A stretch of DNA of 64,000 bases from the NCBI GenBank assembly GCA_947628705.1, contig CANRAZ010000005.1, forward strand, positions 1-64,000, written 5' to 3'. The position numbers were made by a program, and so were the translations under genes. Below, in pieces: positions 1 to 64,000 of the stretch. Numbering within the stretch: the stretch's first letter is position 1; every line of letters starts with the position of its first letter. The notes below the pieces were generated by a model. It was not told where the DNA came from. It saw only the letters and a program-made list of their open reading frames with translations, and ran no database searches. Origin of the DNA: an uncultured Lachnospiraceae bacterium (GTDB taxonomy: Bacteria > Bacillota > Clostridia > Lachnospirales > Lachnospiraceae).

Positions 1-152
1 TCCATTATACAGGAGTGAGTGCCAGACTTAAATCTGGTATGGGTATATGAACTGGAATTTACTTTGACATTCTAGAGATTATTTAAACTGAACAACACAG
101 GTGCAGGTTTCTGTTGAAAAACAGCCGCTTCCGCAATGCCGTACGTCCGTAC

Positions 153-1136
153 TCAATTTACCTTCTTCACTCCGTCCCTGTTGGTCTCTGCAATAATGTA
201 ATGCGGTCTGTTTTTTGCTTCCATGTAGGTCTTGGCGACGTACTGTCCGATGATTCCCATGCAGAACAGCTGTATGCCTCCGATAAAGGTTATTATACAG
301 ACAAGCGACGCCCAGCCGGCGACCGGATCTCCAAATACCAGCCGGCGGACAATAACAAAAATTATCATAAAAAATGCCACAAAGGTCATTATGACGCCGC
401 TCACGGAAACTACCGTAAGCGGTACCTGCGAAAAATTCACTATTCCGTCGACGGAATACTTAAAAAGCTTCCAGAAGCTCCATTTTGTCTCTCCTGCCAC
501 TCTTTCCACGTTCCGATAGGATATCCACTCCGTATTAAATCCCAGCCAGCCGAAAATTCCCTTTGAAAAGCGGTTATATTCACTCATTTCAACAATCGCG
601 TCAATCATCTCACGCTTCATCATGCGGAAATCTCTGGCTCCGTCAACAATGTCCGCATCGGAAATCTTATTTATCAGCTTATAAAAAAGCTTTGCAAAAA
701 AAGACCTGACGGGCGGCTCTCCTTTTCTGTTCTCTCTTCTTACAGCCACGCTGTCACAGTTGTTTTCCCGAATTTTTTTAAGCATTTCAGGGAGAAGAGC
801 CGGCGGATCCTGCAAATCGGCATCCATTACGGTCACAAAGTCTCCCTTTGCATTGCAGAACCCTGCATACATAGCGGCTTCCTTGCCAAAGTTTCTTGAA
901 AAAGAAAGATAGGTCACGTTCTCATCCTTTTCGGACAGCTCTTTTAAGACAGAAAGCGTTTCGTCCTTTGAACCGTCGTTTACAAAAACAAATTCATAAC
1001 CGCACTCCATTCCTTTAAGTACCTTTACGGTCTCTCTGTAGAAAATCGGCAGCGCTTCCTGCTCATTGTAAGCAGGAACTACAATAGATAAGAGCATGGA
1101 AACCTCCTTTCCGAACCTTTGCTGTGTTCCAAGCAT
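153..1136 (-). CDS. Family 2 glycosyltransferase (GtrB/polyprenyl-phosphate glycosyltransferase-like) with C-terminal TM helices
   Basis: LSIVVPAYNEQEALP, VMDADLQDPP and DGARDFRMM motifs plus two C-terminal hydrophobic segments; true start is probably the internal MLLSIVVPAYNE. Confidence 0.9.
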   Translation of the reverse strand: MLGTQQRFGKEVSMLLSIVVPAYNEQEALPIFYRETVKVLKGMECGYEFVFVNDGSKDETLSVLKELSEKDENVTYLSFSRNFGKEAAMYAGFCNAKGDFVTVMDADLQDPPALLPEMLKKIRENNCDSVAVRRENRKGEPPVRSFFAKLFYKLINKISDADIVDGARDFRMMKREMIDAIVEMSEYNRFSKGIFGWLGFNTEWISYRNVERVAGETKWSFWKLFKYSVDGIVNFSQVPLTVVSVSGVIMTFVAFFMIIFVIVRRLVFGDPVAGWASLVCIITFIGGIQLFCMGIIGQYVAKTYMEAKNRPHYIIAETNRDGVKKVN

Positions 1137-1206
1137 TGTTGCCGCCCATGCGTAAACAGCTTAATGCCGCCTTTTTTGCCGGCGTGAAGCTGCAGCCTTG
1201 CCGACA

Positions 1207-4098
1207 TCAGCCGACTTTTGCGTCTTCATTCTCAATATATCTTAAACGGCATTTTTTCTCCACACAGGATATAATACCACACAAAACCAAAAGTGCAAAT
1301 ACGGATATTACGGTTCCCTGCTTAAGCATCGGAGTTTCATAACACAGCCTGAAGCTGTGTTCGCCCTCTGAAACAGCGATCGCCATGTAACCCTTATTGG
1401 CCTGATACAAATCGGCAGGCTTTCCGTCAACATAAGCGCTCCACCCCTTTGAGAAAGGAATTGAAAAATAAAGCAGCTCCGGCTTATCCACGGTTATCGC
1501 CCCGTTTATTTCGTCTTCCGAAACACTGATGCTGTCGGGAATTTTGCTTTTTAACCTTTGAATTTTTTCCTGAAACGAACCCATAGGCTGGCACACGGGT
1601 CTTAATGTGCTAAAAGTATAAACCCCCGCCTCAGGGAAGGTAACGGTTACCGATTCCGCCGCTTCTTTAGAATAGCCGAAGCTTACGGCAAAATCGTGAC
1701 GGTTATCGTAGTAAAAATAATCCTCCGTGCAGTATTTCATTGTTTTTGAAGCGCCTGTCGATATATTAAATGTAAAATCTATGTCAGTAGTCGCTCCCCA
1801 CTTTGCCGTATTTCTGAATGTATCAAAATATAAACCCTCTATAAGCAGGTAATTCTCACTGTTCTCCGCACCGTCAAAGCTTATTGTCACGGAAGCCCCT
1901 TCTTTATTGACGGTAAATTTATTGCCTTCGGCAGCAATATCCCCATGGAAATCCATCTCATATTCCGGAAATACGGTTTCCGTTTCAATATTATCCGCCG
2001 TTACCTGCGTAATACCGTCTGACGCCGCCCCTGCCTCATTGCCTTCTTGTCTGTTTTCCGGATTTTCCTTCAGCCTGTCGGCATCCTTGCTTTCAATTAC
2101 CGCAGCCTGAAGCATTGCCTGCTGTTTTTCCACAGGCGAAAGGCCTTCCCACTGCTTGGCGGTAATAAAGGAATCGTACGTAAATGCCAGAGGTAATGCA
2201 AAATCATTTTGATAGACATCATAAATCATATCCTCGGAAAGCTGTACCGTGCCTGCCTGGGAAAAACCGTAAGGTACTCCGGAGGTATAATTTATCCGGG
2301 AGGCATCATACGAGCCTGTTCCCGAAACCCTATAGCCTGACGGCAGCCTGACCGGAACTGCGTAATAGCGTACCGATGCAAGCGCCAAAAGCGCCGCGCG
2401 TTCATCATAGCCCTTATAGTTAAAAGGCACGCTCTCCGAAATTCCAAGCTCTGTCCTGTAAGCCGTCAGCTGCGGATTTGACAAAGACCAGTAAAACTGA
2501 GTTGAAGACATTCCTGCCGTAAGCCCCGCATTTACCGTAAGCTCGCTGCCGGAATACCTGTAAAAATCCGAACCTGCATATATATCCGACGAATTCTTTT
2601 CTGCTATCTTCCTAACGGCTTCTGTTTCATTTTTGTAAAAAAATTCCTTCACATAATCCTTTGTAAGGATCCTCGAAAGATAATCATCTCCTGCCGCTGT
2701 GTTCTTCCACCTGCTGTTTAAAAATGTGCAGAGAAAAATTGCCGAAAATACCAGCCATTGCCTTGCCTTTACTCCAAACAGCTCTTTTCCCCTGAACGGA
2801 AACAGAAAAAGCAGCACAGCGAAGCATATGCCGATCATTGTAAAGGTATTTTCCACTGTTTGCCGCAGAAGCATGCAAAGAAGCGTATAGGCTGCCAGAC
2901 AGACGCCGAGAAGTACTGCGGATTTTCCGTCCAAATCAACAAGCTCATCCCACATGAAGGCAAGTATATATGAAACAAAAAGAGCCATTGCCCAGCACCA
3001 GCGGTTTGACATGTAAGAAAAACCGTTAAAAATTTGACCGAAGAACGGAACCAGCGCTATTGCCAGACAGATAGCTGACAAGACCTTTAAAAGACTGCTT
3101 TTCTTTTTTTTGATAAACAGTAAGAAAACCGCAAGCAGGACCGGAGCCGCATAGCCCATGCAAAGCCAGTAGTTTCCTCCCTGTACCATAAAAAGCGACG
3201 GAAACTTGCTGTAGTAAAATGAAGGGTAAAGAAAATGATAAGCATTTTCCGAGTTCATTCTTCCGTTGCTCAGGAATGTGTAAAGTACGGGAAGAAACAG
3301 CACCGCTGAAAGAAGCACTCCCGTTACGGCATATAAGGCAAGCCTTCCGACTGTAATAGCAATCTGTTTTATATTCTTTTTATAAAACAGTATAAGCCTG
3401 ACGGCAGCATAAATGACAGTGATCAGTACAATCATGTAAAAGAAATAAAAATTGCTCAATGCCGACACAAATACAGTACCGATAAAAAGATAAGGCCTCT
3501 CCTTTTTTAAAATTTTCTCAATGCCGACTATCATAAGCGGCATATATATCATCGGATTTAAAAAATAAGGGTGCCTTGCGGTATTGTAAATCGCCCAATA
3601 AGAGAAAAGATAAGAAATTGCCCCTGCAATTACTGCCAATCTGTTTTTACAGCCTGTCTTAAAGCAAAGATATGAAAAAGCAAGACCTGCCAGATAGAGT
3701 CGGAAAATTATCATGGCGTCGTAATAGACGTACATGTACCTCACGGGAACCGCCGCGGAAAAAACATCAAACGGGTCGCCGATAACATAGTAGTTGAGTA
3801 TCTGCAGTATATCTCCGCCCTCCCCAAAGGCAAAATCGTAAGCAGGGATATTCAATCTGTGTTCTATGAATACGCTTCTTATGATTTTTCTAAGATATTC
3901 AGAATAATAAACAAGCGCCCTATAATGCTGCTGCCAGCCGTCAGTTTCCCAGATAAAGGTGTGCCCTGAAACAAAATACCACACATATGCAGTCAAAAGA
4001 GCAGCAAAAAAAGCGGCGCTGTAAGCCGCAGCATACTTTAGTAAATCTTTTTTCAATGGTCTTGCCGCACTTTTCTTTGCTTCTTCCATTACACTCAT
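1207..4098 (-). CDS. YfhO family membrane protein
   Basis: 963 aa multi-TM protein with YfhO-like layout; C-terminal FSIPFSKGWSAYVDGKPADLYQANKGYMAIAVSEGEHSFRLCYETP. Confidence 0.88.
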   Translation of the reverse strand: MSVMEEAKKSAARPLKKDLLKYAAAYSAAFFAALLTAYVWYFVSGHTFIWETDGWQQHYRALVYYSEYLRKIIRSVFIEHRLNIPAYDFAFGEGGDILQILNYYVIGDPFDVFSAAVPVRYMYVYYDAMIIFRLYLAGLAFSYLCFKTGCKNRLAVIAGAISYLFSYWAIYNTARHPYFLNPMIYMPLMIVGIEKILKKERPYLFIGTVFVSALSNFYFFYMIVLITVIYAAVRLILFYKKNIKQIAITVGRLALYAVTGVLLSAVLFLPVLYTFLSNGRMNSENAYHFLYPSFYYSKFPSLFMVQGGNYWLCMGYAAPVLLAVFLLFIKKKKSSLLKVLSAICLAIALVPFFGQIFNGFSYMSNRWCWAMALFVSYILAFMWDELVDLDGKSAVLLGVCLAAYTLLCMLLRQTVENTFTMIGICFAVLLFLFPFRGKELFGVKARQWLVFSAIFLCTFLNSRWKNTAAGDDYLSRILTKDYVKEFFYKNETEAVRKIAEKNSSDIYAGSDFYRYSGSELTVNAGLTAGMSSTQFYWSLSNPQLTAYRTELGISESVPFNYKGYDERAALLALASVRYYAVPVRLPSGYRVSGTGSYDASRINYTSGVPYGFSQAGTVQLSEDMIYDVYQNDFALPLAFTYDSFITAKQWEGLSPVEKQQAMLQAAVIESKDADRLKENPENRQEGNEAGAASDGITQVTADNIETETVFPEYEMDFHGDIAAEGNKFTVNKEGASVTISFDGAENSENYLLIEGLYFDTFRNTAKWGATTDIDFTFNISTGASKTMKYCTEDYFYYDNRHDFAVSFGYSKEAAESVTVTFPEAGVYTFSTLRPVCQPMGSFQEKIQRLKSKIPDSISVSEDEINGAITVDKPELLYFSIPFSKGWSAYVDGKPADLYQANKGYMAIAVSEGEHSFRLCYETPMLKQGTVISVFALLVLCGIISCVEKKCRLRYIENEDAKVG

Positions 4099-4231
4099 CC
4101 CACCGTTTTTGACAACGCCGCAGAAATACGCTTTATCTCAAACCCGCTTCCAACATAAATCTATAATACCCCATAAGCTGAAATATGTAAACTTCTATGA
4201 AAAAAGTTTTTTTAACAGCAAGCAATCGGCA

Positions 4232-4268
4232 TAAAAAACAGGACTCTGCCTCCACGGTCAAAGTCCTG
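4232..4268 (-). terminator. Intrinsic terminator downstream of the zinc-ribbon protein gene
   Basis: CAGGACT...AGTCCTG stem followed on the minus strand by TTTTTT. Confidence 0.7.
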
Positions 4269-4317
4269 TCTGCTGTTCATGTCTTTAAAAGCGCAAGCTC
4301 AAAACCCTAAGAACCGA

Positions 4318-5199
4318 TTAATTAAGTTCTTTAAGTTCATCGTTTACATCTTTAATTACATCTTCATAATCATCATAGTCGAGCTCGCCAATAACATCTC
4401 CAAGATCAAGCGGACTCATAACGTACCAGTCGCCCCTATACTTGTAGACTACAATATCCTCTGTGTCACTGGCAGCCTTATCGCCGTCAACTTCAAGCTT
4501 CCATTTAACCTCGACGCCGTAAGCCTTTTTAATCTTATCGGCATCAAAATCATAATCGTCATAAGCCTCGTCCATTAAATCCTTGAAATCGTCAAGATCC
4601 ATTTTTGAGAACTCATCCTTAAGCTTATCAAGCTTATCAAGGTTTTCAGCTTCCTTTATTTCATAGGTAAACTTTACCTTGCCTTCTTCTTTGAGCCCGT
4701 CCCAAAAAGCATCATAAGCCGCATCGTATACTTCTGCATATTCATCAATGTCAGCGTCATACATTTCGTCGACGAAATCCTCACGCACCTTTTTCGGAAT
4801 CGTAAGATTTAAGAGCTTCTCCGACTTTCCTTTTTCAAAGTACTTAAACGACTTTTTAACCGCTTTCTTGTAACCTCCTGAAAGAGACGCTATCAAAACA
4901 ATGAGAACCAAAAGGACGATAACACATGCTCCGATTAAGACAGGAAGCTTCTGGTTAATGTCATTATTCTCATGCAACGGCGAAGCAGCCGGTGCGGGAT
5001 TATCAGCAGGTGTTCCGCAATTAGGGCAGAATGCCTGACCGTCCTCATACTGTGTACCGCAATTGCTACAAATCATTTTTTCACGCTCTGCCTGTCTGCA
5101 GGCAGATACTCCTTTCCTATTTATGTGACGCCGACCGGACTTGCCGCAGATCCGACGTCTTTTATACATCTTACAACATAAGGATATTTTTTTCAACAA
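4318..5199 (-). CDS. Zinc-ribbon domain membrane protein with acidic extracellular region
   Basis: MICSNCGTQYEDGQAFCPNCGTPA zinc ribbon, one TM segment, acidic C-terminus; true start is likely MICSNCG rather than the ORF start. Confidence 0.75.
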   Translation of the reverse strand: MLKKISLCCKMYKRRRICGKSGRRHINRKGVSACRQAEREKMICSNCGTQYEDGQAFCPNCGTPADNPAPAASPLHENNDINQKLPVLIGACVIVLLVLIVLIASLSGGYKKAVKKSFKYFEKGKSEKLLNLTIPKKVREDFVDEMYDADIDEYAEVYDAAYDAFWDGLKEEGKVKFTYEIKEAENLDKLDKLKDEFSKMDLDDFKDLMDEAYDDYDFDADKIKKAYGVEVKWKLEVDGDKAASDTEDIVVYKYRGDWYVMSPLDLGDVIGELDYDDYEDVIKDVNDELKELN

Positions 5200-5234
5200 T
5201 TTTTATTAAATTGTCTGTTTTTATTTTTTACGGT

Positions 5235-6680
5235 TCATGCCTTTGACTGCGCAGTCTGCCTGATAAGGTCTTCCTTTTCCAAGGTAGTGAGCACCTCTTT
5301 ATCAGGTTTTGAAAGCTTCACCACACGGCTTGCATGCCTTGTAATTGCCGCCTCAAGGTAATTCCTTACCTCCCTGGCATTTGCAAAGTTTTCCTCATGC
5401 GAAGCGATGCGCCCATTAAAATACCTTATTGCCTCTTCCTTTGCCTCAGGCGAAAGCTTATACTGCTTGCTCTTACACATATTTTCCATTATCTGCGTCA
5501 GCTCGTCGGCAGTGTAATCTTCAAAATACAGAAATTTGTTGAATCTGGATTTCAAACCCGGATTTGAAGCAAGAAATTCTTCCATCGGCTTTTCATAGCC
5601 CGCCACGATTACCACAAGCTCGTCTCTGTGATCCTCCATAGACTTAAGCAGGGTGTCGACAGCCTCCTGCCCAAAATCGTTTTCGCCCTTCGATACAGTC
5701 AGAGAATATGCTTCGTCAATAAAAAGTATTCCTCCCATCGCATCGTCAATTACTTCCTGTGTCTTTATGGCAGTCTGTCCGACATAGCCGCAGACAAGCC
5801 CTGAACGGTCGACCTCTACGTAATTATCGTTTTCAAGCACGCCAAGCCCTTGGTATATCTTGGAAAGGATCCTTGCAACCGTGGTCTTTCCCGTGCCCGG
5901 ATTTCCCATAAACACCATGTGTTTTGAAACATCGGCGCCCTTAAGCCCAAGCTGCTCTCGCATATGCTGGACCTTTATCAGGTTGACAAGGCTTTCTACC
6001 TCCTGTTTTACGCTTGTAAGTCCCACGTAGCTGTTAAGCTCGCTGAGAAGCTCGTCAACATCGGCTTCTTTAAGAGGCGCTTTGCTTTTTTCTTCTTTTG
6101 AAGACGCTCCGTTTTGCGAACTGCCGCTTTTACCGCCAAAATCCGCAACAGGTGTTACCCTTTTCCTGCTTCCGGAGTAAAAGACGCCGTACTCTTTGAG
6201 GAAATTCTCCAGCATTCTAGTGTAGCCTGTAAGCCTTTTTGTTCCAAGCTCCTGTTCGTTGTTCCTGCATGCAATAACCGTCTGACCCAACAGCTTGAAG
6301 ACATCGCACAGAATCTGAGCGTTCTGCCCTCTGTTTGGGTCATTCGGTATTTTTTTTCCTGCATCCGCAAGCACAAAATATTTAAGCGAAATCGGACAGG
6401 AGGCGGTATAGGCATCCGTAAACCGCACGCCGTCTACCATAACCTTAAGCTCCGCATCCGTAAAGGACGTAAGCTTGAGAGCCTTTTTTATAACCGCATA
6501 TTCTTCACTGCTCACCACTCCGTCCGCAAGGGAAACATATGCCGCAAACTGCATAAGCTCCCTGTGCATTATATCCCTTAGAGGAGTGGAAAACGCCGTA
6601 ACGCTTCCCACATTCAGTTTTGTAATCTCAGTGCAGACTGCATCGCACATGTCGAGCATTTCGCTTAAATTTTTCTTCAT
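5235..6680 (-). CDS. AAA+ ATPase of the CbbX/SpoVK type, with N-terminal TerB-like region
   Basis: Walker A GNPGTGKTTVARIL, Walker B GGILFIDEAYSL, LVVIVAGYEKPMEEFLASNPGLKSRF. Confidence 0.88.
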   Translation of the reverse strand: MKKNLSEMLDMCDAVCTEITKLNVGSVTAFSTPLRDIMHRELMQFAAYVSLADGVVSSEEYAVIKKALKLTSFTDAELKVMVDGVRFTDAYTASCPISLKYFVLADAGKKIPNDPNRGQNAQILCDVFKLLGQTVIACRNNEQELGTKRLTGYTRMLENFLKEYGVFYSGSRKRVTPVADFGGKSGSSQNGASSKEEKSKAPLKEADVDELLSELNSYVGLTSVKQEVESLVNLIKVQHMREQLGLKGADVSKHMVFMGNPGTGKTTVARILSKIYQGLGVLENDNYVEVDRSGLVCGYVGQTAIKTQEVIDDAMGGILFIDEAYSLTVSKGENDFGQEAVDTLLKSMEDHRDELVVIVAGYEKPMEEFLASNPGLKSRFNKFLYFEDYTADELTQIMENMCKSKQYKLSPEAKEEAIRYFNGRIASHEENFANAREVRNYLEAAITRHASRVVKLSKPDKEVLTTLEKEDLIRQTAQSKA

Positions 6681-6698
6681 CGGCTGCTTTCCCTTGAA

Positions 6699-7865
6699 TT
6701 ACTGTAAAACTCTTATCTTAAGAACCCCTTCAATTCCCTTGAGTTCAGAAACCGTCTTATCATCAACCTTAGCCGCTACATCAAGAACAGAATAGGCATA
6801 ATCCCCTCTGCTCTTATTGTACATATTCTCAATGTTTACGTTAAGTCCCGCTATTGCTGCCGTGAAGCGGCTGAGCATGTTGGGGATATTCTTGTGGAGT
6901 ATGCAGATACGGCAAGGCATACGGCATATGCCTGCGTCGAGCGCAGGATAATTGACTGAATTGACAATGTTGCCGTTTTCAATGTACTCTTTAATTTCCC
7001 TGACTGCCATTACCGCACAGTTGTCCTCGGATTCCTTGGTAGAAGCTCCAAGATGAGGAGTAGCTACGGTATTAGTCATTCTTACCGTGTTAGGATTTAC
7101 GAAATCCGTCATGTACCTTTTTACCTTGCCGCTTTCAAGCGCCTCCGCCATGGCTTCCTCGTCTACAAGGAGGTCTCTTGCATAGTTAAGTATTACCACT
7201 CCGTCCTTCATCATGGAAAGCGTTTCTTTGTTTATCATCTTTCTTGTGTCGTCAAGAAGCGGCACATGTACCGTAATATAATCACAGGTCGTGAAAATTT
7301 CCTCCCTCGTGTTTACGTGCTTTACCTTTTCGCTGAGCTTCCACGCATTTTCAATGCTGATGAACGGGTCGCAGCCGTAAACCTCCATTCCAAGAGCCAC
7401 CGCAGCGTTTGCAACAAGCACGCCGATAGCGCCAAGTCCGATTACGCCGAGCTTTTTCCCTCTTATTTCATTTCCTGCGAACTGCTTCTTGCTCTTTTCA
7501 ACAGTTTTTGCAAGATTTTCATCATCCCTGTTTGCAAGTCCCCAGTTCACGCCTCCAACGATATCTCTTGACGCAAGAAGAATTCCCGCAATCACGAGCT
7601 CCTTAACTGCATTTGCGTTTGCCCCGGGAGTGTTGAACACTACAATGCCCTGCTTGGCGCATGCGTCGAGCGGAATGTTGTTTACGCCTGCTCCTGCCCT
7701 TGCTACCGCCATCAGGTTGTCTGAAAAGGTCATATCGTGCATTGCAGCGCTTCTTACAAGTATCACGTCCGCCTCGTCGGCGTTATCTGTTTTTTCATAT
7801 TTATCTGCTTCCAGATTGTTAAGTCCTACATCTGCAATAGGATTAAGACAGTTATATTTTATCAT
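6699..7865 (-). CDS. serA: D-3-phosphoglycerate dehydrogenase with C-terminal ACT domain
   Basis: GKKLGVIGLGAIGVLVANAA NAD-binding motif, 2-hydroxyacid dehydrogenase signatures, adjacent to serC. Confidence 0.92.
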   Translation of the reverse strand: MIKYNCLNPIADVGLNNLEADKYEKTDNADEADVILVRSAAMHDMTFSDNLMAVARAGAGVNNIPLDACAKQGIVVFNTPGANANAVKELVIAGILLASRDIVGGVNWGLANRDDENLAKTVEKSKKQFAGNEIRGKKLGVIGLGAIGVLVANAAVALGMEVYGCDPFISIENAWKLSEKVKHVNTREEIFTTCDYITVHVPLLDDTRKMINKETLSMMKDGVVILNYARDLLVDEEAMAEALESGKVKRYMTDFVNPNTVRMTNTVATPHLGASTKESEDNCAVMAVREIKEYIENGNIVNSVNYPALDAGICRMPCRICILHKNIPNMLSRFTAAIAGLNVNIENMYNKSRGDYAYSVLDVAAKVDDKTVSELKGIEGVLKIRVLQ

Positions 7866-7890
7866 AATTACCTCCGAATGTCAGAACGCC

Positions 7891-8976
7891 TTATTTAAGG
7901 TTCTCTTTCTCAAACTTCTTCATAAACTCAACAAGCGCGGCAACGCCTTCAATCGGCATTGCGTTGTAAATGCTTGCCCTCATTCCGCCCACGCTTCTGT
8001 GTCCCTTAAGGTTTACAAAGCCTGCTGCTGTTGCCTCCGCAATAAACTTTGCATCCAAGTCTGCATCGCCCGTTACGAAAGGAACGTTCATAAGAGAACG
8101 TGACGCCGGCTCAACCGTACCCTTAAAAAGCTTTGAAGAATCAAGATAATCGTAAAGTATCTTAGCCTTCTTCTCGTTTCTTTCTTTCATAACTTCAAGT
8201 CCGCCCTGCTTCTTCAGCCACTTAAACACCTTGCCGCAGATGTAGATCCCATAGCACGGAGGAGTGTTGTAAAGGGAATCCGCATCCGCCTGCGTCTTCC
8301 ACTTAAGCATTGTCGGAGTTCCCGGAAGAACATCGTCAGTAATGAGATCCTCACGGATAATTGCGATAACAACTCCAGCAGGTCCGATATTCTTCTGAGC
8401 GCCGCCGTACATTACGGCATATTTGCTGACATCGACCGGCTCGCTCAAAAAGCATGAAGAAACGTCAGAAACGAGGTCTTTACCCTTTGTATTCGGAAGT
8501 TCCTTGAATTTTGTTCCGTATATCGTATTATTTTCGCATATATAAACATAGTCCACGTCATCGTCGATCTGTAAATCGGAGCAGTCCGGTATGTAGGAAA
8601 AAGTCTTGTCTTCCGAACTCGCAACCTTTACGGCCTCACCGTATTTCTGTGCTTCGGCGTAGGCCTTTTTTGCCCACTGGCCTGTTACGATGTAAGCCGC
8701 TTTTCTGTTTTTCATAAGGTTAAGCGGAACCTGAGCAAACATCATATGAGCTCCGCCCTGCAGGAACAGTACCTTGTAGTTGTCAGGAATGTTAAGAAGC
8801 TCCCTTAAATCCGCCTCCGCTTCCTTGATGATGGTGTCAAATGCCTTTGAGCGGTGGCTCATCTCCATCACGGACATTCCGGTTCCCTTGTAATCAAGCA
8901 TTTCGTCTGCCGCTTCTTTAAGCACCTCTTCCGGTAATACCGCCGGACCGGCTGAAAAGTTGTACACTCTTCCCAT
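7891..8976 (-). CDS. serC: Phosphoserine aminotransferase
   Basis: MGRVYNFSAGPAVLPEEVL, YGGAQKNIGPAG PLP-lysine motif. Confidence 0.96.
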   Translation of the reverse strand: MGRVYNFSAGPAVLPEEVLKEAADEMLDYKGTGMSVMEMSHRSKAFDTIIKEAEADLRELLNIPDNYKVLFLQGGAHMMFAQVPLNLMKNRKAAYIVTGQWAKKAYAEAQKYGEAVKVASSEDKTFSYIPDCSDLQIDDDVDYVYICENNTIYGTKFKELPNTKGKDLVSDVSSCFLSEPVDVSKYAVMYGGAQKNIGPAGVVIAIIREDLITDDVLPGTPTMLKWKTQADADSLYNTPPCYGIYICGKVFKWLKKQGGLEVMKERNEKKAKILYDYLDSSKLFKGTVEPASRSLMNVPFVTGDADLDAKFIAEATAAGFVNLKGHRSVGGMRASIYNAMPIEGVAALVEFMKKFEKENLK

Positions 8977-9103
8977 TTTTGTTACCTCCTAGAATATATC
9001 GATTGGTCAAAGACCGAATTGCGGTTGCCGCGCCCCTGTAGACTCTATCGCAGGCTGCGCGCCGCAGCAGCAGTTTATTTTATTATATACTGCTAACTTC
9101 ATA

Positions 9104-9132
9104 AGTATAAATCCTTAGTCTTAAAGTGTCAA
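9104..9132 (-). promoter_or_regulatory. Sigma-A-type promoter for serC-serA
   Basis: Minus strand TTGACA-N17-TATACT upstream of serC. Confidence 0.7.
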
Positions 9133-9189
9133 TAAAAAATAACTGCCGGAAGATATTCTGCCGTCAGGGCAGTCTGTAATTTCCGTAAT

Positions 9190-9234
9190 TCAAAAACCGG
9201 TCAACGGAAATATGTTTAACCTCCGTGACCGGTC
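9190..9234 (-). terminator. Intrinsic terminator downstream of the GH5 gene
   Basis: ACCGGTCACGGA...TCCGTTGACCGGT stem followed by TTTTTG on the minus strand. Confidence 0.6.
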
Positions 9235-9317
9235 TTAAATGTAAAATTATTCTTACTTACGCCTGCCGTGCATATCCGTACGGCCTCTCATACATTCAGG
9301 CTCAAAACCCAAATACG

Positions 9318-11309
9318 TCAGTAGCTTACTTCAGAAACCGTAAAGGTAACAGCCACCTCATTTATATCCGAAAGCTCAACCCCGCTTATCTTATAGTCGC
9401 TGCCATTCATTTCGTATTCGGTTATAAGCTCAGTTCCAAGCACCCATTCGTTAAGCAGGCAGAAATCAAGCTGCTTATTTCCGTTAATCATTCCTGCATC
9501 CTTGTAAGAGCCCTTAAGAGTAAGCTCGGTTCCGTTTACCGTAACGCTGTCAATGCTTGCCGTACAGGACTTTGCCAGCGTCTGCTCAATTATGCCGTCC
9601 TGAACCTGAACGTCCTTAATGTAGAAGGAGCCGATGTGTTCAAGGTTGTCCTTTGTCACATTCATTTTAAGCGTATATGTACCCGGCTCTTTGATTGCTA
9701 TGCTTTCATCTCCTGCACAGGTCTGCCAGCCCTTTGTTTCAAGAAGGTAAAGCTTTACGTTTGTCTGCTTCGGAGCCTCTACGGTTACCTTACACTCTGC
9801 TTTGGCAGTACCGCACATTGCGGTAATCGTACAGGTGCCTTCGGTTTGCGGATAAATAACCCCATCCTTTGAAACAGTGGCAACCGAATAATCGTCGGAA
9901 GTCCACACTGCCGATTCTCCGGTATCCGTTTTAGCGGCAACAGCATGAGGCTCCGAGGCAGCCTCAAGCGTAACCTCCGTTTCGGAAAGCTCTATGCTCG
10001 ACGCATTTCCCTCCGCCTTCTGCTCGTCGCTGTAAACGCCTACGATTGCGTTTACAATGTCGGGATGGGTAACCGTATAATTGGAACGGTTAAAAAGCGC
10101 AAAACCGTATTTGCCGTTATAGCCGTTATCCCAATAAACAGGTATGCATCCGTACTTCTTTGCTGTCTGACAAACCGTCCTGCAGAAATATGCACGGAAA
10201 TAATCGCTGTTTTCATCAGCCTTACTCTTATCAATTGCGCCGTATTCGCCAATTATTACAGGATAACCCTTTGAAACGAAAGCATCGTTCAGCTTCTTAA
10301 ACTGCTGCTCCAAAAACGCTTCCTCGCCCCAGTTGGCCGTCTTGGCGCTGTCAGCGTCCACGCCCCACTGTGTTGCATCGTCGGTCTCTCCGCCGCAGAA
10401 GCTCCACGGATCGTAGTAATGAACCGAAACCATAACTCTGTGCTCGCCCGACGGTATATCCTTGCTTAAATAAGAGTCGTCCGGTATCTTGAAATTTTCA
10501 TTTGAAGCTGTTTCATCAATATTTGTGTTATAGCCCGGTATCAGAACCCAGCGCCTGTCATTGTTTCCGCCTGTCTGACGGATTGCGTCAAGGAAGGTCT
10601 GGTTGTAAGCGTTTATGTTCTTGTACATCTCAGGCGTGCAGGTTCCGTGCGCGCCTATTTCATTCATCGATTCAAAAATAAGGCGTTCGTCATAATCTTT
10701 AAAATATTCGGCAATCTGCGTCCACACTGCCGAATACTTTTCAAGTATCGGAGCCTGATCTGCCTCGTCCGGCAGAAGCCAGCCGCCCTGTACGCTTTTA
10801 TATCCGTCGCCGTGTATGTTAATGAGCACAAACATATCCTCGGCTATACACATGTCGACAACCTGCTTGACTCTTTCAAGCCATTTCTCGTCAATTTCAT
10901 AATTATTCGCATCATCGATTTTTCCAAGGTAAGAAACCGGAACGCGCACCGTCTTAAAACCGCTCTCTTTTACAAGCTTGATAAGTTCAGGCGTAATAAA
11001 CGTCGACTGCCATGCAATTTCACTCGGCATTCCTCCGGAGCTTGCTTCGAGCTGATTTCCCACATTCCAGCCTGCTTCCATTGCCTCTGTTATTGCCGCA
11101 GCATCAAACTCGTCCCAGTCTGCCGAAGGGCCTGCGGACCCGCCGCCGTTTTCATCATTACCTGAAGGCGTCTGTCCCGCCGTGCCGGTGGGCGCAGCCG
11201 AAGGATTTTCCTTTCCTCCGTCGCCGTCCTTGCCGCCGCAGGCTGCAACAGAAACCGCCATAAGAAGAACAAGTAAAAGAGCCGTTGCTTTCTTTGCCAA
11301 TAATTTCAT
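9318..11309 (-). CDS. Secreted lipoprotein glycoside hydrolase family 5 (endoglucanase-like) with Ig-like (BIG2) domain and C-terminal accessory domain
   Basis: Lipobox AVSVAACGG; GWNVGNQLEA, FESMNEIG, VIIGEYGAID; BIG2-like region IELSETEVTLEA...GVIYPQTEGTCTITA. Confidence 0.88.
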   Translation of the reverse strand: MKLLAKKATALLLVLLMAVSVAACGGKDGDGGKENPSAAPTGTAGQTPSGNDENGGGSAGPSADWDEFDAAAITEAMEAGWNVGNQLEASSGGMPSEIAWQSTFITPELIKLVKESGFKTVRVPVSYLGKIDDANNYEIDEKWLERVKQVVDMCIAEDMFVLINIHGDGYKSVQGGWLLPDEADQAPILEKYSAVWTQIAEYFKDYDERLIFESMNEIGAHGTCTPEMYKNINAYNQTFLDAIRQTGGNNDRRWVLIPGYNTNIDETASNENFKIPDDSYLSKDIPSGEHRVMVSVHYYDPWSFCGGETDDATQWGVDADSAKTANWGEEAFLEQQFKKLNDAFVSKGYPVIIGEYGAIDKSKADENSDYFRAYFCRTVCQTAKKYGCIPVYWDNGYNGKYGFALFNRSNYTVTHPDIVNAIVGVYSDEQKAEGNASSIELSETEVTLEAASEPHAVAAKTDTGESAVWTSDDYSVATVSKDGVIYPQTEGTCTITAMCGTAKAECKVTVEAPKQTNVKLYLLETKGWQTCAGDESIAIKEPGTYTLKMNVTKDNLEHIGSFYIKDVQVQDGIIEQTLAKSCTASIDSVTVNGTELTLKGSYKDAGMINGNKQLDFCLLNEWVLGTELITEYEMNGSDYKISGVELSDINEVAVTFTVSEVSY

Positions 11310-11510
11310 AATTTCTCCATTTCTTTAATTTGCATAAATTAGATTTTAACTGTACTGTAAGCACAAAATATCATATTTGATTTTTTCTGTCAACAATATT
11401 ACGGCAGCTTTAAAATCAATACCGTAACGGACTGCCTATTTTTTTTACTAAGGTGTCATATATTACTTAACCGCATAGGATAAATAGAGTACCTTTTAAC
11501 AGGAGCCAAT

Positions 11511-11765
11511 ATGTATTACCAGAGAAATTACGGCAATTACGGTAACCGCTACGGCGGCGGTTATCACAACTACAGCGCGCAGAATTCTATGATGCCTCAT
11601 CAGCAGCGGAAAAATCCAAAAGCTGAATCCTGCGATACGCCAAAAGAATTTCCTCTTGCCATGGGCTATGTGCCTTGGCAGACATGGGGCAACCTTTACG
11701 ATCCTTGTGAAGCGCTTGCTCAGGGAACCATATTTAAAGATTTGAACTTTAAATTCTGCGGCTGA
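11511..11765 (+). CDS. cotJA: Spore coat associated protein CotJA
   Basis: PLAMGYVPWQTWGNLYDPCEALAQGTIFKDLNFKFCG is the CotJA signature. Confidence 0.9.
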   Translation: MYYQRNYGNYGNRYGGGYHNYSAQNSMMPHQQRKNPKAESCDTPKEFPLAMGYVPWQTWGNLYDPCEALAQGTIFKDLNFKFCG

Positions 11766-11766
11766 T

Positions 11767-11820
11767 AAGAAAAAGGAGCGTCCGGGTACTGAAAAAATTT
11801 TCAGTCCCGTTACGCTCCTT
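11767..11820 (-). terminator. Intrinsic terminator downstream of the lipoprotein gene
   Basis: AAGGAGCGT...ACGCTCCTT long imperfect hairpin with T-run on the minus strand. Confidence 0.65.
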
Positions 11821-11883
11821 ACCGATTGCAATTTAACTGATCAAAACTATTTTGTTCCGTTACCGTTTACGGCTAAATTCCTT

Positions 11884-13479
11884 TTACTTTACCGCTACAG
11901 ATGTAACGGCTCCTATAATTTCATCTTCGGAGAAATCACTGTCTGCGAAATAATAGAGGTCGTACTCCGCACATACATTTTCTCCGCAGTCAAAGAAATA
12001 ATGATATTCGGTAAAGCCTTCGGTTTCAGTATCTATCTGAAAGCCGAATCCGTCTAATCCGTTTATCACAGCCTCGCCGTTCTGAAGCAATGAATCCTCG
12101 TCATACTCTTTGTAGAAATCCATCATCTCTTCATACAGTTCTTCCGCGCCGGAATCCCAGATGCTTACATCAATTTCAGACTGCGAACCGTCTGTGGCAA
12201 GAAAATCGACCTCATACATCGATTCATCCACATCGGAGCCTTCAAGTACTGAGTTATCATAATTTATGACAAGCGTCTTTCCGTCTTCCATCGGCAGCTC
12301 CACAGCGTTTGAATTTCCGAAATCATAGTCAGGCTCATCGTCGTCACCGTCCGGAACAAAGTCAGGAACATCCTCACTCGTCAAATCGCCTATTTCCTGA
12401 ATAAGCTCAGGATTATCAACGAGGTACTGAACTATTTCAGTAAGAGAAGCAGCATTTTCAGGGACGCCTACCTTAACGCTGTCGTCACCCTTTATGGCAT
12501 AGCTGAAATCTATTTTTACGTCCTCGCCGTAGGTGAATTCAAAATCAACTGAGAAATCGCTTTCCCCGGCAGTTACCTCCAGCTTTGTTATCATGTCGTT
12601 CCCTTCAAGCGCTTTTTGAATGTCTTCGACGGTAAGAGCCTCAACGGATTCCGCTATTTTTTCAAAGCCCTTAAAAAGATTTACCTCTGTTTCAGCGATA
12701 TCCATCTCATCGACAGCTGTTTTTAGATTTTCAATAAAATCATCTGTTATCGGAATTTCAAGCAATTTTGCCGCTTCCACAACATCATCTGAAACATCAT
12801 CTATCAAGTCCTTAAGGTACTGTCTTAAATCATCGGGATCAGTCTGCTTAAAGCACTCTTCAATGGCGTTTTTATTTTCATCTATGTATTTAACGGAAGC
12901 CTTAAGACCCTTCTCATAATCCTCCGCTGTTTCAAGAGTAAGCGTTAAAGCATCGCCGTCCTTTTTTGGCTTACTAACAAAAAACGCCTTGAATATCTCT
13001 TCAAGATGCTTGTCAAAACCGTTTACAGTGATGAAATCCGGAAGAAGAATTCCATAGCTTCCGATTTCGGAGTCAGTGTCAAAATAAGCCTTTAACAATG
13101 AATCAAGATCCAAATAGAGCTTACCGTCAGCAGCAGTGACCAGATTTTCTGCCTTCAAATCCACGTTCTGCCCCTCCGCAGACGCCAAGGTTGAAAATCC
13201 GCTGCTCCAATTTTTTCCGTCACGCACACCGCTTGCTTTAATAACTGCGCTTGACTCTTCTCCATTATCCTTCACACTCATGTTGAACTCTAAATCAAAC
13301 TTGCCCTTGCTGTAATCCTTCGCCTTTTTCAGGCTTGCCCAGACGTCGGCGGCTGTAAGGTTTTCGGCATCTGCTCCTGCCTGTTCCGTTTTGTCCTTGT
13401 CTTTCTTTCCGCATGCTGCAAGTGAGAAAATGAGTATGACAGTCAAAAGAAGAGCAATTATTTTTTTAAATTTTTTCAT
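11884..13479 (-). CDS. Putative lipoprotein (paralogue of 13770..15035)
   Basis: Lipobox IFSLAACGKKDKDK; long acidic secreted-type sequence. Confidence 0.7.
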   Translation of the reverse strand: MKKFKKIIALLLTVILIFSLAACGKKDKDKTEQAGADAENLTAADVWASLKKAKDYSKGKFDLEFNMSVKDNGEESSAVIKASGVRDGKNWSSGFSTLASAEGQNVDLKAENLVTAADGKLYLDLDSLLKAYFDTDSEIGSYGILLPDFITVNGFDKHLEEIFKAFFVSKPKKDGDALTLTLETAEDYEKGLKASVKYIDENKNAIEECFKQTDPDDLRQYLKDLIDDVSDDVVEAAKLLEIPITDDFIENLKTAVDEMDIAETEVNLFKGFEKIAESVEALTVEDIQKALEGNDMITKLEVTAGESDFSVDFEFTYGEDVKIDFSYAIKGDDSVKVGVPENAASLTEIVQYLVDNPELIQEIGDLTSEDVPDFVPDGDDDEPDYDFGNSNAVELPMEDGKTLVINYDNSVLEGSDVDESMYEVDFLATDGSQSEIDVSIWDSGAEELYEEMMDFYKEYDEDSLLQNGEAVINGLDGFGFQIDTETEGFTEYHYFFDCGENVCAEYDLYYFADSDFSEDEIIGAVTSVAVK

Positions 13480-13661
13480 GTTCTATTCCTTTCTCAAAGT
13501 TTATTAATCCGGCGTAACTCTTTTAAGCTGCCGCACTTGCGCTAAATCTGCCGCGAGCCTGCAATCGTCTTAAAAGAATGACCCTGCCTGCAATTTGATT
13601 TTATCATAAGCCTCGCTAAAAGTAAACATTAGGCTAAAAATCAAAAACCGTACAAATGATG

Positions 13662-13698
13662 ACAAAAACGGCTTCCTGCAGCAAAGTGCCGGAAGCCG
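13662..13698 (-). terminator. Intrinsic terminator downstream of the second lipoprotein gene
   Basis: CGGCTTCC...GGAAGCCG stem followed by TTTTTG on the minus strand. Confidence 0.65.
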
Positions 13699-13769
13699 CT
13701 CTTTTTGAACAAATTTTTTAAGCTGTCATGGAACCGTCCCATGCGATCAAGGATTATGATAATGTCAGA

Positions 13770-15035
13770 TTACTCTAACCCCAAATCTCCCATGAGCTCC
13801 TGCATTCCCTGAAGTATCTCCTGAAGCTTATCAGGATTCGACTCAACATATTCATAGACGCTTGTAATTGTGGCTACGTCTGAAGGAGCCTTTACGGAAA
13901 CCGAAGAATCAGCCTCAAACGTATACTTAATGGACATGCTCATCTTTTCGCCGTCCATTTCCATAGCGAAGTTTCCGTCAACAACATACTTGTCAGCATC
14001 TGCGGTAATGCTGAACTTAAGAGCCATTCCTGCCTCATCGATTTCTTTCTGAAGCTCTGCGGCATCAATGCTCTCAAGCTGTTCCTTAAGACCTTCAAGG
14101 TCAGCATCCTCAAAAACATCAACGTCGCCTACATCAGTCATGGAATCAAGCTGGCTGGAATACTGTTCAACCATTGCATCGATCATCTCATCTGTGATTT
14201 CCGTGTCAAGCTTATTGCCAAGCTTCTTGATGTCGTCACGGTAGTACTCAACAAGCGTGTTAAAATACTCTTTAACATCAACCGAAGAGCTGCTGTTTAT
14301 GATCTCGTTGAACGCATCTTTATTGTTTATAAGGTAATCAACAGTGCCGGTCATGAATGAAATATACTGCTCTGCTTCCTTTACCTCAACAGTAAACGTA
14401 TTGCCGTCCTTTTTAACTTCGATGTCGCCTAAAGCAGCCTTAAGGAGTCCGTCCGAGAAATCCTTAGCCTTTTTCTGAGTTTCTTCACTAATACTCATAT
14501 CCTTCTTAGGAAGAGGAATTGCAAAGGAACCTGCATCTGTTGAAACCTTTGAGATAGCCTCAACGATTGCATCAATGTCAATGTAAGCCTTGTCGTCAGC
14601 GACTGTAATGATATCGCTTGCACTCCACTTTATTGCGGTTCCGTCAACATTTGCATCGACGCCGATTCCCGTGGTCATGTCGCTGCCGTCCAGCTTTCCG
14701 CTCATGCTGACGCTTCCTGAAGCTTTTACGTCTTCAACATCGGCGTCAAAGGAGACCTCCACCTTATAGTCGCCCTTTGTGTACTCGGTCGCAAGGCCGA
14801 TTGCATCATAGATCGTCTCAACGTCCTCTACCTTTGCTCCCGGACCGCCTGTTTCCTTGTCGTTATCCTTTTTTCCACTATCTTTGCCGCACGCTGTAAG
14901 CGCAAGCACCATTACGGTGACCATTAAAAGGCAAAGAAAACGTTTAAATTTGGTCATTTTACCTCCATTCTGCAGTTTGTACTGCCAAAAGACCATTCTT
15001 ATTACCCGATTATACCGGTGCAGGCATAACTGCAC
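13770..15035 (-). CDS. Putative lipoprotein; likely start at internal MTKFKRFLCLLMVTVMVLALTACGK
   Basis: Signal peptide with lipobox at internal Met; similar composition and layout to the 11884..13479 product. Confidence 0.7.
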   Translation of the reverse strand: MQLCLHRYNRVIRMVFWQYKLQNGGKMTKFKRFLCLLMVTVMVLALTACGKDSGKKDNDKETGGPGAKVEDVETIYDAIGLATEYTKGDYKVEVSFDADVEDVKASGSVSMSGKLDGSDMTTGIGVDANVDGTAIKWSASDIITVADDKAYIDIDAIVEAISKVSTDAGSFAIPLPKKDMSISEETQKKAKDFSDGLLKAALGDIEVKKDGNTFTVEVKEAEQYISFMTGTVDYLINNKDAFNEIINSSSSVDVKEYFNTLVEYYRDDIKKLGNKLDTEITDEMIDAMVEQYSSQLDSMTDVGDVDVFEDADLEGLKEQLESIDAAELQKEIDEAGMALKFSITADADKYVVDGNFAMEMDGEKMSMSIKYTFEADSSVSVKAPSDVATITSVYEYVESNPDKLQEILQGMQELMGDLGLE

Positions 15036-15216
15036 CTGCTACATGGCGTAATATACTCTAAATTTTATTCTTTGTCAAGATTTAATAATATTTTAATAAA
15101 TTTTGACATTTTTACTTCCTAAGTAAGTTTTTTACTGTCTTCAAGGTTTTTCATTGCTTCCAAGGATTTTTACTGCATGCAGGATTTTTCACTGCCTTTC
15201 GAGATTAAATCAGGCT

Positions 15217-17298
15217 TTAGTAAACCTTTATATTTTTACAGTCCTTAATCATTACAGGTATGATATCAAGCGGCGCAGGCACCTTGATCCTCCGTCCGCC
15301 CTCATAAATTTTACCAGTATAGGCATCCTTCCACGACGCTCCCTCCGGAAGGTAAAGCTCACGCTCTACAGCGCCCTCCTCCATAACGGGAGCCACAAGG
15401 AGATCGGGGCCGAACATATATTCATCCTCAACATTCCAGCTTTCCTTGTCGCTGAAAAAATCATAGAATACAGGCCTCATTATCGGAGTTCCGTTTTCGC
15501 TTGCGGTTTTCATGCCCTCTCTTATGTAATCGCGGAGATTCTCTCTTATGAACAGGAATTTCTTCATTATTTCATAATTTTCTTCACCGAAGCTCCAAAC
15601 CTCGTTGTCCTGACCGCTGGTAAGCTGACGAACCCCATTTATGAATTCTTCTTCTCTTTCATACCAAGGCGAACGCTCGCCATGCATACGGAATACGGGA
15701 CAGAAGCACCCCCATTCAAACCAACGCACAAGCAGTTCTCTGAATTTTTCGTCGGTTATAACGCCGCCGAGGAAGCCTCCTATATCCGAAGTCCACCACG
15801 GAATACCTGCAAGACACATGTTAAGCCCTGCCTGAAGCTGCTCACGCATTGAGCGGAAGGAAGAATAGATATCGCCTGACCACGTGAGGACTCCGTACTT
15901 CTGACTGCCTGCCCATGCACACCGCACAAGACTTAAAACGTCCTTTTCGCCCTCCGCCTTCAGTCCGTCGTAAAAGCCCTTTGCATAGCCCACAGGATAG
16001 ACGTTCGAGCACTGGATCGCAGGTCCGGCATAATAACGGTAGTTGTCAAAATCGTAAGGACCGTATTCCGGCTCCGCCTCATCGAGCCAGAAGCATTTTA
16101 TGCCGTATTTATAGTAGTTTTCCTTACATTTTTCCCAGACAAACTTCTGCGCGCCCGGATGCGTTGCATCGTAAAATACCGTGTTTCCCATCCATGTCAT
16201 ATGATTTCCGTTACCTCTGTCGGCGTTTACCAGCCAGCCGTTGGAAGCCATCTTGCCGAAGTTTTCGCTCTTCTCGTCAATTGTAGGCCAGACTGAAACA
16301 ACGGTTTCGATTCCCATTGATTTAAGCTCGTCCACCATAGCCTTCGGATTCGGCCAGTCTCTCGGCTCAAATTTAAAATCTCCCTGTCTTGTCCAGTGGA
16401 AAAAGTCAACCACTATGGCGTCCATCGGGAGTCCCCTGCGCTTATGCTCCCTTGCCACGGCAAGAAGCTCATCCTGAGTACGGTAACGAAGCTTGCACTG
16501 CCAATAGCCAAGGCCGAATTCGGGCATCATCGGAGTGCGCCCTGTCGCTGCGGAATAGTTTTCCTCAATATCCGCAGGCGTATCTCCTGCCGTTATAAAA
16601 TAATCCATCTTCTTTGTGCTTTTTGCGACCCATTCTGTCTTATTCGTTGCAAAGGTCGCAGTACCGATTGCAGGATTGTTCCAGAAGAATCCGTAGCCTC
16701 TGTTTGAGAGCATAAAAGGCACGCTCGCCTGAGAATTTCTGTGGCAAAGCTCAAGACACGCTCCCTTTTTGTCAAGGTTTTTTTCCTGATACTGACCCAT
16801 ACCGAAGATTTTTTCTCCGTCATATGCCTCAAAACGCACCGTAAGAGCATAATCGGAGCTTCCCTGAATCGGCTTAAGTTCTCTTCCCGTAACCCTGAGT
16901 GGCACGCAGTAACGGTTAATCCTGTCTCTCGTCCTCCAGTATTCCTCCGTAAGGACCTCTCCCTTGTCATTTAAAAAGCTGAGCCAGCCTTCCTCGTTGA
17001 CCCTGGCAGTGATCTTTCCGTTTTTAAGAGTTGCAACCGTTCCCTTTTGATGATACTGCGCCCACTCTTCTCCTGCGTACCATGGGTCGGTAACATCTGT
17101 CTCGGTAAATTTAATCTCAGAGTCCGTCTCCTCAACCTTCTCGGTAAGAGCCCAGTCATTTGCGTCCATATTCGCTTCCTTTGTCATTCTGACACGAAGC
17201 GAATCCCTTCCCCACGGCTCAATCCAAAGCTTTTCGGTTCCGTTTATTACAACCAGTCTTTTTCCGTCCTGAATATAGTCCACTTCATACCTCCGCAA
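15217..17298 (-). CDS. Glycoside hydrolase family 31 (alpha-xylosidase/alpha-glucosidase-like)
   Basis: KCFWLDEAEPEYG nucleophile region, GMGQYQEKNLDKKG, DIGGFLGG, PVFRMHGERSPWY. Confidence 0.92.
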   Translation of the reverse strand: MRRYEVDYIQDGKRLVVINGTEKLWIEPWGRDSLRVRMTKEANMDANDWALTEKVEETDSEIKFTETDVTDPWYAGEEWAQYHQKGTVATLKNGKITARVNEEGWLSFLNDKGEVLTEEYWRTRDRINRYCVPLRVTGRELKPIQGSSDYALTVRFEAYDGEKIFGMGQYQEKNLDKKGACLELCHRNSQASVPFMLSNRGYGFFWNNPAIGTATFATNKTEWVAKSTKKMDYFITAGDTPADIEENYSAATGRTPMMPEFGLGYWQCKLRYRTQDELLAVAREHKRRGLPMDAIVVDFFHWTRQGDFKFEPRDWPNPKAMVDELKSMGIETVVSVWPTIDEKSENFGKMASNGWLVNADRGNGNHMTWMGNTVFYDATHPGAQKFVWEKCKENYYKYGIKCFWLDEAEPEYGPYDFDNYRYYAGPAIQCSNVYPVGYAKGFYDGLKAEGEKDVLSLVRCAWAGSQKYGVLTWSGDIYSSFRSMREQLQAGLNMCLAGIPWWTSDIGGFLGGVITDEKFRELLVRWFEWGCFCPVFRMHGERSPWYEREEEFINGVRQLTSGQDNEVWSFGEENYEIMKKFLFIRENLRDYIREGMKTASENGTPIMRPVFYDFFSDKESWNVEDEYMFGPDLLVAPVMEEGAVERELYLPEGASWKDAYTGKIYEGGRRIKVPAPLDIIPVMIKDCKNIKVY

Positions 17299-17501
17299 TA
17301 AATCTTATTTAATTTCCTCGCGCTTTTTGTTTAAGCGTTCTTCTTCTGCTTGACCGCTCCGCTTCACAGCGCGGTCAAAAGCGGCCTAAGCCCGTTTGTT
17401 ATATCATAAAATATTATCCGCCGCTTTGCAAGCGGCAACGGCAGTAACTTTTGTAAAAAAACGGCATAATATGTAAAGAATAAATTTTCAGAGCCGAAAT
17501 T

Positions 17502-17759
17502 ATGCAATCAAGATGTGATTTGTTACTTCAGCTTAGTACCACCGGATTTGCCATGGATGACATACGGCTCTTCCTCGACACGCACCCCGGTGATACCAAA
17601 GCGATAGAACTCTTCAACGAGTATGCCAAGAACTATGCTGCCCTTGAGAAGGAATATACCGAAAATTATGCCGGTTTTACCTCCTATTGCAGCAATAACG
17701 ACTGTAATATGTGGGTATGGAACGACTACCCGATGCCATGGGAGGGGGATTGCAGATAA
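17502..17759 (+). CDS. cotJB: Spore coat protein CotJB
   Basis: LSTTGFAMDDIRLFLDTHPGDTKAIELF and WVWNDYPMPWEGDC, CotJB-like; stop overlaps the cotJC start (TAATG). Confidence 0.9.
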   Translation: MQSRCDLLLQLSTTGFAMDDIRLFLDTHPGDTKAIELFNEYAKNYAALEKEYTENYAGFTSYCSNNDCNMWVWNDYPMPWEGDCR

Positions 17760-18313
17760 TGTGGATTTATAAGAAAGCTCTTCAACATCCGGTCAACATA
17801 AGAGAATGTAATCCAAAGCTTGCTCAGGATATCTGCTCGCAATTCGGAGGACCTGACGGAGAACTCGGAGCATCGTTAAGATATCTCAGCCAGAGATATA
17901 CGATGCCTTACAAAGAAGTTTCGGGACTGATGACAGACATCGGCACAGAGGAACTCGCCCACATGGAAATCATCTGTACGATAATCTACCAGCTTACCAA
18001 AAACCTCACTCCCGAAGAAGTTGTTGCCAGCGGCTTCGACAAGTACTACATCGATCACACGACGGGCATCTATCCGGCCGCTGCAAACGGCATGCCTTTT
18101 ACTGCCGCTTATCTTCAGAGCAAAGGCGATCCTATCACTGATTTGTATGAGGATATGGCCGCTGAACAGAAGGCCCGCACGACCTATGACAATATCCTCC
18201 GTATCTGCAAGGATTACCCTGACGTAACAGAAGTGATAAAATTCCTCAGAGAAAGAGAGGTTGTTCATTTCCAACGCTTCGGTGAAGCGCGACAATCAAG
18301 GTGGAATGGATAG
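17759..18313 (+). CDS. cotJC: CotJC (spore-coat manganese-catalase family), 5' part; reading frame interrupted by an inserted element
   Basis: MWIYKKALQHPVNIRECNPKLAQDICSQFGGPDGELGASLRYLSQRYTMP...REREVVHFQRFGE; homology ends at 18285 and the frame terminates after a non-homologous ARQSRWNG tail. Confidence 0.93.
   Translation: MWIYKKALQHPVNIRECNPKLAQDICSQFGGPDGELGASLRYLSQRYTMPYKEVSGLMTDIGTEELAHMEIICTIIYQLTKNLTPEEVVASGFDKYYIDHTTGIYPAAANGMPFTAAYLQSKGDPITDLYEDMAAEQKARTTYDNILRICKDYPDVTEVIKFLREREVVHFQRFGEARQSRWNG
18280..18309 (+). other. attL-like junction: CGGTGA core plus inner arm ACAATCAAGGTGGAATGG
   Basis: Core CGGTGA (18280-18285) shared with 22332-22337; inner arm 18292-18309 is the inverted repeat of 22312-22329 (16/18). 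Confidence 0.85.
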
Positions 18314-18491
18314 GCGGAGCTGCTGACAAATATTTCATCTATTACCTTCGGACAAGCATATTCGACCGCGGACAAGCCATACTATCAAACAGAAAACTAT
18401 TCCGGAAAAATGACGGCGACACTACTTGACAAAGCGCTTATTCGGTGCTAAAGTAAAGTATAATTTATTTTAACACCGTTGGAGATTTGGA

Positions 18492-19718
18492 ATGGATTAT
18501 ATCAAACGAGATCTGGAACGAAAATTCCTTCACATGAGCGCCGCTTTCAAGGCGGTCATGGTCGTCGGCGCACGGCAGGTTGGCAAGTCCACCATGCTCA
18601 AGCATCTTGCCGAAGGTCAAAATCGAACCTATGTGACAATGGACGACACGCAGCTTCGCGCTTTCGCACAGACCGATCCGAAACTGTTTTTACAGACCTA
18701 TCAGCCCCCGCTCCTTATTGACGAGGTGCAAAAGGCGCCGGAGCTTTTTGAGGAGATCAAGATCCTTTGCGATGAAAACGACGCGCGCGGGCAGTTCTGG
18801 CTGACGGGTTCGCAGAGCAAAAAGCTTGTTAAAAAAGCAGGCGACTCTCTCGCCGGCCGGCTTTGTATTTTAAAAATGTACAGTCTGTCCGCAAGAGAAA
18901 AGCTCTGCGTCGACCCGGCAGGTGAACTTGACTTTTCTCTTCAATCTTTGACGGCTCGCAAAAAACTGTTCGGGCAGAATCATATCCTTACGACCTTTGA
19001 AAACATCTGGCGCGGCGGACTTCCCGACGTGCAGGAAAAGGACGAGGAGCAGTTGGGCGAGTATTTCAATTCCTATATTGAAACATACCTCATGCGGGAC
19101 GCGGTGGACGATTACGGAATTGCCGATACCGAGGGCTTTCGCAAATTTTTGCGCGCTTGCGCCGCTTTTACGGGGCAGCTTGTCAATTACAACGACCTCG
19201 GTGCTTCTGCCGGCGTGTCCGGCGTGACGGCAAAGGAATGGGTAAAGGTTTTGCAGTCGATGGGGATCATCTTTCTGCTGGAACCATATGCCTCCAACGA
19301 GTTGAAACGCCTGACTAAAACACCGAAGCTGTATTTTTGCGATACCGGCTTTTGTGCGTATCTGTCCTCATGGACAACGCGGGACGTGTTGATGAACGGT
19401 GCGGCCAGCGGGCACTATTATGAAAATTATGTAATTGCCGAACTGCTGCGCCACTACGCATATGGCAAGAACAAGGTCAATTTGAATTATTATCGGGACA
19501 ACAAGATGAGAGAGATCGACCTGATCATCGAGGAGAACGGTGTTCTTCACCCTGTGGAGATCAAAAAAGCCAGCGCGCCCGACAAAAGTGCGGCAAAATC
19601 CTTTTCCGTACTGAAAAGCGCCGAACGTACTGTCGGTACCGGCGCCGTGATCTGTATGTCAGACATCGTGCTCCCGCTGGATGAAAATGCGCTGATCGTC
19701 CCGTCGAATCTGATTTGA
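18492..19718 (+). CDS. AAA ATPase with C-terminal DUF4143 (element cargo)
   Basis: VVGARQVGKSTMLKHLA Walker A, LLIDEVQKAPELFEEIK, LTGSQSKKL, C-terminal EIDLIIEENGVLHPVEIKK. Confidence 0.85.
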   Translation: MDYIKRDLERKFLHMSAAFKAVMVVGARQVGKSTMLKHLAEGQNRTYVTMDDTQLRAFAQTDPKLFLQTYQPPLLIDEVQKAPELFEEIKILCDENDARGQFWLTGSQSKKLVKKAGDSLAGRLCILKMYSLSAREKLCVDPAGELDFSLQSLTARKKLFGQNHILTTFENIWRGGLPDVQEKDEEQLGEYFNSYIETYLMRDAVDDYGIADTEGFRKFLRACAAFTGQLVNYNDLGASAGVSGVTAKEWVKVLQSMGIIFLLEPYASNELKRLTKTPKLYFCDTGFCAYLSSWTTRDVLMNGAASGHYYENYVIAELLRHYAYGKNKVNLNYYRDNKMREIDLIIEENGVLHPVEIKKASAPDKSAAKSFSVLKSAERTVGTGAVICMSDIVLPLDENALIVPSNLI

Positions 19719-20080
19719 CGGGCGACGTACACGCATAAGTAAGCCCTTTTCGCATTTTCTGCACGTTTGTTAGAAAATTGTTAGAATTCTTTTAGAACGA
19801 AACCCGCAGGATTTTAGGCGTAAAGAAACGGTTGGCGCATTAGATTAGGTGTCTCATTAGTAGACCATAACCAATAATTATGTTTAGAGAAATGTTTAGA
19901 GAAAACAATGGGAATTTTCAATTTTGCGCTATGGTCGATTTAAATGAAGATGATGCGCTAACGACATTAGATCAAACGTTACAGCAAACGCCACTTAGGG
20001 AAAAAGCGAAATTTAATGATAGCTTTGTCTACATACCTTTATTACAGTGGTCAACTACATAAAAAAAGAATAACACGAAA

Positions 20081-20146
20081 AATACCGTTATGCAGCGCTT
20101 TGATTGAAAGATCTGCCAATAGCCACATAACGGTATTATTATATTT
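20081..20146 (+). terminator. Hairpin / possible terminator inside the element
   Basis: Perfect 12-bp inverted repeat AATACCGTTATG/CATAACGGTATT followed by ATTATATTTT. Confidence 0.45.
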
Positions 20147-20547
20147 TCTTAAAAATCATCCGTCCAATATTACATACACCCACATTCCTAAAACACGAAA
20201 AAAGAGCAATCGAAGGGTCAGGGCAGCTAATACTAAATGCTGAACGCCGCGATATTGCCGTATTTTCTGCTCAATATGGCGATATTATCTGAAAATAATG
20301 AAATGGCACGGGCTTCGCTATAGGTTCGCACAGAAATATAATCATCGCCTGTCAGACGCAAAGGACCCGTGCCGCGAGCAAAAATTGACCGAAACACTTG
20401 GTCACGGGCGGGTTTCGGTTCTGAAAACGTATCTTGCGTGATTCTCCCGATCACACTCTGCCGCGCAAATGGACATAGTGGACAAGGGCAAGTGCATATT
20501 TTGTAACCAGCACCGAAAATCATCGCAAAAAGAAAGGGATAAGCTGC

Positions 20548-20736
20548 GTGACAACGTATACAACCCATATCAGTAAAATCGAAACAGGCAACAAAACCAT
20601 CACCGTCGTGAACCTTACGCCGCAGCATTCTGCGGACGAAAGGAAGGAAATCAAACTTAAGATCGAACTGCAGCTCTACGACGTATTCTGCAAATACTGC
20701 CCGCAAGGCATTAAAAACGACGAGGTTCTACTGTAA
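20548..20736 (+). CDS. Small protein directly upstream of the serine recombinase (candidate recombination directionality factor)
   Basis: 62 aa MTTYTTHISKIETGNKTITVVNLTPQHSADERKEIKLKIELQLYDVFCKYC...; ends 50 bp before the recombinase; role inferred from position only. Confidence 0.5.
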   Translation: MTTYTTHISKIETGNKTITVVNLTPQHSADERKEIKLKIELQLYDVFCKYCPQGIKNDEVLL

Positions 20737-20786
20737 AATATAATTGTCAGCAGTTCCGCTTCTTCTTGCGAAGAAGGGAGTAAAAG

Positions 20787-22295
20787 TTGAGTCTTTTTGA
20801 TGCCATTTATACAAGGCAATCGGTTGACCGAATCGACAGTATATCTGTGGAAAGTCAAGCCGAGTTTTGCAAAAAGGAAGTGATCGGGCAGGAAGTCAAG
20901 TTATATACGGACAAGGGTTACAGCGGAAAAAACACCGACCGCCCCGCATTCAAAGAACTGATGCGGGACATCCAGGCGGGAAAGGTTCGGCGGGTGATCG
21001 TCTATCGGTTAGACCGAATCAGCCGTTCGGTATTGGACTTTGCAGGCGTGATCGATGTCTTCCAAAAGCACAACGTGGATTTTGTCAGCACCATGGAAAA
21101 GTTCGATACCGGAACACCCATCGGAAAGGCTATGCTGATGATCGTGATGATTTTCGCGCAGTTGGAGCGGGAAACGATTCAACAGCGGGTCATCGACGCC
21201 TACGCCTCGCGAAGCAAACGGGGCTTTTACATGGGCGGGCCGGTGCCGTTCGGATTTTGCCTTCGCGAGACCACCATCGACGGCGTGCGCACCAAAATGT
21301 ATGAGCCAGTAGAGGAAGAGACCGACATTGTGCGGCAGATTTTCTCCCTGTATGCCGAACCGCAAACTTCTTTCGGCGATGTGATGCGGTATTTAGAAGA
21401 ACACGGTATTTTTAAGCGAAACGGGAAGTTGTTTAATCGCAGCCGCATCCGTGACGTGGTCGTCAATCCCGTCTATGTCCGTGCAGATTATCAACTCTAT
21501 GACTTTTTCAAAGCGCAGGGCACGGTGATTGTCAATGCGCCGGAAGACTTTATCGGTACGAACGGCGCCTACCTATATTCCGGCAATGAGAAAAAGCGAA
21601 AATCGGTATCGTTAGTCGGTCATACGCTGGTGCTTGCGCCCCATGAGGGATTCATCGATTCCGATACCTGGATCAAATGCCGATTAAAGTGCCTGAACAA
21701 CCAAAGCGTTGCCAAGCCGGTCAAGGCCAAAGCAACGTGGCTGGCCGGAAAAATCAAGTGCGCCTATTGCGGCTATGCCCTCACCGCCAAGATATACCAT
21801 TGTAAAACCAAAGCAGACAACCGCTATTATCTCTGCAGCAACAAATACAACACTGGGGGCTGTCATTTTAGCTCACTGGATGCCGATGTAATCGATGGAA
21901 TCGTATTTGAAGAAATGCAGAAAAAACTTACGGAGTTCAAAACCCTTTCCAAACAAAAACGGGATGACGGCAACCTGCAAAGAATCGAACGGAAAGCCAA
22001 AATCGAAGCGATCGACAAGGAAATATCTGCCCTACTCGATAAAATCCCGTCCGCAAACGACACGGTAATGGCGTACATCAACAGGCGCGTTGCCGAATTG
22101 GACGCGCAGAAAAAGGAATTGTATACGCAGATCGCACGGCAGGATAAAGAGTACGGGGATAACATCGAGGAGATCAACGGATATATGGAACACTGGGAGG
22201 ATCTGTCGGTCAGCGACAAAATCACGGTGGTGGACTGCTTGGTAGAGAATATCCACGCATCCAAAGAGGAAATTGAAATCAAGTGGAAAATCTGA
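20787..22295 (+). CDS. Large serine recombinase (resolvase/invertase N-terminal, recombinase and zinc-ribbon domains)
   Basis: IYTRQSVDR catalytic-Ser region, VIVYRLDRISRSVLDF, FAQLERETIQQRV, zinc ribbon IKCAYCGYAL...YLCSNKYNTGGCHF, C-terminal coiled coil. Confidence 0.95.
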   Translation: MSLFDAIYTRQSVDRIDSISVESQAEFCKKEVIGQEVKLYTDKGYSGKNTDRPAFKELMRDIQAGKVRRVIVYRLDRISRSVLDFAGVIDVFQKHNVDFVSTMEKFDTGTPIGKAMLMIVMIFAQLERETIQQRVIDAYASRSKRGFYMGGPVPFGFCLRETTIDGVRTKMYEPVEEETDIVRQIFSLYAEPQTSFGDVMRYLEEHGIFKRNGKLFNRSRIRDVVVNPVYVRADYQLYDFFKAQGTVIVNAPEDFIGTNGAYLYSGNEKKRKSVSLVGHTLVLAPHEGFIDSDTWIKCRLKCLNNQSVAKPVKAKATWLAGKIKCAYCGYALTAKIYHCKTKADNRYYLCSNKYNTGGCHFSSLDADVIDGIVFEEMQKKLTEFKTLSKQKRDDGNLQRIERKAKIEAIDKEISALLDKIPSANDTVMAYINRRVAELDAQKKELYTQIARQDKEYGDNIEEINGYMEHWEDLSVSDKITVVDCLVENIHASKEEIEIKWKI

Positions 22296-22311
22296 TTTTT
22301 TTATCGTAATA

Positions 22312-22337
22312 CCATTCCATGTTGATTGTAACGGTGA
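22312..22337 (+). other. attR-like junction: inner arm CCATTCCATGTTGATTGT plus CGGTGA core
   Basis: Inverted repeat of 18292-18309 (16/18); the CGGTGA core restores the cotJC frame. Confidence 0.85.
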
Positions 22338-22425
22338 GGGACTCAGGATCGTTCAGGATAATCTTGACAGCAATAACTTCTACATCTGCAATCCTGAATT
22401 TGACAAAAACTGCGGCTGCAAATAA
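22338..22425 (+). pseudogene. cotJC: 3' segment of cotJC (disjoined coding segment)
   Basis: Translates in the correct frame as (E)GLRIVQDNLDSNNFYICNPEFDKNCGCK*, the expected CotJC C-terminus; has no start of its own. Confidence 0.92.
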
Positions 22426-22513
22426 AAATCCAAACCGTTTTCAACGAAAATGCCGGCGTCTGACGACGTCGGCATGTCTGTTTATCGCCGTAAATTCCGC
22501 CGTCTTCTCCAAC

Positions 22514-23566
22514 CTACGCCTTTGCAAGCCTCACTACTGCCATCACGGCTAAAAACAGAACATTACAAGCCGTAAATTTAATCACATATTTCTTTTTATC
22601 GGCATTAACGGTTTTGCCGTAGTACTCCAGTGAAATCATACTTGCCATCGAAGCAATGAGCGTCCCAAGACCTCCGGCATTTACGCCTTCCAAAAGTACG
22701 GTCCCGTTACCTGTAAATCTTGAAAGCATTATAGCCGCCGGGACATTACTGAGCACCTGACTGAAAGCAACGCCGCATAAAAACTCGCGTCCAACCGTAA
22801 GTTTACTAAGATTATCTTTTATAAAAGGAATCTCCGCTAAATTTCCGACAAGAATAAAAAGTATTATGAACTTTATCAGAAGTCCGTAATCAGCACGCCT
22901 GATAAGCTTCGCATCGCTTATTAAAATCACGGCAATAACAATTCCAAGCACAATAAAAACATTTAAAATTCCCAAAACTGCAAGGATACAGATAATCAGG
23001 CAAACGGCATATACGAAAGTCATAAGGGGATTCATATGAAATTCAGTATAATTTTCCGAAACAAGTTCGACGCTTTTGTCCCCGCCCTTTTTTAAAAATA
23101 TGACGGCAAAAAGCAATATAAAAGCAGCCGCGGCATACGGAAGCACCGCACCGAAAAACTGAGAAATGCTCATGCCGTAAAACCTGAAAAGGTAAACATT
23201 CTGCGGATTTCCGATAGGCGTCGCCATGCTGCCAAGATTCGCAGCCACCGTCTGCAGCACCACCACATCGATAAGACTGTCCGTGTTGCCCGACCTCGTT
23301 AGTACGCCCACTGCAAAGGGAACCATGATAATAAGCGCAACATCGTTGGTTACCAGCATGCTTGAAAAGAAGCAGGCAAAAACCAGCATCAAAAAAAGGC
23401 TTCTCCTGTTCCTTGCCTTATCTATTATCTTTTCGGCAAGCAGATCTATGTAACCGAGCTTTGTAAAGCCTGCAACAACAAGCATCAGACTTAACAGTAT
23501 TGCAAGCGTATCAAAATTTATCTGTTTGATTATAAATCTGCTTACCAACTCCATTTTCTTCCCCAC
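22514..23566 (-). CDS. SLC13/ArsB-like anion permease
   Basis: Multi-TM protein with SSMLVTNDVALIIMVPFAV and NLGSMATPIGNPQNVYLF motifs. Confidence 0.82.
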   Translation of the reverse strand: MGKKMELVSRFIIKQINFDTLAILLSLMLVVAGFTKLGYIDLLAEKIIDKARNRRSLFLMLVFACFFSSMLVTNDVALIIMVPFAVGVLTRSGNTDSLIDVVVLQTVAANLGSMATPIGNPQNVYLFRFYGMSISQFFGAVLPYAAAAFILLFAVIFLKKGGDKSVELVSENYTEFHMNPLMTFVYAVCLIICILAVLGILNVFIVLGIVIAVILISDAKLIRRADYGLLIKFIILFILVGNLAEIPFIKDNLSKLTVGREFLCGVAFSQVLSNVPAAIMLSRFTGNGTVLLEGVNAGGLGTLIASMASMISLEYYGKTVNADKKKYVIKFTACNVLFLAVMAVVRLAKA

Positions 23567-23612
23567 ATTCGTACCCGCAGTTTCGGATATATTTTGAAAA
23601 TCCGAAAAGTGC

Positions 23613-24410
23613 CTAAAACCTTATGTTGCCCATTAATATCTCTTTAAAAATCGCAAGAGAATCTCTTATCATGTAATTAAGCTTTAGAATTTCATCGCTT
23701 TTCGCAGCCAATCCTTCAACATTTTCGTAGCCTATCGTTTTTGCCAGCCTTACCGAACGGAAAATGTGAAAATCATTTGAGCATATGACCACGTTGGAAT
23801 TCTCTCCCTTTCCGCCTTTCACAATTTCATAACTGAATTTAAGATTCTGCTTTGTATTGACGGACTTGTCCTCTAAAATGATTTTGTCTTCGGGCACGCC
23901 CTTTGAAATAAGGTACCTGCTCATAGCGGCTGCCTCCGGAATGCTCTCTCCTTCTCCCTGTCCTCCCGAAACGATTATTATGCAGTCGGTGTTGTTCGTA
24001 TAGTACTCATATGCCTCATCAAGCCTGTATCTGAGCGACCTTGTAAGATTTTCTCCTCTAATCTGCGCTCCAAGTACGATACAGTAGTCTGCTTTGCCTT
24101 GCGGATAGGCATGAATGGTACTTAGTACACAGCTGTAGAACAGCATAAAAAGGGCGCCGCCGACTAATAAGGCTGCCGCCGGCACAATAAGCAGCCACTT
24201 CGGAACAAGGCGCAGAAAATCAAATTTTCTGTCTGCGGCAAGCAGCGCTTCAGCTAAGAAAAATGCAACAAATGCGAACAGCCACAGCCCCGAAAGCGGC
24301 GAAGAAAATCCCGCATAGGACACAATGATAACATAGTAGCCAAGGCAGAATAACGCCGTAAGCATTATTGCAATATCTGAAATTTTAAACTGAAATACCG
24401 TATTCTTCAT
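23613..24410 (-). CDS. YdcF/SanA (DUF218) family membrane protein
   Basis: ADYCIVLGAQIRGENLTRSLRYRLDEAYEYY, IIVSGGQGEGESIPEAAAMSRYLISKGVPEDKIILEDKSVNTKQN. Confidence 0.9.
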   Translation of the reverse strand: MKNTVFQFKISDIAIMLTALFCLGYYVIIVSYAGFSSPLSGLWLFAFVAFFLAEALLAADRKFDFLRLVPKWLLIVPAAALLVGGALFMLFYSCVLSTIHAYPQGKADYCIVLGAQIRGENLTRSLRYRLDEAYEYYTNNTDCIIIVSGGQGEGESIPEAAAMSRYLISKGVPEDKIILEDKSVNTKQNLKFSYEIVKGGKGENSNVVICSNDFHIFRSVRLAKTIGYENVEGLAAKSDEILKLNYMIRDSLAIFKEILMGNIRF

Positions 24411-24479
24411 ATCGTTATTGTGTTTGTCTTTAAATTACTCTGAAGATCCTGCGCCCGGTCAGTTAAAGCCGCCGCAAAA

Positions 24480-25211
24480 TTATTTCCTGCGCTTTTCCTT
24501 TTCACGCTCCAGATAACCCTTCAAGCTGGAAACAAACACGCTTTCCTCTGCCTTAATCGCCAAAATAAAGCTAATCTTTGCCTTGTGCTCTTCGTTCCGT
24601 CTTCTGATTTCGCTCTTAAACTCTTCAAGCCTGACTTCCACCCTGTTTTCCCTGGCAAAAGCTCTGATTTTTGCCATAATCTTCATAGAATAAAAGAAAT
24701 CGACGGTGATTACGCCGTAAAAGAAGCCGATTACAAAGGAAAACATCAGATGCTGCGTGAGCCAGTAGACGGCGTCTATTATCTGAGGATGAATTATGAA
24801 ATAATAAATTGCGCTGAGCATCATCCAGTATAAGGTATATTTAGGACATATTATACCCTGAAAATTGCACCACTCATTACTGTAATCCCACAGTTTTATT
24901 TTCATTCCTTTTATAAATATAAGGCCTGCAATGTACTCTATGAAGGTTATGACTACGGACATTATGACAAACAGGAACAGCTTTTGAAGAAGCTCGCCCT
25001 TGATAAAATTCACCGGTATAAGAGACATCAAGAAAAGCGAAGCAAGCGAAAAGCCGTAAAGCGGCAGGTAAGGTCCCACCAGAAATCCCGGATTTATCCA
25101 TTTTCTTTCAGGGTTGCTGTCAGAAATGAATCTCCTGTACAGAACCTCTATTCCCCATCCGATGCAGCTTCCTATAAAGAACAGAAACGCAATCACAAGT
25201 AAAATTTCCAT
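24480..25211 (-). CDS. Putative membrane protein of the CmpB-like 'ABC transporter permease' family
   Basis: FFIGSCIGWGIEVLYRRF...RKWINPGFLVGPYLPLYGFS, WDYSNEWCNFQGIICPKYTLYW. Confidence 0.82.
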   Translation of the reverse strand: MEILLVIAFLFFIGSCIGWGIEVLYRRFISDSNPERKWINPGFLVGPYLPLYGFSLASLFLMSLIPVNFIKGELLQKLFLFVIMSVVITFIEYIAGLIFIKGMKIKLWDYSNEWCNFQGIICPKYTLYWMMLSAIYYFIIHPQIIDAVYWLTQHLMFSFVIGFFYGVITVDFFYSMKIMAKIRAFARENRVEVRLEEFKSEIRRRNEEHKAKISFILAIKAEESVFVSSLKGYLEREKEKRRK

Positions 25212-25354
25212 CGTACTTGATTATCCTTTCAGTATGTGATAAAGTTTTGTCAGATGTAAGTATATGAAACCGCTTACGCTTTATGACCCTGCGGTATATA
25301 ATATCACATCATCGCGCAAATTAACACCTGTTTTTACAATTTTATGGAGGAACT

Positions 25355-25564
25355 ATGTCCGCAAGAAATGAAAAAAACGCTAAAACTGCGCAGGTCTCAT
25401 GCGACACCTGCGCCTACTATACCTATGATGATGACGACGAGAGCTGGGGCTGCGATATCAGTATGGATGAAGACGAGTACATGAGAGTTGTTACAGACTC
25501 CCATTACAGCTGCCCTTACTACCGCAACGGCGACGAGTATCTTGTGGTCAGAAAACAGCTGTAG
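25355..25564 (+). CDS. Small cysteine-containing acidic protein (DUF6472-like)
   Basis: CDTCAYYTYDDDDESWGCDISMDEDEYMR...SCPYYRNGDEY. Confidence 0.65.
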   Translation: MSARNEKNAKTAQVSCDTCAYYTYDDDDESWGCDISMDEDEYMRVVTDSHYSCPYYRNGDEYLVVRKQL

Positions 25565-25642
25565 CTTCCTGTTTCTGTAATAACCTGCGGCCGCTCATCT
25601 GTTAAAAACCGTTGCCGCAAGCCTTTTTCGCCGATGTAATGC

Positions 25643-28279
25643 TTACCGTTTTCTTCCGCTGTGGCAGGTAAAATAGATGACCTGGTATTCCTTTGCAATA
25701 TCCTCTAAGAAATCCCTGCCCTTTTCCGTCTTTTCATCGTCTAAATTTACAAAAGGATCGTCGAAAACCACAAAAGGCTTTTCATCTTCATACATGGCGT
25801 CCACGAGAGCCATTCTCATGCACACGCCCGTAAGGTCTCTGCGTCCCTTGCTCAAAAATTTAAGCTCCCTCTGCATTCCCTCCTCTTTGACGGTAAGATT
25901 TGTGTTTGCATCTATCATGTAGCTGTCGGGACTGATTCCCGTGAGTATTCTGTAGTACTTTCTGAAGCCCTTCATAACAGGCTCCATATATCTTGCGGTA
26001 AAAGAGGTTTTTGCTTCTTCCAGAAACTCCTTGGTTTTTTCGATTATTTTAAGCTTCTTCTTTTTTTCTTCATAATCCTGCTTAAGCCTCAAATACTCCT
26101 TTTCCGTCTCGGAAAGCACGTCAAGCCTTTCCGCATATCCGTCCGCCTGTTTATTCAGCTCCTGTATGCTGCTTTTTAACTCGTCGATACTTGCATCAAT
26201 TTCTCCCAGCCTTCCGTCAATATCCTGCTGGCTGAAATGTTCAGGAATATTTATGCTTTCAAAATTTTCAGCATTATTTTCTTCCGCAAATCCTTCCAGA
26301 CGTTTTTTCGCATCAAGCCATTCCTTATTCTGTACGGCTCTGCTTTGCAGCCTGCTTTTAAGATTTATCAACTGCCTTACATCGTCCTCCTCCTGCCGTA
26401 TTCCGATTCTTCCGAAAAATTCTTCAATTTTTTCCCTGCAGCTTCCATACTCCGCACTGCTTTTTCTGCGCTTGGCTTCCCTTTCGGAAAGCTCCTTAAA
26501 CAGCTCCGCCTTTCGCTTTATCTCGTAAACATTTTTCTCACAGTTTTCAGGCTCGCTGCTGACAGGCTCATTATATCTGACAAAAAAAGTATTGATTTCG
26601 TCCGTAAGATTTTGTATTGCCTCCTTACGCTCCGCCACAGATTCATCATTTTCCTTGAGCAGAAGCCTCTTATACTGTTCCGATTCGCTCTTAAGCCTGT
26701 ACAAGCCGTCATTTATACCGTAAGGACTGTACACCATTTTGTACATCGAAAAGAAATCCTTCAGTTCATTCTCTGTATTATCATATTTTCGACTGTCTGC
26801 TTCTATCTCTTCCGCAAGACTGTCAAGCCGAGCCTCATGTTCTTTTATCTCCTCCTCCGCTTTTCTCTTTCTGCTCTTTCTTATTGCTAGCGCAGAAAAA
26901 AACAGTCCTGCTCCGACTGCAAGCAAAGCAATGCCGGCAATAGGATTTACCGTAACGAAATACGCTCCGACCGCCGCGCATAAAACGGAAAGCACGATTA
27001 TAATAACAGTTCCTGAATTTTCCGGTACGCTGATCCGAATGTTTTTAAGAGTTTCATATTCCGACTTCTTAGCGGCTACAGCGGTTTTTCTGTCATCGTT
27101 TTCACGCAGCTTTTCCCTGATTTCATCAAAATCTTTTTCCTCAGGAATCCTTTTTTCAAATTTTTCAGATAAGATCCTGCGGCTCAGACGTTCTTCCTCA
27201 CTAAGCTCTCTGTCTTTTAATTCAAATCTGTAGCTTTTGAGTTTTGCTATTTTTTCCAGAATGCCATCATAGACGCTGCCGTCCGGAACACCGTCCGTAA
27301 ACAGCACTGACATTTCAGAAAACGCTGCCTCCTTCTCAGGCGGCATTGAAGAATCCTTAAGCTCCTTCTCATAAATGCTGAGCCTTCTGCAATCCTCTAT
27401 CGCAGCGTCAAGGTCATCCTCTGAAGGCAGCTCCGCAGGAAAAAGGCCGTCGGTTTTCTTAAGCTCCTCCTCTCTTGCCGCGCACTCTCTCTTAAGCTCA
27501 TCATACTTATCCATCTTCGCCTTTAAATCTGCATATGCGGAAAACTCGGAGCGTTTTTTCTTTAGCTCCTCCTGCTCTGATTTAAGAAGCTCTATATCCT
27601 TCCGCTTTTTATCGATCTGTCCGCTTACGCTTGAAAAGCTTTTTTGAACACTGTCCGTCTGCTTAAGAGCCTTATCCATTTCAGTCAGGCTTGCTTTAAT
27701 CTTTGCCAGCTCTCCGGTTCTTTTCCTGTCGGAAAATCTGTTGAGCGCATCTCCCAGCTTTCCGATAACCTTTTCATAGCTGTTTATATCGTCCGTATTG
27801 TCGGCAAGGTTTCCGAGCTTGGCATTTACGCCGTCAGTGGCGCCGGTTTCGCAATCGTCCTGTCCAATAAATACCGTTCTGCAAAACGATTCCCTGTTTA
27901 TTCCAAAAAGCTCGTCTCCCAGAGAAGCATTTTCAAGCCTTACCGGCAAATTTTCCGGCTCTTTTCTCAGCTCTGTTACATCTTCCGAAGCCTTAGCGCC
28001 GAAAACCCTGCTAAGCGTATACAGGCTTCCGTCTTTTTCATAGGTGATCTCTCCTCCGTATGTACCGCCCTGCCACGGCTTGTACCTTTTTCGGTCATTT
28101 TCAAAAGCGCCGTGCTTCCCCTCGGCTCCAAATCCGTAAAACATGTCAAGAATAAACTCGGCAAGGGTGGACTTGCCCCAGCCGTTTTCCTCACAAAACA
28201 CATTTACTCCGCTTGAAAATTCAACCGTATAATTCCGAATTTTTCCAAAATTTTCAATGTGGCACCTTACAAGCTTCAC
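25643..28279 (-). CDS. SbcC/YhaN-like SMC-type ATPase with coiled coil
   Basis: MKLVRCHIENFGKIRNYTVEFSSGVNVFCEENGWGKSTLAEFI; C-terminal LSKGRRDLTGVCMRMALVDAMYEDEKPFVVFDDPFVNLDDEK. Confidence 0.9.
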   Translation of the reverse strand: MKLVRCHIENFGKIRNYTVEFSSGVNVFCEENGWGKSTLAEFILDMFYGFGAEGKHGAFENDRKRYKPWQGGTYGGEITYEKDGSLYTLSRVFGAKASEDVTELRKEPENLPVRLENASLGDELFGINRESFCRTVFIGQDDCETGATDGVNAKLGNLADNTDDINSYEKVIGKLGDALNRFSDRKRTGELAKIKASLTEMDKALKQTDSVQKSFSSVSGQIDKKRKDIELLKSEQEELKKKRSEFSAYADLKAKMDKYDELKRECAAREEELKKTDGLFPAELPSEDDLDAAIEDCRRLSIYEKELKDSSMPPEKEAAFSEMSVLFTDGVPDGSVYDGILEKIAKLKSYRFELKDRELSEEERLSRRILSEKFEKRIPEEKDFDEIREKLRENDDRKTAVAAKKSEYETLKNIRISVPENSGTVIIIVLSVLCAAVGAYFVTVNPIAGIALLAVGAGLFFSALAIRKSRKRKAEEEIKEHEARLDSLAEEIEADSRKYDNTENELKDFFSMYKMVYSPYGINDGLYRLKSESEQYKRLLLKENDESVAERKEAIQNLTDEINTFFVRYNEPVSSEPENCEKNVYEIKRKAELFKELSEREAKRRKSSAEYGSCREKIEEFFGRIGIRQEEDDVRQLINLKSRLQSRAVQNKEWLDAKKRLEGFAEENNAENFESINIPEHFSQQDIDGRLGEIDASIDELKSSIQELNKQADGYAERLDVLSETEKEYLRLKQDYEEKKKKLKIIEKTKEFLEEAKTSFTARYMEPVMKGFRKYYRILTGISPDSYMIDANTNLTVKEEGMQRELKFLSKGRRDLTGVCMRMALVDAMYEDEKPFVVFDDPFVNLDDEKTEKGRDFLEDIAKEYQVIYFTCHSGRKR

Positions 28280-29382
28280 AGCTGTATCTCCTCCCCCTTC
28301 AATGCGTTTATTCCGCAGCGGATGATCTCCGCACGCTCCTCATCGCTCAAATCAGCCGCATTTAACACAGTCCTGACGAACTCTCCCTTTAAAGACTCGT
28401 CACGGATATATTCCTCAGGATCAACCCTTAGCTTTGTCGCGTCACTGACCTTAAACACATAAAAGCTGTTTCTGAACCTTGTTTCTATGAACGGAATATC
28501 CTTTTCGCAATTCACGTCCGTCTCACCCGTAAGAACTAATTTAACCATATGCTTCGGCTCAATATTTTTCTCCTTGAGAACTCTCTCCGATTTTGCTGAA
28601 ATTTCTTCTGTAGTCATGCAGTCTGTAATATCCGCCTCAACTATGTACATCCTTCTTTCAGCGTTGGAAATAAATTCCGCCCTTATCTCTCCGTTCTCCT
28701 CATTTATCTCAAGCATTACAAACCCGTGTTCTCCCGGCTCATCAAAACCTCTGCCCTCAAGGCAGCCCGGATAGCAAAATATTCCCCTGCCGTCAAGCTT
28801 GGCCTTTTTAAAGGAGTGAATGTGTCCAAGCGCAAGGTAGTCAATGTTTTTGTTCCTGAGTTCTGAAAAAGGAATGATTTCCGTCTTATCCTTTGTCTTT
28901 GCTTCACTTTCCTGTCCGTGAAGCACGACTATATTTATTTTGTCAGGGTCGGTAATCAGTCTGTTATACCAGTCGACCGGACGGCCGCCGTTAAGCTCCA
29001 TACCGTAAATGCAAATCCTTCCGTTTTCGCCCTCGCAGTATACTTTCCAGTCGTCGTCAAAGAGCTTCAAATTTTCCGGAAGCATATTAAAGCTGTCCAA
29101 AAAGCTTCCCGCATCGTGATTTCCCTGCAAATAATAAAACCTGATTTCAGGATTTGATTCAATTGCATTTTTTACCGCATTGCGCGCCGTCAGAGAGACC
29201 TTCTTGGTATCAAAAAGATCGCCTGCGATTATAACTGCGCCTACGCCGTTTGTTGCGGCATAATTAACCATTCTGTTGAACGCATTCAAGAGCTCGCCCT
29301 TTCTTTCCCTCGCCTTTTCCGGTGAAAGATTGGAAGTCATTGCGGAATCCAGATGCAAATCCGCACAGTGAATAATTCTCAT
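28276..29382 (-). CDS. SbcD/YhaO-like metallophosphoesterase (DNA repair exonuclease)
   Basis: MRIIHCADLHLDSAM, VIIAGDLFD, YLQGNHDAG, YLALGHIHS; 4-bp overlap with the downstream ATPase. Confidence 0.92.
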   Translation of the reverse strand: MRIIHCADLHLDSAMTSNLSPEKARERKGELLNAFNRMVNYAATNGVGAVIIAGDLFDTKKVSLTARNAVKNAIESNPEIRFYYLQGNHDAGSFLDSFNMLPENLKLFDDDWKVYCEGENGRICIYGMELNGGRPVDWYNRLITDPDKINIVVLHGQESEAKTKDKTEIIPFSELRNKNIDYLALGHIHSFKKAKLDGRGIFCYPGCLEGRGFDEPGEHGFVMLEINEENGEIRAEFISNAERRMYIVEADITDCMTTEEISAKSERVLKEKNIEPKHMVKLVLTGETDVNCEKDIPFIETRFRNSFYVFKVSDATKLRVDPEEYIRDESLKGEFVRTVLNAADLSDEERAEIIRCGINALKGEEIQL

Positions 29383-29394
29383 TCTTCGCCCACC

Positions 29395-30723
29395 TCATTC
29401 TTCCTTCTGTATGCTTACGACCGTAAGCTCATTTCCTTCAACCCTGAATTTAACCTCAGCTCCTGAAAACCAAAATCCGTAAACCCTCTCGGCGTCATCG
29501 TGGTATGCAGGTCTCGGATCAAACGCAAGAACCTCTTTCAGCACCTCAAGCTTTTCTTTAGGCAGCTTTTCTGCTTCCGTTTCAGGAATATAAACCTCAA
29601 GCGCCGCGGTCGGCGTGCCTTCCGTAAAGCCTGCCGACGCATCAGGGTGCGAGTCGGTATAAGGCAGATACGGTTTTATATCATAGACCGGAGTACCGTC
29701 CAGAAAATCTCCTCCCTGAACATAAAGGACAGGGCCAAGCCCCTCGTCAAATTCTACCTTAAGGAGCTTAACGCTTGAAAGGCCTATCGGATTAGGCCTG
29801 AATGGCGAACGTGTCGCAAAGACGCCCATTCTTGAGTTGCCACCCAGCTTCGGAGGTCTTACCGTAGGCGACCATTCGTCCCTTATGTTCTCCGAAAACT
29901 GCCAAAGAACCCATAAATACGAGAAGCCTTCAAGCCCCCTGACTGCTTCTCTGACGCGGTATCCTTCCTCAAATACTATTTTTCCCACGCTCAGCTTTGA
30001 AAGACCGCTTTGCCTCGGTATTCCAAACTTATCCTCAAAATCGGTTTCAACATGCGCAATCGGCTTTAATTCCGGAGCAGAAGCACTTATTTTCTTTTCT
30101 CCGTTTGCTGCTTTTTCGTCCTCTGCTTTCCTTTCTCCGTTTGTTTCTGCCGTTATCCCTTTTTCCTTAAGGAAGCCGTCAAGTATTGCGGCGGCAATGC
30201 CTGCAAGCCTTGCACACGGACGTTTTTTATAATACTCTCCCGTTCTTTTTTCCGGAACAGGATCATCTCTCTTTTTTTGCAGACCCAGAAGCTCTCTGCA
30301 CACAATCGAGCCGTTCACCGCTTCAAATCTCTTTGCCAGCTCCTGAACATCGGCATAAAGCCGCTTTTTCCGTTCAAAATCTCCTGCCTCGTTATAGCCG
30401 TAAAGGCAGCCAAGCACGATAAACATTCCGCTTACCGTCCCACACACCTCTCTAAGTCTGCCCATTCCGCCTCCGAACGGAGATGCAAGCTTAAGCAGCT
30501 CCTCCTGCGGAATATCGATCAAATCCGAAAAGGAGAGCACGACAGACTGAGTGCAGTTGTAGCCGCTGTTAAAATAATCCGCTGCCTTAACGGCTCTTTC
30601 ATTTGTCCTTATATCCGCATCTTTTATATCTCCGGGATTATCCGTCTCATTGTTTTCTGTCTTAAATTCATCTTTATTTATAAAAAAGTTTTCAGCCTCG
30701 CTCACGCCGTTATCCTCCCTCAT
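29395..30723 (-). CDS. Fusion: N-terminal C_GCAxxG_C_C domain plus C-terminal TrmO-like (tRNA t6A37 methyltransferase, TsaA family) domain
   Basis: N-term YNCTQSVVLSFSD...SPFGGGMGRLREVCGTVSGM; C-term GLEGFSYLWVLWQFSE...RMGVFATRSPFRPNPIGLSSVKLL. Confidence 0.88.
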   Translation of the reverse strand: MREDNGVSEAENFFINKDEFKTENNETDNPGDIKDADIRTNERAVKAADYFNSGYNCTQSVVLSFSDLIDIPQEELLKLASPFGGGMGRLREVCGTVSGMFIVLGCLYGYNEAGDFERKKRLYADVQELAKRFEAVNGSIVCRELLGLQKKRDDPVPEKRTGEYYKKRPCARLAGIAAAILDGFLKEKGITAETNGERKAEDEKAANGEKKISASAPELKPIAHVETDFEDKFGIPRQSGLSKLSVGKIVFEEGYRVREAVRGLEGFSYLWVLWQFSENIRDEWSPTVRPPKLGGNSRMGVFATRSPFRPNPIGLSSVKLLKVEFDEGLGPVLYVQGGDFLDGTPVYDIKPYLPYTDSHPDASAGFTEGTPTAALEVYIPETEAEKLPKEKLEVLKEVLAFDPRPAYHDDAERVYGFWFSGAEVKFRVEGNELTVVSIQKEE

Positions 30724-30813
30724 TCAACTGGTGAACAGTTACACGTGCTGTTTTTATTATAAAATATGCCGGCTCTTTTTTCCACAAAAATATCTTTCTT
30801 TAAATATTAAAGC

Positions 30814-30855
30814 AAAAGAAAAAAGCAGATGCGCCTCAAGAGAAACGCATCTGCT
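30814..30855 (-). terminator. Intrinsic terminator of the repeat-array RNA
   Basis: Perfect 10-bp stem AGCAGATGCG/CGCATCTGCT followed on the minus strand by TTTTTCTTTT. Confidence 0.85.
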
Positions 30856-30883
30856 AAATAACAGTTTCTAAATCATTCATGTA

Positions 30884-31410
30884 ATTGTTGGACCGTACCT
30901 TCCTTTCATAAATTTCAAATCTGACTGACAAAATCTAATGTCCATATCGGTTTGTACTTCTTCACTATTAAATTCTATGATAATAAGTTATCTCCACCTG
31001 TAAAGTCTACCGTTTTCTAAAAGATCGAATCAGATGTTCCGGTTTATAAATTTAAGCTATCTTCGGACCGTACCGCCTTTCATAAACTATTTATATAAAA
31101 AGACCTGTGTCTTAACCGTTCATTGGACTTTACCGCCTATCCGGTAATAATAGAAAATCTTCGCTTTAAACTTAACTTTTCATTGGACCGTACCGCCTTC
31201 TTGAATTATAACCTGGTTTAAACTAAAGTTTTCATCGGACCTTACCGCCTTTTTAATATTTGCTTTCCAGTGTAAATCTCAAGTTCCCATCGGACCTTAC
31301 CGCCTTTCATTAATCTAATCTGGTTAAAGTTATCTAGCCATTGGACTTTACCGCCTTCTTTAAAATTAGGTTTGAGTTAAAATCTAATCAGCCATTGGAC
31401 CTTACCTTCC
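30884..31410 (-). repeat. Array of ~10 degenerate 51-60 nt repeats with conserved AAAGGCGGTAAGGTCCAATG motif
   Basis: GGAC core at plus positions 30890, 31065, 31125, 31185, 31237, 31292, 31343, 31397; spacings 60, 60, 52, 55, 51, 54, plus a 175-nt stretch holding two decayed copies. Confidence 0.85.
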
Positions 31411-31474
31411 TTTGCTTAATGTTCAAGAGATTTCTTCTTTTTATCTCTTCAGTGTCTGTCTTGTTGTTGAGTAA

Positions 31475-31503
31475 ACTATATCATCTCTACGTTTATTTGT
31501 CAA
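31475..31503 (-). promoter_or_regulatory. Consensus promoter of the repeat-array RNA
   Basis: Minus strand TTGACA-N17-TATAGT (-35 at 31498-31503, -10 at 31475-31480). Confidence 0.8.
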
Positions 31504-31755
31504 GCACTTTTTTTAAATTTTTTCAACTTTTTTTCTCTTGGTATAATTGTATAAAATAATCTGACAATTTATATTGAGCCATACTAAGCGTCAAAACGCC
31601 CTTTCCGCTTACTCCTGTACCGATTTTTGCCAATCCCACGGGCGATACTCACAGGACTGACAGACTAAAGGTACGGCTTGCATCCGCGCACTGTCAGCTG
31701 TTCCTGACAACCGTCGCAGGAGGCGCAAACTAAAAGCACTGTGGCTTTCTCTCCT

Positions 31756-32421
31756 TTAATTGATCTCCCACACGACCGTCACGGTATCAGTAACCTCAAT
31801 ATCGTCAGGCTCAATATCCATATCAAAGCCTGCGGCTCTTGAGTCCAATGCGACCGGCGCTGCATATGCCCTGCTCATAGGTCTGACTTCAAAATCAATC
31901 TCCGCCCATGAATAGTCAATGCTTTTAATCTCTCCGAGCTTGACCTCTGCGGATTCTGCTAAAACATATGCCTTTGCTTTTGCGTCCTTTACAGCCCTTC
32001 CAAGAAGCTCATTTTTAACAGCCTCCCTGTCCTTAACAGTGTAACTGATGCAGAATTCAGGGTTGAGCGGACAGCCGGCAAGCGCATAAAGCACCTTTCC
32101 AAGCCGTTCATTGTCAGAATCAAACTCCAGCTTCATGCAATGTCTGAACTTATAGCCTGCAAACCGCTGCTTGTAAACCTCTTTTTCCTTGAAGCTTTCA
32201 TATTCAGTATCGACATCAAAGCTTACCGTTTTCAAATCGCAGCGTTCAAAACCGAACGGAGCTAAAATATCCTTAAGCTGTTCCGTCTGCTGCGACGAAC
32301 TGCGAAGCGTTTCACCGTAATCACGGTAAGTCCCCTCAAGCGTAAGCATAATGCGCGTCACGTCAGGTTTTGCTTTAATCTGTCCTTTTCCTTTAACTCT
32401 TATTATTCTTCCGTCTTCCAT
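31756..32421 (-). CDS. SIMPL domain-containing protein (DUF541)
   Basis: IRVKGKGQIKAKPDVTRIMLTLEGTYRDY, DAKAKAYVLAESAEVKLGEIKSI. Confidence 0.87.
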   Translation of the reverse strand: MEDGRIIRVKGKGQIKAKPDVTRIMLTLEGTYRDYGETLRSSSQQTEQLKDILAPFGFERCDLKTVSFDVDTEYESFKEKEVYKQRFAGYKFRHCMKLEFDSDNERLGKVLYALAGCPLNPEFCISYTVKDREAVKNELLGRAVKDAKAKAYVLAESAEVKLGEIKSIDYSWAEIDFEVRPMSRAYAAPVALDSRAAGFDMDIEPDDIEVTDTVTVVWEIN

Positions 32422-32544
32422 AAATCTGCCAAGTCCCCTTTTACATTCATTTTATTAATTCCTGTCTGTTGCAGCTTTGCCTTTTTTGGTTTTCGCGGCT
32501 TTGGCATCGCTTTACCGCTTTCCCTAAGTACCAATGCCCCTCTG

Positions 32545-34032
32545 TTATTTTCTTTCCGTAATTCTGCCTTCCTTATCAAAATCCGCATTGATTGAGTATC
32601 CTCTCAGGCTTTCAAGGATCCTCTCTCCTGCTTCCTCTCCGCCGACATAGGCTGTGCGGCAGCCGCTTTGAACCGCCGGATAGAAAACAAGCTCCATTGA
32701 ATTGTCATCATTCACGGTTACTCCCAAAAGTCCCGTGTCGATATCCTTTTTATTGAACCAGAAATTCCCAAGATTATAAACGATTGGCACGCCCTTGTAA
32801 AACTCTATTCCCTGAAGACAATGCGCATGCGTTCCGACAATTAAATCTGCGCCTGCATCAATATACCGGTACGCCGTTTCAGGCTGAACATCCTCCAGCT
32901 CATGGCTGTACTCGGCTCCCCAGTGCAGATTTGCAATTACAATATCAGCATTTTTCTTTGCCTCTTTTATCACCTCAATAAAAGCCTCAGGGTCGTAGCA
33001 CCTGAGAACTCCCGGCGAGCTTTCTCCTGCTTCAGGAGTCAGGATATTTTTTTCAGCTCTCGTGGCGGCGACATATGCAATTTTTTTACCTTCAATTATG
33101 TAATAAACAGGCCGTGAAGCCTCCTCAATGTTTTTACCGGCTCCCATATACTCGATTTCTGCATTTTTAAGCGTTTCCAGAGTATCTAAAAACGCCTGCT
33201 CCCCGTAATCGTAGACATGATTATTTGCAAGGTCTACTATATCGGTTCCGAGCTCGTCATAAAGCCCTACGTTCGACGGATTTCCTCTGAACGTCCACGT
33301 TTTGCCCTCCAGCGGTTTTCCGCCGTTTGAAAAGCAGAATTCATTGTTGAGCATAGAAATGTCCGCCTTTTTCATCTTGTCAATCAAAAAGCCGTCGATG
33401 CAGTCCTTAATTCCGTTTTCAGCGCTCTTACAGTAATCCATGACGGCCCAGTTGTCGGCAAAGCTGATATCTCCGCCAAAGGTAAGCTGGATTCCGTCCT
33501 CTCCGTTTGAGTTCATAATATAAATATTATTGTCCTCATAAGCTCTTCCGCTGTAAAGGTCGTCAGTCACCTTTTCGGTCATGCCCGTAAGCTCGTACCA
33601 CTTTTCAGCCGAATAGCCGTTCGTGCTTACTTCCCGATAGATTTTTTCCAATAAAGCGCCGCCGTCACCGTCAGTTTCCGCACACCACTCAAAGAATTCC
33701 GAATCAGCTTCAAACGGGCAGTCTACATTTTCAAAACAATCCGCCAAATCCTCTGCACTGACCTTCGGTTCTTCCGGCGACTGACTGTTCCCTAAACCGT
33801 TGCCGTCGCCCAAGCTATTGTCTCCGCCGGTGCCGGATTGATTGCCGGATTGAATTTCAGACTCATTTTCATTCCCTGCGCTGCCGTTCGCATTATTATT
33901 TTCTACAGTAGTAGACCCATTGTTATGCCCATTACCGACAGCATCGTTTTTTCCACAGCCCATAATAAGGACTGCCATTACCGTGACCGCAAGAAAAACC
34001 TTTGTCTTTTTCAAATTAATCCTTCCTCTCAC
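32545..34032 (-). CDS. CapA-family lipoprotein (PGA synthesis/metallophosphatase-like)
   Basis: Lipobox AVLIMGCGK; LTFGGDISFADN, DIVIANLHWGAEYS, GADLIVGTHAHCLQGIEFYKGVPIVYNLGNFWF; start is probably the internal TTG (LKKTKV). Confidence 0.86.
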   Translation of the reverse strand: MRGRINLKKTKVFLAVTVMAVLIMGCGKNDAVGNGHNNGSTTVENNNANGSAGNENESEIQSGNQSGTGGDNSLGDGNGLGNSQSPEEPKVSAEDLADCFENVDCPFEADSEFFEWCAETDGDGGALLEKIYREVSTNGYSAEKWYELTGMTEKVTDDLYSGRAYEDNNIYIMNSNGEDGIQLTFGGDISFADNWAVMDYCKSAENGIKDCIDGFLIDKMKKADISMLNNEFCFSNGGKPLEGKTWTFRGNPSNVGLYDELGTDIVDLANNHVYDYGEQAFLDTLETLKNAEIEYMGAGKNIEEASRPVYYIIEGKKIAYVAATRAEKNILTPEAGESSPGVLRCYDPEAFIEVIKEAKKNADIVIANLHWGAEYSHELEDVQPETAYRYIDAGADLIVGTHAHCLQGIEFYKGVPIVYNLGNFWFNKKDIDTGLLGVTVNDDNSMELVFYPAVQSGCRTAYVGGEEAGERILESLRGYSINADFDKEGRITERK

Positions 34033-34172
34033 AGAATCAGTTTAAACGGAAACGTTTCCCCTCTTGCAGAATCAGCTTAAACAGAGACGTTTCCCCTCTC
34101 TTGCAGAATCAACTCAAACGGAAACGCTTCCCCTCTTGCAGAATCAGCTTAAACAGAGACGCTTCCCCTCTC
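34032..34172. repeat. Intergenic tandem repeat (4 units of ~35-37 bp)
   Basis: CAGAATCAG(C/T)TTAAACRGARACGYTTCCCCTCTTG starting at 34032, 34067, 34104, 34139; units 1/3 and 2/4 resemble each other. Confidence 0.85.
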
Positions 34173-35099
34173 GCATCTGTTTCCCCATGAATCTATTATC
34201 TTACCGTTCTGATAAACGCAGATTATTTCGCAATTGTTCGAGCAGCGTCCGCAGGACGCTTCTCCTGCCCTAAAATCCATATTTTCAATTGCAAAATCAA
34301 ACTTCCTTCTTCCGGAGCTTTTCCTTGCAAGCACTGCAATTCCAATTGCGCCCATAAGGTGTCCGTTATCATCTACCGTCACCTTGCACCCAAGCGCATT
34401 TTCAAAGGCGGCAACGACGCCCTTATTTTTGCTGACGCCTCCCTGAAAAACAACAGGCGAAACTATCCTCTTACCTTTTCCGACGTTGTTCAGGTAGTTC
34501 GACACGACAGCCTGACACACGCCTGCAAGGATATCCTCTTTGGAATGCCCCATCTGAATTTTATGTACAAGGTCTGATTCGGCAAAAACCGTACATCTCG
34601 CAGCAATAGGCGTCGGATGCTTTGAGCGGAGCGCATAATCTCCGATATCCTCGATCTCGATTCCCAGACGCTTTGCCTGACTGGAAAGGAAAGCTCCTGT
34701 TCCTGCCGCACAGAGCGTATTCATCGCATAGTCCACAGCAACGCCGTTTTCAACAAGTATAACCTTTGAGTCCTGTCCCCCGATTTCAAGTATCGTCCTG
34801 ACGTCAGGATAAAAGGAGGTCGTTCCGACCGCATGCGCTGTGATCTCGTTTTTAACTATTGTCGCGCCGGTAATGGCTCCCACAAGCTTTCTTGCGCTGC
34901 CTGTCGTGCCTGTTCCGACAATCTGATATTCTTTTTTATCAAACTGTGCTTCCAAAAGTCCGATCAGCTTTTTAACAGCCCCTATCGGATCTCCCTCTGT
35001 CCAGATATATTCACTGCAAAGCAGCCTGTTGTCCTCATCTAATATAACACCCTTCGTGGAGATCGAACCCACGTCTATTCCTAAAAATGCGTCCTTCAT
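34149..35099 (-). CDS. Acyl-CoA dehydratase activase (BadF/BcrA/HgdC ATPase family)
   Basis: MKDAFLGIDVGSISTKGVILDE, ILEIGGQDSKVILVENG, CAAGTGAFLSSQAKRL. Confidence 0.93.
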   Translation of the reverse strand: MKDAFLGIDVGSISTKGVILDEDNRLLCSEYIWTEGDPIGAVKKLIGLLEAQFDKKEYQIVGTGTTGSARKLVGAITGATIVKNEITAHAVGTTSFYPDVRTILEIGGQDSKVILVENGVAVDYAMNTLCAAGTGAFLSSQAKRLGIEIEDIGDYALRSKHPTPIAARCTVFAESDLVHKIQMGHSKEDILAGVCQAVVSNYLNNVGKGKRIVSPVVFQGGVSKNKGVVAAFENALGCKVTVDDNGHLMGAIGIAVLARKSSGRRKFDFAIENMDFRAGEASCGRCSNNCEIICVYQNGKIIDSWGNRCERGSVSV

Positions 35100-36173
35100 T
35101 TAAACAATAACCTTCTTTCTCATCGCAATCATATCGTAAAACGCCTCCAATCTCGTCATAAGACCGACGTCGCTTGTCTGTGCGTCAAAGGTAAGATAGA
35201 GAATCGGTATCTTATAATCGTTCCCAATATTCTGAAGCACCGGCATAATATCAATTTCAGGAGTGCAGTTTGCGGATTTGATATGCACGATTCCGTCAAA
35301 TCCTTTTTCGGCGTAGGTTTTTGCGCTCCATATATTCGCCGTGGAGGTCGGTCCCATTTCATAGCGGCAGTACTCCTGTATCTTTACGTTAAGATTGGTT
35401 TCACCCGGATAGTGGATCACACGGTTTGTAGCCGTCATCCATCTGTGAACCTCAACTCCCATATCGGCAAGCTTCTGTTCAGTTTCAAGATTTGAAAAGG
35501 CGTCCATTGCAGTATAAAACTCACCTATTACGCCGACACGGAGCGGTTTTAGAGGTTTGTCCAAGGGTATTCTAGACATTGCGTCCTTCGCCCTTCTGTA
35601 GCCTTCTTCGATATCCGACTTTGAGCCTGCGGCATACATATCCCTGAGAAACGCCTTGTAGGCGTGCTGATAGGCCTTTCTGTCCTGCGCAAAGCCGTAA
35701 TTTTTGTAGTATTCTCCGGTAATCTCGTCGAGATAATCTCCCATCTTGATGGCTTCCATTCCTGCGACCGCAAACTTGGCAAAGCTCATTTTAGGGTTTA
35801 TGCGCTTCAACCCCCTTATGTAGTCCTTTTTCCTGCCTGTGTCAAAGTCCGAAAAGTTTATGCAGTCGAATTTATAGCCCAAATCCCTTAAAATCTGTTC
35901 CTGAAGCTCACCATAGTATCCAAGCTTGCACAGTCCGAAAATCATTATCAGCGTGTCTGCGCCGGCTTCGAGCGCTTCTATCATGCTTCCAAGCGTAGTC
36001 TTAAACGGAGTACAGACAAAATCAGGGCTGTACTTCGCTCCGATTTCAAGCGTGTGCTGCGTAAGAGGCGGCTGAAGAAGATACTTCACGTCAAGCCCCT
36101 TTTCAAGAATATACCTGAACGTGCAATTATATTCCGCATATCTCGGAAGCGCAACCGTTTTTATAAAATCCAT
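35100..36173 (-). CDS. 2-hydroxyacyl-CoA dehydratase-related protein
   Basis: Operonic with the activase; DFVCTPFKTTLGSMIEALEAGADTLIM, ILYLTFDAQTSDVGLMTRLEAF. Confidence 0.85.
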   Translation of the reverse strand: MDFIKTVALPRYAEYNCTFRYILEKGLDVKYLLQPPLTQHTLEIGAKYSPDFVCTPFKTTLGSMIEALEAGADTLIMIFGLCKLGYYGELQEQILRDLGYKFDCINFSDFDTGRKKDYIRGLKRINPKMSFAKFAVAGMEAIKMGDYLDEITGEYYKNYGFAQDRKAYQHAYKAFLRDMYAAGSKSDIEEGYRRAKDAMSRIPLDKPLKPLRVGVIGEFYTAMDAFSNLETEQKLADMGVEVHRWMTATNRVIHYPGETNLNVKIQEYCRYEMGPTSTANIWSAKTYAEKGFDGIVHIKSANCTPEIDIMPVLQNIGNDYKIPILYLTFDAQTSDVGLMTRLEAFYDMIAMRKKVIV

Positions 36174-37096
36174 TACAACGCCCCCTTTTTAAAACGTATT
36201 ATATCCAAAAAGCTTTCAAGCCTTGTCTCAAGTCCTGCCGTTCCGCTCTGTCCGTCGACCACAAGGTTCAGCATCGGCATATCTCCGACCCTCCGCAGTA
36301 TCAGTTCATTTACCATTGCGTCCTGTCCGCATGGGAAGGTACTCAGCAATATGATTCCGTCGACCCTGTCCTCATAAGAAAGTATTCCGCTCATGATTTC
36401 CTGATTCACCGTCCACTTACAGGTAGATGAAAGTTCAAGACTTTTCTTAAACGCCGAATCTCTGTCAACAACATCCGCTCTTATCGGAACGGCTCCGCTC
36501 TTTTTCAAATACTCGGTTATCGGCTTTCCAACAAAGTTGTCTTCAATTACATAGCTGTGCGCCGCAATTAAAATCTTCAGACCGTTTCTTTTCAAACGTT
36601 CAGACTGCTTCTGCAAAAGCTCCTTCTGCCTTTCCTCGTCCGCCTTGACCGCAGTCTTATAGGCAGCCTTTACCCGTTTTGTCGGAAGGTCAAGCGTCTT
36701 TGCCAGCTCCAGCACGGACTCTTTTTCAGAGACGCTCTTCCATTCATCAACACTGTAGGTAAGAAACTTCTGTCCGCTGCCCCGAAACATATTTACCGCC
36801 ATGTCATAAAGCGCCATAAAACGCACGCAAAGCTCTCTGCTTTTTCCGTAGTTCCTTATTCTTGGTATAAAGATGTAATCGCAACGGCCCACAAGCGACG
36901 AGACATGTCCGAAAAAAAGCTTCTGCGCAAGACAGCCCTCATCTACCGTAAGCGCAGAGCCGATATCCGCCGTTTCCTGAGTCGTAGGCTCGCTCACGAT
37001 AACTTTAAATCCAAGTTCTTTAAAAAGGGTTTTCCAAACGGTTCTGTATCTGAAATACAAAAGCCCTCTGGGTATGCCCACAGTAATCTGTTCCAT
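36173..37096 (-). CDS. Acyl-CoA dehydratase activase-related protein (DUF2229-like)
   Basis: ITVGIPRGLLYFRYRTVWKTLFKELGFKVIVSEPTTQETADIG, STFPCGQDAMVNELILRR; 1-bp overlap with next gene. Confidence 0.86.
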   Translation of the reverse strand: MEQITVGIPRGLLYFRYRTVWKTLFKELGFKVIVSEPTTQETADIGSALTVDEGCLAQKLFFGHVSSLVGRCDYIFIPRIRNYGKSRELCVRFMALYDMAVNMFRGSGQKFLTYSVDEWKSVSEKESVLELAKTLDLPTKRVKAAYKTAVKADEERQKELLQKQSERLKRNGLKILIAAHSYVIEDNFVGKPITEYLKKSGAVPIRADVVDRDSAFKKSLELSSTCKWTVNQEIMSGILSYEDRVDGIILLSTFPCGQDAMVNELILRRVGDMPMLNLVVDGQSGTAGLETRLESFLDIIRFKKGAL

Positions 37097-37171
37097 ACGG
37101 TAATTCCCAGCCTTTCAGGTTTCCCTTTAGTATTTTTATTCAGTCTTTTTATACTGAATATGCATAAAAAC

Positions 37172-38092
37172 TTACAGCCCCTCATAGTCAAACGGAGGAA
37201 TAAAGCTTTCGTCAGCCACGTCTTCCTCCTGAATGAACGCATTTTCCGCTCCAAGCTCCAAGGCATAATCTATCAAAGCATCATATTCACGCCTGTCTGT
37301 TTTTACGGAAAGCTCCGGAAAGCCGCCCTCCTCAACAAAGGATTTCAGAGGCGTGAACTGACTCATGATACTTATATACACCTTATCGCCGTAAGTTTCA
37401 AGCAGGAAGGCTATAATTTTTCTTGATTCCTCAACAAAATTTGGAAGAACAAGGTGCCTTATCAGCACTCCCTTCTTCATCATTCCTCTTTCGTCAAGCT
37501 GCGCCTCGCCCGTCTGACGGTACATTTCGGCAATCGCCGCCTTTGCAGCCTCCGGATAATCCTCTGCCGCCGAATACTTATATGCTGTTTCCGCAGACAT
37601 GTACTTAAAATCCGGAAGATAAACGTCGACAAGCCCTTCAAGAAGCTTAAGCGACCGAACCCTTTCATAGCCTCCCGTGTTATAAACAACCGTAAGACCG
37701 AGTCCCTGCGTTTTCGCCTCTCTAAGCGCTGCCGCAATGTGAGGGATAAAGTGCGTCGGAGTAACAAGATTGATGTTCTCCGCTCCCTTTTCCTTTAGTT
37801 CGAAAAAAATCTCAACAAGCCGTGTAAGGCTGATTTCCTTTGCAGTTTCACAGCGTGATATGCTTATATTCTGACAGTACACGCATTTCAGGCTGCATCC
37901 GGAGAAAAACACCGTCCCGGAACCTCCCTCTCCCGATATGCAGGGCTCCTCCCACGGATGCAGGGCTGCTCTGGCTGCCGTCAGTCCGGCATCACAGCCG
38001 CACACGCCCCTTTCACCCTTTAATCTGTTTACTCCGCACATACGGGGACAGAGGGTGCAATGCTCATAAAGTTTTTTTAAATTAAAATCCAT
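37172..38092 (-). CDS. Radical SAM protein (pyruvate formate-lyase-activating-enzyme-like)
   Basis: CTLCPRMCGVNRLKGERGVCGC and CSLKCVYCQNISIS CxxxCxxC motif. Confidence 0.9.
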   Translation of the reverse strand: MDFNLKKLYEHCTLCPRMCGVNRLKGERGVCGCDAGLTAARAALHPWEEPCISGEGGSGTVFFSGCSLKCVYCQNISISRCETAKEISLTRLVEIFFELKEKGAENINLVTPTHFIPHIAAALREAKTQGLGLTVVYNTGGYERVRSLKLLEGLVDVYLPDFKYMSAETAYKYSAAEDYPEAAKAAIAEMYRQTGEAQLDERGMMKKGVLIRHLVLPNFVEESRKIIAFLLETYGDKVYISIMSQFTPLKSFVEEGGFPELSVKTDRREYDALIDYALELGAENAFIQEEDVADESFIPPFDYEGL

Positions 38093-38120
38093 TGAAATTT
38101 TCAGGCTTTCTCTGACCGAA

Positions 38121-38624
38121 TTACTGTATCTGTGAAATGAGGTTTACCATCTCAATTGCCGACAGAGCGCAGTCATATCCCTTGTTTCCTGCCTTGCTTC
38201 CTGCCCTTGCTATCGCCTGTTCAATATTTTCGGTCGTTATTACGCCGAAAAGTACAGGAACTCCCGTTGCAAGTCCCACCTGGGCAATTCCCTTGGAAAC
38301 CTCATTGCAGACATAATCGTAGTGAGAGGTATCTCCCCTTATTACCGCACCGACGCAGATAACCGCATCGTACTTTCCCGTTTCCGCCATTTTCTTTGCA
38401 ATGACAGGGATTTCAAATGCTCCCGGAACCCATGCTGCCGTAATATTGTTCTCGTTTACCCCGTGACGTACAAGTCCGTCAACAGCTCCTGAAAGCAGCT
38501 TGTTTACGATAATCTCATTAAATCTGGAAGCAACGATTCCAACCTTCATTCCCTCCTTGGCAACGACCTTTCCCTCAAGACAATTGATTTCTTTCATATT
38601 TTCCTCCTTTACGTGCCGCAGCAC
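38121..38624 (-). CDS. ribH: 6,7-dimethyl-8-ribityllumazine synthase
   Basis: [48 protein letters not shown]. Confidence 0.97.
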
Positions 38625-38632
38625 GGTTTTAA

Positions 38633-39856
38633 TTACTGTTCACTGTCAAATCTTATATCTTTAAAGATATGTCCCATTTTTTCCTGCTTTGTTTTCATAT
38701 AAAACAGGTCGTACTTCTGCGGTTTGATTTCAATCGGAACACGTTCTTTTATTGTCAGCCCGAAGCCCTCCAAACCGTAAACCTTTTCCGGATTATTTGT
38801 AAGAAGCCTGATTGATTTGACGCCTAAATCCACAAGTATCTGAGCGCCTGTCCAGTATTCTCTTAGGTCGGGAGCAAAGCCAAGCTTTACATTCGCCTCA
38901 ACCGTGTCAAAGCCCTGCTCCTGAAGCTCATATGCCTTAAGCTTGTTTATCAGGCCGATGCCCCTTCCTTCCTGCCTCATATAAAGGATTACGCCTCTTC
39001 CCTCCGCTTCCACCTGCTTCATCGCAGACTGAAGCTGCTCGCCGCAGTCGCACCTCTGCGAGCCGAAGGTATCTCCCGTAAGACATTCTGAATGTACCCT
39101 GCAAAGCACATCTTCTCCGTCTCCGATGTCTCCCTTTACAAGCGCAACGTGATGTTCGCCGCTCACATCGTTGACATAGCCGATTATCCTGAAATCGCCG
39201 TACTTCGTCGGCAGCTTCGCATCAGCCATTTTAACTACATGCTTAACATGAACATGTATATAATCCTGGAGATGCTTGACGGTTATAAATTTCAGGTTGT
39301 ACTTGTCAGCAAGCTTCCAGAGATTAGGCGTTTTCATCATCGTGCCGTCGTCCTCCATTATCTCACAGCACACTCCGCACTCCTTAAGGCCTGCCAATTT
39401 AAGAAGGTCGACCGTTGCCTCAGTGTGACCGTTTCTCTCAAGCACGCCGCCCTTCTTCGCAACAAGCGGAAAAACATGTCCGGGGTGTCTGAAATCGGCA
39501 GGCGACGCCGAATCGTCGCAGCACTTCATCATTGTGTAAGAACGCTCCGCAGCAGATATTCCGGTCGTCGTGTCCCTGTGGTCGACCGAAACCGTAAAAG
39601 CGGTGCAGTGATTGTCCGTATTGTCAGAAACCATCTGAGGAAAGCCAAGCCTTCCCGCAAGCTCCGCACTCATAGGCGTACAGATAAGTCCCTTTGCATG
39701 ACACGCCATAAAGTTGATATTTTCCTGCGTTGCAAACTCTCCGGCGCAAATCATATCCCCCTCATTTTCCCTGTCAGGGTCGTCAGTTACCAGTATTATT
39801 TCTCCGTTTCTTAATGCATCAAGCGCTTCTTCAACAGTGTTGTATTTATAGTTCAT
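38633..39856 (-). CDS. ribBA: Bifunctional DHBP synthase / GTP cyclohydrolase II
   Basis: [25 protein letters not shown]-type region, [34 protein letters not shown]. Confidence 0.97.
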
Positions 39857-39895
39857 ATCTTACCCTTCCTCCGGTTCGGAAATCATTTTCAGCGG

Positions 39896-39978
39896 TCTCG
39901 GCTTATCAAGCGTTTTCATTTTGTTCCGTATTCTCGGCTTATCAAGCATTTTCATTTTGTTGAGCGTCTCGGCTTATA
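39896..39978. repeat. Intergenic tandem repeat between ribBA and ribE (~36 bp, 2.3 units)
   Basis: TCTCGGCTTATCAAGCRTTTTCATTTTGTT at 39896, 39932 and partly 39967. Confidence 0.75.
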
Positions 39979-39979
39979 T

Positions 39980-40630
39980 TTAATAATCAAGCTCTCTAAG
40001 CATATCCATCGTAAGCCCTGAGCTTTCCTCTGCTGCCGAGCCCTCCTGAGTCATAAATTTTTTTACATATTTCCCGACAATATCGTTTTCAAGATTTACC
40101 TTATCCCCTGCCCTTTTTAAAATAAGCGTCGTCTCATCGGCAGTATGCGGTATGATTGAAACCTTGAAGCTGTCCTTGCCGACCGCCGCCACGGTCAAAC
40201 TGATTCCGTCGATACACACAGAGCCCTTTTCAACTATCAGTCCGATAATCTCAGGCGGAGCCTCAACCGTTACCCAAACGGCATTTTCCTCTCTTTTCAT
40301 TGAAACGATCGTGCCTGTTCCGTCAATATGACCTGATACGATATGCCCTCCGAATCTTCCATCGGCAGCCATCGCTCTTTCAAGGTTTACCTTGTCGCCT
40401 GCCGCCGCCTTAAAAAGTGCAGAACGCCTTGCCGTTTCAGCCATTACATCAGCGGTAAAGCCGTCAGAAGAAAGCGAAGTCACTGTCAGGCATATTCCGT
40501 TCACCGCAATGCTGTCCCCGATCTTAGTGCCGTTGAGAACCTCCGAAGCCTTTATGCTTATGCTGCCTGAACCTCCGTTTATGCTTAAATGTCTTATCGT
40601 CCCGATTTCCTCTACTATTCCGGTAAACAT
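39980..40630 (-). CDS. ribE: Riboflavin synthase alpha subunit
   Basis: MFTGIVEEIGTI, AVNGICLTV, GGHIVSGHIDGTG. Confidence 0.97.
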   Translation of the reverse strand: MFTGIVEEIGTIRHLSINGGSGSISIKASEVLNGTKIGDSIAVNGICLTVTSLSSDGFTADVMAETARRSALFKAAAGDKVNLERAMAADGRFGGHIVSGHIDGTGTIVSMKREENAVWVTVEAPPEIIGLIVEKGSVCIDGISLTVAAVGKDSFKVSIIPHTADETTLILKRAGDKVNLENDIVGKYVKKFMTQEGSAAEESSGLTMDMLRELDY

Positions 40631-40687
40631 TTTTCACCCTTCTTTGTTTGCTGTATTTATTTTATGTCCGTCCGCCTGCATTTTTTC

Positions 40688-40795
40688 TTGTACAAGCATC
40701 ATTTTTGCTTTCCATTGTCCAAGCGCCGTTTGGGCTTCGCATTGTACAAGCGCCGTTTTGGCTTTCCATTGTCCAAGCGCCGTTTTTTAGCCTTT
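40688..40795. repeat. Intergenic 27-bp tandem repeat between ribE and ribD (4 units)
   Basis: (C/A)TTGTMCAAGCGCCGTTTTGGCTTTCCA units at 40688, 40715, 40742, 40769 (exact 27-bp period). Confidence 0.85.
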
Positions 40796-40805
40796 GCAAG
40801 CCGTT

Positions 40806-41897
40806 TTATCTGCTTTTCACGTAAGTCAGCAAAATGTCCTCTCCGAACCTTTTTACTTCTTTAAGAAAAAACTCCTCTGCATCGGCCGGCTCTGAAACGC
40901 CCACGCCGCCAATCGGCGATTTTGCCTCCGCGCCTCCGAATATTTTCGGTGCGATAAAAACCTCAAGCCTGTCAATAAGCTTTTCTTTTCTTAACGAATC
41001 ATTAAGAGCGGAGCCGCCTTCTACAAAAACGCTGTCAATGCCGCAGCTGCCAAGATATGCAAGAAGCCGCTTTAAATCCACTTGCCCGTCACCGCCAAGC
41101 TCAACGACCTCAACGCCTGCTTCAGCAAGCGCCTTCTTCTTTTCGCCGTCCGCCAAGGTACAAGCTGCCACCGTTCTATACTGCTTTGCCGTCTTAACTA
41201 TTTTGCTCTCAGGTGAAATTCTCAGACTGCTGTCGCATATCACTCTTACGGGATTTTTCAGCCCTTCTATCCTCACATTCAGCATCGGGTCGTCTGCAAG
41301 CACCGTCCCAATGCCTGCCATGACAGCCATGTTTCTGTGCCTCATTCGCTGAACCTCCGCTCTGGCAGCCTCACCGGTTATCCACTTTGACGCTCCGGTT
41401 TTAGTGGCAATCTTTCCGTCGCAGGTCATTGCATATTTAACGGTAACGTAGGGCATTTTTGATGTAATATAATGAAAGAAAACAGGGTTGATTTCGTCAC
41501 ATTCCTTTCTCATAAAATCCTGCACTACCTTTATTCCTGCTTCTTCGAGAAGCTTAACGCCCTTTCCGGAGACCAGCGGATTGGGGTCGCGAGAACCTAT
41601 TACTACCTCGGCCACCTTGTTTTCAATAATCGCTTCCGTACACGGCGGCGTTTTACCGTAGTGGCAGCAGGGCTCAAGCGTAACATAGACAGTCGCGCCC
41701 TCCGCGCTTTCAGTCAGAGATGCAAACGCATTTCTCTCTGCATGAAGTTCACCGTACCTTTGGTGAAAGCCCTCCCCGATTATATTGCCATTTTTAACGA
41801 TTACCGCGCCTACCATCGGGTTCGGATTGGTAAATCCTTCCGCCTGCCTTGCCAGATTTATTGCGCGAAGCATATATTTTTCTTCAGGCATATGCAC
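40806..41897 (-). CDS. ribD: Bifunctional pyrimidine deaminase/reductase
   Basis: GEGFHQRYGELHAERNAF, VTLEPCCHYGKTPPCTEAI, reductase domain. Confidence 0.97.
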   Translation of the reverse strand: MHMPEEKYMLRAINLARQAEGFTNPNPMVGAVIVKNGNIIGEGFHQRYGELHAERNAFASLTESAEGATVYVTLEPCCHYGKTPPCTEAIIENKVAEVVIGSRDPNPLVSGKGVKLLEEAGIKVVQDFMRKECDEINPVFFHYITSKMPYVTVKYAMTCDGKIATKTGASKWITGEAARAEVQRMRHRNMAVMAGIGTVLADDPMLNVRIEGLKNPVRVICDSSLRISPESKIVKTAKQYRTVAACTLADGEKKKALAEAGVEVVELGGDGQVDLKRLLAYLGSCGIDSVFVEGGSALNDSLRKEKLIDRLEVFIAPKIFGGAEAKSPIGGVGVSEPADAEEFFLKEVKRFGEDILLTYVKSR

Positions 41898-41984
41898 CTC
41901 CTGTCAGGTTTCAAAGCTGTGTGCGCCGACAAGCACCGCTATTGAAAATGCGTCCCACAGCTTTAAACAGATCCGCAGTTCCAA

Positions 41985-42141
41985 ATAAAAAAACTCCGGC
42001 ACAACAGTCCCAGAGCTTAAAAACCGCAAAAACATCTTCTCACATCCAGACTTTACTGTCGGCTTCGGAATCACACCGAATCATGCCTCTCGGCTCGCGG
42101 GCTTTACCGCCGGTAGGGAATTTCACCCTGCCCTGAAGACA
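41985..42141 (-). ncRNA. FMN riboswitch (RFN element) with downstream attenuator-like hairpin, upstream of ribD
   Basis: Minus strand AGGGTGAAATTCCCTACCGGCGGTAAAGCCCGCGAGCC...TGATTCGGTGTGATTCCGAAGCCGACAGTAAAGTCTGGATG...GAGAAGATG, then CTCTGG...CCGGAG-TTTTTTT. Confidence 0.95.
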
Positions 42142-42146
42142 ATTCA

Positions 42147-42175
42147 TTTATAGCACTTACGAAAGCATATGTCAA
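42147..42175 (-). promoter_or_regulatory. Promoter of the rib operon
   Basis: Minus strand TTGACA-N17-TATAAA just upstream of the RFN element. Confidence 0.8.
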
Positions 42176-42220
42176 TATGCAAGAGCAGCGATAAAAAAAT
42201 TTCAATGCGAAAAAAATTAG

Positions 42221-42249
42221 TTGAATGTAAGAGGAAAATGTGTTATAGT
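42221..42249 (+). promoter_or_regulatory. Promoter of a putative sRNA
   Basis: Plus strand TTGAAT-N17-TATAGT. Confidence 0.7.
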
Positions 42250-42255
42250 AACGAT

Positions 42256-42406
42256 AGAAAAGGAAAGCACCCACTCCAAAGTGGATGCTCCCAAGATGTT
42301 GAATGTCCTTACGGACACCGCCTATCCTGTGGGTCAGACAGGATAGGCATTTTTGCTTTCTTTTACCGCCTATCCTGTATGGCCGACAGGATAGGCACTT
42401 TTATTT
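42256..42406 (+). ncRNA. Putative structured sRNA with duplicated terminator hairpins
   Basis: Hairpins CCACTCCAAAGTGG and TGTCCTTACGGACA, then GCCTATCCTGT/ACAGGATAGGC-ATTTTT at 42320-42354 and again at 42368-42406. Confidence 0.6.
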
Positions 42407-42470
42407 TTGCTTCTTTTTCTTTTGGAGCAGAGCAAGCAGCGACTGCAGCCCTGCCTGATCCTCAAACAGC

Positions 42471-42549
42471 AACCCTAAACCTAACCTTAACGCACCAACC
42501 GCAGCCCTAACCCTAACCTTAACGCACCAACCATAACCCTAAACCTAAT
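42471..42549. repeat. Telomere-like degenerate CCCTAA repeat
   Basis: AACCCTAAACCTAACCTTAACGCACCAACCGCAGCCCTAACCCTAACCTTAACGCACCAACCATAACCCTAAACCTAA. Confidence 0.85.
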
Positions 42550-43879
42550 CTTCAAGCAGCCATTCAATCAGATTTTCAGACTTTATTCCTTCGTATGATC
42601 TGTCCATTCCGGGTTCAAGCGACAACACCGTCTTTTCGTAATTATCACGTATTTTTTTCAGCGGCGCAAGCTCGCGTTTTCTGACTTCCTCGCTGTCCAT
42701 GGACTCCGTTACCTGAATGTATTTTTTCTCATCGGCAGTTGTGGCAATAAAATCAACCTCCATATTATCTATCTTGCCGATTGCAACGTCATAGCCCCTG
42801 CGCAACAGTTCAAAATAAACTACGTTTTCAATTGCGTGACCGCCGTCACGGTTTCGGAAGCCCAGCAGATAATTTCTCAACGCTATGTCGACAATATAGT
42901 ACTTGCCGAGCGTGCGGAGAAATTCTTTTCCTTTTATATCGAAACGCTTTATTTCATAAAAAAAATAACTCTCAAGCAGTGCATTGACATATGACTGAAC
43001 AGTGTGGACGCTCGGTGCGCCTTTCCGCTTTCCGTCCTCAAGCAGACCCTCATTTACTAACGTATTTGCTATTGACGCAGCAGAAACGTTTGAACCTATA
43101 TTATCTGCAAGAAACATTATGATTTTGCGAAGCAGGATCGAATCGGTAACCTGCTTTTGTCCCCGACGCATTTCACGTTCCAGAATATCACGAACTACAA
43201 CAGTAGAATAGATTCCGTCAAGAAGAGCAAGCGCTTTTTCCTGTTCAAGACCAACCTCAGCAATGCCCGGCATTCCGCCAAAACGCATAAATGCCTCAAA
43301 GACCTCACGCAATTCATATCGTTCACCGTTTTTATCAAAAACATTCTTACGTACTCCTCCAAGAACACTGCTTGTTTCCCTAACCTCAAAATCATGAAAA
43401 TAAAGAAACTCTCGGAAGGAGAGCGGCAGAACCTTTATCTCGACGCATCTGCCGGAAAGGTAGGTGGAATACTCGGAAGAAAGCAGGTAGGCATTTGAAC
43501 CGGTTACATAGATATCGCAGTCGATATCCACACGCAGAGCGTTTATCGCATCTTCCCACGCATTTATTCTCTGAATCTCATCAAAAAACAAATACATTTT
43601 CTTTCCCTGAACGGTTCTTTTTTTCACATAGTCATAAACACCGTCGGAAGACATTTTCCTGAACTCATTGGATTCAAAGTTCATCTCAACTATCTGCTCC
43701 GGCTGAACGCCTGTTTCCGTCAAATGGACAACCATAAGCTTCAAAATGCTTGACTTTCCGCAGCGTCTTATGCCCGTAATAACCTTCACCGGTTCCGTGT
43801 CCTGAAAACCAATCAGTTTATTGAGATAAAGATCCCTTTTTTTAAGTTTGTGCGAATCTATCATATGCAGTCCTCCCAT
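42545..43879 (-). CDS. AAA ATPase with DUF4143 C-terminal domain
   Basis: VKVITGIRRCGKSSILKLM, YLFFDEIQRINAWEDAINAL, VTGSNAYLLSSEYSTYLSGR. Confidence 0.9.
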   Translation of the reverse strand: MGGLHMIDSHKLKKRDLYLNKLIGFQDTEPVKVITGIRRCGKSSILKLMVVHLTETGVQPEQIVEMNFESNEFRKMSSDGVYDYVKKRTVQGKKMYLFFDEIQRINAWEDAINALRVDIDCDIYVTGSNAYLLSSEYSTYLSGRCVEIKVLPLSFREFLYFHDFEVRETSSVLGGVRKNVFDKNGERYELREVFEAFMRFGGMPGIAEVGLEQEKALALLDGIYSTVVVRDILEREMRRGQKQVTDSILLRKIIMFLADNIGSNVSAASIANTLVNEGLLEDGKRKGAPSVHTVQSYVNALLESYFFYEIKRFDIKGKEFLRTLGKYYIVDIALRNYLLGFRNRDGGHAIENVVYFELLRRGYDVAIGKIDNMEVDFIATTADEKKYIQVTESMDSEEVRKRELAPLKKIRDNYEKTVLSLEPGMDRSYEGIKSENLIEWLLED

Positions 43880-44039
43880 CGCTTAGAGAATAGCATAAAA
43901 GCAGAAAAAAATCAAGTAATTGCATTCAAGTGCATAAACTTTGTTTTTTTGACATTTTTTGCATTTTATAATTTCGTACACCAACACGGACGCTGATAAC
44001 CGTCATGTTAATAACCGTCTTTTTTCTTACGCTCAAAAA

Positions 44040-45467
44040 TTATGCCTTAATAAATCTCTGATTTGGACTTTTAGGCTTATCAGGCATTGTCATTTTAAGT
44101 TTGCCGCTTTCTACAAGCTTGGCTAACTGCGACATCACATAGTTCTTTGACTTGCCTAAAAAATCAACAATCTCGGCTCTTGTTCGTGGAGTGGAGCAAA
44201 ACTCTATAATGGACTCGAAAGCAGGCTTGGCTTCCTCAAATAAGCCGTTTTTCATTACAACCTTAAATTCTCCGTGAACAGAGGAAAACACCGGCGCCGG
44301 AAGTCCGGCATTCGCAAATTCTCTCAGAATGGTAGGAATACCGGAATATCTGTTTTCAGTAACTTTTAAAAGCTCAAGCATATTTGCAAGAGTCGCATTT
44401 CTTGTTTCGGGCTGCACCTTTCCAAGCACGTCGACAGAGATTTTTCCGTATAAACCTCCGCTGTTGACAATTTCCATACGGTCACGGTACATTTCAATGC
44501 GAATCGGAACATTTTCCGTGTGAACGCTGTAATCGCGGTGCACCAAAGCGTTTAAAATCGCTTCACGGACAGCCTTAATAGGATATTCCGGCTTATCCAC
44601 ACGGTATCCGTTATCATCTATAATCGTTTTTGTACGGCTGTTTTTACGCACAAATTCAACTGCTTCTTCAAGCATATCCGGAATCGCACCGGTAATACGC
44701 TTATTATCTATAAACCGTTCGCCGTCATTTCCCACCGTTCCCTGTTCGGTACCGGGAAGCGAAATGGCAGTAATACAAAGCTGCGGAAAATAAGCCTGCG
44801 GATATTTTGAAAAAGTCATTAAACACGCAAGCGTAGGAACTCCGTTCTTAGTGATTCCCATCAGCTCCAAAATTTCATCTTCCGCAACGTTATCCGCAAG
44901 ATTTCTGCGCTCGTTTTTAACGGCAAGCATATAATCCGACATACGTTTTTCATCTATCAATGTGAGTTTAGCGTTATCAACCGTGCGAATATCGTCACGT
45001 ATTCTTTTGCGTAACGCCTCATAACTGTAAATCTCATATTCACTCATCGGCTCATCAGATTCGCCAACACGCACATAAGAGCCTTTGATACGTCCAACAC
45101 CCTTGTAAAACACAGGACGCTCGGCAATATCAACGCCCGGTATTTCTGCTGAAACCACCGCTTTGCCGTCAATATCACAAACGGTAAATAAAGCACGAAC
45201 CGCAGGCTCCATCTGTTTGCACTGCTCTGTTACTTTCTTTTGAATATCCCCGGCATCGTACACACCCTTAACGGCAAAATCATCCGCTTCGTCAACACCG
45301 AAAATAATGACACCGCCTTCGTCCTGATTGGAAAAAGAAGAAAGCGTATCAAACAATCTCGTTGGGCATCCCTGCACTGCTGCTTTAAGTTCAACTGTCT
45401 GTGTTTCTGTCTTTAATTTCTTTACATCTGAAACCAATTTTTTCAACTCTTCCGCCTGCATAAACAA
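44040..45467 (-). CDS. AlbA_2/Schlafen-like DNA-binding, ATP-binding regulator
   Basis: ETQTVELKAAVQGCPTRLFDTLSSFSNQDEGGVIIFGVDE; YPIKAVREAILNALVHRDYS. Confidence 0.88.
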   Translation of the reverse strand: MFMQAEELKKLVSDVKKLKTETQTVELKAAVQGCPTRLFDTLSSFSNQDEGGVIIFGVDEADDFAVKGVYDAGDIQKKVTEQCKQMEPAVRALFTVCDIDGKAVVSAEIPGVDIAERPVFYKGVGRIKGSYVRVGESDEPMSEYEIYSYEALRKRIRDDIRTVDNAKLTLIDEKRMSDYMLAVKNERRNLADNVAEDEILELMGITKNGVPTLACLMTFSKYPQAYFPQLCITAISLPGTEQGTVGNDGERFIDNKRITGAIPDMLEEAVEFVRKNSRTKTIIDDNGYRVDKPEYPIKAVREAILNALVHRDYSVHTENVPIRIEMYRDRMEIVNSGGLYGKISVDVLGKVQPETRNATLANMLELLKVTENRYSGIPTILREFANAGLPAPVFSSVHGEFKVVMKNGLFEEAKPAFESIIEFCSTPRTRAEIVDFLGKSKNYVMSQLAKLVESGKLKMTMPDKPKSPNQRFIKA

Positions 45468-45520
45468 ATCCTCCTCGAAAATGTTAAAATTGTTTTATCA
45501 CATTTAGATAAAGAAGTCAA

Positions 45521-45682
45521 GAATTAACGATAAATTCACTAGAATTAACGATAATTTAACATAATCAACGATAATTTAACCGGAATCAACGATAATTCAA
45601 CCGGAATCAACGATAAATCAACTAGAATTAACGATAAATCAACTAGAATTAACGATTTCGTTAATTTGAATCGTTAATTCGT
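45521..45682. repeat. Iteron-like array of eight ~21-bp repeats
   Basis: GAATYAACGATAAWTYAACTA units at 45521, 45542, 45562, 45583, 45604, 45625, 45646, 45668, ending in an inverted copy. Confidence 0.9.
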
Positions 45683-45860
45683 ATTCTGCAATTTAAAGCC
45701 CCCTTTCATTAGATTTGTGTTGTATTAACCAAAAGGGACGCCTCCTTTATTCTTAGCAGCTTTTCCTCTGCACGAGCCGAAACCGTTTTAACGCTTTTCG
45801 TACCAATGCACAAACATTTTCCGAATTCTAAAAATATGCAAAGGAAATTTTAAAAAAATA

Positions 45861-45889
45861 TTGATGAATACACATCAAATGTGTATTAT
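45861..45889 (+). promoter_or_regulatory. hicB promoter with operator-like palindrome in its spacer
   Basis: TTGATG-N17-TATTAT; AATACACAT-CAA-ATGTGTATT perfect inverted repeat at 45867-45887. Confidence 0.75.
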
Positions 45890-45912
45890 ATATGTTTTAG
45901 GAGGTCATCATT

Positions 45913-46311
45913 ATGAAACTTGCATACCCGGTTATTTTAAGCAAAGGGAAAGATCACGTTATCGTTTATATTCCGGACTTCAATATCAACACGCAGGGTG
46001 AAGACTACGCCGATGCGCTGGAAATGGCGAGAGACGCAATAGGTCTTATGGGAATTGATATGGAAGATGAAAAAGAACCGCTCCCTATTCCTTCGGAACC
46101 GGAAGCGGTAAAGACGGATTCAGAAAACGATATTGTGTCGCTGGTAGACGTGGATTTTGCGGAATATCGGCGGCAACAGGATATGCGAACGGTGCGAAGA
46201 AACGTTACGCTTCCGTCGTGGTTAAACTTTGAAGCAGAAAAAAGCGGCGTAAATGTTTCCGCAATTCTGCAAAGAGCATTAAAGCAGGAACTTCACATTA
46301 CAGACCGCTAA
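45913..46311 (+). CDS. HicB-family antitoxin-like protein (no adjacent HicA seen)
   Basis: MKLAYPVILSKGKDHVIVYIPDFNINTQGEDYADALEMARDAIGLMG; C-terminal RRNVTLPSWLNFEAEKSGVNVSAILQRALKQEL. Confidence 0.88.
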   Translation: MKLAYPVILSKGKDHVIVYIPDFNINTQGEDYADALEMARDAIGLMGIDMEDEKEPLPIPSEPEAVKTDSENDIVSLVDVDFAEYRRQQDMRTVRRNVTLPSWLNFEAEKSGVNVSAILQRALKQELHITDR

Positions 46312-46324
46312 ACGACCGCAAAGC

Positions 46325-46365
46325 AAAGCCCGCTTCCCTGTTTTGGGAGCGGGCTTTATTTTTTT
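46325..46365 (+). terminator. Intrinsic terminator downstream of hicB
   Basis: AAAGCCCGCTTCCC-tgtttt-GGGAGCGGGCTTT followed by ATTTTTTT. Confidence 0.9.
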
Positions 46366-46470
46366 CTATAAACTTAGAGTATCAAAGAAAATTTCAGGAA
46401 TATGTCCTCTTACCGCCACTGAGCAAAACCCATATACGGTTTTCAACAATCCGTCTTAACTTTTCCGTCT

Positions 46471-47127
46471 TTACTCGTCTGCACGTCTGCACCTGACCGT
46501 AACACGGGACTTTCCTCCCAAAGTACAGGTGAACAGAGTAAGATCATAGCCGGAGGTTTCCATTTTTTCAATATCGTAAGGATCCAGAATTTCAACCTTT
46601 TCAACCTTGTACCGAAATTCATTTCCTGCCGCATCGGTAAAAATCACGTCGTCACCCGGCTGAAGATTTTTGATGTTACGGAAATGGGTCATGTAGTTGT
46701 GGGCGCATATAATCAAATCATTACGGTAAGGCGAACCTTTATAAAGGCAGGGAGATATCTTCAAACGAACATAGTCCCACGTGTCCGCTACCGGCAGCTC
46801 GATTTCAAGCGGCGGTATTACTACCGTGCCGATATAATCATAGCCGTCTACGGTTATCGTCGGCAACGGCGCATTCGGGTCAAACGCCTCTTCCTCCTGT
46901 TCCTCCTCCACGGTCACACCGGCAGGAAGTGACGGAGTTGCCGAAGGTTTAACCGACTCAATCAGCTCGTTACGCTGTTCATTAAACTGACTCAGCACAT
47001 CTGCCGATGAAGAAGCCGCCAAGGAATCCTCGTAGAGATTGTGCGCCGCAATTCCAATGCCTGCGCCTATCATGAGAAGCCCCAAAGCCATCAAAGCAAT
47101 TCTCTTACTTCTTTTCATCGTCGTCAC
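46471..47127 (-). CDS. Sortase (second sortase of the pilus cluster)
   Basis: YIGTVVIPPLEIELPVADTWD, LIICAHNYMTHFRNIKNLQPGDDVIF, DLTLFTCTLGGKSRVTVRCRR (catalytic His/Cys/Arg). Confidence 0.88.
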   Translation of the reverse strand: MTTMKRSKRIALMALGLLMIGAGIGIAAHNLYEDSLAASSSADVLSQFNEQRNELIESVKPSATPSLPAGVTVEEEQEEEAFDPNAPLPTITVDGYDYIGTVVIPPLEIELPVADTWDYVRLKISPCLYKGSPYRNDLIICAHNYMTHFRNIKNLQPGDDVIFTDAAGNEFRYKVEKVEILDPYDIEKMETSGYDLTLFTCTLGGKSRVTVRCRRADE

Positions 47128-48112
47128 TCAACCGATCCGAAATAAATCCTGTCATAAACAGTACCAGTCCCAATACAAGAAGTATCGGCACAGGATACCA
47201 AAGCTGACCTGTCTGAGGAAGCTTTGGCGGCTTGCTGCTCTCTCCGGAAATTCCGGAATCCGTTGTCGGAGTCGGCGTATCAGGAGACGGTGAAGACGAA
47301 GGCGAAACCGAAGGTGAAACTGAAGGCGAAGGCGAAGGTGAAACAATCTCCGTTTTGCCTTTATTCAGCACCACAAAGGTCTCCCCGTCAAGTGTAACTG
47401 AAACAGTGTAGTTTTCAGGAACCGATTTTTCGATGACGCTCCAATCCGAAGAAGCCGAAAGCTCATCCCATGTGTACGTCCAACCGTTATCCTCTGAAAG
47501 AACCACCGTCTCAAAGAGTTCCCCGTCTTTAAAAAGCTGGATCTCGACTGACTGCGGACGTTCCTTGCTGTCGCCGTCGTCCCAAACCTTCTTTACGGTT
47601 CTAGAAATCTTTTTTTCCACCTGTTCGACATCGTATTTTACGTCTACGGTCACAACGTCAGATGAACTGTCCGGAACTCTGACAAGCGCCGGCTTCGGCG
47701 TGTACAGCAAATCTCCAATAGGCGTGACCGAGCCGACAATAAGATATATTCCTGCCGTCAGTTCTTCAAAGTCCGTCTCTCCCAAGGCATTTGAACTGCC
47801 GGAAGCAACCGGTTCTCCCACGCCGCTTTCCACATAAGAAGCAAGCGTGCTCGCAAGACGGCTGACGTTTTCAGCGTCTGTAAGACTGCCCACGTCGATC
47901 CCCCGTTCGGCGAAGTCTTCGGCAAGCGTGCCGTCAGGCGTCATGGCGTAGTAAACCTCAAACGGTGCGTCCGTGGCAGGACCTGACTCGGTAATGAACT
48001 TGATTTTAAGAGAATATGTCGGTTCCTCGGCATATGAGACGATGCCGCAGAGAAACAGGCATATTACTGAAACAAGCGGTATTATTCGCCTGCATAAACG
48101 ATGAACAGTCAA
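47105..48112 (-). CDS. LPXTG-anchored Cna_B-domain minor pilin
   Basis: VKKVWDDGDSKERPQSVEIQLFKDGELFETVVLSEDNGWTYTWDEL Cna_B; Ser/Pro-rich stalk; LPQTG sorting signal and TM. Confidence 0.88.
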   Translation of the reverse strand: MTVHRLCRRIIPLVSVICLFLCGIVSYAEEPTYSLKIKFITESGPATDAPFEVYYAMTPDGTLAEDFAERGIDVGSLTDAENVSRLASTLASYVESGVGEPVASGSSNALGETDFEELTAGIYLIVGSVTPIGDLLYTPKPALVRVPDSSSDVVTVDVKYDVEQVEKKISRTVKKVWDDGDSKERPQSVEIQLFKDGELFETVVLSEDNGWTYTWDELSASSDWSVIEKSVPENYTVSVTLDGETFVVLNKGKTEIVSPSPSPSVSPSVSPSSSPSPDTPTPTTDSGISGESSKPPKLPQTGQLWYPVPILLVLGLVLFMTGFISDRLSDDDEKK

Positions 48113-48116
48113 AATA

Positions 48117-48938
48117 TCACCTCTTTTTCCGCAAACGCCGTGTCGAAACCACCAAAGTGATGATCAGGACAGGCACCTCGGATATGATAATTATCAGATA
48201 AACAGGCACGGCTTCCGCACCCGTCTGCAGCGCAAGCTGCTCCTCCGCCTCCTCTCCTTCAAGAAGAGAAGCACGAAGCACCAGTCGGTGAGAATTTATT
48301 CCATAAGGCGTACAGGTTACCAGTGAGCAAAGGTTTTCTCCCTCCTCAATGCGTAAATCATTAAGCTCGCTTGGCAGCACGGTGTTTATGTCTGTGATAC
48401 GGTAAACGCAAGTCTCGCAAAGCACGTTAACGGTAAACACGTCTCCCACTTCAAGCTTGTCAAGATTGGTAAACAGCAGCGCAGACGGGAGACCCCTGTG
48501 TCCGGATATGACCGAATGAACCGAAGCTCCCTCAATCGGGAAGGACGAACCCTCTAAGTGTCCTGCTCCCTCCTGCAAAACAGCTTCTCCCGTTCCGTGG
48601 TAAATCGGAAGCATGATGTCCGACTTAGGAACCGTTATGTAGCCGATAATGCCGTCGCCGTTCACATTAAGGATTGAGAAATAATCGTCAGTAAGCTCAT
48701 CAGGCAGCAGCGTAAGCACCGAGGAACACTCTGCAAGCCTTTTATTAAACGCAGCCGCACGTTCAAACAGAGCCGAATAGTCCTCTGCCGGAATTGCTTC
48801 CACAGACGCCAGATAGGCTCCAACCGCCCTGCGCTGCTTCTGGGTCTTTATGTAGTTGCTCACTGCCGGATAAAGCAGGAACGAAAGACCCGCAAGAAGC
48901 ATTACAAGGGCAAGAAACGAAAGTATTTTCTGTTTCAT
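48117..48938 (-). CDS. Class C (pilin) sortase
   Basis: IPKSDIMLPIYHGTG-type region, SVISGHRGLPSALLFTNLDKLEVGDVFTVNVL, LCSLVTCTPYGINSHRLVLRA. Confidence 0.93.
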   Translation of the reverse strand: MKQKILSFLALVMLLAGLSFLLYPAVSNYIKTQKQRRAVGAYLASVEAIPAEDYSALFERAAAFNKRLAECSSVLTLLPDELTDDYFSILNVNGDGIIGYITVPKSDIMLPIYHGTGEAVLQEGAGHLEGSSFPIEGASVHSVISGHRGLPSALLFTNLDKLEVGDVFTVNVLCETCVYRITDINTVLPSELNDLRIEEGENLCSLVTCTPYGINSHRLVLRASLLEGEEAEEQLALQTGAEAVPVYLIIIISEVPVLIITLVVSTRRLRKKR

Positions 48939-48982
48939 AGAGTTTTATTTTTACTGTGCCGGAGCTTTTCTCCTCAGGTCAG

Positions 48983-51322
48983 TCACGCCTTGCGGCTTTT
49001 TCTGCCTGCAAGAATGAACAGCACAAGCGCACCTGCTACGGTCACACCGCCGATGATGTAGTAAATCCAAGTTCCGATACCACCGGTAGAAGGAAGATTC
49101 TCATACTTGAAGTTTGCAACAAGCATGCCTGCACTTCCGTCATTAATATCAGGGTCTATAGGTGTAAGCTGCACTGTGTTTTCGTAGCTGAAAGATTCGC
49201 CATCTTCAACTGCACTGCCACTCTCGACCTTTGAAAGCTTGCCATTATATTCTGTAATTTCACCAGAGGCTATAGTTGCCGCCGTCACCGTAACTTCAAA
49301 CGGCTTAATCGTAGCGTATCCTTCAGGTGCCTCTGTCTCAACAAGAGTGTATGTAACGTTTTCATCAATTCCGGAAACATTCAGATAACCATCAGTAAGA
49401 GTGGTAATGAAATTATTTGTACGTGTTGCTCCTTCCACATCCAACCACGCTTTATCAAAAGTTTCATCTGTTCCAGTATGTAGTACTTTCCACCCATCAA
49501 TTTTATAATAGCCATTTTCGAATTCTTCAGGAATGCCACTATCTTCGCTAATACTATCTTTATTGACTTTGGTAAACTCTGCAATCTTCCATACAAAATT
49601 GGTTTCTTCTTTATCACACTTTACCAATACAAATTTAGCATTTTCGAGACCAGCTGCACTAGCACCATTCTTAATAAAATCAGCTGCATCTACCTTGGTA
49701 ATGTTAAGTCCGAAGGTAAAAACTTTTGCAGTATCTTCTGTCGTTTTAGTCATATCATGATAAGACTGTGGATTATTGGAATAATGCAAAAATGCTTCGT
49801 TTACATTGCCAGCAGTGCCAACCAATGCATCACTGTTTACTTCGGCTGTGTAATTAACGTATATTTCTGATGACTCATCGCCAGAAGCAGAACAACCAAG
49901 ACGATAATATTTATCAACAACACCATTTTTACTGTCGCCTTTTACAAGTATTTCTTCAAGGCAAGGGAAATAAACAGTTAAAGTACCATCCTCCAAAATT
50001 TCACTGTATGCTGCATTAATTTTGGATTCGTCAATGTGCTTGTGGCTTAGCTCATGTGGATCACCAGTTGTGCTATAACTACTCTTAAGGATCGTCAACT
50101 CAAGATCCGGATTCCAAGTCCAACTCCCACCAGTACTATCCGCAACAAGCCAACCCTTTGCTTTCACAGTAACATACTCATCACTCGCCTCTGACTTTTC
50201 TTTGATTGTTAAACCTTTCGGAGTATCTTCAAATTTATACTGATACCCCTCAAGGTAGTTGAGATAATTGCTCGGCAAGGTACCTGTCAATCTGAAGTTT
50301 ACCAAGTCTCCCACCCCTGCGGCTTCCGTTTTATGTAAAGTACCATCTGCTCTAACAACATTCTTAGTCAGTGTCGGAACACTTTCCTTTATTTCCTGCT
50401 TTATGTTATAGGCAACAAAAAGCATTCTGGCTGAGTACGCAACATTTTCATCACTATCTTCCTCATAACCAGTTCGATCAATAAGCATATAATAACCGGC
50501 AGGCACCGTTATTTCATAAGCTTTATCCGTCTCATCATAGTCCCCACCATAGAATGAATGAACGTAACCTCCTTCAGCATAACCATCTGAAGAATTATCA
50601 CCTGTATAACCTCCTAAAATATCAGCAAATGCCTGAAGCCACTCACGGTCATTATGCTTTGCAACCTCCTGAGCAACAGCAACAGCAAGCTTATCATAAT
50701 TAACCTTCTGAAGCACCTCTTTACTTGCAGTAGGATAAGTTAATATATTTAATGGATTAGCTGCATCTTCGTAATATGCTTCGCTCAAATTACCAGATGC
50801 ATCAACAAGCGCTGTACTCTCACCGGAACGGAATCCACCTAAGTCAACATTGAAAAATGTACCTGGTTTTACATTTCCAAGAGCTAATGCAAACCCAACG
50901 ATGTTTTTCATTCTCTTTACGCCATCAGTATCATCTTTTTCATTAAAGGCAGTACCCCATTTTATGTCAGTAATTGGAAGTAATGCTTCATCATTGCCTG
51001 TATACGAACCAGGATTGTCTGGTACTGTCTTTGAAGTATCCACCGTTCCCGAAAAAATCTGGTAGGCTCCAAATTTCACTTTACTCATATAGCCTTCAGG
51101 TACTTCTTCTCCTGGACTAACAAGGCTTATAGTGTATTTTTCGCCGCTTGTTGGGGTAGGGATCTCAGTATCATCTTTATGATGAATGTGCGCATCCTCC
51201 GCCAATGCCGGCAACACCGATGTGACAAAAAGAGCCACGGTCAATGCAATGACAACAAGTTTCTTAACTCTTTTTTTCATAATAGTTTTGTTCCTTTCTT
51301 CTATTACTAATCTATCATTCAA
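48983..51322 (-). CDS. Isopeptide-forming LPXTG major pilin (SpaH/EbpB-like)
   Basis: Signal peptide, FxLTGTLPSNYLNYLEGYQYKFEDTPKGLTI, E-box-like VETEAPEGY, LPSTGGIGTWIYYIIGG sorting signal. Confidence 0.9.
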   Translation of the reverse strand: MNDRLVIEERNKTIMKKRVKKLVVIALTVALFVTSVLPALAEDAHIHHKDDTEIPTPTSGEKYTISLVSPGEEVPEGYMSKVKFGAYQIFSGTVDTSKTVPDNPGSYTGNDEALLPITDIKWGTAFNEKDDTDGVKRMKNIVGFALALGNVKPGTFFNVDLGGFRSGESTALVDASGNLSEAYYEDAANPLNILTYPTASKEVLQKVNYDKLAVAVAQEVAKHNDREWLQAFADILGGYTGDNSSDGYAEGGYVHSFYGGDYDETDKAYEITVPAGYYMLIDRTGYEEDSDENVAYSARMLFVAYNIKQEIKESVPTLTKNVVRADGTLHKTEAAGVGDLVNFRLTGTLPSNYLNYLEGYQYKFEDTPKGLTIKEKSEASDEYVTVKAKGWLVADSTGGSWTWNPDLELTILKSSYSTTGDPHELSHKHIDESKINAAYSEILEDGTLTVYFPCLEEILVKGDSKNGVVDKYYRLGCSASGDESSEIYVNYTAEVNSDALVGTAGNVNEAFLHYSNNPQSYHDMTKTTEDTAKVFTFGLNITKVDAADFIKNGASAAGLENAKFVLVKCDKEETNFVWKIAEFTKVNKDSISEDSGIPEEFENGYYKIDGWKVLHTGTDETFDKAWLDVEGATRTNNFITTLTDGYLNVSGIDENVTYTLVETEAPEGYATIKPFEVTVTAATIASGEITEYNGKLSKVESGSAVEDGESFSYENTVQLTPIDPDINDGSAGMLVANFKYENLPSTGGIGTWIYYIIGGVTVAGALVLFILAGRKSRKA

Positions 51323-51334
51323 ATGACTGAACCG

Positions 51335-52105
51335 TCATTCGGTTCCGTCAATGAATTCTGGTAAAGGCAGCAGCTTTAAAAATGCTTTTCCTATCATCTG
51401 GCTGCTGTCCACACAGCCGACCACGCTGCTCCGTGAATCGACCGATGTTCTGTGACTGTCTCCGACAACAAAATAGCTGTTTTGGGGGACAGTGAGCGGA
51501 TATGAAGCCGTTCCGCCGCTAACCGCATCTTCGGAAAAGAGCCCCTTCTGCTTTTCTCCGTTCACAAGGAGATTTCCGTCTCCGTCGACGCTTATCTCAT
51601 CGCCGCCTATTCCAATCACACGCCTGCACAGGCTGCTTTCTCCAACCGAAAATATACAGACATCTCCACGTTTTAGTGAAGCCGTTTTATGCACGACTAC
51701 TATGTCTCCGTCAAAAAGGGTCGGGCTCATCGCACTTCCGTATATCTTCATAATCGGGAACACATACACCGCAAGGAGGAAAACGCACACAGCCGTTACC
51801 GCCGCACAGAACAATACGTTCCGCACGATCTTCAAACCTCTCCTGCGCTTCTTTTTCCTGCGATTTTTTGCGTCTTCCGCGTCCGCTTCGTCCGTCATGT
51901 TTTCTGCGTCTTCCGCATCCGCTTCATATGCTTCATTTACTTCACATTCTGCGTCTGCTTCGTCCGCCGTGTCTTCCGCGCTTTTAGCGCCGTGACTTTT
52001 TTCAATGCTTTTTCCGCTATCTTCGTTACCGTTAGCTTTTACACTCTCCATTGGATCAGCCACATTCCTTTCCGCCTGCGGAATATCCTGCCTTCCTTCG
52101 TCCAA
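51335..52105 (-). CDS. lepB: Signal peptidase I with acidic N-terminal extension; likely start at ~52051 (MESVKANG)
   Basis: YGSAMSPTLFDGDIVVVHKTASLKRGDVCIF, CRRVIGIGGDEI, YFVVGDSHRTSVDSRSS; acidic ADAEDAEN repeats. Confidence 0.9.
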   Translation of the reverse strand: MDEGRQDIPQAERNVADPMESVKANGNEDSGKSIEKSHGAKSAEDTADEADAECEVNEAYEADAEDAENMTDEADAEDAKNRRKKKRRRGLKIVRNVLFCAAVTAVCVFLLAVYVFPIMKIYGSAMSPTLFDGDIVVVHKTASLKRGDVCIFSVGESSLCRRVIGIGGDEISVDGDGNLLVNGEKQKGLFSEDAVSGGTASYPLTVPQNSYFVVGDSHRTSVDSRSSVVGCVDSSQMIGKAFLKLLPLPEFIDGTE

Positions 52106-55100
52106 GCACGAAGAATATCACTGCGGCTGCACTAAGGAGCGAGCCAAGCACAACGAAGATTACGATTCCGAATCCACCTGCCGACGGAAGCTCATATGGA
52201 AATTCGTTGACGAAATCAACATGAGAAGCAGGATTCAACTGAACGTCAGCACTTGTTATATTTGAATTCACATACTCCCAATTTTCTTCGCCGTTGGCGT
52301 TGTTGTGCGGAGTATATAATAGGGTGCCGTTCTTTTCTTCCTCTACTTGCCACGTGCCGTCTTGCAGACCGCTGATAACAACTTTTTCGCCATGTTTCAA
52401 TGTAATAATCGCAGTGTATGTGCCATCGCCGGCTGCATCAAATTTAATTATTTTATCATGATCTGCAGCTGTTTCATCTAATTTCCAAGTGCCGTCCTCA
52501 AGTTTGTACCATTTCAGGTCAAAGCCTTTTATATTTTGGTCGGCAAATTCAGCAACATCTTCTGCTGTATCTAGCTTGACAGTAACCGTAAATTCCCAAC
52601 TATTGCTATAATCAGTAGTATTCGTTACTTTTTTGGAAATAGCAAGCGAATTGTTGTCAGCAGACAACGTGATAATTCCGAGACGGTCTTTAGCGTAGTC
52701 GCTCGTGAAGTCTGTCGATGATGTGGCTTCAGGATTAGCCTTCAGATAATCTTTAACGCTTTTGCCCTTATCGCCACTATCATCCTTAACAGTACCGAAA
52801 TAGAATGTTACGGTTTGGTTTGTTGAAGTTTTCGTCCTGTCGTTTTCGGCGATATTTTTCTTGGAATAATCTACAGAATCATTCCAGATCTGATACTCGC
52901 CGTCGCCTGTACTTGTTACCGCAGAGCCACTGACACTAGAAACATTATCAGGGAATCTGCCATGAGTGTAGCTTTCAACATCGTTGTCGATTTTCAGATA
53001 TTTGAAATATAATGTTTCAGTTAATCCTCCTTCCGTAACATCAGCAATTTTGAATATATCGCTATTCAATGGATTAGTAGCAGTGTCTATTACGTATGTG
53101 CCGATTGGCAGGGCATCTGGCTTATCATAACCGAGATATGGGTTACTTGCTGTGGCTTCATTAGTTATATTAACATAACCCGAAGTATCATCCTCTACCT
53201 CAACCTTGGTTAGATTAGCCCATACCCTGCTTAGCTCATTTGCCGTGGCATCAGCAGGTATGTCAGTAACCTCAAATGTAAGCCGATATTTTTTGCCTTC
53301 TACTTTTCCAGAGGTCGGGTCTGTATTACCTGTATCAGCGTTTATTGAGGTCTCGGTTGAATCATACGGCAACGGATCAATTGGGTCATCGTAATAACGT
53401 GTAGCTTCAAAGGTAAATGTTTTATTACCTGTATTAGGATTGAGCGGCGAACCCTTGATTAAATACTTACCGTCAACGAAAAGCTCAAGAGCAAGCGCAG
53501 CGTTTACAACGTCTTTGGTGTAGGTGGTGTTGGCTGCAAGGGAGCAAGGAGCGTTAATGCCTGTAACCTTGCCTGTTTCATCAGTAATTTCTGCACCACT
53601 TGCATCTAACATTTTCACATTATTTGGCGTATCGGTATAGCAACCTTTAATGGTATCAAGTTTATCTCCCGACATGCTTCCCTCTAACTGCACTTTGCCT
53701 GCGGCTTCCTTATATTTGGTATCCCAGTCATATACGCCTGAGTCGGTGACTGTGCCATCGGAGTTGCCAATTGTTGATTCGTCTTTAGCGTAAGCTTCAA
53801 CCGCTTCAGCAGGTTTAAAACGATCATCGCTCTTTTCATCTACTAACACCCATTTTCCATGCCCAGTATCATACATAACGTGCGGCTCATAGGTGTGCTT
53901 TTCTTGTATCATTGCTTTCAGATAGTCTTCACGACCGTACTCTGTGCTCCATCCTTCGTCTTTAGCTGTTGGCTCAAAAACATCAAACTCTTTATTAATG
54001 ATCTTAAAGAAGCTGTCGCCACCTGTACTCGTTGTAGAATCTTTTTTAATGAAATTCTTATCAAGCTCAAAGCCATCCAACCCATCTTTCGTTTCTTTCA
54101 GCGGAGTGAATTTCAATTGAAGGTTGTACTTGATCTGATCTGTGTTCTTTACAACATAATTTATGGTGATATCGTTTTCAAAGACACCGTCACCATCCGT
54201 ATCTACTTTCTGTTGTTCTTCACCTCCATCATCACGTTTCCAAGTATAGGTAATAAAACCTGTAACATCTCGCAAATTAGGGTCAACAAAATCTGCTATG
54301 GTTACTTTATCGCCGCCAGTTATATCTATCTCTCTTGTACTCATACCCGTGTTGTTATTTACTACAACTTTGCCGCCATCAACTTTCAGTGTATCGCCTT
54401 CATAAACCGGGTCGGGCAAGTAGATATACGGTATGGTAAATGTCTTTTCCTTTTCATCTTTATCGTTGATCTTCAGCCACTGATTCAAAAGCTCAAGCAG
54501 CGGTGTTTTTGCAGCATCATAGCCATACAGCCTATATGCGTAACGCTCGAGATATTCAAGATAGTACGAACCCGTCATGTAGCCGTTTTCAAGGTCGGCA
54601 AGCATCATCGTCGGGGAGACCACCTCACCCATGTAAATAACGTCATTGAGGTTGTTGGCGTTAAGTGGCAGAAGTCTTACATTTACGGTAGTTCTTGGAA
54701 AGCCCGAAGACGGAATATCAATACCGTCGCCGTAAACCGCCTGCGAAACGCCGCCAGCATCAACAGCGTTTATCTTTCTATTCGTGCCGGAAAGAGCCTC
54801 AAGCTTTTTGCGGTAAGGAACTTTTTTCGTAACTAAGTCTAGGTCATCACCTGTAAAACCATATAACTCATAGTTTTCACCCTTATCCATGTTCTCGATG
54901 GTCGCATCGCTGTAGACAAGGTTTTCACCGGCTTCGTTGCCGTTTGTAAGGATATTATTGCCGCCTATGAAGTCATCTTTAGCTTTCAGGCGAATGGTTG
55001 CGCTCCAGACGTCAAGTTTTTTTTCAGGATCCATCGCTGTATCAAACGCTTCATTCTCCATCGGAATGATCTGATCCGTCCAACGCAGATAGTACATATC

Positions 55101-58100
55101 TTTAACGTCGTCATAATAGATGTAGCCTGTGCCTATGCCATCGCCTGTGGTGTAGTTACCGTCAGAGTCTTGCACACGGTTTACCATGTAGCTTTCGCGT
55201 GGTGTGTAGGCAAGACCAATAGCTGTTGTACCTTTGTCGATACTGTCAATAATGTTGCCAACTGTAACTGCGTTACCTGAAACGGTATTTGAATTCGTTC
55301 CATCAAAAGTTGTAAGACTTCCTACAGCTTCTCCGTTTTTGGTAACGGTTATCTTACCGCCTGCGCCGAGGTAGTAGGTAACATCATTTCCGTCAGCATC
55401 TTTACCTATCAGGTCAAAACGTGGGTCAATGTAGTCCTGCACGGTGTAGTCGTTACGTGGCTGCTGGATCTTCGTTAGTATGTCAGCAAATGCAGTTTCA
55501 AGGGTGCTGTCTGCACCAACTACGCTTATACATTCTTCCGGTTCACGTTCTCCGTCCTTATCACCGGCAAGCTGTAAAAGGAAAGTTTTCGCTTTGTTAT
55601 ACTCAGCCTCATTAGTTGTTTCAGAAATAGAGCCTGTTGCCAGCATTACACAGAAAATCGTGTAGCCTTCATCTTTCAACTTATCAGCCCACGCTTTGGC
55701 TAGTTTTGCATCGGTATCAGCTTCATAACCCTCCGGTGCAAAATCGCCGTATGATGTTACTTTACCATTTTTATCTTTCTCAAAGTCATTTACATACTTT
55801 GTATCATCAGAATCAATAGTGTTATCACGACCGTCTGTAAATATGATAAGATACTTATCACGAGCATCGTTGGCTATATTGTAAACTGTGTCACCGCTCT
55901 TCAGTTCTTCTGTATTTACCATATTATCATAGAACGCTTTCAGACCCGTCCAAGTGTACGTACCGCCGGTCATAACATAGGGGTATTCATTTATATCTAC
56001 TCTAGCAGACGACGGTTCGGTAGACGTAGATGTTTCATTTTCTTTCGATGTCAGAAGATCCTGCAAATATTCTTCCCTAGTTGATGAATCGTTTTTACTA
56101 TATACATCGGAATAGTTCGTCCAGTCTTTCATGATAAGCATTTTAAGATGATCAACTGCATTTTTTGCTACTTCCTCTTCAGAGTTGCCCTGTATGAGGT
56201 TATGTGTACTGAAACGAACGATCGCGCTGTTAGAAAGGTCAGAATATTTCGCAAGGTTTTGATAGAACTGATTCAACGCATAGTTAAGTTCCTCATATTT
56301 TGTTGGGTCGCCGTAGTTATCGTTGCCGGCAATACGTTCCTCCACTTCATATTTTTCTTTCACGTATACAACAGAGCAGAATGTACGTTGATTGTAACCC
56401 CATGTTTTATCACTTCTTTTCCACGATATTTCACCGGTGCAGTAGAAACAACGCAAGTATCCCTTTGAATCTATATAAAACTGTAGGCTGCGCTCGGTTT
56501 CTGCTGGTGTAAATGTTTTATCTTCATCGTCTCCGTCTTTAAGGTATTCATAATAGTAGTAGTAATCAGCTCGTTCTTCACCCAATGCATCCTCTGGTTT
56601 TATACCATCGTTTGACTCTTTCGCTGTTATGTAATCATCATATGCTGCCTGATAAACGCTGGGTACGGTTGCAATGCTTTTGTTATTGTTTTTAATATCA
56701 TCTTCGTTTACAGCAGAATTTATGACGTGCGAGTTATCGCTATCCCCAAATACAGTTGGGTTAGTCGGTTTTTTAGCAAGATATTCATCATTCAAGACAC
56801 CCAGATATTGTTTACCGCCTTCAAGGCAACTCTTAATATCTTCCCACGTAGAGTGAGAGTTTACATAGTACCAACCTGCACGCTCGTCATCGTTGGGGTT
56901 TTGACCAAGACTTGTAGATATTTGTGCAATTGCATCTCCGTCCTGCGATACTGCATGGAAGCCTTTGCAACCCGTTGTCAGAGCGGAAGGAACTACCATA
57001 AGTTGGTTTTTAGCTACAAGAGCTACCTCATCTGGTTCAAGTGCTTCGTCAAATACGTAAACGTTCTTAACAAATATATCATCTTTGTCATAGCTATTAC
57101 CCAACAAACCTGCCAGTATAATGGACAATTGGTCAGTGCCATAACCAGATTTTAACGTATATGTACTGGTATATTCTACTCCATCACAATAAAATTTCAA
57201 GACACCCTTTTCAACCACAAACGTAATTTTCTTCCATTCATTTATGGTGCCAAATACTTTATCAGTGAAACCTTTTTCATTAATACCATCTTTTTCAAAA
57301 AGTTTAAGTTGATTTTGCGAACTTTTTTTCTTCCTATACCATGTGTAATATGCAGATGTATCATTTTTACCAATGTACATTATATTTCTGTTAGTAGTTG
57401 GTTGATCACTACTCGTCACCTGAACTTCGAACGAAATAGTGTAATCACCTGACGGATTGACATCAAGCAATACAGCACGATTTTTCTTACCTAAATTGTT
57501 AATAGACAAAGATTTTCCGTCACTTGAATATTCCGCTGTCGCCTCTGATGTAGCAGGTGTACTCGTCTTATCAAAACCTGTACCGCTGTTCTGCTTGATA
57601 TATTTACCACTTGTAGTAGAAGAATTTGTAGAACTATTTTCTAAAGAATTGCTATCAAAGGAATATAATCCGACAAGGGAATCTCCGAAGCTTTTCAAAT
57701 TACTTTCAACTATATTAGAAGATACTGTACCACTAAAATTGGTTTCCAATGTCTGAACATCTGTATCACTAAGTGCTTTATTAAACAAATACACGTTATC
57801 TATTTGAAGATTATTTATACCCTCATATTCACCGCCATTAATCAAGCCGCCAACAATTATTCCGAAATCACCTTCAACTATTCCAGAAAGATCAAAAGTT
57901 AAACCTCCTAAGACACTCAATTCCCCCTTGCCTACAGTAAATTTAACTTCCGAATCCTCAAAAACAAATTTAAATGTTTGCCAGCCATCTGTGCAATCAT
58001 TACCAGTATCTATTTCAGTTGTATTGCATTTAATTTTCAAATTACCTTTTTCATCGTAAAAAATTCTTATTCCGTTTTCTGTGTTCCGAAGATTGCCAAT

Positions 58101-59120
58101 GTAAATTATATCTGTGTTACCCGAACCCAAATCATTTCCATTAGTTTGAAATAATACGGAAAAAGCTCCAGTGCTCAGCAAACCTTCTTTACTTACATCA
58201 AGTAATACAGCGCCATTATTTACTGAGTCATTTAAGTACAAAGCTTCTTCATGCTTATCACCACTATTATTATAAGCAGGCGCAGCAGTTTCCTTAATTG
58301 CTGTTTCCTCAAAAGCTGTACCTTCATTTGTGTTTTTTATTACAGTTGCATGTGCACCTGCTGCTGCTTTATCTGCTTTATTTTCCAAAGTGCCATTAAA
58401 CGGATAATATCCAATCGGTTCAAGTTTCTTTGTTGGCTCTCCGCCGTCCCAGTAACCCAGCGGCACAAATTCAGAAACAGTAGAACGCGATTCGTAAATA
58501 TAGTACATATAATCACTGTAAGAAAGTTTGCTGTTGTCGGTTTTTGTGTTATCTAAGATAACGTCAACAACTTCTTGCGGCAAATAGCCGTAATTTTGGT
58601 CTTGGATAGCTGCTAATATTTTTAATGTCTTATTATCATCATAATCATATTTAGATAAATCCGTATCACTGATACTGTACTTTGTTACAAAGCCCTCAAG
58701 CTCTTTTTCATGATCTCCTATCTCCAACGGCTCTAGCGTATCTACCGTCCACGCCATAGAACCGGACGCATCAAGAATCGTCGCAACGTCCACAGGGTTC
58801 TCACCGACATACCACGACTCCAGATTAACGTCAAAAGTCCTGCCATCGGTGTCTGCTTCCGTGGCAGTTTTATTCGTGTGGAGGCCGTAGCCGGTGTTAT
58901 AATATGTCGTACCATCTGCAACCGTCAATGTATCCTGTTCAAGGTTATCAAATCCGGTTGATTGACCGTTTTTATCTTTGCCTATTACCCCACTGCCACT
59001 GCTGCTGGCAGCATATGTCGTTGGGTTAAACAAGCTTATAAGCGCATCAGAACCGAGCGCAGACACAAACAACGCTGCAGCCGATATTCCTGCGACCACT
59101 CTTTTTGCGATCTTATTCAT
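52056..59120 (-). CDS. Giant VWA/LamG-like/Cna_B cell-wall-anchored pilus adhesin
   Basis: 2354 aa; VWA pieces ATILDASGSMAW, SNSAIVRFSTH and YLIIFTDGRDN; two LamG-like segments; LPSAGGFG sorting-type signal, TM and basic tail. Confidence 0.9.
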   Translation of the reverse strand: MNKIAKRVVAGISAAALFVSALGSDALISLFNPTTYAASSSGSGVIGKDKNGQSTGFDNLEQDTLTVADGTTYYNTGYGLHTNKTATEADTDGRTFDVNLESWYVGENPVDVATILDASGSMAWTVDTLEPLEIGDHEKELEGFVTKYSISDTDLSKYDYDDNKTLKILAAIQDQNYGYLPQEVVDVILDNTKTDNSKLSYSDYMYYIYESRSTVSEFVPLGYWDGGEPTKKLEPIGYYPFNGTLENKADKAAAGAHATVIKNTNEGTAFEETAIKETAAPAYNNSGDKHEEALYLNDSVNNGAVLLDVSKEGLLSTGAFSVLFQTNGNDLGSGNTDIIYIGNLRNTENGIRIFYDEKGNLKIKCNTTEIDTGNDCTDGWQTFKFVFEDSEVKFTVGKGELSVLGGLTFDLSGIVEGDFGIIVGGLINGGEYEGINNLQIDNVYLFNKALSDTDVQTLETNFSGTVSSNIVESNLKSFGDSLVGLYSFDSNSLENSSTNSSTTSGKYIKQNSGTGFDKTSTPATSEATAEYSSDGKSLSINNLGKKNRAVLLDVNPSGDYTISFEVQVTSSDQPTTNRNIMYIGKNDTSAYYTWYRKKKSSQNQLKLFEKDGINEKGFTDKVFGTINEWKKITFVVEKGVLKFYCDGVEYTSTYTLKSGYGTDQLSIILAGLLGNSYDKDDIFVKNVYVFDEALEPDEVALVAKNQLMVVPSALTTGCKGFHAVSQDGDAIAQISTSLGQNPNDDERAGWYYVNSHSTWEDIKSCLEGGKQYLGVLNDEYLAKKPTNPTVFGDSDNSHVINSAVNEDDIKNNNKSIATVPSVYQAAYDDYITAKESNDGIKPEDALGEERADYYYYYEYLKDGDDEDKTFTPAETERSLQFYIDSKGYLRCFYCTGEISWKRSDKTWGYNQRTFCSVVYVKEKYEVEERIAGNDNYGDPTKYEELNYALNQFYQNLAKYSDLSNSAIVRFSTHNLIQGNSEEEVAKNAVDHLKMLIMKDWTNYSDVYSKNDSSTREEYLQDLLTSKENETSTSTEPSSARVDINEYPYVMTGGTYTWTGLKAFYDNMVNTEELKSGDTVYNIANDARDKYLIIFTDGRDNTIDSDDTKYVNDFEKDKNGKVTSYGDFAPEGYEADTDAKLAKAWADKLKDEGYTIFCVMLATGSISETTNEAEYNKAKTFLLQLAGDKDGEREPEECISVVGADSTLETAFADILTKIQQPRNDYTVQDYIDPRFDLIGKDADGNDVTYYLGAGGKITVTKNGEAVGSLTTFDGTNSNTVSGNAVTVGNIIDSIDKGTTAIGLAYTPRESYMVNRVQDSDGNYTTGDGIGTGYIYYDDVKDMYYLRWTDQIIPMENEAFDTAMDPEKKLDVWSATIRLKAKDDFIGGNNILTNGNEAGENLVYSDATIENMDKGENYELYGFTGDDLDLVTKKVPYRKKLEALSGTNRKINAVDAGGVSQAVYGDGIDIPSSGFPRTTVNVRLLPLNANNLNDVIYMGEVVSPTMMLADLENGYMTGSYYLEYLERYAYRLYGYDAAKTPLLELLNQWLKINDKDEKEKTFTIPYIYLPDPVYEGDTLKVDGGKVVVNNNTGMSTREIDITGGDKVTIADFVDPNLRDVTGFITYTWKRDDGGEEQQKVDTDGDGVFENDITINYVVKNTDQIKYNLQLKFTPLKETKDGLDGFELDKNFIKKDSTTSTGGDSFFKIINKEFDVFEPTAKDEGWSTEYGREDYLKAMIQEKHTYEPHVMYDTGHGKWVLVDEKSDDRFKPAEAVEAYAKDESTIGNSDGTVTDSGVYDWDTKYKEAAGKVQLEGSMSGDKLDTIKGCYTDTPNNVKMLDASGAEITDETGKVTGINAPCSLAANTTYTKDVVNAALALELFVDGKYLIKGSPLNPNTGNKTFTFEATRYYDDPIDPLPYDSTETSINADTGNTDPTSGKVEGKKYRLTFEVTDIPADATANELSRVWANLTKVEVEDDTSGYVNITNEATASNPYLGYDKPDALPIGTYVIDTATNPLNSDIFKIADVTEGGLTETLYFKYLKIDNDVESYTHGRFPDNVSSVSGSAVTSTGDGEYQIWNDSVDYSKKNIAENDRTKTSTNQTVTFYFGTVKDDSGDKGKSVKDYLKANPEATSSTDFTSDYAKDRLGIITLSADNNSLAISKKVTNTTDYSNSWEFTVTVKLDTAEDVAEFADQNIKGFDLKWYKLEDGTWKLDETAADHDKIIKFDAAGDGTYTAIITLKHGEKVVISGLQDGTWQVEEEKNGTLLYTPHNNANGEENWEYVNSNITSADVQLNPASHVDFVNEFPYELPSAGGFGIVIFVVLGSLLSAAAVIFFVLGRRKAGYSAGGKECG

Positions 59121-59159
59121 AATCTGTACGCTCCTTTACAAGAAATTGGTCTATTATTG

Positions 59160-59167
59160 CCCCCCCC
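59160..59167 (-). repeat. Homopolymeric G8 tract in the 5'UTR of the giant VWA adhesin gene
   Basis: CCCCCCCC on the plus strand between the promoter and the start codon. Confidence 0.8.
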
Positions 59168-59195
59168 ATTTTGGGCAAAATATATACTTGGTAAA

Positions 59196-59224
59196 ATTGT
59201 AGCACAAATTATTAAAATATTCAA
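59196..59224 (-). promoter_or_regulatory. Promoter of the giant VWA adhesin gene
   Basis: Minus strand TTGAAT-N17-TACAAT between the two adhesin genes. Confidence 0.65.
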
Positions 59225-59244
59225 GATATAAGAAATAAAAAGGA

Positions 59245-62200
59245 TTACTTATATCTGGAATTTGCTTTTTTCGGTGAAACGACGGCTTTACGGCGCGCCA
59301 TGCCCCGAAGGACAAGGCATATTCCCGATGCCGCAACAAGCATGATTCCGAGAAGGATCAGCCTTCCAAGCCCTGTTCCTCCGGCAGCCGGAAGCCTGTG
59401 GATTTTTCCGTTGACGAAACGAACGGTATCTGCGCTGTCACCGTTAATATCGCCTGCAACCTGATTTTTTTCTGCACCGCCAAGCGTCAGGTTTTCACCG
59501 TCGGCATTTGTTGCGCGCAGCAGCACATAATTTTCTGTTTTGCTATCCGTTTCAGTAACAGTATATGACGTGTAAGGCGCAACGTCCGTAAACACCACCT
59601 TTTCACCGTGTTTCAAAGTAAAGCTGAAGGTGCTTTTACTGCCGTCCGTTGAACTTGGTTCAAGAACCTTATCCGCTTCTCCTTTTTTGCTTACGGTTAT
59701 CTTTCGTTCGTCGTTTGGAATATCATTGTTAAATTCAAACTCCGCAATAAAGTTGAATTCGGTTGTATCATCAATACTGCTGACGACCTCTTTTTCTACG
59801 GTCAACTGACCAAGGCAGACATTCACAAACGGAATCACAGCCTTAGGGTCGGAAGAATCGCTTCCAAATCCTCCGCTTCCTGACGCTCCTCCTGACATAT
59901 AGGCAAATGCTGCCGATACGTCCAGCTCGCCTGTCGGCACGTTCTCAGCATCAACTTTCCTTGCAGCATTGACGGTGAGTACTATTTCTTTCTCGCCTCG
60001 CAGCTTCATATTTTTAGCTTTTAAACCGTCCGTAACCTCGGAAACCGTAAAGTTGTATTGCATGCTGTCCTTATCAGCCGGTAATTTAACAACGGTCACC
60101 TCGCCAAAAATCTTTTCAAGAACTGATTCTACCGAAGTAGAAGGTTCATAGCCCACCATTACCGTGTAAGAGCCGTCACTGCTCGGGTCGCCGAACTCAG
60201 CCGACATTTTCAGGAAGCCTTCTTCGATTGCTTTTACCGTATCACCGTCAGGAGCGATTTTAAAGCTGAACTCATCGCCTGCTTTCCAGTTTCTGCCTAC
60301 AAGAGTCTTTTGAACGCCAATTTCAAAGGACTTTGCCGTGTCCGAATAAACGTTTGTAAAGACTATGCCGGCTGTCAGATCATAGCCGTTAAATGTAGCT
60401 GTCAGATGACCCTTGTTGTCATCTTCAATAACCACTGTTACAGAGTAGGAGTAGATGTCCTTATCCGGAGCAATGCTTGTGCCGCCTGTATGATTTTTCT
60501 CCGTAACGGTAAAAACATACGTGCCCGTTTTTTTGAATTTGATATCTTCAAAAGATTCTGTGTGACCGGCAGTGCCGCTTTTAATGACAACTTCCTTATC
60601 TGACGGCATGTCAACACATGCGTCTGCCGCTGCCTCGCTGTCGCTGCCCGGCCACTCGGTACATTCGATTTCAAATACAAATTCATCGTTAGCAGCCCAG
60701 TTTCTTCCGGTTAGGATTTTAGTAAGCTTCGGCGTCCATGTATATATGGCATCATACGTATTCGTTATCGTCATGGTATGGTCGCTGCCGTCGGCATGTA
60801 CCTCTGTCTTCCTTATCAGCTGCTTATGTCCGGCAGGAATTACGCTGCCGCCGCTTTCATCTCTTCTTATTCCGCCGGTATTGTCTACATACCACCATGA
60901 ATATGCGCCGGACGACGGCTTTTTGCTGCGGTCTTTCCATTCGGTTTCATCTAGTACCTCCTGTACTGTTTTGCAGGTGGCAACCGGTTTTGACATATCT
61001 ATTTCACCAAAGGACTCAGCCTTAAACAACTGCATATCTATCTCGTCAATGATTCCGTCCTCTTCCTCTGTACTGCTAACTTTACTTTCGGCATTTCTCA
61101 GAGTGATGTGCAGAAAATAATGCGAACCATCGTAGGTTATGCCGTTATATGACAGAACGCTGCTTTTTTTTGCTTCATCAGGAATGTCCTCGTAAATATC
61201 AAGCCAGTATTCCACAGGTATTGTCTGTGCAGTCCAAACGCCCTTCGTAATATCGCTTTCCGAAGGCGACTCTGCTCCGTCATGTTCGCTAGGGTCCCAC
61301 TCCTCACCTGTTGTTGCATTAACATATTTCACGTCAAACGTGATATTGTCAAATATAAAAGCGGTAAATGGCAGACCTGTTCCATGATTATCATACGTAA
61401 ACGTGTAAACCCAGCCTGTTTCCTCTGTGTTTTTCGGAGCATTAGGAGTGGAGACTGAAGCCTCTTCAAATCCGTATATCCGAAGCTTATCGGTCTTTAT
61501 GGCTTCCTGCGTAACAGCCCCGTGACCGTCTATTTTTACCGTAAACTCATCGCTTCCAAGCCAGCCGCTTTCCCTGCCCGTAAAATTCTTCTGTATCTCG
61601 TACGAAGTGGTTTGAACGGCAGGAGCAGGCGCATAGGTATTGGTAAAGACAGGACTGCTGCCGGCGAAAATCTGCGAAACGCTGCCCTCTTTTGAGGTAT
61701 CCCTATAAGTAATCGACGAAACCTCAGCCACAAGGTGTGAGTTTTCTTTATTTATATCTGCGCTCTCGTCTGTGCCTTCATTACGAACTCTATTAACGGT
61801 AATAGTAACCGTATATTCAAGCGGTGACTTAGCCAGCGTATTTACAGTGTCACTAGCAGTCGTAAAATCATTTTCTTTGATCGTAAAAGTATAAACTCCT
61901 GCCATAGGGAACGCTATGCCGTAGAATGAGGCGACAGTTCCACTCGTGCTGCCGTCAACAAGCAAAGCCTCGGATCTTTTCCTGTCTGCATATGTAAATT
62001 CATAATCCCTGTCGTTGATGTCTTTTGCGTTGTAGCTGTAAAATTCATCGCTATTTTTGACTCCTACAGTTTGTTTATTTCCTAATTTTCCTGAATCTTC
62101 TTGGAAATGAGCCGCAAACTCTTTTGCTGCTTCAATAGCTGTAGCATCACCATAACCTAGTATTCCATATTCTGTTGTATCAATTTTAATTCCGTTTGCA

Positions 62201-64000
62201 TCGCTTACATTTTCCTTAGCCTGCTCTGAATCGAACTCATTTGAAATCGTAAAGGAAAATGCGTCGTCCGATTGCCATGCCCTGCCTTCAATTCGTTTTA
62301 TGACATAAAAGTTGCTGTCCGCAGGAGCATTACCGACATTGAGCATTGCGTTATTGTTTTCATCAAATTTGTAAATTCCGTTTTCCTCATTCTCTTCAGC
62401 AGGATTATCTTCTGGATACACCACGTAAAATTCATTCAGGATGCGGTATCCGGCAGGAGGATACACCTCGCGGATAACATAACTCTTTTTAGGGTCAAGC
62501 CCGGGGAATGCAACACGTCCGTTGGATCTTGTGGTTGCAGAACCCACCTGATATTTTTTCAATTCCGCCGTAGCATCAGAATCGCCTTTTGAGCTTTTTT
62601 CTACAAGCTCCTTGATCTTATCATAAGTCACATCCCCTTGCAATTCATAACAACGGAAGGTTGCTCCTTGAAGGGCATTTTCTTCCTTTGATTCGTTATA
62701 ATACTTGAAAATTTCAATCGTTCCTTGCTGCTTAGAATTTGTTATCGTAACCGTCGTGCTGTCCGAGCTGACATTACGGTCAAGAACTGCCTTGTAGACG
62801 GAGTCATTACCGAGGGAGTTCCACGTAATATCCTCACTCTTCAGCACTGACAAGTCCGGAATGTTTGAAAAGTTCTTAATCTCTACCTCTGCTATTGTTT
62901 CCAAAGCACTCAAAGGAGCCCTATACGCCTTGCCGATAAAGTCACTGTATTTGCCGGTTGAAAAATTAAAGTCATAGGTTTGCTTGTAGATGTAGTCCCC
63001 GTCGATATAATACTCTGCCGCAACATAGAAATTATCAACATGTTTTCCGTCAAACTGCTGTGGCAGATATTCATCTTCATACTGCCACGAAGTAATCGCT
63101 GACATTACACGATAGGTGTAGAAATGATCGTTGTTATCATCTGCCAGATGGCAATGTACCTCATAAGCAACTGCATCAGGGTGCGTATCGGCAGCCGAAA
63201 CGTTCCATTCCTTTTTAAGCATAAGCGACTGCTTCATAATGGCATAATTGTAGCCGACATCAACCGCGCATACAGTCTGGGTTGCATTCTCCTGTTTGTT
63301 GCAAGTAATGATTTTGGGATCGACGCCTGTGCCGCCAACCACGATGTGCTGAACCTCTGTACCGGAGTAATCATTATTGTAGCTTTTATTGGCGTAATAG
63401 CCGTAGTACATTGAATTATCGCCCAAAGGAATCGCTTTTCGACTTCCAGTAGTCAGTCCATAGTTATTTGCAGGCTTAACCACCTGATACAGGTAATCTG
63501 TTCCATCAGTCGGGTCATATTCCAGCCCTGTAAATCTGTATAAACCGTCTCCTGTAGTTTTTCCTGTGTCGATAAGTTCATAAATATCTCCGGAAGAACT
63601 GAAATCTGCACCGGTAACCTCGGTTACTTTGTCATTTGTGCTGTCATACTTAACGTACGTTTTATCGGCATTATAAGCCGTATCCGCCGTTTTCTTATAA
63701 AGATTCAGAGTGACGCCGCTAAGCGCATAATCTCCTGCCTCTGTCATGTCATCAAAGGTCCTGTTATTGTCTGCGTCAAAAAATACTCTGCCGCTGAGAA
63801 TAAAATGATTTGCCGGCGGGTCTGCGATTTCTATCATCTGTTCACCACTCTCAGATACCGCAGGCTTTGCAGGAATAAATGTCCAGAAATTGGCAATCGC
63901 ATAGTCGGTAGTGGTCTGTGCGCTCACAACATTCTGCCAATGATAACCAGTAGTTGCATTTTCATTAGCTGTTTCCGGTCTAGTATATGATGTGGTGGGA
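59245..64000 (-). CDS. Giant Cna_B/SdrD-like/Spy0128-like repeat surface protein, truncated by the window edge
   Basis: Repeated FVNVCLG/FTNVYS isopeptide-type domains, LPAAGGTGLGRL sorting-type signal; frame stays open upstream of the listed GTG start (TSYTRPETANENATTGYHWQNVVSAQ). Confidence 0.88.
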   Translation of the reverse strand, partial: PTTSYTRPETANENATTGYHWQNVVSAQTTTDYAIANFWTFIPAKPAVSESGEQMIEIADPPANHFILSGRVFFDADNNRTFDDMTEAGDYALSGVTLNLYKKTADTAYNADKTYVKYDSTNDKVTEVTGADFSSSGDIYELIDTGKTTGDGLYRFTGLEYDPTDGTDYLYQVVKPANNYGLTTGSRKAIPLGDNSMYYGYYANKSYNNDYSGTEVQHIVVGGTGVDPKIITCNKQENATQTVCAVDVGYNYAIMKQSLMLKKEWNVSAADTHPDAVAYEVHCHLADDNNDHFYTYRVMSAITSWQYEDEYLPQQFDGKHVDNFYVAAEYYIDGDYIYKQTYDFNFSTGKYSDFIGKAYRAPLSALETIAEVEIKNFSNIPDLSVLKSEDITWNSLGNDSVYKAVLDRNVSSDSTTVTITNSKQQGTIEIFKYYNESKEENALQGATFRCYELQGDVTYDKIKELVEKSSKGDSDATAELKKYQVGSATTRSNGRVAFPGLDPKKSYVIREVYPPAGYRILNEFYVVYPEDNPAEENEENGIYKFDENNNAMLNVGNAPADSNFYVIKRIEGRAWQSDDAFSFTISNEFDSEQAKENVSDANGIKIDTTEYGILGYGDATAIEAAKEFAAHFQEDSGKLGNKQTVGVKNSDEFYSYNAKDINDRDYEFTYADRKRSEALLVDGSTSGTVASFYGIAFPMAGVYTFTIKENDFTTASDTVNTLAKSPLEYTVTITVNRVRNEGTDESADINKENSHLVAEVSSITYRDTSKEGSVSQIFAGSSPVFTNTYAPAPAVQTTSYEIQKNFTGRESGWLGSDEFTVKIDGHGAVTQEAIKTDKLRIYGFEEASVSTPNAPKNTEETGWVYTFTYDNHGTGLPFTAFIFDNITFDVKYVNATTGEEWDPSEHDGAESPSESDITKGVWTAQTIPVEYWLDIYEDIPDEAKKSSVLSYNGITYDGSHYFLHITLRNAESKVSSTEEEDGIIDEIDMQLFKAESFGEIDMSKPVATCKTVQEVLDETEWKDRSKKPSSGAYSWWYVDNTGGIRRDESGGSVIPAGHKQLIRKTEVHADGSDHTMTITNTYDAIYTWTPKLTKILTGRNWAANDEFVFEIECTEWPGSDSEAAADACVDMPSDKEVVIKSGTAGHTESFEDIKFKKTGTYVFTVTEKNHTGGTSIAPDKDIYSYSVTVVIEDDNKGHLTATFNGYDLTAGIVFTNVYSDTAKSFEIGVQKTLVGRNWKAGDEFSFKIAPDGDTVKAIEEGFLKMSAEFGDPSSDGSYTVMVGYEPSTSVESVLEKIFGEVTVVKLPADKDSMQYNFTVSEVTDGLKAKNMKLRGEKEIVLTVNAARKVDAENVPTGELDVSAAFAYMSGGASGSGGFGSDSSDPKAVIPFVNVCLGQLTVEKEVVSSIDDTTEFNFIAEFEFNNDIPNDERKITVSKKGEADKVLEPSSTDGSKSTFSFTLKHGEKVVFTDVAPYTSYTVTETDSKTENYVLLRATNADGENLTLGGAEKNQVAGDINGDSADTVRFVNGKIHRLPAAGGTGLGRLILLGIMLVAASGICLVLRGMARRKAVVSPKKANSRYK

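Follow-up and report, generated by a model that had tools for sequence, protein, structure and literature searches.

The intervening elements known from spore genes are a handful of single cases, with sigK, spsM, spoVFB, gerE and yabG being the interrupted sporulation genes on record (PMC10747680). For skinCd of Clostridioides difficile it is proven that the recombinase gene is expressed constitutively, while excision is restricted to the mother cell by a directionality factor of 72 aa that SigE and SpoIIID control (PMC5025042). We analysed a window of 64,000 nucleotides from an uncultured Lachnospiraceae bacterium, in which the coat gene cotJC is split by an element of apparently similar design. 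In a literature collection with few subscription papers, searches pairing cotJC with a recombinase, a prophage or an intervening element gave no report of such an interruption.

The start of cotJC at position 17759 lies directly 3' of cotJB (17502-17759; PF12652, E=1.2e-23; all features are on the forward strand), both genes being assigned by Pfam matches. The 5' piece of cotJC (17759-18285; PF05067, E=1.7e-49) is collinear with CotJC through FGE, of which GA occupies 18284-18285, thereafter runs out of frame and as it stands stops at 18311-18313. The 3' piece (22332-22425) opens with CGGTGA at 22332, the same hexamer as at 18280, and encodes GEGLRIVQDNLDSNNFYICNPEFDKNCGCK followed by a stop. 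With the break at 18280/22332 the element measures 4,052 bp. The sequence-only reading had claimed that the gene is split in frame by an element with a large serine recombinase. Both parts of the claim were borne out: joining the pieces at the common CGGTGA yields 615 nt, i.e. 204 residues plus stop, and the element encodes a recombinase of 502 aa (see below). The break sits inside the conserved HFQRFGE codons. When the joined protein was aligned with uninterrupted CotJC of relatives, as had been suggested, the C-termini matched, that of a same-genus species (G044, locus L077) being GEGLRIVQDNLNSKNFYICNPSFDKNCGKQ. The proposed survey for empty sites led to the same species. Its intact cotJC is syntenic, and because the flanks of L077 are homologous to those of the window on both sides it represents a natural empty site. 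Judging from an 18-nt inverted repeat (16/18) at the element ends and from the same codon being struck in dozens of other genomes, the split is not a product of chance.

No second orthologous cotJC was found in the window genome; this is an 86%-complete draft of 89 contigs, so a copy may be missing. On another contig it encodes a Mn catalase 33-34% identical to CotJC. Three same-genus genomes (G299, G300, G301) show no cotJC. The 5' piece still encodes residues 1-178, which align with Mn catalases of solved structure, and the truncated product might keep activity.

The left end of the element, attL (18280-18309), consists of the core CGGTGA (18280-18285) and the element arm ACAATCAAGGTGGAATGG (18292-18309); attR (22312-22337) consists of the arm CCATTCCATGTTGATTGT (22312-22329) and the core at 22332-22337. 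The arms form the inverted repeat mentioned above, with the G|A of the core as its centre of symmetry. By their symmetry the paired ends are identified as an attP of the large serine integrase type, which can be reconstituted from attL and attR. Between them lie, in this order, an ATPase as cargo (AAA_14/DUF4143; 18492-19718; PF13173, PF13635), a stretch poor in coding content, an ORF of 62 aa (20548-20736) and the recombinase (20787-22295; domains Resolvase, Recombinase and Zn_ribbon_recom; phrog_95 integrase, E=1.5e-98). The attL side (18314-18333) and the recombinase leader (20740-20759) are connected by an inverted repeat of 20 nt, and the stretch 5' of the ATPase (18444-18465) resembles that 5' of the recombinase (20724-20745) by 82%. 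No phage capsid, tail, packaging or lysis genes were recognised in the 4-kb element and no relaxase or mating-pair genes among the ORFs of 18286-22331; thus it classifies neither as a prophage nor as an integrative conjugative element. Its removal restores the frame of a sporulation gene and it has both a large serine recombinase of its own and the att sites to match, as an intervening element does.

A phage origin was considered and not retained, the best match among phage records being 30% identical; closer homologs occur in viral contigs, rarely at cotJC. Recombinases of the IMG/VR contigs L247-L269 are 54-58% identical to that of the window. Uncut attP-like sites just 3' of the recombinase in viral contigs have the GATTGT-N14-ACAATC arms of the window and a different core. 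The same arms with another core indicate that the target of the recombinase family has switched from or to cotJC.

Recurrence of the split was surveyed in 299 genomes of the bacterial family of the window, mostly one per genus. Strong relatives of the window recombinase were present in 31 genomes, and in 12 of these, the window included, they reside in cotJC at the same codon. Among named genomes 46 of the best 80 loci with relatives of the recombinase adjoin cotJC; the records with a recombinase at cotJC bear names such as Lachnospiraceae, Oscillospiraceae, Ruminococcus and Butyricicoccus. Together with a second recombinase family described below, about 23 of the 299 genomes have a split cotJC, while any cotJC match was seen in 181. 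Two of the assemblies with a split are finished, L137 being from the complete chromosome of Anaerocolumna sp. MB42-C2 and G282 being in a single contig. Joining over a GGTGAAGC-type core or close variants rebuilds CotJC in most loci with both pieces, the gene in three pieces at L170 among them; exceptions are L109 and the first site of L121, where no join could be resolved. Element size is mostly 2.2-7.7 kb, with about 25 kb in G262. The cargo is varied and by eye of metabolic appearance in L053, L168, L170, L049 and L174 (an acyl-CoA dehydrogenase-like gene with a LysR-type regulator, a TauE-like transporter and a pyrophosphatase-like gene), and does not consist of phage genes. Among L130, L273 and L275, a contig filed under a Saccharibacteria MAG has a recombinase and flank that are very similar to viral contigs; a binning error is possible. 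The window genome has sequence matches to SigE, a SigK-like factor and SpoIVA, and SpoIVA was positive in 22 of 23 hosts of a split cotJC, G208 not being listed.

The split of cotJC is not limited to one site or to one recombinase. In L170 and G273 the gene is in three pieces, and the first break, at codons 133-136, is associated with a different recombinase of about 22% identity. Strong relatives of this second family are found in 19 of the 299 genomes, in 12 of them in cotJC at codons 133-136. Insertion of this family at these codons was seen at L190/L326, L191-L200, L208/L336 and L170:5989-7587, in about a dozen genera. Other breaks are near codon 30 (L174, L049, L326) and near codon 60 (L121, L167, L168, L115, G262). 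The breaks fall in the most conserved motifs of the protein, GGPDGE, TDIGTEELAH, AAEQKAR and HFQRFGE.

Upstream of the recombinase most relatives have, at a fixed place, a member of a small ORF family of 54-62 aa with the signature NLxP...IExxLYxVFxKY. The 62-aa ORF had no match in Pfam, NCBIfam, PHROG or PDB; by its position it is a candidate recombination directionality factor. Alignments of the otherwise unalignable DNA 5' of the small ORF revealed one conserved block, ATA-N17-CATAnnnT, which in the window reads ATAGTGGACAAGGGCAAGTGCATATTTT (20475-20502). It matches SigE promoters with ATA at -35 and a CATA-type -10 (PMC3789822). The 450 bp 5' of the recombinase were scanned for ATA-N16/17-CATAnnnT. 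The signature was present in 28 of 50 cotJC elements vs 2 of 31 relatives, with 1.5 and 0.6 expected from shuffled sequences. After L128 and L131, which have diverged tails, were reclassed as cotJC elements the numbers were 29/52 vs 1/29 for related non-cotJC elements; viral contigs with related recombinases had it in 4 of 79 cases. The second family has its own small ORF and SigE-type signature, which was found in 13 of 14 cotJC elements vs none of 7 others. In all these counts related rows are not independent, and the signature is shown by at least three clades of the two unrelated families. SigA-like TATAAT sequences are nearer to the recombinase in relatives.

In its composite form, which has GKACWWG in the spacer, the block occurs once in the window genome. 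Across the family it also occurs 5' of tnpW/tnpX-type elements and of a few other recombinases; hence, it was rejected as exclusive to spore-gene elements. The form ATA-NN-GKACWWG-N8-CATA precedes tnpW/tnpX-type genes at L215 (G191), with identical sites in G025, G148, G169, G133 and G262. Because at least one such element is inserted in another recombinase gene, i.e. outside spore genes, the block may be a promoter common to mobile elements of spore formers. SpoIVA was present in 10 of 10 non-cotJC hosts of block-recombinase pairs vs 196 of 299 genomes overall. Interpretation of GKACWWG as a SpoIIID box was dismissed, as it misfits the C. difficile consensus KRTAACARK (PMC5025042) and the ACTTG variants are without the ACA core. 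Within the window genome no simple ATA-N16/17-CATA was found in the 400 bp 5' of sigK or in the vicinity of spoIVA, so the SigE promoter reading is without a control from its own genome.

The cotJB-cotJC operon is preceded by a SigK-type promoter signature, AC-N16-CATAATAT (17447-17472), and a signature of this type is present before cotJ in 8 of 10 intact relatives as well. SigK acts later than SigE. With a SigK-type signature at cotJ and a SigE-type signature at the small ORF, excision would come before cotJC is used. In C. difficile cotJB2-cotD is under SigK control (PMC3789822).

Taken together we consider it probable, and the likeliest of the readings, that the locus harbors a skin-like, non-phage intervening element, which is excised in the mother cell by its recombinase and a SigE-controlled directionality factor. 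Early in sporulation SigE would switch on the 62-aa ORF at 20548 in the mother cell, and its product would serve the recombinase at 20787 as directionality factor. This would join attL to attR, free a 4-kb circle and rebuild cotJC ahead of the transcription of the cotJ operon by SigK. The forespore would retain the element, which would thereby be inherited, though the coat protein would be made whole. An exact search for both excised junctions in viral contigs, a collection ill-suited to such junctions, gave none. The sequence-only reading had likewise proposed a skin-like element, and the anatomy it described, i.e. in-frame split, recombinase and restorable gene, holds. On the other hand, the intact C-terminus, which it took as evidence against pseudogenisation, is a weak argument by itself, because the elements have moved between hosts recently. 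The recombinase proteins of L132 and L133 are identical, whereas their C-terminal cotJC pieces are 10 silent changes apart, a contrast showing recent transfer between species. Thus intact pieces alone are no proof of function. Likewise, dating of the insertion from silent changes was unworkable, since near-identical recombinases adjoin diverged cotJC pieces. Stronger support for a skin-like element comes from the recurrent codons, the two unrelated recombinase families, the three-piece genes and the SigE-type and SigK-type signatures.

The same recent passage between species would also be expected of an ordinary site-specific mobile element, for which the conserved cotJC codons are a benign attachment site. 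It would excise rarely, for transfer, with CotJC lost or replaced by another catalase. The other Mn catalase of the window genome fits this explanation, as do the intact second cotJC kept in some hosts and the serine-integrase relatives on phage contigs and plasmids. Yet a SigE-type signature enriched only in cotJC elements, and this in two unrelated recombinase families, speaks against a benign site. Moreover, no second orthologous cotJC was found in several split hosts, G000, G123 and G142, and although the breaks at codons ~30, ~60 and 133-136 fall in the catalytic core, the pieces have stayed intact, those of three-piece genes too. We therefore regard an ordinary mobile element as unlikely. 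We give even less credence to a decaying pseudogene, i.e. an insertion that was fixed, does not excise and left cotJC dead. Without excision the downstream piece is indeed untranslatable as a part of CotJC, and the additional recombinase copy of G264 (L208/L336) has stop codons. But C-terminal pieces were free of stops and frameshifts in 50 of 50 cases, and att arms, small ORF and recombinase of the element are all intact. Against the sister species pN/pS was 0.09/0.87 for the 3' piece and 0.17/0.71 for the 5' piece, the 3' piece being no laxer; thus decay of cotJC is very improbable. A joining of unrelated contigs within cotJC, conceivable for a draft of 89 contigs, is refuted by recurrence of the structure in dozens of independent assemblies, the two finished ones among them, and mis-assembly cannot produce the att symmetry.

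Beyond the proposed skin-like element of the window, we see about an even chance that cotJC is a hotspot of Clostridia, where small serine-recombinase elements from several unrelated families cut at conserved motif codons (~30, ~60, 133-136, ~175) and have convergently acquired a mother-cell SigE promoter for the excision factor. Every sporulating mother cell would then splice the gene at the level of DNA, in some cases from three pieces. If true, small non-phage elements that recur in one coat gene across genera, with two at once in some of the genes, would show that mobile DNA generally can persist by hiding in a mother-cell gene and leaving only in the doomed cell. Such elements would supply many natural replicates for studying the evolution of developmental recombinase control. 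Furthermore, many gut genomes probably have cotJC read as truncated, although the gene may be rebuilt in them.

Among the known systems skinCd in sigK of C. difficile resembles the cotJC element in that both split a sporulation gene in frame and encode a large serine recombinase, and both have a small ORF of directionality-factor size behind a SigE-type promoter, recognised by its signature in the cotJC element; in the relatives examined here SigA-like sequences are directly 5' of the recombinase. In contrast to sigK, cotJC is a structural coat gene and not a sigma factor, and the present element has 4 kb, no phage genes and is known from its sequence. Gin in gerE of Bacillus cereus ATCC10987 is also non-phage and combines recombinase and small accessory protein (GirC and GirX in gin), but with 28.6 kb and three recombinases it differs from an element of 4 kb with one, and it belongs to another class of host and interrupts another gene. 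SPbeta, which occupies spsM of Bacillus subtilis and has SprA and SprB, is alike in that a spore-envelope gene is restored by a recombinase and a small directionality factor, as proposed for cotJC; yet SPbeta is a full prophage, while the cotJC element is without phage genes. Finally, vfbin in spoVFB of B. weihenstephanensis and yin in yabG of C. botulinum, the latter described as prophage-like, are intervening elements in mother-cell sporulation genes as well. Each of them is from one or few strains, whereas the cotJC elements recur across families.
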